From contig OY811971.1 in assembly GCA_963681505.1 (NCBI GenBank), positions 23,219,036-23,283,035 of the forward strand: a stretch of 64,000 nucleotides of DNA. The letters run 5' to 3'. Made by a program: the position numbers and the translations under genes. The notes beneath the pieces were generated by a model. It was not told where the DNA came from. It saw nothing but the letters and a program-made list of their open reading frames with translations, and made no database searches. This DNA is from Eunapius fragilis. Its lineage: Eukaryota > Porifera > Demospongiae > Spongillida > Spongillidae. Below are positions 1 through 64,000 of the stretch, piece after piece. How positions within the stretch are numbered: position 1 is the stretch's first letter; each line of letters starts with the position of its first letter.

Positions 1-1017
1 GCAACATAACACTAGCACCTATACATGTATGAATAGTTTGTGTAATTAAGTAAGTGTATTTACCTTTTTAATTCTCCATTCCTTGTCCCAGTTATTCCCT
101 CCTAAGCTGCTTGACCTTGTTTGACCTTACATACTGGCCATTCATTTAGCTTGTCTACTGAAATGATAAAATACATATCAGATGGCATTATTTGCTATGC
201 AGCATATTGGCAAAGTGGTGCAAAAAAATGAGGAGAAATGTGCTATTTTACTTGAATCAAGCCACCTAGCTTCTAGATGGGTACTATAACATACACAATA
301 CCATAAACTAAACATCAGAGTTCAACGAAGTATACAGTAACTCTAGCACCTTAGCTCATACGCTTTTGTATTAAAATCAGCACAACAAGAAAAATGAATG
401 AGAGGATACTGTAAAAGGGTTTGCAGTAAAGCAATCAAATAACACATACAGGTGTACGTAACTACATGTAAGTAACTGTTCGTTATCTTTAAAGTGAATA
501 GATAGAAGATAAGTATTAAACAGATACAGACACAGCAATACATGCAGCACGAAATCGAAGTTGAGTTTGCATTCTTTTGGATTCTAATTAAAGCGCACAC
601 ATGTGATCGCCCTTACCAAGTAGTACATTAGTGCCTTTCAATTTGAAATGAAGAAAGTCCAAAAACTGAAGCTGTGATCGAGGTTGAAATTTCAATAGAG
701 CATATAAGTTATCGGTTATCGGTCTGTACTACAGTTACAGTAGATCTGTGCTAGGACACGTGGTCGACCACAACGGCATGTGTGTGGAAATGCGCAACAT
801 GAAGACAGGAAAAAAAGATCAATCATACATAAGTTATATTAGGATGCATAATCCATCACATTACCTATAAACTCTTTATATCCCCCTCCTCTGTACAGCT
901 GCGGAGAACAAACGCTAAAACCGGAAATTAAATTATTGATCAATTATAATTTACGATTACAATTGTATCCAAATTAACTGTGATACTGACATGCTGCAAA
1001 TGTACAGTAACATGTAA
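1..1017. other. AT-rich stretch, no gene recognised
   Basis: No splice-bounded coding exon, RNA gene or repeat was recognised. The only open frame of note is a short cysteine/leucine-rich minus-strand frame (343-600) that resembles no known family and is probably chance. The right end may hold the 3' untranslated region of the minus-strand ORF that follows, but no clear AATAAA was found. Confidence 0.5.
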
Positions 1018-1800
1018 CTAATCCGAGTCATACTCTTGCAGTCCTGGAAGGAAACCTAATGTACTTGAACAACTGCTTGATTCTCCTGTCGTAATTTTAA
1101 TATCATCAATAATATCTGAAAGTTCAGTTTCCGTAACAGTACAGCATAGGTCTTTCAGCCTCTCACTTTTGTCGCCTTTCACTATGTTGTGTGTTATGTC
1201 TGTCCTTAGACGTTCCATTGCTTTTCGAAGCGATTCTTGGCACTTCTTTATCGTTGCCATTTCAGTTTCTATCTTATTCCCTACGTCTTGCAGCTTTTCA
1301 AAGGGCGAGTCGGCGGACAAGGTCTCGTATAAAGTTGTTACACAAGAGTGTGCTTTCTGTAGCCTGTCGATATTATTGTCTAGAGTCACGAGTTTCTTCG
1401 GTAATGTTTCCACGCTATAAATTTCACGCGCCACCTGTCGCATGCGTTCGGCTTCAACGAAGATAAATTCAGTCTTTTTCAAGATCCAAGAACTATGAAT
1501 CTGAATAGCTTGCTTAGATTTTAGCCGACGATAACATTCCCTGTCTCTGCAAATCTCCTCAGCTTTATTGTTCCAATACGTTCTAAACCGCTGCTCCATA
1601 ACCGATTCTGCACTGAGTATCTCACTGGGGGAATAAACTTTAATGCCGCATTTACGAGCGAACGGAAAATCCGGATCCCCACTGGTTTGGAAGAAATCGT
1701 TCAATCCACTCTGCGAATGATATTTCTCTTTCTGCTGTTTTTTGGAGACCGGTTCGTCTAGTACTGCTTCTGCAGCTGACACAAATGGCCTCTTGTTCAT
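1018..1800 (-). CDS. Uncharacterised coiled-coil-like protein, 260 aa
   Basis: I do not recognise this protein. It is a single uninterrupted frame beginning MNKRPFVSAAEAVLDEP. The frame stays open three codons upstream to a TTG, but the ATG at 1800 is the natural start. It is hydrophilic, with no signal peptide and no membrane segment. The N-terminal 40 residues are basic with a KKQQKEK stretch that could act as a nuclear signal. Residues of about 70-210 are rich in K, E, R, L and Q with heptad-like spacing (for example EKLQDVGNKIETEMATIKK), suggesting a coiled coil. The C-terminal 40 residues are acidic/serine-rich and end QEYDSD. It could be a complete single-exon gene or one large exon. 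An unrelated plus-strand first exon may start 130 bp upstream. No function is assigned. Confidence 0.5.
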   Translation of the reverse strand: MNKRPFVSAAEAVLDEPVSKKQQKEKYHSQSGLNDFFQTSGDPDFPFARKCGIKVYSPSEILSAESVMEQRFRTYWNNKAEEICRDRECYRRLKSKQAIQIHSSWILKKTEFIFVEAERMRQVAREIYSVETLPKKLVTLDNNIDRLQKAHSCVTTLYETLSADSPFEKLQDVGNKIETEMATIKKCQESLRKAMERLRTDITHNIVKGDKSERLKDLCCTVTETELSDIIDDIKITTGESSSCSSTLGFLPGLQEYDSD

Positions 1801-1961
1801 TTCAAGCAAACTTGTTAAAAAAAAAAAAGTAAATATACAATATTTAAAGTTAGCACAAATTGATTGTACTTAAAAACGTGACAATAATTATTATTTTTCT
1901 TCCGGTGAGAACTCTTAACTTGTGAAGTGCGATGAGTGACATAGGACAAAGAAAGTTACTT
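1801..1961 (+). promoter_or_regulatory. Candidate divergent promoter and short plus-strand first exon
   Basis: The 130 bp upstream of the minus-strand ORF separate it from a plus-strand ATG at 1932. That ATG opens the short peptide MSDIGQRKLL followed directly by a strong donor (G|GTACGT at 1961). A head-to-head gene pair sharing a compact promoter would look like this. No downstream exon could be attached with confidence, so the plus-strand gene remains hypothetical. Confidence 0.25.
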
Positions 1962-2332
1962 GGTACGTTTACTGGGAAAGGTTAAAGCTATAAGCATATC
2001 ATATTAAGGGACTGGTATTCCACAGATGCATAAAGTTTTTGCATGAGCAACCTGGAAAGTGTGAAATCCTATCAGTCTTAGTAGAAAAGGTAAAAAGGAT
2101 GCGAAAACGAGCGACTTGAATTAAAATTTTGAATGAAGTACTTAATTGGTGCAAGGATATGGATATACTTGCGTGGTCACTCCCGTCCAGCCTGACCCTG
2201 GTAGTCGGCTTATGCATTACAGGGTTTGCATCAACTTTGTGGTTCCTTGAGACTTGGGTATAGCTGACGGCATTTTATAAAAACAATCCACTTTGATGCT
2301 CTCACTAACACTTCTTTCTCCAGTTCCGTATA

Positions 2333-2361
<29 letters not shown>
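2333..2361. repeat. Poly(C) tract, 29 bp
   Basis: Uninterrupted run of C on the plus strand. It is one of eleven poly(G)/poly(C) runs of at least 17 bp in this window. Confidence 0.95.
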
Positions 2362-2364
<3 letters not shown>

Positions 2365-3200
2365 CCTCGCCCAACTTTGTTGTTAGAAAAGCATTTTGTT
2401 CTTTTCAATGCCAGGTCACCAGTTACCTCAAATGTTGCTACAGCAGCATACACACAATGTCGGTTAATGTTTTCCAGGAGTGTGCATGTAAAGTGGTACT
2501 GGGGAGGAGGCAAGTGTGGGTGTGGTTGTGTGAGTAATACATGTATCTTCATCATCATGGTTCCCTGTGGGATGGGAAGTAAAGTTGATCAAGACCAGAC
2601 ATTACTTTATTGTGTCATGACTTGAACCTCTATTTAGAGCCCACTGAACTGTTAGCTCATTTGCAACGAGTGCCTGAGAATATGATGTGTATGTTGGTGT
2701 ACCATACATACACACATGTGCTCAAATACAGAATGTGGACACAACACCCACATACACGCATACACTCACACCTGCTGTGGGTCCACGCTCAAGAACTTCC
2801 AATGACATCATAGGGGAGGGGCCAATACCCAGTGACCAAAGATGTGGTAGCCATCAAGCACACCTGATTGTGAACAGATGTGCTTCAATTACAGCACAGC
2901 TGCACAGGACGTCCTAATATGATGGGTGTCCTAAAAGTAAAAACACCTTACAAGGTCAGCCGGAAATGGACTGGGGACTTTGCTATATATACTTTGTTTG
3001 CAGTCGCTTGTTATCTACGTGACTACGTGATAAAGCTATAGTATTGAGGCGAGTCCTTGAAATGGACGAAAACCAGCCGATAACTGTAGAGTCCATCATT
3101 CAGAAACTGCTAGAAGGTACGTATGACATGCATGTGGCATTCGAATTCAGTTTGGACGTGTAGGAAATGGCATTGGAACGTTGGCGTCTTATGAGGGGAC

Positions 3201-3233
3201 GGGGGGTGGGGGGGGGGGGGGGGGGGGGGGGGG
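3201..3233. repeat. Poly(G) tract, interrupted once
   Basis: Six G, one T, then 26 G, within intron 1 of the PP1-like gene. Followed by ordinary sequence with no coding signal. Confidence 0.95.
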
Positions 3234-3344
3234 AAGTCCATGCAACCGTTCCCATATGCAAAGCCGAGGTTATGGTTGATGGGATAGAGAAGCGCACGCC
3301 GCAGTGATCAGTAATTCAACCCCCGCACCCGCCCACCAGTGCAC

Positions 3345-3411
3345 TAGTCTCGTACTCAGACCCAAATGTACGTAACGACACTTACAATATCACATCTCGT
3401 ACATGAGACTA
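3345..3411. mobile_element. 67-bp miniature MULE-like element with 9-bp target duplication
   Basis: The element starts TAGTCTCGTAC and ends GTACATGAGACTA, so its ends are inverted copies of each other over the first 7 bp, with further imperfect similarity inward. It is bounded exactly by the 9-bp direct repeat CCAGTGCAC (3336-3344 and 3412-3420). The terminus and target-duplication length match the 1013-bp element at 51296-52308, whose ends start TAGTCTCGTACCCAGACCC. It sits in intron 1 of the PP1-like gene and has no coding capacity. Nine-bp duplications fit the Mutator/MULE superfamily; that placement is inference. Confidence 0.7.
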
Positions 3412-4087
3412 CCAGTGCACACCATCTTCAGCTTAACTACTAATTACATTCGTTGATGCCAAGCTGATGGAATCGCATTGGTGCGGGGTTGTCCAAAGTA
3501 TAAATAATGTAGTACCCAAAATTTAGTAGGGGGCCAGATTTGCAGATCCATTATTTTGGAACAACGTATTAATTTGGAAAGATTCATTTATGGAAAAAAA
3601 CTTACTAATTAAATAGTGATGTATCTTCACAAAAATTTTGGCACTACACTTCCTGTTATGCATAGCACGTGGAGAGCACATGATGGCTATGAACTCCTCT
3701 GGTTTTTGAAAGTTGTGTCTAAACCTTCCTGATTCGTTTCAAGTATATAGATGCCGGTGAGCTGAAAGAAGTAAACGTTGCTGTTAGACAGTTTGAAGAC
3801 AGAGATCGTAAAAAAAAAAACGTGAGCCATATCAAAGCCTGGCTATAACTCCTTTGCAATGTTTTGAATTCGAGCAGAGGTTGGTATACCACACGCTTGT
3901 AAGAAGTGTCGTATTCCACATACAAAGGTGTGTTCTTGCCCTTCCAAACTCCAAGCTTACCTTTCCAAATTTTGGCCCTGCTGGTGCCATTTTTGTGTGA
4001 TTTCATTGCTTGCTTTGTCAAATGATAAGTGGTTTTATTGTTCGCGAACATGTGATTGGAGTGTTGTAAAAAGACAGCTATATGTAT

Positions 4088-4396
4088 CATACTAGTACCT
4101 TGCACTCCTCAACACTCCATCTGAACCAATCATCTGGCTTCAGTAAGCACTTGTAAGGGCACTTCTCCTTTTGTGCTGCAACTTTCCTCTTTAAAACCAA
4201 TTTGCACTTGCTGCAGAACTTGAAGGGTGGATCTCAGGGATACGTCAAAGTGGAAAGCAGTCAGCAACTCCTCGGTGAAGCTTGTACACTTGTATGCACA
4301 TGTGTGGCTTACTAGCTTAGCAGATACCACTGCTGTCTTCCTCTGACCCTTTGTTTTAGCTTGCACCCACAGACTCGGCATATAGGTCTTCCGCTA
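4088..4396 (-). pseudogene. RAG1-like N-terminal zinc region, decayed copy
   Basis: Read on the minus strand this matches the first exon of the intact RAG1-like gene at 19962-20279. It keeps the order CRVCGCK, then SFTEELLTAFHFDV, then in another frame PEIHPS and CPYKCLLKPDDW, and ends at TGCAAG|GT, the same exon boundary as the intact gene. A frameshift falls between FHFDV and PEIHP. It lies in the opposite orientation to the RING and C-terminal pieces of the same family 600 bp away (4978-5835). Either one copy has suffered an internal inversion or two fragments inserted head to head. Confidence 0.75.
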
Positions 4397-4977
4397 CTAC
4401 ATGTACACGCTGTATTCAATGCAAACAGTTTGTGGTTTATTTTGTTGTACAACCTATGTAGGCCGCATGGTAGCCTGTGGTATTCATAGCATGACTGACC
4501 ACTTTGAAGTTCACTCCAACCAAATCGTCGAATTTTAGTCACGGAAATAAGCACCAATGCAAGATACGCAACTGTTAGTGTATTGTGAACTGATGTGCTT
4601 TAATTTGCGCATGCACAGTATTGGAATAATAAATGGTTGCTTTATAGAGAGTAACAGGTTTTGCATAAACTGCCTCCTGTAGATGTTGTTTTGTAATGAG
4701 CTTATTGTACGCCTAATTTTGTCATACTGTAATTTGGTTTATTTAATCTAATTACAAAACCACGATGAAACAACCGTAAGCCGGTCAGCAGCACTTAAAA
4801 ATAAAACATTCAAATGTGTGTGAGGAGGGTGGATCCAGCTATGCAAAGCTGGACGCCAAATCTAATTCTGGGTGGCAGACATAGGATTGTATGCCTGTCT
4901 ACAATAATAGATGGCCCAAACACAGGCCATATTCAACAGACCTGCTAAAATTTTGGAGCAAATTATGACAGTATCAC

Positions 4978-5835
4978 CCCATTAGCAGCCACGCAGACAC
5001 TCTCTGTAATAAGTGAGATGGAATGCTCCATCTGTCTGGGTGTGCTCGCACAACCAATGCAGCTTCCATGTGGCTAACTAGTATGTGCTACTTGTCTGGT
5101 AGAGTGGATCCACCTATGTGCTGTCACTCCACTGCACCCAATTGTTCCTGAAGTGATTGGGAGTGTGTCACCAACACTACTATGGAGGTATTTTTGTTGG
5201 AAACCATGTCCACACAATTTTGAATGTCATGCACAATATAGGTGATTACAATGTGATGTTATGCGAGTCATGCATTTCACCCCTTCAATGGGGAAGCTCT
5301 GTGTTCTTGTGTTTTAACAACTGCTCAAGACACACCTGTCATGGCTGATGCACAAGAACTATACATCAAGTTCCAATCCATATTTCTACAGTTCCCAAGA
5401 TGCCATTCTCTATATGATTGCACCACCATTACACCAGATATGATAAAGTGCCTAGGTAAGTGCTTAATATATCAGTTCTTTAATGCACAGGGTGTAAACT
5501 TCTTTCTGGATTTTTTTAAATATGTATAGATGAGGCCATCAAAATGTTGTTTGCAACTCTGGATAGTACATTTCGGGGCATGCAGAGAAATGTAAAAATG
5601 CATCACTTAGAGGGCCACATGGTGGACTGGTTGTTAACACACCAAGCAGGCTGTGGCTTAATGGGTGAGCAGGGTGCAGAGTCGATTCATGGTAATTCAA
5701 CTCCTTAGCACAAACTTACTCCGGGATAAGGGATCCTAAACTAAAGCTAAAAAGCATAATGAAGGAGCACTACCTCAATATCTCACCCCATTTATCAACT
5801 ACAGTGCCGCTGCCAAGTGAGAAGACCAAGGAAAA
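4978..5835 (+). pseudogene. RAG1-like transposase relic: RING and C-terminal parts, internally deleted
   Basis: The plus strand encodes LAATQTLSVISEMECSIC and then a RING-like stretch (AQPMQLPCG, stop, LVCATCLVEWIHL). It then jumps to GVCHQHYYGGIFVGNHVH, missing the two catalytic aspartate exons present in the intact copy. It continues with SIFLQFPRCHSLYD, a retained intron (about 5455-5528), HHLEGHMVDWLLTHQAGCG and GEQGAESIHG, and ends near KEHYLNISPHLS. One TAA/TAG lies inside the RING and several frameshifts follow the ESIH motif. The retained intron sits at the same codon as in the intact gene, so copying was at DNA level. The relic lies in intron 1 of the PP1-like gene. Confidence 0.8.
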
Positions 5836-7693
5836 TGTGAATATTAAATCCAAATGGCGGCACTGTTTTGATACTCAATCAAGAGCGTGTGTGGGAGCAT
5901 AACGACAACAAAAACAACTGAAAAACCTCTTCACCTCCTATAACAAGATTTTAATAAGAACAAATAAGGCGGGATTTGTAACAAACTCATGCGATTCATA
6001 GGTACCCATGCTGTACCATTTATCTTTGAACCAGATGGCTCTTTTTAGAATAAATAAACAGGCAATAATGTGTTTCAAACGCTTTGCTGCACATACTTGT
6101 ACCATCAGATCTGAACAGTGTGCTTTGAAAACGGATTACATGTGTTGCTAGGGAGTTAATTTGTCATGTTTAACATTCATAGTGGGTGTGGGCCTGACGT
6201 CCACGTTTCAATGCAATTGTAACAGCCGTGGGCAGTGCATAAATTTAGCTCTGTTTAACGTTTAATGATACTCATATGATACTCAATGTTCGTAGAAAGG
6301 GACAGACCAACTTGATCTTACCTAATGGTTTTGTGTGTTGCATCCCTGTAACCATATATAATTCGATGTACACTAGTTAGACGGAGTAGGCCTGGAAAAC
6401 ACATACAGTTGACTGAAGGTGAAATTTGAGGGTTGTGCCTCAAGTCACGTGAAATATTTCTTTCACCTTCTGGATTTAGAAGCTCCATTGAAGATTGTAG
6501 GTGAGGACACCCCACTAGACTAGTATTGGAAGGTGATTCAGTCATTTTGTGATCATCTCACAGGAGATATTCATGGCCAATATTATGACTGTTGAGGTTA
6601 TTTGAGTATGGAGGGTTCCCTCCAGAGGCCAGTTATCTGTTTTTAGGAAACTACGTGGGCTATGGAAGACAACCATTGGAAACAATATGTCTACTGTTAG
6701 CATACAAGATCAAGTATCCTGAAAACTTTTTTCTTCTCCGGGGAAACCATGAGTGTGCTAGAATGAGCAAGATACATGGATTTTATGATGAATGTAAGTA
6801 ACTATATTTCCCTCATGTAACATTTTGAAATGAATACAAGACTGCATGGTACCAATATCATATCTATTGCAAGAACCTTATCCTTATCTCAACAGGCGTG
6901 AGACTGTACAACATACGCGTATGGAAAACGTTTATAGATTGTTTTAACTGCCTACCTGTTGCTGCCATTATAGAGGATAAAATATTTTGCTGCCACAGTG
7001 GTATGACATTTCTGTTCACTAGCTGGTTAACCATTGATGTTTGTTATTAAGGACTATCTCCAGACCTTCAATCAATGGAGCAGATCCATAGAATAATGCG
7101 TCCCACTCATGTACCAGACCAAGGGTTGATGTGTGACCTCTTGTGGGCTGATCCTGACAAGGAATTCATAGGATGGGGTGAAAATGAAAGGGCTGGGATG
7201 TCTTTCACCTTTGGGACAGGGATTGTTTCCAAATTTTTAATAAACCATGACTTTGATTTGATCATTAGGGGAAACCAGGTATGTGAAAATCAGAACTTGG
7301 TAAAGCACTTTATATTAGGTGGTTGAAGATGGATATGAGTTCTTCGCGCAATGCAAATTGGTCACCCTGTTTTCAGCACCAAATTTCAGGGGAGATTTTG
7401 ATAATGCAGGAGCAATCATGAGTGTCGATGAGACTCTGATGGCAAGCTTCCAGGTTGGTTATTTGTGAGCATACATCTTTCATTGCCTATGCTCATGCAG
7501 ATAATAAAGCCTCAAAACAAGAAGGTGGTTACCATGATACCAATAGAGGTTGAGAAAAGATACCCTAGCCAGCTGAAGTGGTCAGTTATTATCTTATCTT
7601 TATAGCTATGGTTGGCAAGTTTCTATATAATTTATCTGCAATGATTCTTTGACTCCATCATATCTCCTCCATTTCAATATTCCCTCTCAATAG

Positions 7694-10600
7694 GTTGGTC
7701 ACATTTGCCTCCACACATGGTGACAATATCAGACTTGAACATGGAGGACAAGTGGCCTGCAGATTTAATAACAACTCAAGAGGCATTGTGATTACTTCTG
7801 CTCCTCTTCCTAGGGATGTCATCTTTCAGGTGAGATAACATAACATGTTTAGACATTATCATCGATACATGTACTATTGTGCCCCATTGAAACTTTATGA
7901 TCATGATAAGCTAAGTACAGAATCATATGGGATTGAGTGAAGAGGAAATATAATACAATGGTTACTTTTTGATAGCATATGCTAGAATCACGTGTTAGAT
8001 TCTTATTGAATGATAGGTTACCCATTATAAAATATTATGTTTTAACCCCTAATGCATGCAGCCCATAACGGCAGCAGATCAGGCTGTGGATATACCTGAT
8101 TGAACATCCAGGCCTAAGTTTTTGTTATTATCGGAACATTGCATGGTGTTCAGGGGCATATGAGCAAATTTATATGAATAATTCATTAAGGGGAGGAGAC
8201 ATAACTTTAGTAGCTGGATTAAAATTCACACAACTGCTGACATAGCTGTGTTCCAATATCATGATGGTCTGCCGTGAATATTATTATAACAAGGTTGGGA
8301 AAAAAGAAAGGGTGGGTACGAAGTGTTTAAATGCCCTAAACACCCCCTACATGTAGGTTAACTGCAAGGAGATTGACTTTGGCCCTCTTTCTCTGATCTT
8401 GCTGAGACAGCTTGGTCATCTAGCCATAATTGGTGTTACCAAAAGATAGAGCTACTTGTTGCAGCATCTTTCATGCCGTTCAAATGGAAAATGTAGCTGT
8501 TATCAGATTTAGGCAATTCAATGTATGCAAAGCAGGTGCCTAAATCATTGGTGTGAATTGAGCAGGAAACTATGCACACATTTTGCTCAGCTGTATCTCC
8601 GTAAAAAATTAATGAACAGGATATATCAATAGCAACTGGACATCATGGAGTTACAGTGGCCTGAATTTGTAATTACATTTTAATTGCATACGTCAAATTT
8701 GATATTCCTTCATTGAAAATTGTGATAACATGCGCAAGGTCCCTTTTTGCTGCCGTGACCCCATTATAAAATCCACAAGCCTCATTCTCTCATACAACGT
8801 TCCTTATAATTATTTTGGCAATTGTGTTACCAACATTGCATGCAATTGCATTTGTTCTGTGCATATATGTAATACTTTATTAATTATTACATTTAGGTGG
8901 AGATTATGGCCATTGTCCCCAGATTGAATGGCTCTCTGTCCATTGGAGTCACTACACAAAGTAAAGAACAAGTGATTTCTATGGACAATGCAACACAGAT
9001 GTTGGGACAAACATTTCTTGTGACATCATCAGTTGGCAAAGCATCCTCAGCCCTGTATGTTGGAGGGCAGGTATGACAGTACTGTTGGTTCATTTACTTG
9101 TGTCAATGTATGTTAATGTGATGCTGTGAGGCTAAAATGTATATAAAATGGGAACAGGTTGTGTGCATGGATTTTTCCACGCTACCCCAAAAAAAAATCA
9201 TTGTATATTTACAGCAGGTTATGTCAATTCAAATGATAAATAAATCTGGTTTTATCCATTATTGTTTTATAATCAGTGGTTCTAGATGGTTTTCCCTACA
9301 TGAGGAGGGATAATTTTGGGCTCTATTCTCTTCTCTGTCAATAAGCACCATTAGTGTGGAATATTTTTGACAGTCTTGTGTGCTCCCAATAAGTATTGGC
9401 ATCTCGCACAACACATATCACTTGAAAGGTATAGAATTGCTTCTTCATTTTATCAGGCTTACAACAATCAGTGTTGTTTTGAATGCAGCTATTGGAAATG
9501 ATAACATTGAATGTAAATGTCAATCTCAATATAAAGGCGGCGGCACTGATATTTCCTCCTATATTGTACATGTCACTATCAGAGTCTTTGACCGGTTATT
9601 ATATTAGTCACCTAACAATATTTACAATCTCCTTCTGGCAACAGAAACCTTTATGATAACAGAAAATTATAACTTGCTTATATGGATCGACAAATTTTCA
9701 CTAATCTTTTGTTCTACATGTAGGTCTTATACTAAGCTACTGGCTGTTGATTATCTAGCAGTCATTTCATGTTTCTATGACTCGCTTCTTTGTATTCCTT
9801 TGCTATTTGCATAAGTAATCTCCATATATTTGAATTTGGATCTTAAATCTGTTCCAGTGTCAGGCTGTGATGGTTTTTAAGATGAGCTCCCTCGTATTGA
9901 CAATTTTCATCCTCAGTTATACTTGCTACCACTGAAAGACCTTGTTGATTTCTTGAAACAAATACTGCCTACAGTGGAATGCAAGATAATATTGTAAACT
10001 ACTGTTAGTTGCTCTTGCCTTAGTCAGCTTCAGTTTTAACCCTGCTAAAAGGATAGTAGACTGTGATAAGTAAGGTGGTCAACAATAATACAGCTTAGAA
10101 TTTTCTGCACATTTTCAATACAGTGAAGGCAATAAAGGGATTGCATCTGAAGTTGTGACAAGACACTTTTTACTTGCATATATAATATTCATCTGTAAGT
10201 ACACAATCATTAATAAACTTAGAAGTTTCTATGCTGTGAATTTTCATACTATCAACAAAAATCCACATTTAGAGTGATAGTAGATATTTCTGTTTCAGCA
10301 TGTGCTATTTACGTCACTATCATGAAATGACAATGAATTGTATTTTTTTCACACTTACATATGTATTTACAAGTTTGTTTTGAATGTGCAAACATTTATT
10401 GAGTGCATTTGTATTGATGCCAGGAAGTGGATCAACTGCCTGGTGAAATCAATTTCCAGGATCTAAAAGTTGGGGACACAGTCGGACTGCTTTACACAAA
10501 CTCTGGTACCTTGCACCTTTTCATTAATGGTGCCCACATGGTCACACTTCCCTGCACTGTCCCCATGGATGTGTATGGGTTGGTGGACTTGTGTGGTATG

Positions 10601-10706
10601 TGTTCGATGGTATCCCTTAGGCCATTGACACCATGGACTGGGGGGAGTCCCCTTCATGTCATGCCTGATAAACATGCTCTTGATCTGCAGAGAAAGCAGC
10701 TTGCTG
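7694..10706 (+). CDS. Neuralized homology (NHR) domain, 3' part of the PP1-like chimeric gene
   Basis: Three exons (7694-7829, 8897-9070, 10424-10706) splice in phase into one NHR domain. Exon one gives VTFASTHGDNIRLEHGG and RGIVITSAPLPRDVIFQ. Exon two gives VEIMAIVPRLNGSLSIGVTT. Exon three gives GDTVGLLYTNSGTLHLFING and VYGLVDLCGMCSMVSL. The order and motifs (GDNI, NNSRGIV, GSLSIGVT, LHLFING, VYGLVDLCG) are those of Neuralized-type beta-sandwich domains, which bind protein partners and in NEURL proteins usually precede a RING. No RING is seen here. The preceding exon (7501-7580) ends at phase 2 and joins this domain without a break, so the gene model is a PP1-NHR fusion. The coding frame of this part is intact. 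A possible last exon is 11393-11490. Confidence 0.75.
7830..10423 (+). other. Two long introns of the NHR part
   Basis: Introns 7830-8896 and 9071-10423 separate the three NHR exons. They are AT-rich, with no nested gene or clear transposon recognised. The small open frames inside them match no family. Confidence 0.5.
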
Positions 10707-10933
10707 GTAAGTTGTCCATGTGTCTGTCCTTCAGCATATTCATTGTGCAGGACTTATTCGAGGTCCTTTTTTGTACTTACATGCATTTTGGATCAGGATC
10801 ATTAATTACTGTGATTTAATCTATCTACTTTTGTGACAATTTCATGCCTAATAATACTAAATGTCTTAATGCTTACCATACATGTATAAGAAAATGGTGA
10901 TTAATCCCTTCATTAATTATTGCAGATGTCTAT

Positions 10934-11062
10934 GCCTTGCTCCGTAAGACTAATTAATCACGAGCACAGCATACACATTAATGACGTCAAAGTCTATGGA
11001 GACTTTGATGTCATTAATTTGCATGTTGTGCTCATGTTTAATTAGTCTTACAAAGCAGGGCA
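10934..11062. mobile_element. Foldback element, about 129 bp
   Basis: The left arm (GTAAGACTAATTAATCACGA and onward to CAAAGTCT) is matched by its reverse complement on the right, with a few mismatches over roughly 60 bp per arm and a loop of a few bases. Coding potential is nil. It looks like a MITE or foldback element, but a convincing target-site duplication was not identified. Confidence 0.6.
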
Positions 11063-11392
11063 ATCTATAATTACATGAGCATCATTAGTACATACAAAAT
11101 ACATGAATTAGATACATCGATATATGTAGATCAAAGTAATCTAAAGTACTATCATGTAAGTATTAACACTTGACGTACATGTGTAGAGCAATGTTGAAGC
11201 TTCAATGAGTCACACAAGTTATTTAAAAGCAGTAGAGCTATATTGAGGGGACCTTCAATATCTATTTACATCTTTAAATGAAAGTGAAACTAAACAGATA
11301 CTTCAGCCAGGCTCTCAGTTTTTGTTACATTTGGATTGCTTGTGGACTCCATGTATTTTTGATTATCCAAATGCTATGATTTTTAATTGCAG

Positions 11393-11490
11393 AGGGTGGA
11401 TTTATGGGGCCAAATCAATGTTGGCCTAGCGGCAGGCCCAATAGTGAAACCACCATAGCCAGGCTATTCTGCATGTGTATGCAAATCTAG
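11393..11490 (+). CDS. Possible terminal exon of the PP1-NHR gene
   Basis: A polypyrimidine-AG acceptor precedes 11393. Joined at phase 1 to the exon ending at 10706, the frame reads EGGFMGPNQCWPSGRPNS and reaches TAG at 11488-11490. It encodes no recognised domain. It is proposed only because phase and acceptor fit. Confidence 0.25.
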
Positions 11491-12389
11491 GAGTGTTGTT
11501 TTATGAAATTAAGATCATGTATGCACAGTGGTTTAAGAGCAGGACATTGGGCATTGGTATGATGCATTTTTTTTTTTTTGCATAAACATTGTTGTAACTG
11601 ATTGAAGTGTTACATTTTATTAGTAAAATAAGAAATAGAATTTTTTTTTTTAAAGCTGTGCACATCGAAAGTGAATTTGATGAGCGTTTTTCATTTCCGC
11701 TTACTTGAATTTTATCTGCTTTCTAAAATATATAAATTTGCAGTTTAGTACGTGAGTAAATAGCATTTGTTCTGCTATTTCCAATAATACTAAACTCATA
11801 GGTACTTGCTTCAAATGCGCGGTAATATGTTCCCTTTTATACGTAAAAAAACAAAAAAATTTCGATGTACCAACTTCAAGCACTTTTCTACACGATTCTA
11901 GGACCGAGCGCAGCAAGGAGTAACGGCCAATCGAATCTCCCGTGCATTTCCAATCCTCCAACGTAGCCGACTCCAACCGACTTTCCGTTTAGTGCTGCAA
12001 CTAAGGTTCAAACGCGCGACATAGCGATGACTGATTAATTAATAATTATTTTAATAACTGTTTAGATGAGCCGTATCCTATGTGACGATCAGGGTGACGA
12101 TTGGGTTCTTTTGTGTGCTGCTAGCTCCAGACAACAATAGCAGGCTACGGCAGCACCGTCTTTGTTCTTTTATGGAGGATTTGCGCTGTCTTTGTGCTCT
12201 TTGTGTCGTGCACGCATGCGTATATCGTATGCATACCTGTATATAATGACTTATGTGGGCGATTATACCCGTCTCTTTTTCTATATGCGAAGTGTGTTTG
12301 ATTGCTATTTGGTTGTTTGATTGCTATTTGGTTGTTCAAAGCTGGTCGGTGACATTAGCGTGCTATTGCAGTTTGATTTCAAAGGTTTT
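11491..12389. other. Intergenic, A/T tracts
   Basis: Contains T-runs near 11570 and 11641 and a small minus-strand open frame (11701-11976) that matches no family. It may contain the 5' end of the Transib element. An AG acceptor at 12370 immediately upstream of the Transib frame hints at an upstream non-coding exon. Confidence 0.4.
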
Positions 12390-14746
12390 ATGGCTCAAAA
12401 GGGAAAGTCGATTTCCAACGCGGACGCTTACGACAAATACATAAAGAGGTTTAAAAGCGATTGGGAGGCTTCAGGGCACTTTATTAGCGATGAAAGCTTA
12501 CTTTCTGAGAAGGATCAAAGTAGCAAGTTAAAGAAACATTGGTCTAATCGAATGGCCCTGCTGAGAAGGAAGTGGGGAATAAACTAAATCGAAATAAACG
12601 GTCAGAGAAGACAATAGAAGCCTTTCTCTCCTACCAACAAGAGTTATTTTACAATCCCTCCACTATAGTTGAAGATGACGTCACTATGTCATCTGCTTCA
12701 TCGCCTGAACAGAATGTGGAAGGTGGAAGTACTGTTGAAGAAAACGAAGAAGTGCACATGAGGACTGTAACTCTGAGCCCGTTAGATGAACTCAGCCAAA
12801 GACACGCAAGGAGGAGAACTGATGCTATACTTACTCAATTGAAAGAGGAAGCAGAGAAGCAGATGATAACAGTCACTCAACTTTTGGGATGCCTACTTTA
12901 CAGGGTAAACTACACTCACGATAAGGCTGTGGCTGAGGTTGGTAAGAAGTTGTTCGACCAGGAATCCGTAGACAGAGAGGTTACCTTGGATGAAGCTTTG
13001 TATATGCTGTCAACTTATAGGCTGGGCCGATCTGCCTACACAAGTTTGAGACATGATCTGATGCAAAAGGTGGACCTACCAGCTCATTATAAACTTATGC
13101 AACACAAGAACATGATTATGCCCAGTGTGACTTCTCCAATTGGAGTGTCAGGGGTCTCTGTAAACCTCTGTGAATCTGTTCGGATTCACTTTCAGAGACT
13201 TATTGGGATTCTGGGATTGCAGCCTGGAACATATAGGATGTCTGCAAAGGAAGGTCTTGATGGATCAGGGAGGCATGCCATCTATGATCAAAAAGGAAAT
13301 GTTGAGACTCACAACATGATTCTCTGGATGTGGGTACCCTTAGAAGTCTCAAAAGATCTAGATCAAGACCAGCCTAGCACAAGTCAGAGCAATGTAATAT
13401 GGACTGAAGGCACTCCTAACAGCCCTGATGCTGCTCGACCAATATTGATCACATTGGGAAAAGAGGACAGTGATTTGCTAAACAAAATCGTTCCTCCAGT
13501 CGATGGTGAAATAGAACTGCTGCATAGAAGTGGTGTGACAGTTGACGATTATGGAAAGGTGTATGAATTGAAAATACAATTTCTTCGCTCAATGAACGAT
13601 GGTAAAATGCAAAAGCTTTTGGTTGGGAGAGGAGGAGCATTTTGTATCTTATGTTCATTCACAAAAGAAGATGCTGTTTCTGTGGACCAAATTCAGGATG
13701 GATTTGAAATGGATAATGTGGATATCGATACATTGAAGGCTCTTTATGAAAGTTTGGAAGTTGATGGGGAAGTTTCAAAATCAAGAGGGGATTACGAGGA
13801 GCGAATGGGTTTAACTCAAACTCCTATTACATCCTTTAATGTGCATACCTTTCCCATTTTTCATGCGCTCCTGAGGGGTTTAGACTACTGTTTAAAAATA
13901 ATGTACAAGCTGAATGCAGGAGTGACTGCCTGGAGAGAAAACAAAGAGCAGGCCAGTCGGGTTAATAAAGCTAAGGAAAGAGTGAGGGCAATAATAAAAG
14001 AAAAAACTGGAATGATTATTGACAGGCCCGACAGTGTAGGAGGAGGAACCACAACTACTGGGAACACGGCAAGACAATGTTTGTTTGAGGCAAAAAACCG
14101 TCAGGTTTTGATAGAGTGTATACCTCTAAAGGTCAGATCAGATGGAGAGTGTGACAGAAAAGTCTTTGATGAATTTATCACTAACCTCTCTGTTGTTTTA
14201 AGAGCAATTTCATCTAAGCAAATAGTGAACACTCATCAACTTGACCAACTGTGTAAAGAAACAGTAATTAAACTGGTACATCACTGGCCTACTTTCAGAT
14301 TTACACCAACCATGCATGAAATTCTTGCACATTCAGCAGCATTGATTCATGCTAATGAGTCAAAAGGCTTAGGTACACTTTCTGAAGAGCCATTGGAGCA
14401 TAATAATAAAAATCTTCGTGCATATCGTGAAAGATTGGCTCGAAAAACAACGCAGCAGGCGAACCTAACAGATGTGCTAACTAGACTGTGGATCAAGTCA
14501 GATCCAATAGTGAGGAGTTATCGACGTGTGGTTCAATGTTCATTTTGCAATGGACCACACAATGTTCGCTCCTGCCCCCAAAGATTGGAGGTCACTAGTG
14601 GGTGCGTATCATTTGAAGATCACTTGGTTGAGTGTATTTTTACTACTGGGGAGGGAACGGATCAAGGTGTACACATGGAATATGATGAAGATACTGCTAT
14701 ATCCCAACAATCTTCAACTCACATGGCATCTGGTGATAGCATTTAA
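12390..14746 (+). CDS. Transib-superfamily transposase, one frameshift
   Basis: Transib elements are cut-and-paste DNA transposons whose DDE transposase is related to the RAG1 core. The frame starts at ATG 12390 (MAQKGKSISNADAYDKYIKR) and shifts near 12572-12587, where two frames overlap without stops. It then runs 724 codons to 14746. Motifs in Transib order: SAKEGLDGSGRHAIYD (first Asp, codon 13259); MNDGKMQKLLVGRGGAFCILC (second Asp, codon 13598); GGGTTTTGNTARQCLF; and GTLSEEPLEHNNKNLRAYRE with TRLWIKSDPIV (catalytic Glu probably codon 14396). A CCHC-like knuckle, CSFCNGPHNVRSC, follows. The protein would be about 785 aa. AATAAA signals lie at 14870 and 14907. With a single frameshift it is recently dead, or the shift is an assembly error. 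Terminal repeats were not established. Confidence 0.85.
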
Positions 14747-15617
14747 ACAGTGGCATTTAAACTGAGTCCTCATTAGATTTGTAGTAATAACTAAACTTTC
14801 TATTGCATTGAACTGCAGTAATCTTATACTTGATTACATTGGTTTGATTCTAGTTAATTAATTTGTATTAATAAAAATTATGTTATTCCACCACTTGTTA
14901 ACGGTGAATAAAGAAATAGTTGTGTGTAGTTAACTACTGCAGGGTATCTTGTTATTCAGTTTTAAAACCAGTACTTTTAATCTTGATTATGTTGGTTTGA
15001 TATTATGCATTACCAGAAATTTCGGACGCTCATTACGTATTCCTGACGCGTCAATGCAAACGTCCGTTAATTTTCCGCGCACGCGTCCATTGACATGTAT
15101 GGAACAAAGTGCATTTCTGTTCAGTATAAATCAGGAATCGTCAGAAAAAAGGAAGGCGGTCAAAAATATAGTTAAGAACATCTTTCACTATGCTTTATTG
15201 ATGAAACAAAAAAATTCAGGGTCTATCTGTAGGTTCCATGGCCCTAAAACAACACGTCCATAGACACATGTAGAAATTGTGTAGAAATTTGGGTTTTGTC
15301 AAGATGTTTGTGCATTTTTCTCAGGATCTGTGATAGTTGCAGTAAGAATCAGTGATTAAAATGTTAGCCAGATCATCGAGGAAGGGGCCAGATACCATAA
15401 AACACTCTTTCCTCTACTTTTCAAGGTTCCAGAGTCACTTCAGTGGTGTTAGGTACTGAATGTCCCATTATTAATTCTTCCACTTGCATGACGTAATGGA
15501 CGTTTTAATACGGGCTCTGCCACTGTGTGACTCACTCAGGTATGTTACATCTGAGGTGCTTATAGGCGTTCTACATGTGCGTAACAACCATAGCTTGACC
15601 CACATACGTAGTATATA
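14747..15617 (+). other. 3' flank of the Transib gene
   Basis: Holds two AATAAA polyadenylation signals (14870-14875 and 14907-14912) close after the stop codon. Beyond them are GC-richer stretches with ACGCGT and CATTACGT words near 15030-15085 and 15490-15500 that look like parts of a miniature element but could not be delimited. No gene was recognised. Confidence 0.5.
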
Positions 15618-15670
15618 TACAGTGGCGTATCCAGAATTTCAGCGAGGGGGTGCTTAAGGTCAGGAATACT

Positions 15671-15698
15671 GGGGGGGGGGGGGGGGGGGGGGGGGGGG
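15671..15698. repeat. Poly(G) tract, 28 bp
   Basis: Uninterrupted G run inside the nested miniature elements. Confidence 0.95.
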
Positions 15699-15955
15699 AA
15701 GGGGAGGGCCCGCTTCTGGTCTGATATGAAAAGTGAGTGTGTGTGTGTGGGAGGGGGGGGGGGGGATGCAGTCCGCTTCAAGTCCGATACGAAAAGTGTA
15801 GGCCTTTGGCACACGTTGTCGTTATATTTAATAACTAACGGTTACAATTTTGACCGAGGGGGGTGCTCAAAAGCACCTGGAGCACCCTCTCCAGGGGCGG
15901 ATACAGAAATTTCCAAAAGGGAGGTTTAGACCCGCGATACAGTGGTGTAGAGAGA

Positions 15956-15979
15956 GGGGGGGGGGGGGGGGGGGGGGGG
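15956..15979. repeat. Poly(G) tract, 24 bp
   Basis: Uninterrupted G run, 16 bp after a CAGTGGTGTAG terminus. Confidence 0.95.
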
Positions 15980-16144
15980 ACATATGTCCCCGGGCGCAGG
16001 GTTGAGGGGGGCGTCGAAGTAGACGAGAGATAATTAGTTATCGCGTCAACGAGAACTCACGAACGCATCGGCAGATACAGGGGGCAGTTGTAAACGCGTT
16101 CATATAATATAAGGCTCCTCCCCTTCCCTCTTTTCCGCTAGGTA

Positions 16145-16169
16145 CCCCCCCCCCCCCCCCCCCCCCCCC
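16145..16169. repeat. Poly(C) tract, 25 bp
   Basis: Uninterrupted C run, opposite polarity to its neighbours, followed by ATCGGGCCAGAAGC, a reversed variant of the recurring internal motif. Confidence 0.95.
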
Positions 16170-16305
16170 ATCGGGCCAGAAGCCGACAGCCCCCCCACCC
16201 CCCCGGGCGCTCAACACTCACACTACGTCACTGCCGCGATACGAAAAGCGGGGGTGGGGTGGTGGGGGTGGTGGTGCTGTCCGCTTCAGGCCCGATACGA
16301 AAAGC

Positions 16306-16325
16306 GGGGGGGGGGGGGGGGGGGG
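16306..16325. repeat. Poly(G) tract, 20 bp
   Basis: Uninterrupted G run directly after the motif GCCCGATACGAAAAGC. Confidence 0.95.
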
Positions 16326-16839
16326 CACGGCTGTTTCATTGCATTGAAATTTGGACAACAGGTCCGCGCCCACTATGAATGTTAAGTACCTAGCAACAGG
16401 GCTCATTACTTCCATAGCAACGACTATAGGTTTAAGAAGGCTTTTGTACATGAAGATACCGTCGCTGTTTTTATCTAAAGCGCAACCTACATATACAGTA
16501 AGGACTTTCCCTACCGACTATGCTAATTCCAAGCAATGATACATTGGCAAACACGTGCCACACTGCCGAAAGGTCACGGGGTCTAAATGGGTGAGGTCGA
16601 CGGTGCTCATGTTTTCTAAGAATCGCTCTTATATATTTCGACAAGAAACGACTTGAACAAAGTAAAGGGTTTGATCTTGCGTTTCAAATAGTTTTTACGT
16701 TGCTACGCGACTTCGTCTGTCCATACTCGTCGGTTTAAAATGGCGCCATTTTGGGTTCTCTAATGATATTGTACGTATATAGGTACATGATGACTAATGG
16801 TGTCTGTAGATATATATGATGATGACGGTGAATAGAGAG

Positions 16840-19800
16840 TTATGTATTCTTCTTTCTTCTTTTTTCAGGTGGTGGTACAGCAGCGGACAAGTGTGGTGAA
16901 ATGTTAAGGTAATGCTCTTGCAAAATGCTTTTAAGCTGAGCAATAGGATTTCTCACTCCAGAGTAGGTGCGTTTTAACGTATTGAATTTTGCGTGTATAG
17001 ATTCAGCACCTTGCTCCCCCATTAGACCACAGCCAGCTTGGTATGTTGTTGCCCATTCCAACATGTGGTCTTCAAGGATATGCATCTTGAGTGTTCTTCC
17101 TACTCCACTGAAGTATTTGTCGAATAGACAAAAGAAGTTCTTGATGGCCTGATCTATTTGGAATGAAAAGAATGAAAAGAATAGCTCACAAGAATATACT
17201 ACATGAACAGGTATGCACACACCGAGTTTTTGTATGGTACTTGTGTTGTGTACTGTGCTGTCATACAGAGAATGGCATTCAGAGAATTTCAGCATAATGG
17301 TGCTGAATTTCATATAAATGTCATTTGCATCTGCTTTTAACTCAGATACATGCTCTGTAGCCTTTAATACACAACTGCAAAGAACTTCCACATTGGCAGG
17401 CTATAAATTCAATACAAATTAAGTTGATGGGCATTTTCATATGGCACAAAAAATACCTTGAGAATCTTGTGTACATGATTTCCTACAAAAATTCCTCCGA
17501 AATACCGTTGACGGCACACACCAAGTGATTTTAAACAAGATTGAAGGCTCTTGATACAAGGTCCATCATCTAGGTTAAAGGACGTTTCAATGGTTTCTTG
17601 TAAAACTTTGATTCTTTCTTCCTACATGAGAGGGTGTATATTCAGAATTAGTATGAAATGGTAAATCAAGTGTATCACAGTATATACCTGTTTTTTAACA
17701 TTGCCATGACATTTCTCAGAAAGATCAAGGAGACCTGCAGTGATTGGTGTGCTGCTGCCAGCAACTAGTGCACTGTATGTTGCTAGCTGTTGCAATGTGG
17801 CCTCCTCTTGGTGCAGCTGCTCCAGTTCAACGTTAGCATCATTGATCTCTCTCAGTGCCGCTGAGTACACATCATATTGTGTTTTGCTGATTGGAGAGGA
17901 TTGCCAGTACATGGCAAGCATAAGATCAAGTGTATGGCAGGATTCTTCAAAAAGGGAAAAGAGTTTCTGAAAGATCCCTTGTGTTATGTGCAAACCAGGT
18001 AAGCAAACCTACATGATATAGGGTGTTAAATTATTCATCTATACTATCATGCATATAACCTGAGATATAGGAATGTTAAAAAATGGATCCTGTATGCAGT
18101 TGTTGTACTCCTTTGCACGCTTAACATCCCCTCCATCATCCATAAACCTTTGGTGGTCAAGCAGAATAGTGTCTAGAGAGCGAGAGGAGCATGGACCTTT
18201 TCGTGTAGAAGGCTTTCGTAGCTCATCAAGGGTAATATGACATAGTAAACATGGCTGTTTCCCTGCATGTATGAAATGTCAAACTGTTCAATGGTTATGA
18301 ATGGTTACACACTGGATTTATACCTGATGCACCTGATAGTCCATATATTTGACTGAGAAAGTCAAGATCACCACTGAGAAACACTTTCATGGAGTACACC
18401 CTTAATTAAAAAATATCATTGTACACTACAGTATGCTTGTTCAAAAGTTCTGGATCAACTTACTTCCATTTCATGGTGCCGATATGAGTCACCTCTCCTC
18501 TAAACCGGTCAAGTGCCACATGTAGGTTTGTGACTGTGTCATCTGCCTCAAAGCAGGAAAACACACATGTGTTGTGAACCGAGTTAGGTGTTTTCGTGTT
18601 AACAATTTGGAAGTTCATCTTAAACATGCCACCCCCCTTGTCACCACCAAGTTTAATCCAAACTTCATCTTTTGGTATAATTCCATGCCACACAAGTTTA
18701 TCCTCCCTGGATGAAAGTCATGTATATTATTAGCAGACATACTCACATTTTTTAGACTGACCGTTCATTCTGTTCCAGAAGTTGTATAATCTTCTGGGTT
18801 AGGCTAGGCGTGTAGCCATATGCTGCACCACGAAGTTCTTCTCCCCCAGCAGGCAGTTTGAAGGAGAAGGGGGCCAACTCCACCATGAGATTGTCTCCAA
18901 TACACTCATGTGCAAGAACACGCTCCTTTCTTTCGCTGCCAATGTATACTCCTGCTTGTTTTAACCATCTGTAAATGTACTTATTTTTCATACCATGGAG
19001 TATCATGTGCACCCATGTCATGTACCTACGGAGGATTCTTAGTCTGTACCATGGTATGGCAAGCATTGATTTTATTGCAAGCCCTTGCATTGGTAGCATT
19101 TCCATTTGTACCCCAGCATTGTGAAGTAATTCCTGTTTCTTTTCCACACTCAGTACCCTGATCTCATCCCCAAGTAGGATATCAGAGCCCTTGGAATTGA
19201 CCCCTATGATACTTCGCATGTTTTGAACCTCATGTATACGTCTTTTTCGGGTACGTTGGCTCAGCTGATCAGGGGGTAATTTCGGTGATGTAATGTGAGC
19301 TAGTTTCAGAGGCTGTTAGTAGGGGTAAGCATATGAATGAATCATAACATTATTCACTTTCTTTACTTACAGTTCCACCAGTATTTATATGTATGACGTT
19401 CTCCTTGGAAGCATCAAGCATCTTGTGTACTACCTTGCTGACAAGTTGCATTTCTTGTCTGGTTACATCAGTACAACAATGTGAGTCATATTCGATAGTT
19501 TTGATGCTTCTATCACATGACCTGCAACACACCATTACATCATGCAGGAGTAGCTGTACCATTCTTGAAGCTGGTTTAACATTCTTGGTGTCCAGTGGTG
19601 TTGTAGAATGACAGCAGGGACAGAATGTGGTAGTCAAATGGATCCACTCAATTAAGCATGTGGCACATACAAGCCTGTCACAGGGGAGTTGTATTGGCTG
19701 TCCTAGCACTTCAAGACAAATAGGACACATCAACTCATCTATAGCAGATAGCATCTGTGTAGTGGCCAATGGTGGTTGGTTTGGATTTTGTATGATTTTT

Positions 19801-20279
19801 GGTGGTGCTATAGCCTTAATGTGTTGTACAATATTAGCTGGACTACTGCCTCGTGCTTCAGGTCTCCACCACCGAGCCACGTAAAATGGCTCATTCCTGT
19901 TACAACCCTATGGTGAGAGAGGAAGGAATTGTGAACGAATTTTTTTTGTATTGCACACTACCTTGCAGGTACTGATGGTATGGCTGCACCAGTCATATGG
20001 CTCTAGCAGACATTTGTAAGGTGTTTTGCTTCGGGATGCAGCTATTACACGCTTCATCGTCACGTAACACTTGTTGCAGAACTTAGGGGGGTGGATCTCA
20101 GGACTGTCTTTTTGTGTATCGATGTGAAAGGCTAACAGTAGCTCTTCATGAAACTCCACGCACATGTACATAACAGAGTGCCGCTTTTTTGCCATTGTTG
20201 CTTGTTTAGGGAGTTTACACGGCTTGCAACCACATAAACGGCACAAATCATCCAATTGACACTTGTGTTGAGGTTCCAT
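16840..20279 (-). CDS. RAG1-architecture recombinase/transposase, complete, 11 exons, 949 aa
   Basis: Minus-strand exons: 20279-19962, 19907-19371, 19312-19026, 18968-18762, 18706-18464, 18400-18324, 18262-18060, 18008-17688, 17621-17457, 17400-17223, 17153-16840. All ten introns are GT-AG and short (51-69 bp where measured), and every junction keeps the frame. The coding length of 2850 nt gives 949 residues with no stop. Order: N-terminal Zn region (1-110), RING-like finger (about 155-200), a basic linker with QRTRKRRIHE, then a DDE core with D472 in KLGGDKGGGMFK, D542 in FLSGDLDFLSQIYGLSG, a CLLC pair, and E896 in GEQGAESIHAKFNTLKR. Vertebrate RAG1 has the same order and about 1040 residues. 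The closest described group I know is the molluscan N-RAG-TP transposons (RAG1-like N terminus plus integrase core); placement there is inference. No RAG2-like neighbour and no convincing terminal repeats were found, so transposon versus domesticated gene is open. Confidence 0.9.
16841..18706 (-). other. DDE catalytic core of the RAG1-like protein
   Basis: D472 lies in WIKLGGDKGGG, D542 in the motif SGDLDFLSQIYG, nine residues before the G of GLSGASG, the same spacing as Asp708 in human RAG1. E896 lies in EQGAESIHAKFN, aligning with Glu962 of SEGNESGNK. After it, KSILQEHYLNISPHL aligns with the human DVLKHHWLYTSKYL. The insertion between the second Asp and the Glu carries a Cys pair (PCLLC), a PGLHITQGIFQKLF segment matching the IDALHCDIGNA region, and a helical segment with ALREINDANVELEQLHQEEA. 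The last residues are basic (EKRRKK). All three acidic catalytic residues are present, so the core could be active. Confidence 0.85.
19371..20279 (-). other. RAG1-type N-terminal zinc region and RING-like finger
   Basis: Exon 1 reads LCRLCGCKPCK, EFHEELLLAFHIDT, PEIHPPKFCNKC and YDWCSHTISTCK. Vertebrate RAG1 has the same series (CRICG, an AKVFRIDV-like stretch, IHPTEFCHNCW, then His-Thr-Pro-Ser-Cys-x2-Cys). Splicing exon 1 to exon 2 creates TCKGC, completing that last Cys-x2-Cys pair, which supports the intron 19961-19908. Exon 2 carries DELMCPICLEVLGQPIQLPC, RLVCATCLIEWIHL and FCPCC. In the RING the usual His after the third Cys is Arg (CDRLVC against C-K-H-V-F-C in RAG1). It is followed by SRMVQLLLHDVMVCC and SIKTIEYDSHCC, which match the zinc-finger segment after the RAG1 RING. 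In RAG1 this region gives ubiquitin ligase and dimerisation functions; here that is inference. Confidence 0.85.
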
Positions 20280-20995
20280 TGAGACTATCGATTGTTCGCG
20301 GCGTGTAAATTATTCATGATTTTGTAAGAGATTTTACGCCTAGTTTGAAAACGCGTAGCACGAAACTGAATTCATTAAACGACTTACCGATCCTTTCCCT
20401 TTATTCTCTGCGTTTACCAGCCGATTTAATAAGAGCAATTTTTTACAGTTTGAGATCAAACACGTGACAGTTTTAGTTTCGATGAGAAGAGCCTTTATGC
20501 GTGGCCACGAGTGTATCGTTGAAAATATAGTATTTGATTGCGCAAATAGTCCTATGATATTTCAGATGTTTACTCAACCTAAATTTATTGTTGGTTTTCA
20601 CATTGGTACAAAAGGCCACGTACAGGAAACCTCCAAAGTTAAGTGTCAGTTAATGAGCTCTTTGGCGACCATTTTTTAATATATACCGTAATTCGATCAT
20701 TACGATCTAATTTCAAAACCTAATGTCACGTACGGAACAGCCGTGGGGGGGGGTGCCGTACGCTTCAGACTGGACTCAATAATATCTTGTATATTTACCA
20801 GACCCCGCCAAACTAAGAACTAAACAACATTTGAAATAGCCTACAACCAGCCTGCCTATACAACTGTATAGGCCTAACAGTGTGATATTGTCTAGTTGTT
20901 GGATCAGTTTCCATCACAAAAGTGTTGGTGCCATATGTATGTGTGTGCTTGTGTGCATGCATGTGTATGCTTGTGTGCATGTGTATATGCATGTG
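20280..20995. other. 5' flank of the RAG1-like gene
   Basis: Upstream region of the minus-strand RAG1-like gene. No TATA box was recognised. GC-rich words (ACGCGTAGCA at 20351) and a CACGTG E-box (20461-20466) are present. A short G run (20744-20752) with GCCGTACGCTTCAGAC is a further variant of the poly(G) miniature-element motif. No other gene was seen. Confidence 0.4.
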
Positions 20996-20997
20996 AA

Positions 20998-21000
<3 letters not shown>

Positions 21001-21039
<39 letters not shown>
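21001..21039. repeat. (GT)n microsatellite
   Basis: About 19 dinucleotide units within a longer imperfect TG-rich stretch starting near 20935. Confidence 0.95.
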
Positions 21040-21040
<1 letters not shown>

Positions 21041-21190
21041 ATGTGGATATTGTACTTGTGTGTTCATTTGGGTCACTTCATTCATACACTCACATAAGTC
21101 TCAGTAGTCTAGTATTTGGGCAAGCTGGATTGGAACTGGACCTCTCAAGCTAGAGGTGTTTGTTCATGTACATGTACATGTACGTTGTTT

Positions 21191-21195
<5 letters not shown>

Positions 21196-21253
<58 letters not shown>
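21196..21253. repeat. (TG)n microsatellite
   Basis: About 29 dinucleotide units. The cysteine/valine-rich frames it creates are not genes. Confidence 0.95.
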
Positions 21254-21259
<6 letters not shown>

Positions 21260-21657
21260 CTGGAGTATGTATTTGTGCATTTCTGTGTTTTTATAACATT
21301 TCTGCATGTTATAAGTGGGGCTCAATATAGCCCAAGTATCAACTAGCTGGACCTCTCAAGCAAGGGGAGCTAGATCATACACAAGGGGAGCTAGCTAGAT
21401 CATACGCATTGTGTGTGGGTGTGCATATGTCTGTTGAGAATATATCATATATGTCTGTTGAGAATATGTGCATGTGTTTGTGTGCATTAGATGTGTGTGC
21501 ATTGTGCATGTTATCGCTCTTCTGCTAATGGGCTGCTTCTGTACTGTTAGGTGAGCAGCAGCTGGCTTCATGTGTGTTAGTTAATTATTTGCTCATGCAT
21601 ATAAACACATGCACACATGTATATCACTATACATATCACACATGCACACATATACAC

Positions 21658-21702
<45 letters not shown>
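21658..21702. repeat. (AC)n microsatellite
   Basis: About 22 dinucleotide units. It lies after TTATTTGCTCATGCATATAA. A very similar context recurs at 25226-25380, so the two regions share a dispersed repeat. Confidence 0.95.
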
Positions 21703-21703
<1 letters not shown>

Positions 21704-21913
21704 ATGTTTGCTATGACCAAACGCAAAGTCTCCCATTTAACACCATGGAATGTACATGTATGTTAGTTGGTTCAATACATACAACACACCAGTTGTTGCA
21801 TGTGCTGGACTTATACATACTGGATTGCCTTTTGAAAGTGGCACTGCCCAGGCCACTACGATCCAGAAACCTACTTCAAATGACACCAAGTGCTCAGATC
21901 TTGGGTGGGTGTG

Positions 21914-22022
21914 CAGTGGCGGATCCAGCATATTTTAGGTTCATTAAAACCGGGCAATTATGGGCCCGTGCCCATAATTGCCCGGTTTTAATGAGCCTAA
22001 AATATGCCTGGATCCACCACTG
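21914..22022. mobile_element. Palindromic hAT-like MITE
   Basis: Two 53-bp arms (CAGTGGCGGATCCAG and onward to GCAATTATGGGC) are inverted copies with two mismatches and one indel, meeting almost without a loop. The 8-bp repeat TGGGTGTG occurs at 21906-21913 and 22021-22028, overlapping the terminal TG, as expected of an 8-bp hAT target duplication. No coding capacity. Confidence 0.75.
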
Positions 22023-22496
22023 GGTGTGTCTCACTAGTTCCCGAGTCCTATATACAGTACAGAGGCATTATGTATTTGCAACTTCCACCACATGTTGTAT
22101 GAACAGGACTGGTGTATTGGATTGCTGTGATGTATGTAGTGGACTGGTATGTTGTATGATGGAGGAGGGAAGGGGGTGTGGCATTGCCCCTGCACATTTA
22201 TTAAAGAGGGAGGGTGTTGGTGGGAAGTACTAGACACCGGTGTACCATCCTCAGATTTTTACATTTGAAGTTCTGAAGCCATGGGTAAATATGAAGTCAT
22301 GTGTGTGAATAGCTCAGCATATCCAGTGGCCAAATCTATTGAGATAGGGTAGAAATAATTTCACTGCCATTATCAAGGCTCCATCCAGTGAGACCATTTA
22401 CATGTAAATACAAACACAAACACACACACACAGAGGGTGTTTGATATCACCAAATGCAAAGTCTGCTATTTAAGTCCATGGAGTTTATGTGAGGTG

Positions 22497-22650
22497 GTCC
22501 AGTACATACTACACACACCGGTCCAGTACATACATCACACCAGTCCAGTACATACATCACACCAGTCCAGTACATACATCACACCAGTCCAGTACATACA
22601 TCACACCAGTCCAGTACATTCAATACATCAGCCCAGTACAACACCGGCAC
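22497..22650. repeat. 22-bp minisatellite, about six units
   Basis: Unit close to GTCCAGTACATACATCACAC plus CA. It repeats in tandem with small changes at both ends, and the last unit degrades into CAGTCCTGTACATT. It overlaps the 3' end of the minus-strand ORF at 22628-22912. Confidence 0.9.
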
Positions 22651-22912
22651 CAGTCCTGTACATTATTAGTGCTAGAAGTTCAGTGTTCTGTGCAATGCAC
22701 TGTTCCCACTGTTCTAATAAAAGCGCATCAATGTCCTCCAGTGAAACTGAATGGAAGTGATGCAAGGAAGGACCTACAGCCTTGTAGTCCTCTTCTGAGT
22801 CTCCATCAAAGAACTCAACTCCGTCATCAGTGGTCTTCCACCACACACCAGGTCCACAAATAAGGTAATCACTAATCCTCTCGATGTGTGCTTGGTATGA
22901 TGCAGATTTCAT
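22628..22912 (-). CDS. Hypothetical 94-aa acidic protein or exon
   Basis: I do not recognise it. The frame starts at an ATG (MKSASYQAHIERISDYLI) and continues GPGVWWKTTDDGVEFFDGD, SEEDYKAVG and HFHSVSLEDIDALLLEQWEQ. It is acidic, with an amphipathic-looking C-terminal half that ends at the edge of the minisatellite. The composition, unlike the repeat around it, looks protein-like, so it may be an exon of a degraded gene or transposon. Confidence 0.35.
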   Translation of the reverse strand: MKSASYQAHIERISDYLICGPGVWWKTTDDGVEFFDGDSEEDYKAVGPSLHHFHSVSLEDIDALLLEQWEQCIAQNTELLALIMYRTGAGVVLG

Positions 22913-23261
22913 AATCTCCCTTGTAAAGTGGGTGTTTGAGATTTTTCCTGTAACTTTTCCAAACTTTTCTACCTCACAACTTTTGCACTGCTACCGTGTC
23001 CTCATGTTTAGAATGTTGCTCATAATGCAGGCGTTTGATGGCATTGGTGATAATGTTCTCTGTGTTTTGATTTCATGTTGAATTGCTGATTTGTTTGACT
23101 TGACTGAACATTCTCACCTGAATCTCCGTGTTTAGGGATCTTAGACAAATGATTCGGTACAGCAGTGGTGAGTGGGTTGTTAATGCATGAAAGTAGTGGC
23201 CAAACTTTTTTCTTCTAGTCATTTGGTTTGGTGGTTTGGTGCCACAAATAACTTAGCACAC
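22913..23261. other. Spacer, nothing recognised
   Basis: AT-rich sequence between the small minus-strand ORF and the cytosine-rich minisatellite. No exon, RNA gene or repeat was recognised. Confidence 0.4.
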
Positions 23262-24348
23262 AAACACCCCTCACCACACGCACCCTACACACCCCACACT
23301 CCCCTCTACACGCACCCCTCCACACCCATCCACACACACCCTACACTCCCATCCACACACCCTACAGACTCCCTTTGCACACTCACCTACACACCACCCC
23401 TCTCCACACACCCCACACTCCCATCCACACACACCCTACACTCCCATCCACACACCCTACAGACTCCCTTTGCACACCCACCTACACAACTCCCTCTCCA
23501 CACACACCCTATACTCCATACCCCACACACTCACCTCCACACACCCCACACTCCCATCCACACACACCCTACACTCCCATCCACACACCCTACAGACTCC
23601 CTTTGCACACTCACCTACACACCACCCCTCTCTACACACATCCTACACTCCATACCCCCTACACACTCACTTCTCCACACACACCCTATACACTCCCCTC
23701 CCCACATAGACACACGTCTCTGCACACCCTACACACTCACTCCCCTCCACACACCCTCTGCACACACCCTACATTCCTTGCTCCACTCCCCACACCCCTC
23801 TCCACGCACACTCCACACATCCCCTCTATACACTCCTCTGTTCTTTCCACACACTCCGTGTACACACTCTGCACATACCCCTCCACACACCCTACACACT
23901 CCCTCCACACACCCTACACACTCCCTCCACACTCCCTCCACACACCCTACACACTCCCCCTCATACACTACACATCCCTTATTCATACACCACACACACA
24001 CTTGCACACCACTAATCCCCACTCACTTTCTCTCCATACACCACACACACCCCTCCGCACACACACCCTACACTCCCTCTCCACACGCACCTGCACACCA
24101 CTACTCTCCAACCACTTTGTGTACACACTCCCCTCCACACACCCCTCACCTCATGCACCCTACACACCCACCCCCTCCACACACACACTGTACACTCCGC
24201 ACACCCACCTACACAACTCCCCTTCCCACACACTACACCTCACACTCCACCATCCCTCTCCACACACACGTCTCCACAAGCCCCTCTCCACACCCTACAC
24301 ATCCCTCTCCATACACACATACATCTCCACACACACCCTACACACACC
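23262..24348. repeat. Cytosine-rich, guanine-poor minisatellite, 1.09 kb
   Basis: Irregular tandem array of words such as CACACACCCTACACTCCCAT and CTACAGACTCCCTTTGCACA. The plus strand is almost free of G. Units recombine in varying order rather than forming one fixed monomer. Long Pro/His/Thr-rich frames (402 and 328 codons) overlap each other in different frames and are artefacts of the missing stop codons. The CCCTA words are not the metazoan telomere unit. Confidence 0.9.
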
Positions 24349-24467
24349 ATATACAAAATGATTGGTTGTTACGGAAGCAAAGCCACACACCCTAGTTACA
24401 GCCTCATAAATGGCCGCACGAAACGAACCGTAATTCATTTTGCGGACACATCAACGCTTACAAAAGT

Positions 24468-24680
24468 GTGAAATACAAACATCCTATCATTCAAGGTACC
24501 TTGAATATTAGAGATTTGAGTGGAATACAAGATTTAGATACAATATGCAATAACTACGACGTTCGTACAGCAATTAAATACTACTGTCACATCCAAAAAG
24601 GAGACCTTTTTCGGTGTTCTAAGACAAACATAGTGGTAGGACCACCACATCAAACGGATTCTTATACCACTCGTCAGTAG
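24468..24680 (+). CDS. Hypothetical 70-aa frame, possible exon
   Basis: Reads MKYKHPIIQGTLNIRDL, then GIQDLDTICNNYDVRTAIKY and CHIQKGDLFRCSKTNIVVG. The composition is protein-like and unlike the repeats around it. I cannot assign a family. It lies about 1 kb upstream of the assembly gap before the Ginger-like element and could be part of another element. Confidence 0.25.
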   Translation: MKYKHPIIQGTLNIRDLSGIQDLDTICNNYDVRTAIKYYCHIQKGDLFRCSKTNIVVGPPHQTDSYTTRQ

Positions 24681-24974
24681 CTATCCACCTATGTGAAAAA
24701 GAGTCGTAGTACGATGCGTTTAAGCATCCGCATAACGCAAAAATGCGTTTAAAAAATGGGCAACTTAAAAAGCGTTGCAGCGCGCGCACGCACTTGGTTG
24801 CCATGACACCAAATTTACTTCATATATTATACAACCTAAGTACATTCTCGGGAAATATTAAGATGATTTATACCTTATCAGACTAAGTGAAAACCATTAT
24901 TCCAATACAGTCCTCAAATTAGTAATTAAATTTAATAACTGCAAAAATTGCCTTAACATCACTGAGTTCTTTTG

Positions 24975-25380
24975 GTGTGTATGTTCTGTGTGTGTGTGTG
25001 TGTGTGTTTGTGTATGTGCACGTCGACTATGCGCATGTATATGTGTGTTTTTGTGTGTGTTAGGTGTGGGTGCATTGTATATGTTATAGCTCTTCTGGTC
25101 AGAGGGTATATAGCTTTGTCCCTAGGAAATGACTGGAGGGGATTTAAGACATTCATCAGACGAGACCAATGTGCTGCTTCCTAACAACAAGCTCATACTG
25201 TACGGTGAGGTAAGCAGCAGCTGGCTTGATGTGAATTATTTGCTCATGCATGTAAACACATGCACACATGTATATCACTATACACACATCACATACCACA
25301 CATGCACATGTATATTCACACACAACACACATACACGTACATACACAAAGCACACAGCCACACACACACACACTGGACAG
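24975..25380. repeat. TG/CA-rich tract sharing a dispersed repeat with 21.5 kb
   Basis: Imperfect (GT)n at 24986-25010 and imperfect (CA)n at 25255-25378. The stretch with TATTTGCTCATGCATGTAAA and the following CA-rich run repeats the sequence at 21587-21702, showing the same repeat family at two sites. Confidence 0.6.
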
Positions 25381-25436
25381 CATCCCCCCCCCCCCTTGCT
25401 TTTCGTATCGGGCTTGAAGTGGACAGCACCCCCTCC

Positions 25437-25636
25437 NNNNNNNNNNNNNNNNNNNNNNNNNNNNNNNNNNNNNNNNNNNNNNNNNNNNNNNNNNNNNNNN
25501 NNNNNNNNNNNNNNNNNNNNNNNNNNNNNNNNNNNNNNNNNNNNNNNNNNNNNNNNNNNNNNNNNNNNNNNNNNNNNNNNNNNNNNNNNNNNNNNNNNNN
25601 NNNNNNNNNNNNNNNNNNNNNNNNNNNNNNNNNNNN
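25437..25636. other. Assembly gap, 200 N
   Basis: A run of 200 N. The left side is the reversed poly(G) miniature-element motif (TTTTCGTATCGGGCTTGAAG). The right side begins in the middle of an integrase exon, so the 5' part of that gene is missing. Confidence 1.
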
Positions 25637-26812
25637 TTGTTGAAGCTGTACCACTTCCGGATAAGTGTGCCAAAAGTGTATCAAGGATTCTATTCAAGGT
25701 CATGTAGTTATCCAAGTTTATAGGTAATGCTTGACCGTTTTTTTCTCAAATGTATACAGATATTTATGAGAATGGGAATTCCAAGAGTACTAACTACTGA
25801 CAATGGGACAGAGTTCAAAAATCAGCTTGACACTCACTTGGCTGAAGCACTGGGAATTAAACGGATATTTACTATACCATATCATCCTCAGGTTTGTTAC
25901 AATATGATAAATTCATGTATACCCCATATTGAATTTAAGTATAATAACTTTTTATCCTCTAGCTAAGCTTTAATTGCACAACAAGCATAAGGAATATTTC
26001 TTCCCCTCAGTAATTTATTAATGTATTGATTGTGTCTTATGATTTTACAGGCAAATGGTCTTGACGAACGATTTAACCAGACCCTACAGAACATGATAGT
26101 GAAGTTTGTACAAGACAAAAAGGAAATATGGGATGAGTACTTAGACACTTGTGTATACGCATACAATACTTCTGTTCATGAGTCGACAAACTTTTCTCCA
26201 TTTGAAGTGATGTTTGGTCGAAAAGCAATTCTTCCTATTGATATCAACATTGATGAAAAGGAACCAGATATGATGTTAATGAACCAAGAAGAGCCAGCAA
26301 TTGCTGAAGTTGTTGATGTTATGAGTGAGCAGCGTCTAAAAGTACTTGAGTCTGTGAAGCAAAGTATACAGCAAGCACAGATAAAGCAGAAGCACGCATA
26401 TGATAAGAAGCATGCAAGTGAGCATTCATTTGAAGTTGGAGAAATGGTGATAAAGAAAGACTTCAGAAGAGGAAAGCAAGCTGGAGGCAAGCTGGACACA
26501 CCTTTTGTAGGCCCATACATTATTATCAAGTGTCATGGCAAGGGGATGTATTGTCTTCAATTAGCCAGCAATGCTGCTGAAATTGTTGAAAGGGTTAGTG
26601 GAGCATATTTGAAACCATACCAGAAACCAAAAGAAGACGGTATGGAGAAAAATATGGAAGAAGAAGAAAAAGCAGATGAACATAATGAGCAACCATTAAA
26701 TGATGATTATGAAAATGTAGATTTTGAAGGGCTTAGCAAACAAAATCAACTGCTCACACTTGCTTCGTTTGTGGCGCTCAGGAGCCCGTGCATTGCACTA
26801 CAAGGGAGATGA
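25637..26812 (+). CDS. Gypsy-type integrase (Ginger-like), 5' end in gap
   Basis: Exons: up to 25698, 25760-25891 and from 26051, with introns 25699-25759 and 25892-26050. They give VEAVPLPDKCAKSV, then MGIPRVLTTDNGTEF (second catalytic Asp in TDNG), FTIPYHPQ spliced to ANGLDERFNQTLQNM (catalytic Glu in DERFN), and FSPFEVMFGRKAILP. The end carries a GPY/F-type module, TPFVGPYIIIKCHGKGMYCL. The first Asp lies in the gap. Introns and the OTU domain that follows argue against an LTR retrotransposon and fit the Ginger DNA transposons, some of which carry OTU proteases, or a domesticated derivative. The frame ends at 26812. How it joins the next exon is unresolved: the neighbouring frame reading GARALHYKGDEDGDEFD is one base out. 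Confidence 0.8.
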
Positions 26813-27901
26813 AGATGGTGACGAATTTGATGTAAGTGACTATTTTACTTATAAATCAATGCATATGTTAAGATTTTATTTTTCCATTCTGCAGGACATA
26901 TCCTTACATTTAGAGCAAAGAGAATATGCTCTAAGCAAAGATATTGATGTTGCTCTGTGGATAGACTACCGTTTGTACTATGGAGAAGCACCACTAAGAG
27001 AGGTGTATGGAGGAGATTTTGTTATAGTAACTGAAGACCTAAATGATGAGTTTGACGTTTTCAAAAGAAAAGTCTTCTCTTACCTGGATGATGCATTGAG
27101 AATGGTGAGATCAATTGATCTACTCAACATTTGGATCAGGGAAAGCAATGTCTCAGTGAAGTCACTTCAGGTACTTGAGAACACTTACTACCTTATGTCA
27201 CCATTACATCTGGATGACTATTGCCAGTGGGTCCTAGATGCAAGAAAATTCTTTACTGATAAGTCTGTCAATAAGAACACTCTACAATGTTTTAGAGAAC
27301 AGCTTTTAGATCAAACCTCCACTGCTTCATGTTTGGAAATTTTGAAAGGGGAAGAATGGAGAATATAAGCTACTTACCGGTATGTAGTGATTGGCAAGAG
27401 GAGGGATGTCATACGTTAGGAATCAAATTAGTTGTTGGCAAACATTCTCATCATAGTGATCCATCATCTATGAAGGTCTCTCAAGCTCCAGCAGTAACTG
27501 AAAGGGTCAAGGGTGATGGAAATTGTTTTTTTCGGTCAATTGCCCTGGCTGTAACAGGATCCCAACAGGACCACCAAGAATTCCGCCTCCTTATTACATC
27601 CTACATGATACATAATGCATCATCTCCCAAGCTGGCCTGCTTTTTGGCTCGAAACGAGTCAGTAGAGCAATACATGAAACGTACAAATATGCAATCACTC
27701 GGCAAATGGGCCACAGAATTTGAAATAATTGCAGCAGCATCTTTGCTCAGAACAGCAATATATGTTTTTGCACTATCAGGAGCAACCTACAAATGGCTAA
27801 AGCATTCACCTATAGAGGTTACTACTAATGACAGACATCAGAACGAGTCCATTTATATTACCAATATCAGCAACCACTTTGAAACTGTTAAGAAGCTATG
27901 A
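26770..27901 (+). CDS. OTU-family cysteine protease region of the same element
   Basis: An exon ending at GAT|GTAAGT (26831) is followed, after a short intron ending TTCTGCAG (26894), by DISLHLEQREYALSKDID and about 150 further residues with no recognised domain. A frame change near 27330-27420 leads to the OTU domain: VTERVKGDGNCFFRSIAL (catalytic Cys codon 27524), EFRLLITSYMIHN, KWATEFEIIAAASLL, IYVFA, and a final IYITNISNHFETV carrying the expected catalytic His. OTU enzymes remove ubiquitin or related modifiers. The catalytic Cys and His are both present. The frame change could be a mis-called short intron or a real frameshift. The stop is at 27901. Confidence 0.75.
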
Positions 27902-28255
27902 TTTTCATGCATAATTGTTGCGGTTTCAATAAATGTATCACATGTAGGTCCATTATTGACTGAGATATTATTTGACAGCAAATTCTAAAATAATTATTTA
28001 TGATTATATATGCACACACTTCTGAAGGGCATACATGCATAATTATAAGGTGTAATAAGGTTATAATGATCAATAACCACAAAAGATGTGTATAATAATA
28101 AAGGCTGGAGGAAATATAAAAATATAATAATAAGTGTGTATATGAACCAAAATATTATGCTTTGGTAGCATTATTATAGTATGCTTAAATTTAATTATCC
28201 ACTATATATATATATATAATTATATATATATGGGATGAGTAAAAAATGATCCAGG
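27902..28255. other. AT-rich stretch with (TA)n
   Basis: Downstream of the OTU gene. Contains short TA repeats at 28201-28231. No gene was recognised. Confidence 0.5.
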
Positions 28256-28274
28256 CATGTATAATACACACACT

Positions 28275-28445
28275 CATGGTATTTATTACCCGGATCAGTT
28301 TTGGCTGCAAAAGGTGATCCGGGCGTACCTTATACGTACATTCATACGTATAAATTACCCGGATCCGCTTTGGCTGCAGAAAGTGATCCGGGCGTACCTT
28401 ATATGTTCATACGTAAATTACCAGGTCTGGATCAGTTTTGGCAGT
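28275..28445. repeat. Tandem repeat of about 60-68 bp, three units
   Basis: Each unit begins with ATTACCCGGATC, continues GTTTTGGCTGCA, then GTGATCCGGGCGTACCTTAT and ATACGTA-like words. The third unit is partial (ATTACCAGGTCTGGATCAG). Inside each unit the GGATC and GATCC words form small inverted repeats. Confidence 0.75.
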
Positions 28446-28520
28446 AGCGGGCCACGCATGCACTAAATGTACAGGGCCCTAGCTGTCTTGTGTTCATGTA
28501 TTGGCAGAAAAGGGATGTTT

Positions 28521-28553
28521 TTTCATGCATGCATGCATGCATGCATGCATGCG
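28521..28553. repeat. (TGCA)n microsatellite
   Basis: Seven to eight TGCA units in a row. Self-complementary. Confidence 0.9.
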
Positions 28554-28705
28554 TGCCGTTATCCGTCAGGATCGATATACGCAATGGATTTGTCCCTATA
28601 CAGAAGTGAACAACAACTGGTGAAATGGAGCCCGGTCGATCAGCATATTGCTAAGATTTGTATATATATTATTATCAAAACAAACTTGAATCGACGAGAA
28701 TTTGT

Positions 28706-28830
28706 ACCCGGATCACTTTTTGCAGAGGCGGATCACTTTTTGCAGCCAAAAGTGATCCGGCCGGATCCATTATTGCAACAAAAAGTGATCCGGCCGGATC
28801 AATTTTTACCCGGATCAATTTTTGAGTGAC
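28706..28830. repeat. Cluster of GATC-centred palindromic repeats
   Basis: Words such as CCCGGATCACTTTTTGCAG, AAAAGTGATCCGGCCGGATC and ACCCGGATCAATTTTT occur five to six times in alternating orientation within 125 bp. They are related to the 28275-28445 units. Confidence 0.7.
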
Positions 28831-29865
28831 AGGCATCAACATGACCTCCACAGTGGTGGCAGATGTGGGGTTGACAAAGTGGCGTACCCAGACGAAGACC
28901 AACAGCTATCCTGGTTGTGTGATCATCCATTCGCAGGCCTAGGGAAGAGACAGGGAGGGCTTTATACTGCCTAATAAAAATCTATTACATATCATTATTA
29001 TTATAAAATAGTGCTTGCTGGAGTGTCTATATGACATGTAAGTATAACGTGCCGGTAAATTTCGAAGCGATTGGTACTATTCCCGTTCTTCTAAACCGTT
29101 CCTAGCTCGAGTTATACCTTCCTAAGAAGAAGAAGACGACGACGACGACGATGGAGAATTATTTTATAACTAGGCACGAGAATCAGGAAATCCGTTTCTC
29201 TATAACCACACCGTTTTATGACACGAAATCAACGTAGAACTGTAGATCGTTGTGCTTTCATTCCATTGCGATAAAGAAATAAGCGATCCGTTTCTCCGTT
29301 GTCCCTCCAGACGCTAGTCAAGTTTTATTAATGACTTCATCAACCTCCAAGTAATCCTATATTGAACCTGCTAGCTGCCGCAGGTTCAGACTAGTACTGT
29401 TCTTAATGATATAGGACTAGAAAGCACACTGTTCGATGGAGCGGCGGCAGAACAACCACATGCAGTGCACGTGGTTTCAACGAGGCTAAGGTACGTCCTG
29501 CACGCTGGCGTTTGAGCAGACGGGAGCATCTACATCAGTACACGTCATTATACAAATGCTTGATATGGATTTTGAAGTGTTATGGTGTAAATAAGCATAA
29601 CTTATTAACCACTAGTTATTTCTTCGACAAATCAGGTTGTGGGTATAGCTGGATCAACTGGCTATCAGAGAAATTCAAGAGTTTTAAAACCATGATGGTT
29701 TTTATAGTCAATAATCTCTACTGTTATGATCCTTATTTAAGGATGGTGTCAATCCTTCCTCCCTGTTTTACCAAATGGACATTGATCTTATTGACATCAT
29801 TTAAAGTTTGTTATGGAGGCTAATCAGTATACAATTGACCATAACCATTTTTTTATCTTGTTACG
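28831..29865. other. No gene recognised
   Basis: Contains an AAG/ACG trinucleotide tract (29124-29152), and otherwise ordinary sequence. It may hold unrecognised parts of the Ty3/Gypsy element that follows. Confidence 0.4.
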
Positions 29866-30733
29866 CTTCCGCCGCCCCTGGCAACGGGATGGTGGAACGA
29901 TTTAATCGAACTCTGCTGGACATGTTATCAACAACAGTGGGAAAGCACCCTTCTAATTGGGAGCAGAATATACGCAGGGTTTGCCTGGCGTATAATTCAA
30001 GCGTTCACGCATCGACGGGTTTAGTCCATTCTTTCTGATGTTTGGTCGACAGGTGAAGCTTCCAATTGATCTGATGTATGGTAGCAGCAAAATTGAGGAA
30101 GTTCCAGTCCTAGAGTATGTGCAGAGTTGAAAGAAGACCTACAAAGTTCTTATCAACTAGTGAGAGACACATGTGTGACCGAACACAAATGACAGAGGCT
30201 ATTACGATGAAAAGGTTCACGGGGCACCCTTCAATCAAGGCGATCTTGTCTGGTTGCATTCTCCTGCTGTGCCTCGAGGGTTGTCTCGGAAGTTACATTG
30301 TCCCTGGATGGGGCCATTCAAGGTGATAGAGCGGATCGGCAAAAGCACTTATAAGATCAAGGGAATACGGGGCACAAAAACGCAAATAGTGCATTTTGAT
30401 AGGCTTAAACCTTGCCCAGCGAAAATCAGGTTGGATCAAGAAGCCGATAGCACGGTACAGCGTGACAGCAAGGATGATGGTGGGGTGGCAGCCCATCAAG
30501 TGGAGGAACAACATACAAGCAGAAGATTGCAGCTTCTGGATGATGACGATGATTTGGCAGCCCCGCCTCCTGAAATTGACCTACCCGAACCTGATCCGGG
30601 GATAAGGCACGCAGAAATTCCCGAGCCTGTACCGGTGCCAGAGGACCACAGGAGAATGGTACCGGTTCCAAAGAGGTATCCAAACCGTGTACGGAAACAG
30701 ACAGACTTCTATGGGCCATTCATCGCTCATTAA
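29866..30733 (+). pseudogene. Ty3/Gypsy retrotransposon integrase C-terminal end, frameshifted
   Basis: Frames in sequence give GNGMVERFNRTLLDML (catalytic Glu motif), VCLAYNSSVHAS, PFFLMFGRQVKLPIDL, LKEDLQSSYQLVRD, PWMGPFKVIERIGKSTYKI and TQIVHFDRLKPC, then an acidic/proline-rich tail to 30733. At least three frame changes and internal stops lie between 30016 and 30250. The upstream pol and gag are not visible. Right after the stop, AAAAGAGGGAGCAG followed by TGTAAAGAG (30748) looks like a polypurine tract and the start of a 3' LTR, but no second LTR copy is present to confirm it. Confidence 0.8.
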
Positions 30734-33058
30734 AAGAGGGAGCAGTGTAAAGAGTACGCGCTTGCGCATTGAATCCATGGAATCAGGTGGCAGACTGCTT
30801 GTGCACATAGTCTATATTTTCTTCAGTGTTAGTCAGTTCTATACTTGTAAACCTGCTGCTATTAAGTTGTTGCCACGCTATCTCGTCACACTTCTATAGC
30901 TGTCCATCGCGAACTAAACTCCTCCTTAGAAGCGCAGTAAGAGATAGTGTACTTATGCGTCTACAATGCAACCGACTGTGATAAATGAACACACATGTAT
31001 GAATCACATTTACAAACACCAACTACAGTAGGAACTCGAAAATACGGAAAAATCGCACCTCAAAGATACGGAAAATAAGGCACATTCATTGCTCTTTAAA
31101 TAAACAGTCCATGGTCTTAACAAACCAACCACGTTGCCCTCTAATGCGATTCACCGCTGAAGGCGCCCTTACCTGAAATGTAATTCACTTGAGCGCGCCG
31201 CTTCGTTGTGCTAGGCAAAGTAAACAATCTGTTGTCGACTATTTCCATATTGTCCTCATGCCAGCTATAGGTTCCGCGCGTTTGCAGACCTCCCTAGCGT
31301 ATGCATACACCTGCCCCGCGCAATGCCCACTACGTGCATGCATGCATGTGGATGTAATATGCATTATGAGTTCTCCTTTCACACTCACCAATTCAAGTGC
31401 TGTTGGTAAAACAATATTAGAACTTCAAACAGGGGCCTACCTGTGACATTATTCATACAGACTTGTTCGTGTCCATGTTGGTGCAATGATGTCTATGTTC
31501 ACAGTTTATTTTAAAACTAAATAAAAATTGGCAAACCTGAGTACAATCCCAGTTCATTGAGTGCCGGTACAATTTTATAATCTGATGTCTATGCATGCAT
31601 GTGTGACTGTATCAAAGAACATTTGTAAACTTTCAATTGCATCATTATAACTTTAAACTGTTTACCTTTACATGCATGCATGTATGTGTCCCATTACGAA
31701 TGCATTACTTATGACAACCTAGCCACATGTCCACACAGAACAATCACAGATCAATTACTTTCTGGTCTCTGGCACCATGAGGTGAGATGGACATTGCAGA
31801 AAAATGTCTGTGATGTATGTATGATCAGGTTTGGCCAGTTGACACTTTTTATAGCATTTAGAATTTTACCAGTACCCCAGCTACACTATGTAGACGTACA
31901 TTTCATGAATTGGTCCTTCTGTGTACCTCACCAGAAATAACATACCCATTGTACATAGTCTATCATTTATGTTAATGCAGATTTGTCTATTTTTCAACCA
32001 TCCAGAATGTTGGCAACTGAAAATAATAAGCATATTGCCATGTGCACAAAATTTAGATTTAGAGGGAGTATCTTACCATGTCAAGGCACAGGTTCCTCCA
32101 CAAAAAATGCACGCAAAGAGTGAAACCAGAACCTTTCAGTATAAATAATTGTTCCATGTCCATAACTTTAGCATAATAACTATGCATTCGAGTTCAACAC
32201 TTTCCACATGGCGATGCATACCTGCCACAAAATTTATGTAAAATTTTTTAGAAGGCATTAGAACAGATACAATGTACAAGAGGCATATAGGGACAGGTAG
32301 CAACTTCAAGTGTATTTATTTGCTCTATGTAAATGACCATGGACTTGCATGAACCGTGTAACACACGGCAATGGCAGTGAGTACTAGTACTAGTCTGCGA
32401 TTGCAATAAAACTGACCATCTGTATAGCTTGCTAATGATTTTCCACGCACTTGCTATGTACTCAGGTACATGTGGATTATATGTCGTGGGAGTTCTCAGT
32501 CCTCAAACCACTATATCATACCTGACCACCCGAAGGTATGTATGTATCGATGGAATTGAGGCACACTGCTATAGAAAAATTATAGGGATGCGTTTTTATT
32601 AACTTTTTAGCACTAGTATAAAGTATGTACCCTGTTTTATCGTAGCTAAGAATACAGCTAAAGTACGTGCAAGAACTTACCACAAAACATGTGACGCTTT
32701 GCGCATCAATAGGAGTTTCGATTGTTGGAGTATGCCGTGATCGTAGCTTAAGCCATTCGAACACTATGCGACTTAATACATAAACACTTTCAGCGGTACG
32801 TCATTACTCATTGGTTTGTGTACAAACTGAGGAAGTTTTTGGCTCCAACGGCGCATAGCTTTGTATTGTGCATGGAATGAACTTGATATTTTTTATTTTC
32901 GAAGTGGCTCTGTTATACGTTTTGAAGTTAACAGTTCGTGCACGAGTCCTAGCAACGAGGTCAAAACGGTTAATCAGTATAGACTACGTTATAGTTGTGC
33001 ACAGACTGTTTTATAAAACAGACACTGACATTTTAGAAAATGAAGGCTTCTAATATCC
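30734..33058. other. No gene recognised
   Basis: May include the 3' LTR of the Gypsy element (from 30748). A run of ATGCATG words lies at 31338-31347 and 31671-31683. The open frames here are short and unlike any family. Confidence 0.4.
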
Positions 33059-34340
33059 ATGCATGCTTGCATGGTCTCACATATAGGCCCTGACCCCATG
33101 TACAACCAGCCCTACCCCCACAACCCAACCCTGACCCCATGCACAACCAGTCCTGTCCCCATCCACAACCAGCCCTACCCTCAGAACCAATCCTGGGCCT
33201 ATGCACAACCATGCAGCCCTGACCCCATGCACGCACAACCCCACAACCAGCTCTGGCCCACAACCATGCTCACAACCAGCTCTGGTCCCACACCAACCCT
33301 GGGCCCATGTACAACTGTGCAACCCTGGCCTCGTGAATGCACAACCCCACAACAACCAGCTCTAGCACCACAACCCGCTCCGGCTCCACAACCAGCTCTG
33401 GCCCCACAACCAGCCATGGTCCCACAGTCAGCCCTGGTTCCACAACCAGCCCTGGCTCCACAACCAGCTCTGGCCCCACAACCAGCCCGGGCCCCACAAC
33501 CAGCTCTGGCTCCACAACCAGCCCTGGCCCCACAACCAGCCCGGGCCCCACAACCAGCTCTGGCTCCACAACCAGCTCTGGCTCCACAACCAGCCCTGGC
33601 CCAACAACGAGCCCTGGTCCCACAGTCGGCCCTGGTTCCACAACCAGCCCTGGCTCCACAACCAGCTCTGGCTCCACAACCAGCCCTGGCCCCACAACCA
33701 GCCCGGGCCCCACAACCAGCTCTGGCTCCACAACCAGCTCTGGCTCCACAACCAGCCCTGGCCCAACAACGAGCCCTGGTCCCACAGTCGGCCCTGGTTC
33801 CACAACCAGCCCTGGCTCCACAACCAGCTCTGGCTCCACAACCAGCCCTGGCCCCACAACCAGCCCGGGCCCCACAACCAGCTCTGGCTCCACAACCAGC
33901 TCTGGCTCCACAATCAGCCTTGTCTCCACAACCAGCCCTGGCCCCACAACCAGGCCTTGACCCACTGGTTCCACAACCAGCTCTGGCTCCACAACCAGCT
34001 CTGGTCCCACAACCAGCCCTGGCCCCACAACCAGCTCTGGCTCCATGCCGGCCAGACCCACAACCAGCTCTGGCCCCACAACCAGCCCTTGCTCCACAAC
34101 CAGCCCTGGATCCACAACCACCTCTGGCACCACAACCAGCCCTGCCCCACAACCAGCTCTGGTACCACAACCAGCTCTGGCTCCATACCCCTGGACCCAC
34201 AACCAGCTCTGGCTCCACAACCAGCTCTGGCAACTAGCTCTGGCTCTGGTCAGCCCTGGCACCACAACCAGCTCTGGTCAGTACTGGCACACAACTAACT
34301 CTGGCTCCTCAACCAGATGCACACAACCATGCAGCTAGTT
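33059..34340. repeat. 18-bp minisatellite, about 1.2 kb, with 162-bp higher-order repeat
   Basis: Basic unit CACAACCAGCTCTGGCTC (18 bp) with variants (CAGCCCTGGCCC, CAGCCCGGGCCC). The landmark CACAGTCGGC recurs at 33621 and 33783, 162 bp apart, nine units exactly. CACAGTCAGC is 198 bp (eleven units) before the first. Because 18 is a multiple of three and units lack stops, all six frames stay open. The plus frame gives (PQPALA)n and another (TTSSGS)n; the minus frames give GARAGC and SQSWLW repeats. The leading frame even has an ATG at 33059, but nothing else supports a gene. Confidence 0.9.
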
Positions 34341-36616
34341 GCATGCACAACCAGCTCTCAGTGGCTCTTAAGACACTTCTTAAGAATGATTTTTATGAAA
34401 AATATTATAAATTGTGTTTTTTTATCTGTATTCCTGTGCATGCATATAGCTGTGATCTGTGTGTATGTGTGTGTGCATGTGTGTGTGCATGCGTTTGTGT
34501 GTATGTGGTAAGGAATTTATGGACAAACGTATGTTAATGGTATGCCATTGTATTATCATGCATGCATGTTGCATGTTAGGGGGCGTGTCACTAAGTCAGG
34601 TGGAAGCGGTCGGGAGGGGATAAAGTACAGTCAACTGTGAGCTTTGAACAATCGCATAGTACTTTGAATGCAATAAAATGCATCCACACTATTAAGGAAA
34701 GCATTTCTCTCAAGAGAGTATTCCAGTCTACCATGCAAAAAAGTCCAATATTCGTACTTTTTGTGCTCGAAAAACTGGTAAGATTATAACAGAGCCACTT
34801 TGAAATGTATCTTGATATATAGAACAATGTCAGCACGTAATGTCGGATGGTGTGGCATGTCTCGAAAAACTTCCTAATAGTAGTCTCCCGCACCAATTGC
34901 ACATGCGTACAATAGAAACACCTCCCCGCTGAGTACATAAAAATTTCTGCATCTGAATTAGGTACGTATGTGTACAGAAAGGTCCTTTCTACATGCCTAG
35001 ACTCGCCATGTTGCTGCGTTTCATTCTGGTTGTGCAAAAAGTGGCTCCAAACAATGCACTAAGATAATGAGATTAATGACGCCATTATTCCGAATGTTCA
35101 GCATTGTTCCAATCATACCCTTTTTGACCCACTCGGAACAATAGTGTAAAGTCACTTTTTTGATTTTTTTTTCTCTCATGAGGTTTGCGCTGTTACCGAC
35201 TATACATGACTATCTATAGGTCCATCTCGAACCAGGCATACATGTATTTAGATGTATAGAAAGCCCATATCAAAGCACTAGTAAGCCTTGTTTGCGGTTG
35301 TATGCATGTGGTTCGAGATTCTACGTTGCCTGTTTCGACCAGAAATATAGCTACTCAGCTCACTTTTTGAACCCACTCCTACATCTGTAACTATTTCTTA
35401 AAGGTCCTTTGTTAAATTCAACTGTATATAGTCACTGTACATGTTTATGAAAAGTGCAGCAGTCCAGTTATATTGTTTAGATTAATCATATTGGCACTGC
35501 ACGTATACCTGTAGTTGCTTCGTGGACCTTCGTAGCGTTCAACATTACCACGGGCTCTGACCAACCAAAATCAGAAATGATCGATGGTTAATAATGATGT
35601 CATTACTAAAATTGTACTGCGGTGGCTATTTATCCATTCACAACTACATGACATAGGGTCCATGCTGCTATATATATCTGCTATAATGCATAGTGTGTCA
35701 ACTCATAGCTACATGTATGTGCACGGGGGGAAAGGATCATTGCATAAATTATCTGCTACGATAGGTATAGAGGGAGTTTAACATTCATGGAAAGGAGTTG
35801 TAATGCAACAATACAGAAGGGGTATAAAAGCCAAGCCTCAATAGAGTACATATAGCGCATAAGCAGTTAAATGGATCAAAGTGCTTGTACATCATGTGTG
35901 AGTGCGTGTCTATGTGTGTACGTGTGCTTGTATATGGATATGTCATACAGTGGTGTACTAATAACAATGCCAAGTGTGTATACAAGTACACAAGAGTGTG
36001 TGAGCTAGACTAGTCACTGCAAAGGCTATATGGCAAATAAGGAAGTGTTACATATACACTAACTTCTCAAGCTGACTAAACTGATCGAAGGGTGGTGAGA
36101 GCGCTTAGGTAAAAATCCTTACGCGTATATCGATGTACATGTATAAATATTTTCGTTCACAATAAATGGCAAAAAAATTCCAAGTATATAGAAGCCTCTT
36201 AGGAATCATATGAGTACCGGGAAAAGCATGCGGGAACAAAGCAGAACAATTGAAGGTAGAAAACCGCATCAGTTGTTCTCCTAAATACTATAATGTAGGT
36301 CGATCTCGATCCCTATTGCGGGCTAGCGATCTCTCTCGTGTATCATCAGTGAGCTGTTTGTCTTTATTATGCTATTTCTCCACTACCGGCCTCAGCACTC
36401 CCATCACTCCGTCACAGCAGCACATGATATACGAGCAGTAACTGTACCAGATTAATACTGAACCTCTCATGTGCATGGATCTGTTAAAATTTCAGGTTGC
36501 ATTAATGTGGTGGGTATATAAGCATATATAGATTCAACCCGCCTGACAAGCTACAAGCCCATTGGCTTCAGCGCGCTCGTATTCTTGCTGAGTTCTCTCA
36601 CGAAAATTTTGGTTCA
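34341..36616. other. No gene recognised
   Basis: A short TG/TGCA-rich stretch lies at 34437-34505. A minus-strand frame at 34591-35037 (148 codons, cysteine/tyrosine-rich) matches no family and has no clean start context. Nothing else was identified. Confidence 0.4.
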
Positions 36617-36633
36617 CCCCCCCCCCCCCCCCC
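36617..36633. repeat. Poly(C) tract, 17 bp
   Basis: Followed by AAGAAAAAAAAATTGGTCCC. Then GGTCCCCTCGGACCAATTTT forms a small palindrome. Confidence 0.95.
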
Positions 36634-36951
36634 AAGAAAAAAAAATTGGTCCCCTCGGACCAATTTTTATGAAGAAATAGGTCTCCCCGGACTACATATT
36701 TGTTCCGCGCATGCACTGTATGAATAATCCTTACATGGTAAGAAGTGTCACTATAATGCATATTTACACTTACATGATTCGTTTACAAAAATATATGTGC
36801 ATTTTATAATTCCACAATTCCTGCTTACTGATACGGCCCAGACTGGTGATACATCGCTGCATCAAGCTTGTATAACGCTCATAAAATGTGCTCGCAATTC
36901 GGTTCCTTCCGTTGGGCCCGGAGCCGAGAATGCATATGCTGTACGACTTGA

Positions 36952-36959
36952 TATAAAAG
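36952..36959 (+). promoter_or_regulatory. TATA box of the CAP gene
   Basis: TATAAAAG lies 51 bp upstream of the ATG at 37010, which would leave a 5' leader of about 25 nt. The position is plausible; transcription start is inferred. Confidence 0.5.
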
Positions 36960-37009
36960 GAATTAATGCACTAACATCCATATACCGATTAATAGCACTG
37001 AATACCGCC

Positions 37010-38597
<1,588 letters not shown>

Positions 38598-41007
38598 TGA
38601 CGATGCATGTATGTAACAGCGCTTTATGACACGCAAGCTGTTGTTGTAGACTGCATTCCCGCTGAATGTACACGATAAATCAATGAATCATTACAACGTA
38701 CGCCTACGAAATAACTGTTTTTCCGATGAATAAACGTAGACACTAATTCATAACCAGATAATATTAACAACGACATTGTAAAGATCTGTAAAATTAATGT
38801 TTCCTTCATCTGTGAACTTCACTACTTCTGTACAAAAAGCTTTGGGTTGATTCAAATTTATTCAGCCTCTTTTCAATCGTTTTTAAGGTGGTTCCATTCA
38901 TCCGAGAGTAATTTGATCGGGATATCCATCAACCAGTCAACCAATATGCTAAAATGATTTAGCTATAGCTGTCTCATTAGGCAGGTTTGCACTATGGGGA
39001 TAACATGCGGGGGCAATCAGTCCATCTGGAATCAGATGATGAGTATATTGACCTCCTCCTTCAAGCTCGGTTGTGCTACATATCTTGCACCTGATTGAGC
39101 ATGCAGTTGTTAATTTCCAAAAATATCGCTGAACTGAAATTTTCAATTTGTGCTAGTGATGTGCACGTGCAGTTTTAATCCATGATCCTTGTAAGCAAAA
39201 CATTAACAGTTCACATTGATCAGATTTGAATTATTCTTTAATTCTATAAATCGTTCTGCTCTTTCAATTGGGCCCGGAAGAGGGATCCACATGACAAGCC
39301 AATGAAACCTTCATCTAATCCTTTCTGCTTTGATTGAATCACAGCACCATCACTTGAAAGTTGAAACTTTTTAACCTTACATCTCTTTTCCTCTCTTAGT
39401 GCAGAATACACCATCATGATGCATTCTGCCCAGTAGGTCATGCTGACTTCATCACTGTCAGTCATAGGGCATGCACTGCCACATGATATATACCCATGCA
39501 GGCCAATGTTTCCTTACGCCTGACATATAGATTTACTGATAACAGTTGTCTAGCTGCCTAGGTCAATTGTTCTTGAAAACTAAGGTAATGTTTCTGCGGA
39601 GCAATATTCTGAGACATGCTGGACAAGAATGAGCTGGTTCAACAGACAGGCCAACGCACCTTTGTTCTTACTGATCTGAGACTTAGGTGCTCTCTCCCCA
39701 CCCTAACCCGTACATGCATCTTTCAAGTTATGTACCCTCACTGCACGACTAGCTAGAAACATTTATCATAAGCAAGTGTGCTGAGTCCTGGTAGCTGCAA
39801 TGTGGGTCTGGGAGAATGTTGCTCAAGGTTGTAAAAAATAGAGGAATTTGTATAACCCCCCCTCCCTCACCCTCCCCCAACCACTTTTGAACAATTACTA
39901 CTGGACTTGTTGTATGGCTTTTTTCTCTGCTGAGGCACAACAACCACCACAATTGTGGTGTACAACCTCATATCTCCACGAGCTCAATGCATGCTCAATA
40001 CATGCAGGTCACTACGTGATGAATATGAAAGTAGCACATTGGGTTTCAAGTGAATGCCAGTGGATATGCCACTAATAGTTACATTAGGTGACAGCATGAG
40101 ATGCCAGAGGCATGTTCTATTTTAGCAGAAGATGAACACACCAACAATATTGTAATTAATTGGTCTTCAATATTCCACGTCCGAGAGCAGACTATACTGC
40201 GATGGTGTTGGGAAGGAGATCTGGGAGTTGTGCCATGTACTTCTGCGTGCTAAAGACCCGCACTACCAACGCCCGAAGGTAGCAACACGATTGCAGACAT
40301 ACTAAAGACATAGACCTACAAATCTCAGCGTTTTTTTTTTTCCAGAGCGGCACATTATTCAGTTTAGGACGAAAATGTCATGAGACACAATATGCATTTT
40401 AGATCACAAAAAATCAATGTTATTGAGAGATCGATGCATTGTAGGAGCCAGTGTTTACTGCATACCTGTTCTGTTTACTGTCAACACTATGGTTTAAACC
40501 TGAGAAATAGAATATATGCGGAAGCATGCAGAAGGTTAATTACTATTTTGCGAATGTCTATACAGGGTTATCAGGAAGTCGCGCAAAACCTTTTAATTTT
40601 TAGAATTGGTATAACTCCAAAACTGAGCATTGTAAAATTATGCTATTGAAACCAAAATCATGCCAGTGATTAAAATAAATTTATCAATTAGTTGCTGTTA
40701 AAAGTTACTACTCTGTTTATTTAAATGGTCAGTTCTGTAGTTATGCCATTTTGCCCAACTTTGCAATCACCCTGTTTACCTACATGTAGGTGTATTAGAC
40801 CACCAGTCATTTATTCTTATGTAGTTATACATGAATGACTCGCGCCCCTCTCAAGGCTATGCTGGATCCGGGCCTGAACCGTACCATGCCAATCCGTACC
40901 GTACCGACCGTGCTGGCACGGTGTCGTGTGAATGTAGTATTATAGATCCAATTAATACACGAAAACAGGCGCGTAGGCAGCCAGGTTTCCGCGTTGCCCG
41001 GAACACG

Positions 41008-41028
41008 CCCCCCCCCCCCCCCCCCCCC
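41008..41028. repeat. Poly(C) tract, 21 bp
   Basis: Uninterrupted C run after GTTGCCCGGAACACG. Confidence 0.95.
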
Positions 41029-41261
41029 AACCCTTTTCAGTGAGAATAAGCATGCGCGACGAGAGTAAGGTTACAGCTTGCACACGTATGTGCAGACTTC
41101 AACGCCTCTATTTATTTATTTATTTATTTATGTTACTATACGCAATTATGTTATGTTTTTGTGACTTAAAAAATTGTGAAAGTTGAAAAGCGGCTGGGGT
41201 GATCGGGGAGCTTTCAGCGCTCATACCACCTTGCTGAATGTGTGGGAATCCCTTGTGGAAA

Positions 41262-41287
41262 CCCCCCCCCCCCCCCCCCCCCCCCCC
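41262..41287. repeat. Poly(C) tract, 26 bp
   Basis: Uninterrupted C run. Followed by a GTCACTGCGAAAAG stretch, resembling the edges of the poly(G) elements at 16.2 kb. Confidence 0.95.
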
Positions 41288-42004
41288 ATTCCCCTCCCAA
41301 ATCGAGCATACGTCACTGCGAAAAGGTTAGAGCATCTGCTGTGGTAAATAAAGCACAAGGATACTGACACACAGCTATTTTCCTTCAAACGTGACCCCTA
41401 CACATCAGGCACACGTGTGTGTGTGTGTGTGCGTGTGTGTTCCATGGCTGAGAGAGTTTAAAGATTTGAGAATGAGATGTATGAACACAAAAAGGATGCA
41501 ATAACAACCATACATTTGTATACAGTGTGAGCTGAAGAGGGCTGGACATGTGACACTGGTAGGTGAAGAGGAACTGGCACTGGAGCTAGAGAGGCCTGGA
41601 CATGTGACACTGGAGGTAAATGTGGGATGGAAGCCGAAGAGGACTCTGTAGAAATCTGTGAATGAATTGAATCATTTACTGCAGGTGAATATAATGTTCT
41701 ATAATCTTTGTGCAGTGTTGAACATCTCCTTTTTCACTTTTCCAGTGTCAGCATATGGTGTTCAGAAGGTGGCATGTACACCACAGTGCATGGATGCACT
41801 ACTCCTGTGACAACTGAATAGCATCATGGCTGATTTTCTTACTTCAAAGAGGTGGTTGAAGGCATCTGGTGTGCCATTTCCTCCCTCCCTCCCTCCCCTC
41901 TCTCCCTCCCTCCTCTCTCTCTCCCCTCCCTTCCCTCTCCTCCTCTTATCCTACTCTGAAACAATACATGTCTGCTATGATTTTCCTTTCCCTTAATTAA
42001 ACAG

Positions 42005-42161
42005 GCGCCATCTCTCTCAAGTGTTGCCGTCCCAGTACCAAACTACACTGTTGTGCTCAAGTGTACTGATAAAAATGTTAACTTGGCAGACTGTACCACA
42101 ATGGTGGTGGATTTACACAGTCCCCAGATTGCAACTCTGGCGCATCATGGGTGCTTTGCCA
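42005..42161 (+). CDS. Candidate exon, possibly the C-terminal half of a divergent SRCR domain
   Basis: An acceptor (TTAAACAG) and a good donor (CCA|GTAAGA) bound the reading VAVPVPNYTVVLKCTDKNVN, LADCTTMVVDL and ATLAHHGC. The spacing of Leu-x-Cys, Leu-x-x-Cys and the final Cys resembles the second half of SRCR domains. The match is weak and no partner exon was found. It is followed by a CT-rich tract (42178-42300). Confidence 0.25.
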
Positions 42162-42389
42162 GTAAGACCTAGTATCTCACCCTCCCTCTCCTCTCTACAA
42201 TGCTCTCTCTCCCTCTCCTCTCTCCGTTCCTCTCTCCCCCTCCATACCAGACCACCCACATATACAAACTACCCTCCCCTTCCCCTCCCCACAACACTCT
42301 CCAAGGTTTAAAAAAAAGATTCATTTTTTAATTTTGATAAATCAGACTCCAGAATATTGAAGACAAAGGCAGCTTCTCAACTTTATCAA

Positions 42390-43190
42390 GTGTCAGTAGT
42401 ATTGCTAAATGATTCCAATTTTAAGTCATGAATAGTAGTTGCACTATCTGGACACCACAAGATCCATAATATTAGATACAAATCTTTTGGCGCATCCCAT
42501 AATAGCCCTCGCAAATCCTTTAAGCGTGTGTTTGAGTCACTAAAACCAAATAAATTACGGGGTACAAGACCCAAATCACAAATACGTATCAATAATTCAT
42601 GCTTTGGTACAATCTTACTGAAGCAAGAGGTGTAGAGATTTTGAAACTCCTCAGAAAGTTTTTGAAATATACCATCACCTTTTTACCCTCATCGTCATCA
42701 GAACTTATACTTTCACTTTCATCATGTTCATTAATGAGATTTGATTGAACATCATCCACAAAGCTGTCCATATCAAATGATTCATACCTCCATGTAGGTA
42801 AAACAAATGAAAAATGGTCTATTTGCATTATTGCTGTGAAGATTACCATTCCCTCAGTCAAAGCAAAAAAACCAACTTTGAAGGAAGAAAGGGAAGTTCC
42901 GTCCACTTCATCGCAATTTGGTGAATCAAGAATGATTAAACCTGGCCAACTGTTAAGATCAAAAATACTTACATCATACGATTTGGTAACAGAATCATAC
43001 CAACAACTAAATATGTTCCTATTGAAACGATTGGAACGAGGAAAGTATAAAGCAAAGCTTTGAACGAGGAAAGTATAAAGCAAAGCTTTGTTGTGATTGC
43101 AAAATACACTAGATAGCATAAGGCAGAAAGTATGACTTGCCAATCCCTTTTGTTCCAGACATGTGAATTATAACAACCTACTTATATAGC
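42390..43190 (-). pseudogene. P-loop NTPase resembling the Crinkler (CRN) class, broken
   Basis: On the minus strand a hydrophobic strand runs into a Walker A motif (VVIIHMSGTKGIGKSYF, about 43184-43135). Further on comes a Walker B-like stretch and the LDSPN motif, then FSFVLPTWRYESFDMD, an acidic serine run, and ICDLGLVPRNLFGF. CRN-type NTPases have this order (GxxGxGKSYF, an SSP motif, MPVW, then FGGIPR). Breaks: a TAG soon after the P-loop, a 28-bp tandem duplication (about 43020-43090) that shifts the frame, and a further frame change near 42592. CRN-class proteins are known as effectors of pathogens and also occur in free-living eukaryotes, often near transposons; any role here is unknown. 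Confidence 0.5.
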
Positions 43191-43528
43191 ACTTATTGAT
43201 GATCTTGGCCCATCTGTTGTGAGGAAAAACAAATTTGTCAATACAATAACAGCATAAGGCATACAACACAATTTTGGATATAATCCATATGTTTTTAAAA
43301 CACAGCTTGTAAAGAATAGGATCCTCTCTCTATGTATACACCATTATAGATCCCCTGACTTATAGGGAACCCTCTTTTGTCTATATACCATTGGAGCCCC
43401 TCTTATACAAAAAAAACCTTCGCGATTCTTGTCTGATGATCCTTGTTGATTCAGGTTGAATGGGGCCCCATAGTAATTCACTCTTCTTCACCTTCTGCAT
43501 CATCCTTCCATGTGAGAAGGAAGGAGTT

Positions 43529-43801
43529 TTATAAAGTGAAAATAAACACCATGCCAAGCATAAAAATATAAACATCTCCATCCATGTTGTAACTGTGATA
43601 AAGCTCCATTTCCACAGGCTCTAAAACATACTTAGTTGACTCCAATGCCTTCCCCAAGCCCAACCTATACATGTAGTAACAGGTCCATCCCCTAACAACA
43701 GCCCGCATTGCCTTGTTCGCATCATCAATGACACCTGTGGAACCTTCGGACAAACCTTTTGCATTGTCATCAGACATTTTCTCCACAGGAGCATTCCACA
43801 T
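43529..43801 (-). CDS. Hypothetical frame upstream of the NTPase
   Basis: Reads MWNAPVEKMSDDNAKGLSEG, then VIDDANKAMRAVVRGWTCYY and ELYHSYNMDGDVYIFMLGM. It is protein-like but unrecognised. It lies about 350 bp upstream of the NTPase on the same strand and could be an N-terminal exon of it, though no splice path was proved. Confidence 0.3.
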   Translation of the reverse strand: MWNAPVEKMSDDNAKGLSEGSTGVIDDANKAMRAVVRGWTCYYMYRLGLGKALESTKYVLEPVEMELYHSYNMDGDVYIFMLGMVFIFTL

Positions 43802-45997
43802 GTGTAAAGGTTATTAAGAAAGTAACAACCAACAAATGGCTTAGGACAAAATGATATAAACGCTGCCTCTCCATACACTGAGCAGGACGCAATTTGCCCA
43901 AAGCATTGGCACGAATCAAGCTGTCCCAAATCCTTACCACGATTCAAATAAGAAAAAGCCCCCTTCGCGCGCTAGTGAAAATGAGGCACACCAATGCAAT
44001 TTAAATAGCACCCCCACACACATCTTCCTAGGAAATAAAAACAGAGAAGGACCATGAGTGCTCTGCTACGATGCAGTCATTGCACAAGCGCATGATACAT
44101 ATCACGTATGGTCACCCTATGCTCAAAAATATTTGTGCATGATAATTGTATGAGACCTGCGTACAGTTCGTTCGTTTAGGGAAACCTCTTTGGAGAAGGG
44201 GCCCATAGTAGCAGGTACGGTGTATAGTATTTGTTTTAGCTTCCTGTACGCTAGCAGCATAGCTAACTCCATAATGGCATGTCCGTAGCACCCTGGCGCA
44301 CTTGCCACTAACGCCCTACAATGTAGCTTCAATGCTAAAGCCAAAACACAAGTGAAGCACAACGCTCTCCATACTTGTTTAAACACCACGTATACAAGCA
44401 AACAAAACCGCAATTCTTTATTACATGCAAGTTCGTTCAAAATATCATGTCACGTGAGATCACGCACATAACATGATGGTAGGTGATACATTTTATATTT
44501 TAAATTTTTAGTAGTACCTGTTAAGAAGATTTTCGAAGATACGTAAGTTTGTGTTAACGGTATGAGTAAATTTATATTTGTAGCATTGGTGGGCGATGCT
44601 GCAAGAGACGACTATCTCATACCATTTCGGACATAGTCATCTACATTTTCAATGACAATTATCGATCCTGTGTCGGATTTTTTAATAATCAGATTTTTAG
44701 TCTGTATCAATTTTTAAAGCATTTCTGAGCTACATGAGACATGTTGCGTCTTTGACTATTATCCTTGGATTGGACAAATGATGAAGTCTGGCACTTGTTT
44801 ATGTCAAATATTGCAGTATAGCAGTAAAACCACCGCCTGCACTTGTTGTGTGTGTCAACTCAAGGGCGTCGGAAGATAAAATACATTGGTCCGGCAAATA
44901 AATAAACAATGAGGTGGGTGAACTCGGAAGGCCCGCCCACAGCAACGGAGTGGGGAGCGCTGCAGATGCTTTCAGATCTGGGTCTGGGGTTTCGCCCCAG
45001 AAGTTTTGCCAGTTGTGCATTATTAATGCAAGAAATTTCACTAAAATAACTAGCTCGCACGCGGCGTTAAGTGCTCGAACTTAGGGTAATGATCATCCAA
45101 TCCATATCACCGGTCTAGTCTTTAACTCTTTGGACTCATGCGTACACACACAGCCGTTGTAATACCATTCATGTATAGATTAGATCTCACATGGGAATTA
45201 CAAACAATGTGTTGATCATTCACAATTCCATGATGCATGCAAATGCTTGCTGCACTTGTACCCTTATAAGTACATTTACAAGGTAACTGATGACTGCATT
45301 TTATTTCTTCCCTATTAACAGCTATGTGTAACTAATTGACCATCACTAGTGCATAAATTGCCAGTTCACTCCCTCTTTTGCCTGGTTCATATCATGGTAG
45401 CAGCAACAGAAGGTGCCAGTAGGTTGTAATGGATAAACAAAATGTACTTACACTGAGACCACAAATGCTCAAACATTTTTATGATTATGAGGTTACATGC
45501 ATGCAAGTCAGTATTGTGTGTATGGACATTGGTATTCAAAGTCATTCTATAGTCACAACACAACACAGCAATGCATGGTTGTGTGAACATGCACGTATAT
45601 ATGCAATCGGCGCTCAAACAGTTTAAGTTAATTCGATGCTTGCCCCCAAACAATTTAATTGTAGTGAAATACGACCCCAAAATTGCAAATAAAAACGATT
45701 GCTGTGACGTTTTGAATATTTATCGATACCCACGCCCTTATTACTTACCTATGCCCTTATCAGGAACTACGATAGTAGTTCCTATATAGGAATTGACCCG
45801 GGTCGTGAATATCATTTTAAAAAACGCGACCCGCGTATAACTCGCGTACCGAGAAACGGATAGTGTTGCTCTTTGTTGCTATCAAACCAGAAGGCAAAGA
45901 CGGTCATTTTAATGCTTTATTCCAGTCTTCAAACTGTTTGCTTAAAGAGAACAAAAAAGTTCGTGTTTTACCTCGCTCCCAGGCCAACTCTTCTCCT

Positions 45998-46029
<32 letters not shown>

Positions 46030-46431
46030 TTCTCCGGTGATTATAACTCCGGATAGGGATGGTTTTAAAGAGCGCCAATTATACCAATCGCTTTAGAATC
46101 TCTTGGAAGGACATCTTCAGGTATCAAATATACGAATAAAGCATGAAACGGACATACGTAATCATTACGTAATGCCTAGTGTTAGATAGAAGCGTTCCCA
46201 TGGCGACATTTACGTATATTTAGAATTGTGCAAACAAAAGTGAAGAGCAGACGACGAGTTAGAATTCTCCCGCGTTCCTGTTCCTTACAGTGATCCCAAA
46301 CAAAAGCGGGCATCTGCTCGTGACGGTAATAAAAGCGGGGGGGGGGGGGGGGGGGGGGGGGGGGGCGGGCGGGCGGGGGTACTTGCCAGTAGCAATAATC
46401 CATAAAAAAATGATGATGAAAAAATAGAGGA
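43802..46431. other. No firm gene
   Basis: Contains a plus-strand frame 45863-46096 with a serine run encoded by a TCG/GTC repeat (45999-46029), followed by PVIITPDRDGFKER. It is probably part of an unrecognised element. A minus frame at 44123-44440 matches nothing known. Confidence 0.35.
46337..46365. repeat. Poly(G) tract, 29 bp
   Basis: Uninterrupted G run after AATAAAAGC, the same AAAAGC edge seen before the G runs at 16.2-16.3 kb. Followed by (CGGG)n. Confidence 0.95.
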
Positions 46432-46721
46432 AACAAGTAAAGAAAAACATTCTCTAACGAGAAAGTTGGTGGGATATAGGAATTGGAGGCAAAGGTGGTG
46501 TAAAAAGGAGGGGAACAAGGTTTTGAGAAAAGGGTAATGAGACAAAAATCCTATAATTAGCACTTCTTTTGGTTCTATTACATTTACACGAGCTCAATGT
46601 AGGATTTTTGTCTCATTACCCTTTTCTCAAAACCTTGTTCCCCTCCTTTTTACACCACCTTTGCCTCCAATTCCTATATCCCACCAACTTTCTCGTTAGA
46701 GAATGTTTTTCTTTACTTGTT
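46432..46721. repeat. Perfect 122-bp inverted repeat with 46-bp loop
   Basis: Left arm 46432-46553 and right arm 46600-46721 are exact reverse complements as read by eye, beginning AACAAGTAAAGAAAAACATT. The arms encode nothing recognised. Transcription across it would give a long hairpin RNA. It may be a foldback transposon or a recent inverted duplication. Confidence 0.9.
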
Positions 46722-46734
46722 CTTAGGGTGATGT

Positions 46735-47060
46735 GATTCTGAAGGGTGTGGCTATGTTCGGTGAGTAATTTGTCTCTAATAATGATATACACACGGAAAT
46801 GTGTATCATACATTACATTTCATTGTATGTGATGCACGGTTTGTCCAGTAGGCTTCACATTGGTATGAGACATTACCCCAATGGTCTTCTGATGGTCATG
46901 TGATTCTGAAGGGTGTGGCTATCTCAGGAGAGTCGTTTGTCACTAATAATGGTATATATACTGATGTGAGTATCACTGCATATCATTGTATGTGACGCAA
47001 GGTTTTTCCAGTGTGCTTCAATTTGGTCTGAGGCCTCACCCAAATGGTCTTCTAAGGATG
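46735..47060 (+). repeat. Diverged tandem duplication, about 165 bp per unit
   Basis: Unit 1 (46735-46896) and unit 2 (46897-47060) both begin ATGTGATTCTGAAGGGTGTG, continue TTTGTC, TAATAATG, CATTGTATGTGA and end near AATGGTCTTCT. One frame reads VILKGVAISGESFVTNNG in unit 2 and VILKGVAMFGE with a stop in unit 1, so both may descend from a coding exon. Confidence 0.7.
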
Positions 47061-47400
47061 AGTGACTATGCAGCACTCATTGGAAATGCATCAAGAATCT
47101 GTTCACCTATCAGAGTCATGTTAATGAATAGTTTTTCAAATTGTTGACTTGGTTCTGTGTACAGTGCTACACAAGTATATGACCACACGCAACAAAGTTC
47201 ATCCACCTGCTGCACAAGGTGGGTGTAGGAATGACTCAGAATGGTACAAGCATTAGCACTAATTAGTGTGTGACTGAGGCGACCAAAGAGGTCAGTGAAT
47301 GCCTTGGTTATTATTGTTATAAGAAAAGCATTATTTTGTACATTTCTTGGACGATGGTATATGCTTCAGCTTGCTCTGGAGACTATGTTCTGCCTGCGTG

Positions 47401-47527
47401 ATGTTACTTGTTATATGCATCGCATAAAGAGGCACATAACAAGTAACATATAAGCATACACAAACATTATAGGCACATAACAAGTAACATCCAGTCTACG
47501 CTGAGGTATGACCTCAGCGTAGACTGG
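47401..47527. repeat. Foldback cluster with a 17-bp perfect hairpin
   Basis: ATGTTACTTGTTAT (47401) is followed by two inverted copies, ATAACAAGTAACAT (47436 and 47476). Then CCAGTCTACGCTGAGGT (47491-47507) is mirrored at 47511-47527 with a 3-nt loop. Confidence 0.8.
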
Positions 47528-49321
47528 ATTTAACCATCTGCTACATACAGGTATTGGATTGCAGCAAAAAATCCACGAGTGGTTCAAACATGTTTAATAT
47601 TGAGACGGAGGGGTGAGAAGGAATGGTTCAATGTCAGAAAAACGCTCACTTACTTATTATTCAATCAGGAAGATGATTGCAGAGGTGCATGCATCTAACA
47701 AGGAGGTATGGGGGTCATATGGGCACATTTAGTGATGCGTAAGCACACTTATCCTTATTCATTGCATTATAGTTGCAAGGTAGGCAAATCTGATAGCTCA
47801 GCGTGGTGTACAAGATTGCTATATTAGTTCACGTGCAGTTGTGCCGAAAACGTACCACTTTCTCATACATTTAAGACATACATGCATGGGTGCACGTGTG
47901 TGTGCGCATGTGTTATCATTATTATATTCTTGGGCAGAATCTTGTACGCACTACCATAATTTTTCACCATTCCATAAGCCCAACCTGCAAATGCCATGCA
48001 CACATGTATAAAGAGGTGCATGCATTTCTATTCATGCATGTTCACACATGAACACATTCATTCATCACATGCACCTCATCCACACAGCTGTCTGAGATCA
48101 CAAATGTTAGTTCTATGGGTGAGTTTGGGATGCTCATGCAAGAGATTTTACTACTGGCCAAATTTGCAGCAACTGAAAAGCAGCTCCAATAATGCATGTA
48201 CAAAGAGCAGTTTCACCGCTTTCCTTCACAAAAGTATTTGGTGAGTGTGTCTCTGTTTTGTAATTTGCACATGTGATACAAGAATGAAGAATCCTAGAGG
48301 GCCAGGGACTTCTTTGAGAGAGAAAGGTACTTGGAACCTTTGTGTCAAATGAACCAAACTAAAATTTTGTGAGGATTACTAGGTTGCCCATTGGATGAAT
48401 CCTCTTGTTGATACAGAAGTAATTAGTCAGCACTGTTAAAACACTGTCCACATTGCAACACATGGTTTTAGGCTGCTTATATGGAGCACAAAGTTCACTA
48501 TGTTTGCAGCCTTCACTCACTTCCTCAGTCTCTGTTTGAAGAGAGTATACACATGGCTCTGACTAATGGACAGGAAAAGCTGAGAAAGCATGAATGTATT
48601 ACTTTCATATTGTATTCAGTAATAATCTCATGCATGTGAATCAAATGTCTGCTGTTGCTGAAAGTGGTACAAATGAAGGAGGGCATGACATACATGTATG
48701 ACATTTTGAGGGTTTGAACAGGAATGCACAGATCAACTATGTGAGCATGCACAGAGGTGTTTATCTATACACATATAGCTAACTTTATAAAGTGGTTCTG
48801 CACTTGACTCACTAGAGTGGATTGGGTGGCTATGTGGTAGGTGCAACATGCACCTACATTTCCAGGCTGCTGCAATTTACCCCCTCCTGTCGGCATTGAT
48901 AGAAACCTGCTTCAGCAGTAGCCTACCTTTTGTATAGAGAAGTGGTGAAAGGTACATGGGTTGACATTTATCTGTTTCACTGCTTTTAATAATTCATGGC
49001 AATGATTGAACATGCTGCTAAATTTCGTGGTAACAAGAAGCTGTTTATGCCCACCCTACAACATGTTTATAAATGGAAATCATAATTTAGGTTGCACTAT
49101 GTTTACTACAACAATTTACAATTTGATTACACTAAGTCGCATTTATACACAAGAAGACAGTCTCATTACTGATAATATATTTGAGATAGCAGTAATGGTG
49201 CTTTGAAAGTCTTCATCTGTGAAATACTAATAGTTTTCATGCATGAGCCATCGTTGTAGTTAGTTTAGTAACACTATATCTATCACCTATAGTGACAAAG
49301 GCAGCTTGTTTATGGCGCCAG

Positions 49322-49450
49322 TTGATAGGAATTTACATTAAAAGATCACACAAAGTTCTGAGGTTTCAAAATTTTCCCCACTAAGATAGGAATTTACATG
49401 GAATGATCACACAGAGTTCTGAGGTTTGATAATTTCCCCACTACTAAGTT
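49322..49450. repeat. Tandem duplication of about 64 bp
   Basis: GATAGGAATTTACAT, then GATCACAC and AGTTCTGAGGTTT, then TTTCCCCACTA occur twice in succession with few differences. Confidence 0.85.
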
Positions 49451-50170
49451 GCAAGTCATCTGACACCCAATTTCAGTCATCCATACCCCATTCTGTGGTG
49501 GTTGTGAAAGCATATCACATTGTGGGTACAAGTAACACACAGGTATATTGCATGTAGTACCTCTAGAAATTGTGAAGACAGCACCAGAACCAGTGTCTCT
49601 ATAGTTGTCTATGAAGAAAACTACGTCATTGGTGATGGTGATGATGATGAAAGTGAAGGTTATTTGGTGGCAATGAAGGTATTGATGACACCTGCAAGTG
49701 CAAAGGTGGAGCAGATCGTGAATTGTTAATATTGACGTAGGTGTATACTGATGATGTCACTGCATGGCTCAAATGCAACTGACATTGTTTTAAGTGAGTG
49801 GGTGGTGTCACAGTAGCGTGGTGGTGTCAGTGTGGAGTGTTGCCTATTACGCCTTATCAAAAATGTAAATGTTGGACGGGATTTAAAGGTTGGGAACTAA
49901 CTTCAAAACAACTCACCACAGAGCTACTATTACTAACATGAGATTTTGTTTGCTTATCTCATGATACACACACATGCACGATGAGACGGTAAGGTGCCTG
50001 TACATGTACATACATGTATTGCGACCATGACATTCGAAGGTGGTAAACACGCGATCAAACTCTCCTACCACCTGTGAGTGTGCCAAGCCCCCTCTCATGC
50101 AATGGATAGGATTTCCATATTTTCGATTGCATCATCTGAGAGCGGATGTTTACACTTAGCTTGTCCGCTT

Positions 50171-50177
50171 GTATATA
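50171..50177 (+). promoter_or_regulatory. Possible TATA box of the SRCR/LDLa gene
   Basis: TATATAT lies about 80 bp upstream of the first ATG (50252). Spacing is compatible with a core promoter; not otherwise supported. Confidence 0.35.
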
Positions 50178-50251
50178 TTCGACATGAATTTCAGACTTTT
50201 GTACAAGCTACAAGTCCTTCCTTTTTGAGATAACTCTGCAAGGAGTCAGTG

Positions 50252-61454
<11,203 letters not shown>

Positions 61455-63606
61455 GTGAGTTTCAAGTTACATGCACAGGCGCAGTACATACCTCCACACT
61501 GTTTATAATTTGTCACATACATGAAGGCAATCCATGATTTGTGTAAATTTTATTTAAGTAATTTGCACAGAGATTTGTATGCTTCATCAGTTAAGTTTAC
61601 AAAATTCAACATGTGCACATAAATGGAGGATGCAATTGTCCAATGATTTTTTTACTTATAATGAATGAGAAAATTCAATGTAAATTGGTAATCTTAGTTC
61701 TCTTTTAAATTAAGAGCTTAGTTTATCAAACATTCACTTACAGAGCTCATGCACACAGCCTGAATGAGCACTGCATTTAGCGGGCCGTAGTGTGACAATC
61801 AGTACAACCAAAGCAATGCCCTGCATGAGGCTACAGAATGAGATTTAGAGGTTAATTTACATCCATATGCATGCACATATAAAGTACGTAATTAGTCTTT
61901 AACTTCCATACTTTTGATGAATGTGAATTAGTTGTGCTGCTTTGGGTTACCCAGTCATGTTAAATACATGTAGATTATATAAGATGTAATTCATGGTTCA
62001 TTATTGACTCTGGGGATGAGACCAGTATATAATACGGTACAGGGTGTCCTAAAAAGAACTGACAGGGTGTCCTAAAAAGAACCGACGGCTTTAAAATCAA
62101 TTTAGCATATATTGCAATAATTAGGCAAATACTAATTATTATTAATAAGCGGTTAAGTAATTGTTTAAATAAGTAAATAAATAAATATAATTATAATTAC
62201 ATATATATATCAAAACCCTCATGAATGAAATTATTCAAAGCCCTATATTATCAACGTTATTCAAGATTGGAGTAAAGATTATTGATTTCATTACTACTAC
62301 TAAGTAGCACAAGGTCTGAACATGCGGTGGAACAGCAATCAATAGGGCGTTATTATTACCATCATGCTATAAGAAATACATTATGGCATAACTCTCACTA
62401 ATTAGTCCTGTATTAAATGAAGTGAAAAAATTGTAATGGATGTCTAATTGTGCGTTACTGAAACTCAGAGTTATTAAAATCGTTATGGTCACATAATCTT
62501 TTTCAAGTTTAAATAATAAAACGCCAATCAAATTTCACACTGTCATCAAAGTTTATAAACTATGTTATTACTTGCACAATATAGTTAACAACAGGCTTTA
62601 ATAAGATATCGAGTTGTAACAAAAGCTAGATTGGCCTAAACGTGGTTATTGTAGTACTAGATGTTATTTGTATCATTATTCACCTGTCGGTTTATTTGTG
62701 GACATTCTGTATAATCAAGCATATATCGAATTACAAGCGAAATCTACAGACCTGCTTTCCTCATCGGGGCAGCCTATTTCCGTGTGCAACATGCGCACAT
62801 TTTGCACAATATTCTTTACCTCATTGGCACTGCCAGGTCAAATAAAGTTCTTTTTTTTTAATGGTGCAGTATCCTCTTTTCCCCCCGTGTTGACTGGTTC
62901 CTTCTAAATGAAGGCTTAAGTATCCAGCTGGATAGCTTATGTATCCGGAATAGCCTTATGGTCCAATGTTTTATAACTTATATAACCAAGTGGATATAGT
63001 TTATATTTGAGCCATTGAGTGATGAAGACTATCTGCCAGGGAGAGAGGACAACCAATACAAGTATCTGCAGGCAGGGCGGACACATGTTACTTGTGTGGA
63101 TAGATCACATAATGGTATGACATCACGTAGTACTAGAGATTATCTCTGGTGACTCATACTGTAACAGCGATTAAACTATCATCCTTACATACGTGTGGGT
63201 GTGGGGACGAGATTATTGTCCGGGGACCATAAAGAGTAGGTGTGCTGCCCGGGGGTGCAAGATTTCCAGGCACAATTACATCCGTCAGCACTGGTGTGCC
63301 TTGCCACCCAGAAACATTTGGAACACCGCGCACACACAATGGAGAAATCTGTGACACTAATTACCTCACACCTCTTGTTTTTTATAATGGGGATGTCTTT
63401 GTGCATGGCTTCCTCTACAAATGTACAGCTGAACAAGTCCACTAAGTTACGTTTGCGGAATGTCTGCATGCACGAAGACGGAAGACCCTCGCAGTGACGA
63501 AAATTGAGTTGGAGTCGTATTTAGATAGCAATGGAGAGCGTCTTTATATGCTAGCCAGCATGAACAGTGAGCCAACAGCTGCAGGCAGTGGTACAGCCGT
63601 GGTCGT
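61455..63606. other. Downstream of last visible LDLa exon, nothing firm
   Basis: AT-rich. A 23-bp tandem duplication, CAGGGTGTCCTAAAAAGAAC plus YGA, lies at 62040-62085 and resembles a transposon terminus; a related word (GGGTGTCCTAAAAGTAAA) lies at 2926. Further exons of the SRCR/LDLa gene were looked for and not found. Frames at 63154-63497 on both strands are unassigned. Confidence 0.4.
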
Positions 63607-64000
63607 AGTCTCGTCCCCGGACCCAATTATTCACAGCTGCGGGTGGATTACATCACCGCTGCGCGAGTAGAGTGTGTGGACAACAAAGCCGTTCCAAACC
63701 GCGCCTGATTTTAGGCGCACAATCAGAATGCAGAGCACCCGTGTACGTTTCAAAACGTTTTAGCAGAGATACGTTTTAGTCATGGCCACCTATCGCGCGT
63801 CGTTCCTTTTAGGCATTTTCGCGTTCAGTGGTCCGTGCCCGTGCTGAACTGAGCCGAAAAGAAACGGACCGCGGAGGCTGAGTGCGAAAACTATGAAGCA
63901 GAGCCCCAAAAGAACGGGGGCTGCATGCTGAACGCGTGAAAGCTATATCAAGCGGAGCTCACAAGGAACGGACTGCTGAACGCGAAAGGTAATCATTACT
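63607..64000. mobile_element. Left end of a third MULE-like element, runs off the window
   Basis: TAGTCTCGTCCCCGGACCC starts at 63607. CAGCTGCGGGTGGATTACAT and CACCGCTGCG follow, in the order of the 71-bp TIR at 51296 but diverged. No right end is present. Downstream sequence up to 64000 has recurring GAACGGAC/GAACGCGAAAG words suggesting an Arg/Glu-rich coding repeat. Confidence 0.55.

Follow-up and report, generated by a model that had tools for sequence, protein, structure and literature searches.

The front half of RAG1, comprising a zinc region and a RING, has to our knowledge no counterpart in canonical Transib, and its origin is still argued. The window analysed here, a stretch of 64,000 nucleotides, holds a gene that combines such a front half with a DDE core, which raises the question of whether it is a RAG1 gene, a RAG1-like transposon or a transposase of another family. 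We are confident that it is the single gene of a Chapaev DNA transposon that is intact and autonomous, and that its product joins a front half of RAG1 type to an RNase H-like DDE core. As judged by its DUF1280 match, its termini and its 4-bp duplications, and with Chapaev compared by description, the gene is a transposase of Chapaev and not RAG1.

The transposase gene

The gene runs on the minus strand from an ATG at 20279 to a TAA at 16840-16842. The initial annotation had placed it at 16840..20279 with ten introns, and both the coordinates, which match exactly, and the intron count were recovered. Our re-derived model has 11 exons and 10 GT..AG introns of 51-70 nt. It predicts 946 residues instead of the 949 first given, a difference that we put down to the last intron. 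D472 and D542 keep their positions, and the catalytic Glu is present but is E893, not E896. The features of the gene are as follows.

19962..20279, minus: exon 1, predicted Chapa / RAG1 N-terminal zinc domain, residues 1-106 (RAG1_imp_bd Pfam and RAG1 chain matches)
19371..19907, minus: exon 2, end of the Chapa region, RING-like finger and C2HC finger
19611..19727, minus: RING-like finger C167-C205, with R184 at the position of the fourth ligand His of RAG1
19473..19526, minus: C2HC-like finger C234-C251 (motif alignment, fold context)
19026..19312, minus: exon 3, GGTP motif and basic linker; the core begins
18762..18968, minus: exon 4 (gene model, other copies)
18464..18706, minus: exon 5, bulk of the DUF1280 match, with catalytic D472
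18640..18642, minus: D472 codon (KLGGDKGGG)
18333..18400, minus: exon 6, with D542
18367..18369, minus: D542 codon (VFLSGD)
18060..18262, minus: exon 7, with C558-x2-C561 at 18240-18251
17688..18008, minus: exon 8
17457..17621, minus: exon 9, with the GNHVHKIL motif at its end
17223..17400, minus: exon 10
16840..17153, minus: exon 11, H867-x4-H872, E893, C-terminal segment and stop
17002..17004, minus: E893 codon (GEQGAES)

Retention of introns 3 and 10 (57 and 69 nt) leaves the frame open, at 989 residues; the remaining eight must be removed for the frame to be continuous. Another copy in the genome, L048, has GT..AG at 10/10 introns and an open frame of 946 codons with 10 amino-acid differences. 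Applying the phases of the model to the paralogue L051, which is 45% identical, again gives a complete protein of comparable length, with 10 GT..AG introns of which the third is 52 nt. Unlike L051, the loci L052 and L053 gave no matching gene model under the same phases. In-frame pieces from four regions of three diverged loci (173 codons) give a pN of 0.20 and a pS of 0.86. The transposase family is under purifying selection.

Front half and core in comparison with RAG1, Transib and Chapaev

The similarity to RAG1 is clear in the front half. This part of the protein matches RAG1 residues 101-381 (6oem) with an E of 1.7e-11, the best match among PDB sequences, and the exon 1 region matches the RAG1 chain 21wb_A with an E of 4.5e-7. 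Pfam RAG1_imp_bd scores 24.8 bits on exon 1 alone (cut-off 23.3) and 18.0 bits, under that cut-off, on the whole protein; it was not listed in the Pfam search of L051. The fourth zinc ligand of the RING, a His in RAG1, is an Arg here and is not His in any of the 6 aligned sequences (the transposase and five paralogues). Searched alone, the exon 3 stretch with GGTP and the basic linker gave no significant RAG1 match. These results bear out the initial view of an intact single protein with an N-terminal zinc domain, a RING-like finger and a DDE core that is related to RAG1.

The core behaves differently. Its profile found no RAG1 or Transib chain in the PDB at E up to 10, and no RAG1-core model was matched in the Pfam search, whereas 1/5 Transib proteins of this genome does match that model. 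The ‘whole RAG1 layout’ that had been proposed holds for the N-terminal half, and for the catalytic half owes more to the order of motifs than to significant sequence similarity; likewise, the RAG1 profile comparison proposed at the outset is significant for the N-terminal domain and gives no match for the RAG1 core. The segment KSILQEHYLNISPHL, taken initially to match the RAG1 C-terminal core, lies within a phmmer alignment that scores 0.6 bits as a whole; the same pairing recurs in a marginal profile comparison of the core with Transib. That comparison scored 33.9, a value that none of 100 shuffles approached more closely than 21.7, with an HH probability of only 10.7%; a larger build scored 30.8 against at most 30.4 in shuffles, with a probability of 4.5%. 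The profile link of the Chapaev core to Transib is therefore marginal.

What the core does match is Pfam DUF1280, with 50.0 bits on the whole protein (E 3.7e-13, cut-off 25) and 42.8 bits on L051; both members of a two-core alignment match it too. The portion of PMC3985635 consulted equates DUF1280 with Chapaev transposases and groups it with RAG1. An excerpt of PMC12730594 gives the order D, D, C(2)C, H(3-4)H, E for the CACTA-Mirage-Chapaev-Transib group (CMCT). The transposase has this order in D472, D542, C558/C561, H867/H872 and E893, all invariant between two paralogues with 45% overall identity, in which the catalytic blocks rank among the best-conserved parts. The protein also has the Chapa domain followed by the RING, with RAG1_imp_bd as a stand-in for the Chapa model.

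Two other origins can be weighed on this evidence. A true RAG1 or RAGL gene or transposon (ProtoRAG, TransibSU), which would be directly related to the V(D)J recombinase, would account for the front-half match and for the shared order of catalytic and zinc motifs. We consider it highly improbable: DUF1280 is matched and the RAG1-core Pfam model is not, the core lacks any RAG1 or RAG1L match in the PDB at E up to 10 while a neighbouring Transib ORF has one, the termini are CACGGCT rather than CACWRTG, the duplications are 4-bp rather than 5-bp, and the 4.4-kb element has no second long frame. Alternatively, the transposon could have picked up its RAG1-like front half in a separate event and joined it to a core of unrelated origin, which would leave Chapaev and RAG1 with only the front module in common. 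This would fit the PDB search, in which RAG1 homology is strong as far as the C2HC finger and non-significant in the linker or core. It seems rather unlikely, given that the order of modules is identical in the two, that the core alignment is collinear, if marginal, and that the sections consulted of published work group DUF1280 with RAG1 (PMC3985635) and Chapaev with Transib (PMC12730594).

Ends, copies and a neighbouring Transib family

The Chapaev transposon extends beyond its gene on both sides, and a decayed relative lies in the same window.

16326..20745, minus: complete Chapaev transposon, 4,420 bp, with inverted termini; ends aligned in other copies
20736..20745, minus: 5' TIR on the gene side, CACGGCTGTT on the minus strand (end alignment)
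16326..16335, plus: 3' TIR, CACGGCTGTT on the plus strand (end alignment)
16322..16325, no strand: target site duplication GGGG, within a poly-G tract, its length not resolvable at this copy
20746..20749, no strand: target site duplication GGGG on the opposite side; 4 bp resolved in other copies
4099..6230, no strand: second Chapaev copy, decayed, with its 3' terminus at 6230

The window element and other copies have the TIRs CACGGCTGTT/AACAGCCGTG. The termini, CACGGCT, have the CA..TG form of Chapaev TIRs. A target duplication of 4 bp is a hallmark of Chapaev, common to the published family and other copies of the element here. Such duplications flank 7/9 copies having both ends: ACCC, AGAT and AGTA, AGTA again in two loci with identical flanks, which are probably one duplicated locus, and two that fall in homopolymer runs, CCCC and GGGG. 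Of the two exceptions among the nine, C13 is eroded at its 5' end, and the diverged copy in L013 has a flanking repeat, CGCGAC, that fits 6 bp, or 4 bp only given 2 extra bases. Across the wider group, duplications of 2-5 bp are reported in an excerpt of PMC12730594.

The family is numerous. Single-exon genome searches, with 150 candidates scored per search, counted 151, 155 and 150 matches. Merging exon-search starts within 8 kb gave about 267 related loci in the 219-Mb genome among the matches listed, a count for which part of the starts were picked by eye and two loci were added by hand. No relatives were found among viral or prokaryote contigs. Four near-full copies that we fetched are 97.5-99.6% identical (1/4 intact), and shorter copies with the same ends exist in the genome. 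The element at 16326-20745 was apparently active recently. An intact frame under purifying selection could also be expected of a host gene domesticated from a transposon. Domestication is nevertheless very unlikely in view of the intact termini, the sister copies with target duplications, the several near-identical copies and the many relatives.

From what is known of the family, the transposase would pair the CACGG.. ends, excise the element and reinsert it elsewhere through 4-bp staggered cuts, and it may mobilise the shorter copies in trans. The zinc modules may serve in dimerisation, or in contact with DNA and chromatin. Ubiquitin-ligase activity of the RING is doubtful because one ligand is absent.

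A second transposon family lies nearby.

11524..15008, plus: Transib element, separate from Chapaev, with the right ~130 bp missing
12548..14746, plus: Transib-family transposase ORF, 732 aa (6pqn, E 5.9e-26; RAG1L 6b40, E 9.2e-7)

We take 6pqn to be the HzTransib transposase. The frame of the window copy is apparently shifted between 12,548 and 12,584. The family belongs to the same wide superfamily as the Chapaev of this genome. It differs in its CACAGTG terminus, an RSS-like heptamer, and in its 5-bp duplications, and the zinc front half was not seen in it. ProtoRAG has two convergent genes, and the Transib ORF and the Chapaev gene lie tail to tail, ~2.1 kb apart, so the two might be read as a single two-gene transposon of that kind. 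The chance of this is negligible. Three other Transib copies close with their own TIR ~130 bp past the point equivalent to 15008, two of the three bear 5-bp duplications (CAGCC, TGCTG) and none was seen that encloses both genes, and the Chapaev has termini of its own.

Elsewhere in the genome the two families are nested in both directions. At L017 a Transib copy is inserted in sense within a Chapaev gene, in the exon that encodes the RING, and at L013 the space between the terminus of a Transib and its transposase frame holds a Chapaev derivative.

Known relatives and evolutionary meaning

N-RAG-TP of Aplysia was reportedly described by Panchin and Moroz in 2008. The passage of PMC8355894 available to us portrays it as made up of RAG1 N-terminal-like sequence throughout. 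By that description the two are transposable elements with RAG1 N-terminal-like sequence, a relation already suggested in the initial annotation, and the transposase here adds a DDE core. Vertebrate RAG1 has in common with the Chapaev element the N-terminal zinc region, the RING dimerisation domain, the next zinc finger and the D-D-C2-H2-E order. RAG1 is the V(D)J recombinase, which the Chapaev element is not; the core of the latter is not significantly similar to that of RAG1 by sequence, and a RAG2 partner was not seen in its 4.4 kb. ProtoRAG, RAGL and TransibSU likewise have a RAG1-like transposase within a TIR element, but differ in their RAG1 cores, RAG2L, 5-bp duplications and CAC-heptamer termini.

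The protein had been thought to surpass known transposons. Chapaevs with Chapa, RING and core are already published, including two subgroups with Chapa then RING (Kapitonov and Koonin, 2015; PMC4411706). The domain layout is thus known from that work, and the element is a new example of it, not a new kind of thing. The published Chapaevs share with it a Chapa zinc domain, a RING after this domain, CA..TG termini and a core that is only distantly related to Transib, and the tree legend names no sponge (PMC4411706). The element here has a many-exon gene and a RING without one canonical zinc ligand, both of which published Chapaevs may share.

If the genome is that of a sponge, a Chapaev with a full RAG1-type front half would occur outside Bilateria and Cnidaria. 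Tentatively, and with considerable doubt, this would move the union of Chapa, RING and core nearer the animal root, and the nestings of Transib and Chapaev would be natural examples of the step that could join a RAG1-type front half to a Transib core. An intact, recently moved Chapaev with such a front half and many relatives, alongside a Transib with RSS-like ends, offers a subject for experiments on what the zinc and RING domains do in a transposase, and on whether RAG1 and Chapaev inherited their layout or acquired it separately.

A complete transposon and its relatives in the genome

The intact gene lies inside a complete 4,420-bp element, which is accompanied in the genome by recent copies, flanking duplications and shortened derivatives. 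The initial annotation placed the gene at its exact coordinates, and we find it on the minus strand.

16326: terminus CACGGCTGTT, in a poly-G tract; with the terminus at the other end it encloses the gene
16840-20279, minus strand: transposase gene, 11 exons
ending at 20745: terminus AACAGCCGTG, in a poly-G tract

Splicing of ten GT..AG introns, each 51-70 nt, gives a protein of 946 residues; the frame with introns 3 and 10 retained has 989. The initial annotation likewise has ten introns, with a total of 949 residues. D472 and D542 are the same residues in our model, and the catalytic Glu named earlier as E896 is the same residue, numbered E893. A near-copy on another contig (L048, 99.37% identical) keeps all introns, and its 946-codon frame is open and differs at 10 amino acids. 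Three further loci (L047, L049, L050) have GT..AG at every intron but carry frame-breaking indels. When the ten phases of the window gene were imposed on a 45%-identical paralogue (L051), canonical sites and zero stops resulted, and the complete protein is similar in length to the original. The same imposed splicing gave no fit at L052 and L053, which were left out of the paralogue alignment. Over 173 codons from four in-frame regions of three diverged loci, pN was 0.20 and pS, which is saturated, 0.86.

Genome searches with the two element ends returned at least 40 and at least 41 matches. Six of the 5' ends, among them that of the window element, share 98-100% identity. A 4-bp duplication, a hallmark of Chapaev elements, flanks seven of the nine copies for which both ends could be examined: ACCC, AGAT, AGTA, AGTA at two loci sharing flanks, CCCC (window) and GGGG (C8). 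The other two are a copy at C13 whose 5' end is lost and a diverged copy (L013) whose flanking direct repeat, CGCGAC, is not cleanly 4 bp and fits 4 or 6 bp. At 22 more loci, two of which (at C20) are already counted among the seven, paired ends 83-89% identical span 1.5-3.0 kb, mostly 2.6-2.7 kb. Such a span cannot hold the whole gene, and these copies are presumably non-autonomous.

Single-exon searches gave at least 151, 155 and 150 matches, with 150 candidates scored out of 742, 520 and 293. Merging listed starts within 8 kb yields an approximate count of at least about 267 Chapaev-like loci in the 219-Mb genome, which is a large expansion of genes bearing a RAG1-type front half. Many of these loci have open exon frames. 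Additional diverged Chapaev genes are L052, L053 and L054 (exon 2 identity 33-64%), and in L052 about 2 kb separates the matches to exons 2 and 3. The window itself holds a second, decayed Chapaev copy at 4099-6230. Its 3' terminus, at 6230, matches, and its N-terminal exon is partly inverted. By eye, 15,600-16,330 and 20,746-20,790 belong to a repeat whose units resemble GATACGAAAAGC-poly-G-TGCTGTCCGCTTCAGGCC; its poly-G tract is the apparent insertion site of the Chapaev.

Comparison of the two protein halves with RAG1

The initial annotation described the whole RAG1 layout. The front half of that description stands, and for the core it is carried by motif order more than by sequence similarity. 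Against Pfam RAG1_imp_bd, exon 1 by itself scores 24.8 bits (cut-off 23.3); the whole protein scores 18.0 bits, under the cut-off, and the domain is absent from the Pfam matches listed for the L051 protein. Exon 2 encodes a RING-like finger and a C2HC finger. With a two-sequence profile, the top match among all PDB sequences was the full-length RAG1 chain 6oem (1040 aa, mouse; E 1.7e-11, residues 101-381). The RAG1 chain 21wb (137 residues) was also matched (E 4.5e-7), and in the best 60 of 102 PDB matches every matched stretch lay within the front half. Therefore, at the level of sequence, the front half resembles RAG1 in particular, beyond any generic RING. The fourth RING zinc ligand is His in RAG1, whereas the window protein has Arg, and none of the six aligned sequences, the window protein included, has His there.

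The weak part of the comparison is the core. It matches Pfam DUF1280 at 50 bits. D472, D542, C558-x2-C561, H867-x4-H872 and E893 are all invariant between the window protein and L051, and they follow the order described in PMC12730594 for RAG1 and the CACTA-Mirage-Chapaev-Transib group. E889 is likewise invariant; E893 was chosen because of alignments with RAG1 and Transib. The C-terminal stretch scored 0.6 bits against RAG1 (phmmer), and a core-only profile found zero RAG1, RAG1L or Transib chains in the PDB at E up to 10. The RAG1-core Pfam model matched neither paralogue core, and one of five Transib proteins from this genome. In Chapaev-Transib profile comparisons, GN, HxxxxH, E and a C-terminal segment align in that order, with the first core half (D472, D542) unaligned. 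The first build scored 33.9, where 100 shuffles reached at most 21.7 and the reversed control 17.5 (HH probability 10.7%); a larger build scored 30.8, where 100 shuffles reached at most 30.4 and the reversed control 15.1 (4.5%).

A neighbouring Transib family and its nesting with Chapaev

The plus-strand frame at 12548-14746 encodes a Transib-family transposase (6pqn E 5.9e-26; RAG1L E 9.2e-7). Its element has a left end at 11524 (CACAGTGGTTTAAGAG) and lacks the last ~130 bp, and there is an apparent frameshift in the interval from 12,548 to 12,584. The family (window 11524-15008; L002, L003, L017, L013) has termini CACAGTGG..CCACTGTG (the RSS heptamer) and 5-bp duplications in two copies. Other copies terminate in CTTCTAAACCACTGTG; the duplication is CAGCC at C5 and TGCTG at C6, where the right heptamer has one change; at C1:24.18 Mb both ends are present and an exact 5-bp duplication was not found by eye. 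Several copies share 97-99% protein identity, suggesting recent activity. The C-terminal part of the window transposase, like L009, carries CSFCNGPHNVRSC, a C-x2-C-x3-H-x4-C knuckle. It is close to the invertebrate RAG1L tail motif Cx2Cx3GHx4C (PMC7204232) and one residue shorter.

Other features of the window are listed below; the OTU protease, CAP, SRCR, Neuralized and DEAD-helicase domains are consistent with an animal genome:

10418-10816: Neuralized domain (Pfam)
26030-26809, 30179-30730: SH3_Tf2-1, Integrase_p58_C; retrotransposon integrase C-terminal pieces
27296-27898: OTU protease domain (Pfam)
37235-37585: CAP domain (Pfam)
51558-51935: DEAD-helicase domain (Pfam)
54036-54374: SRCR domain (Pfam)

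At L017 3026-8305 (C5:3.30 Mb), a Transib lies in sense within a Chapaev gene, in its second (RING) exon, and is flanked by CAGCC at either end. At L013 916-3770 (C1:24.18 Mb), an internally deleted antisense Chapaev with TIR CACGGGTGTT lies between a Transib left terminus and its frame. PMC8355894 proposes an N-RAG-TP insertion at the Transib 5' end in the origin of RAG1, and these loci are real cases of such nesting. In our test on this genome, nesting showed no excess over chance, and no fused frame was noticed at either locus.

Identity and proposed mechanism

By analogy with its family, the transposase would pair the CACGG ends of the element, and DDE cleavage and strand transfer would proceed with a 4-bp stagger. 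The short copies may be mobilised in trans, and dimerisation could occur via the RING region. With one zinc ligand missing, ligase activity of the RING is uncertain.

Chapaevs are distant Transib superfamily members that carry a Chapa domain, followed in two subgroups by a RING (PMC4411706). The window element has all the Chapaev features tested. We therefore class it as a Chapaev transposon. N-RAG-TP, going by its description in PMC8355894, is of a similar kind. The gene had been thought to go beyond known transposons; the same layout is published for Chapaev, and the Chapa-RING-core arrangement was inferred to predate RAG1 (PMC4411706). The architecture itself is therefore not new; the new element is that this genome contains an intact member that moved recently.
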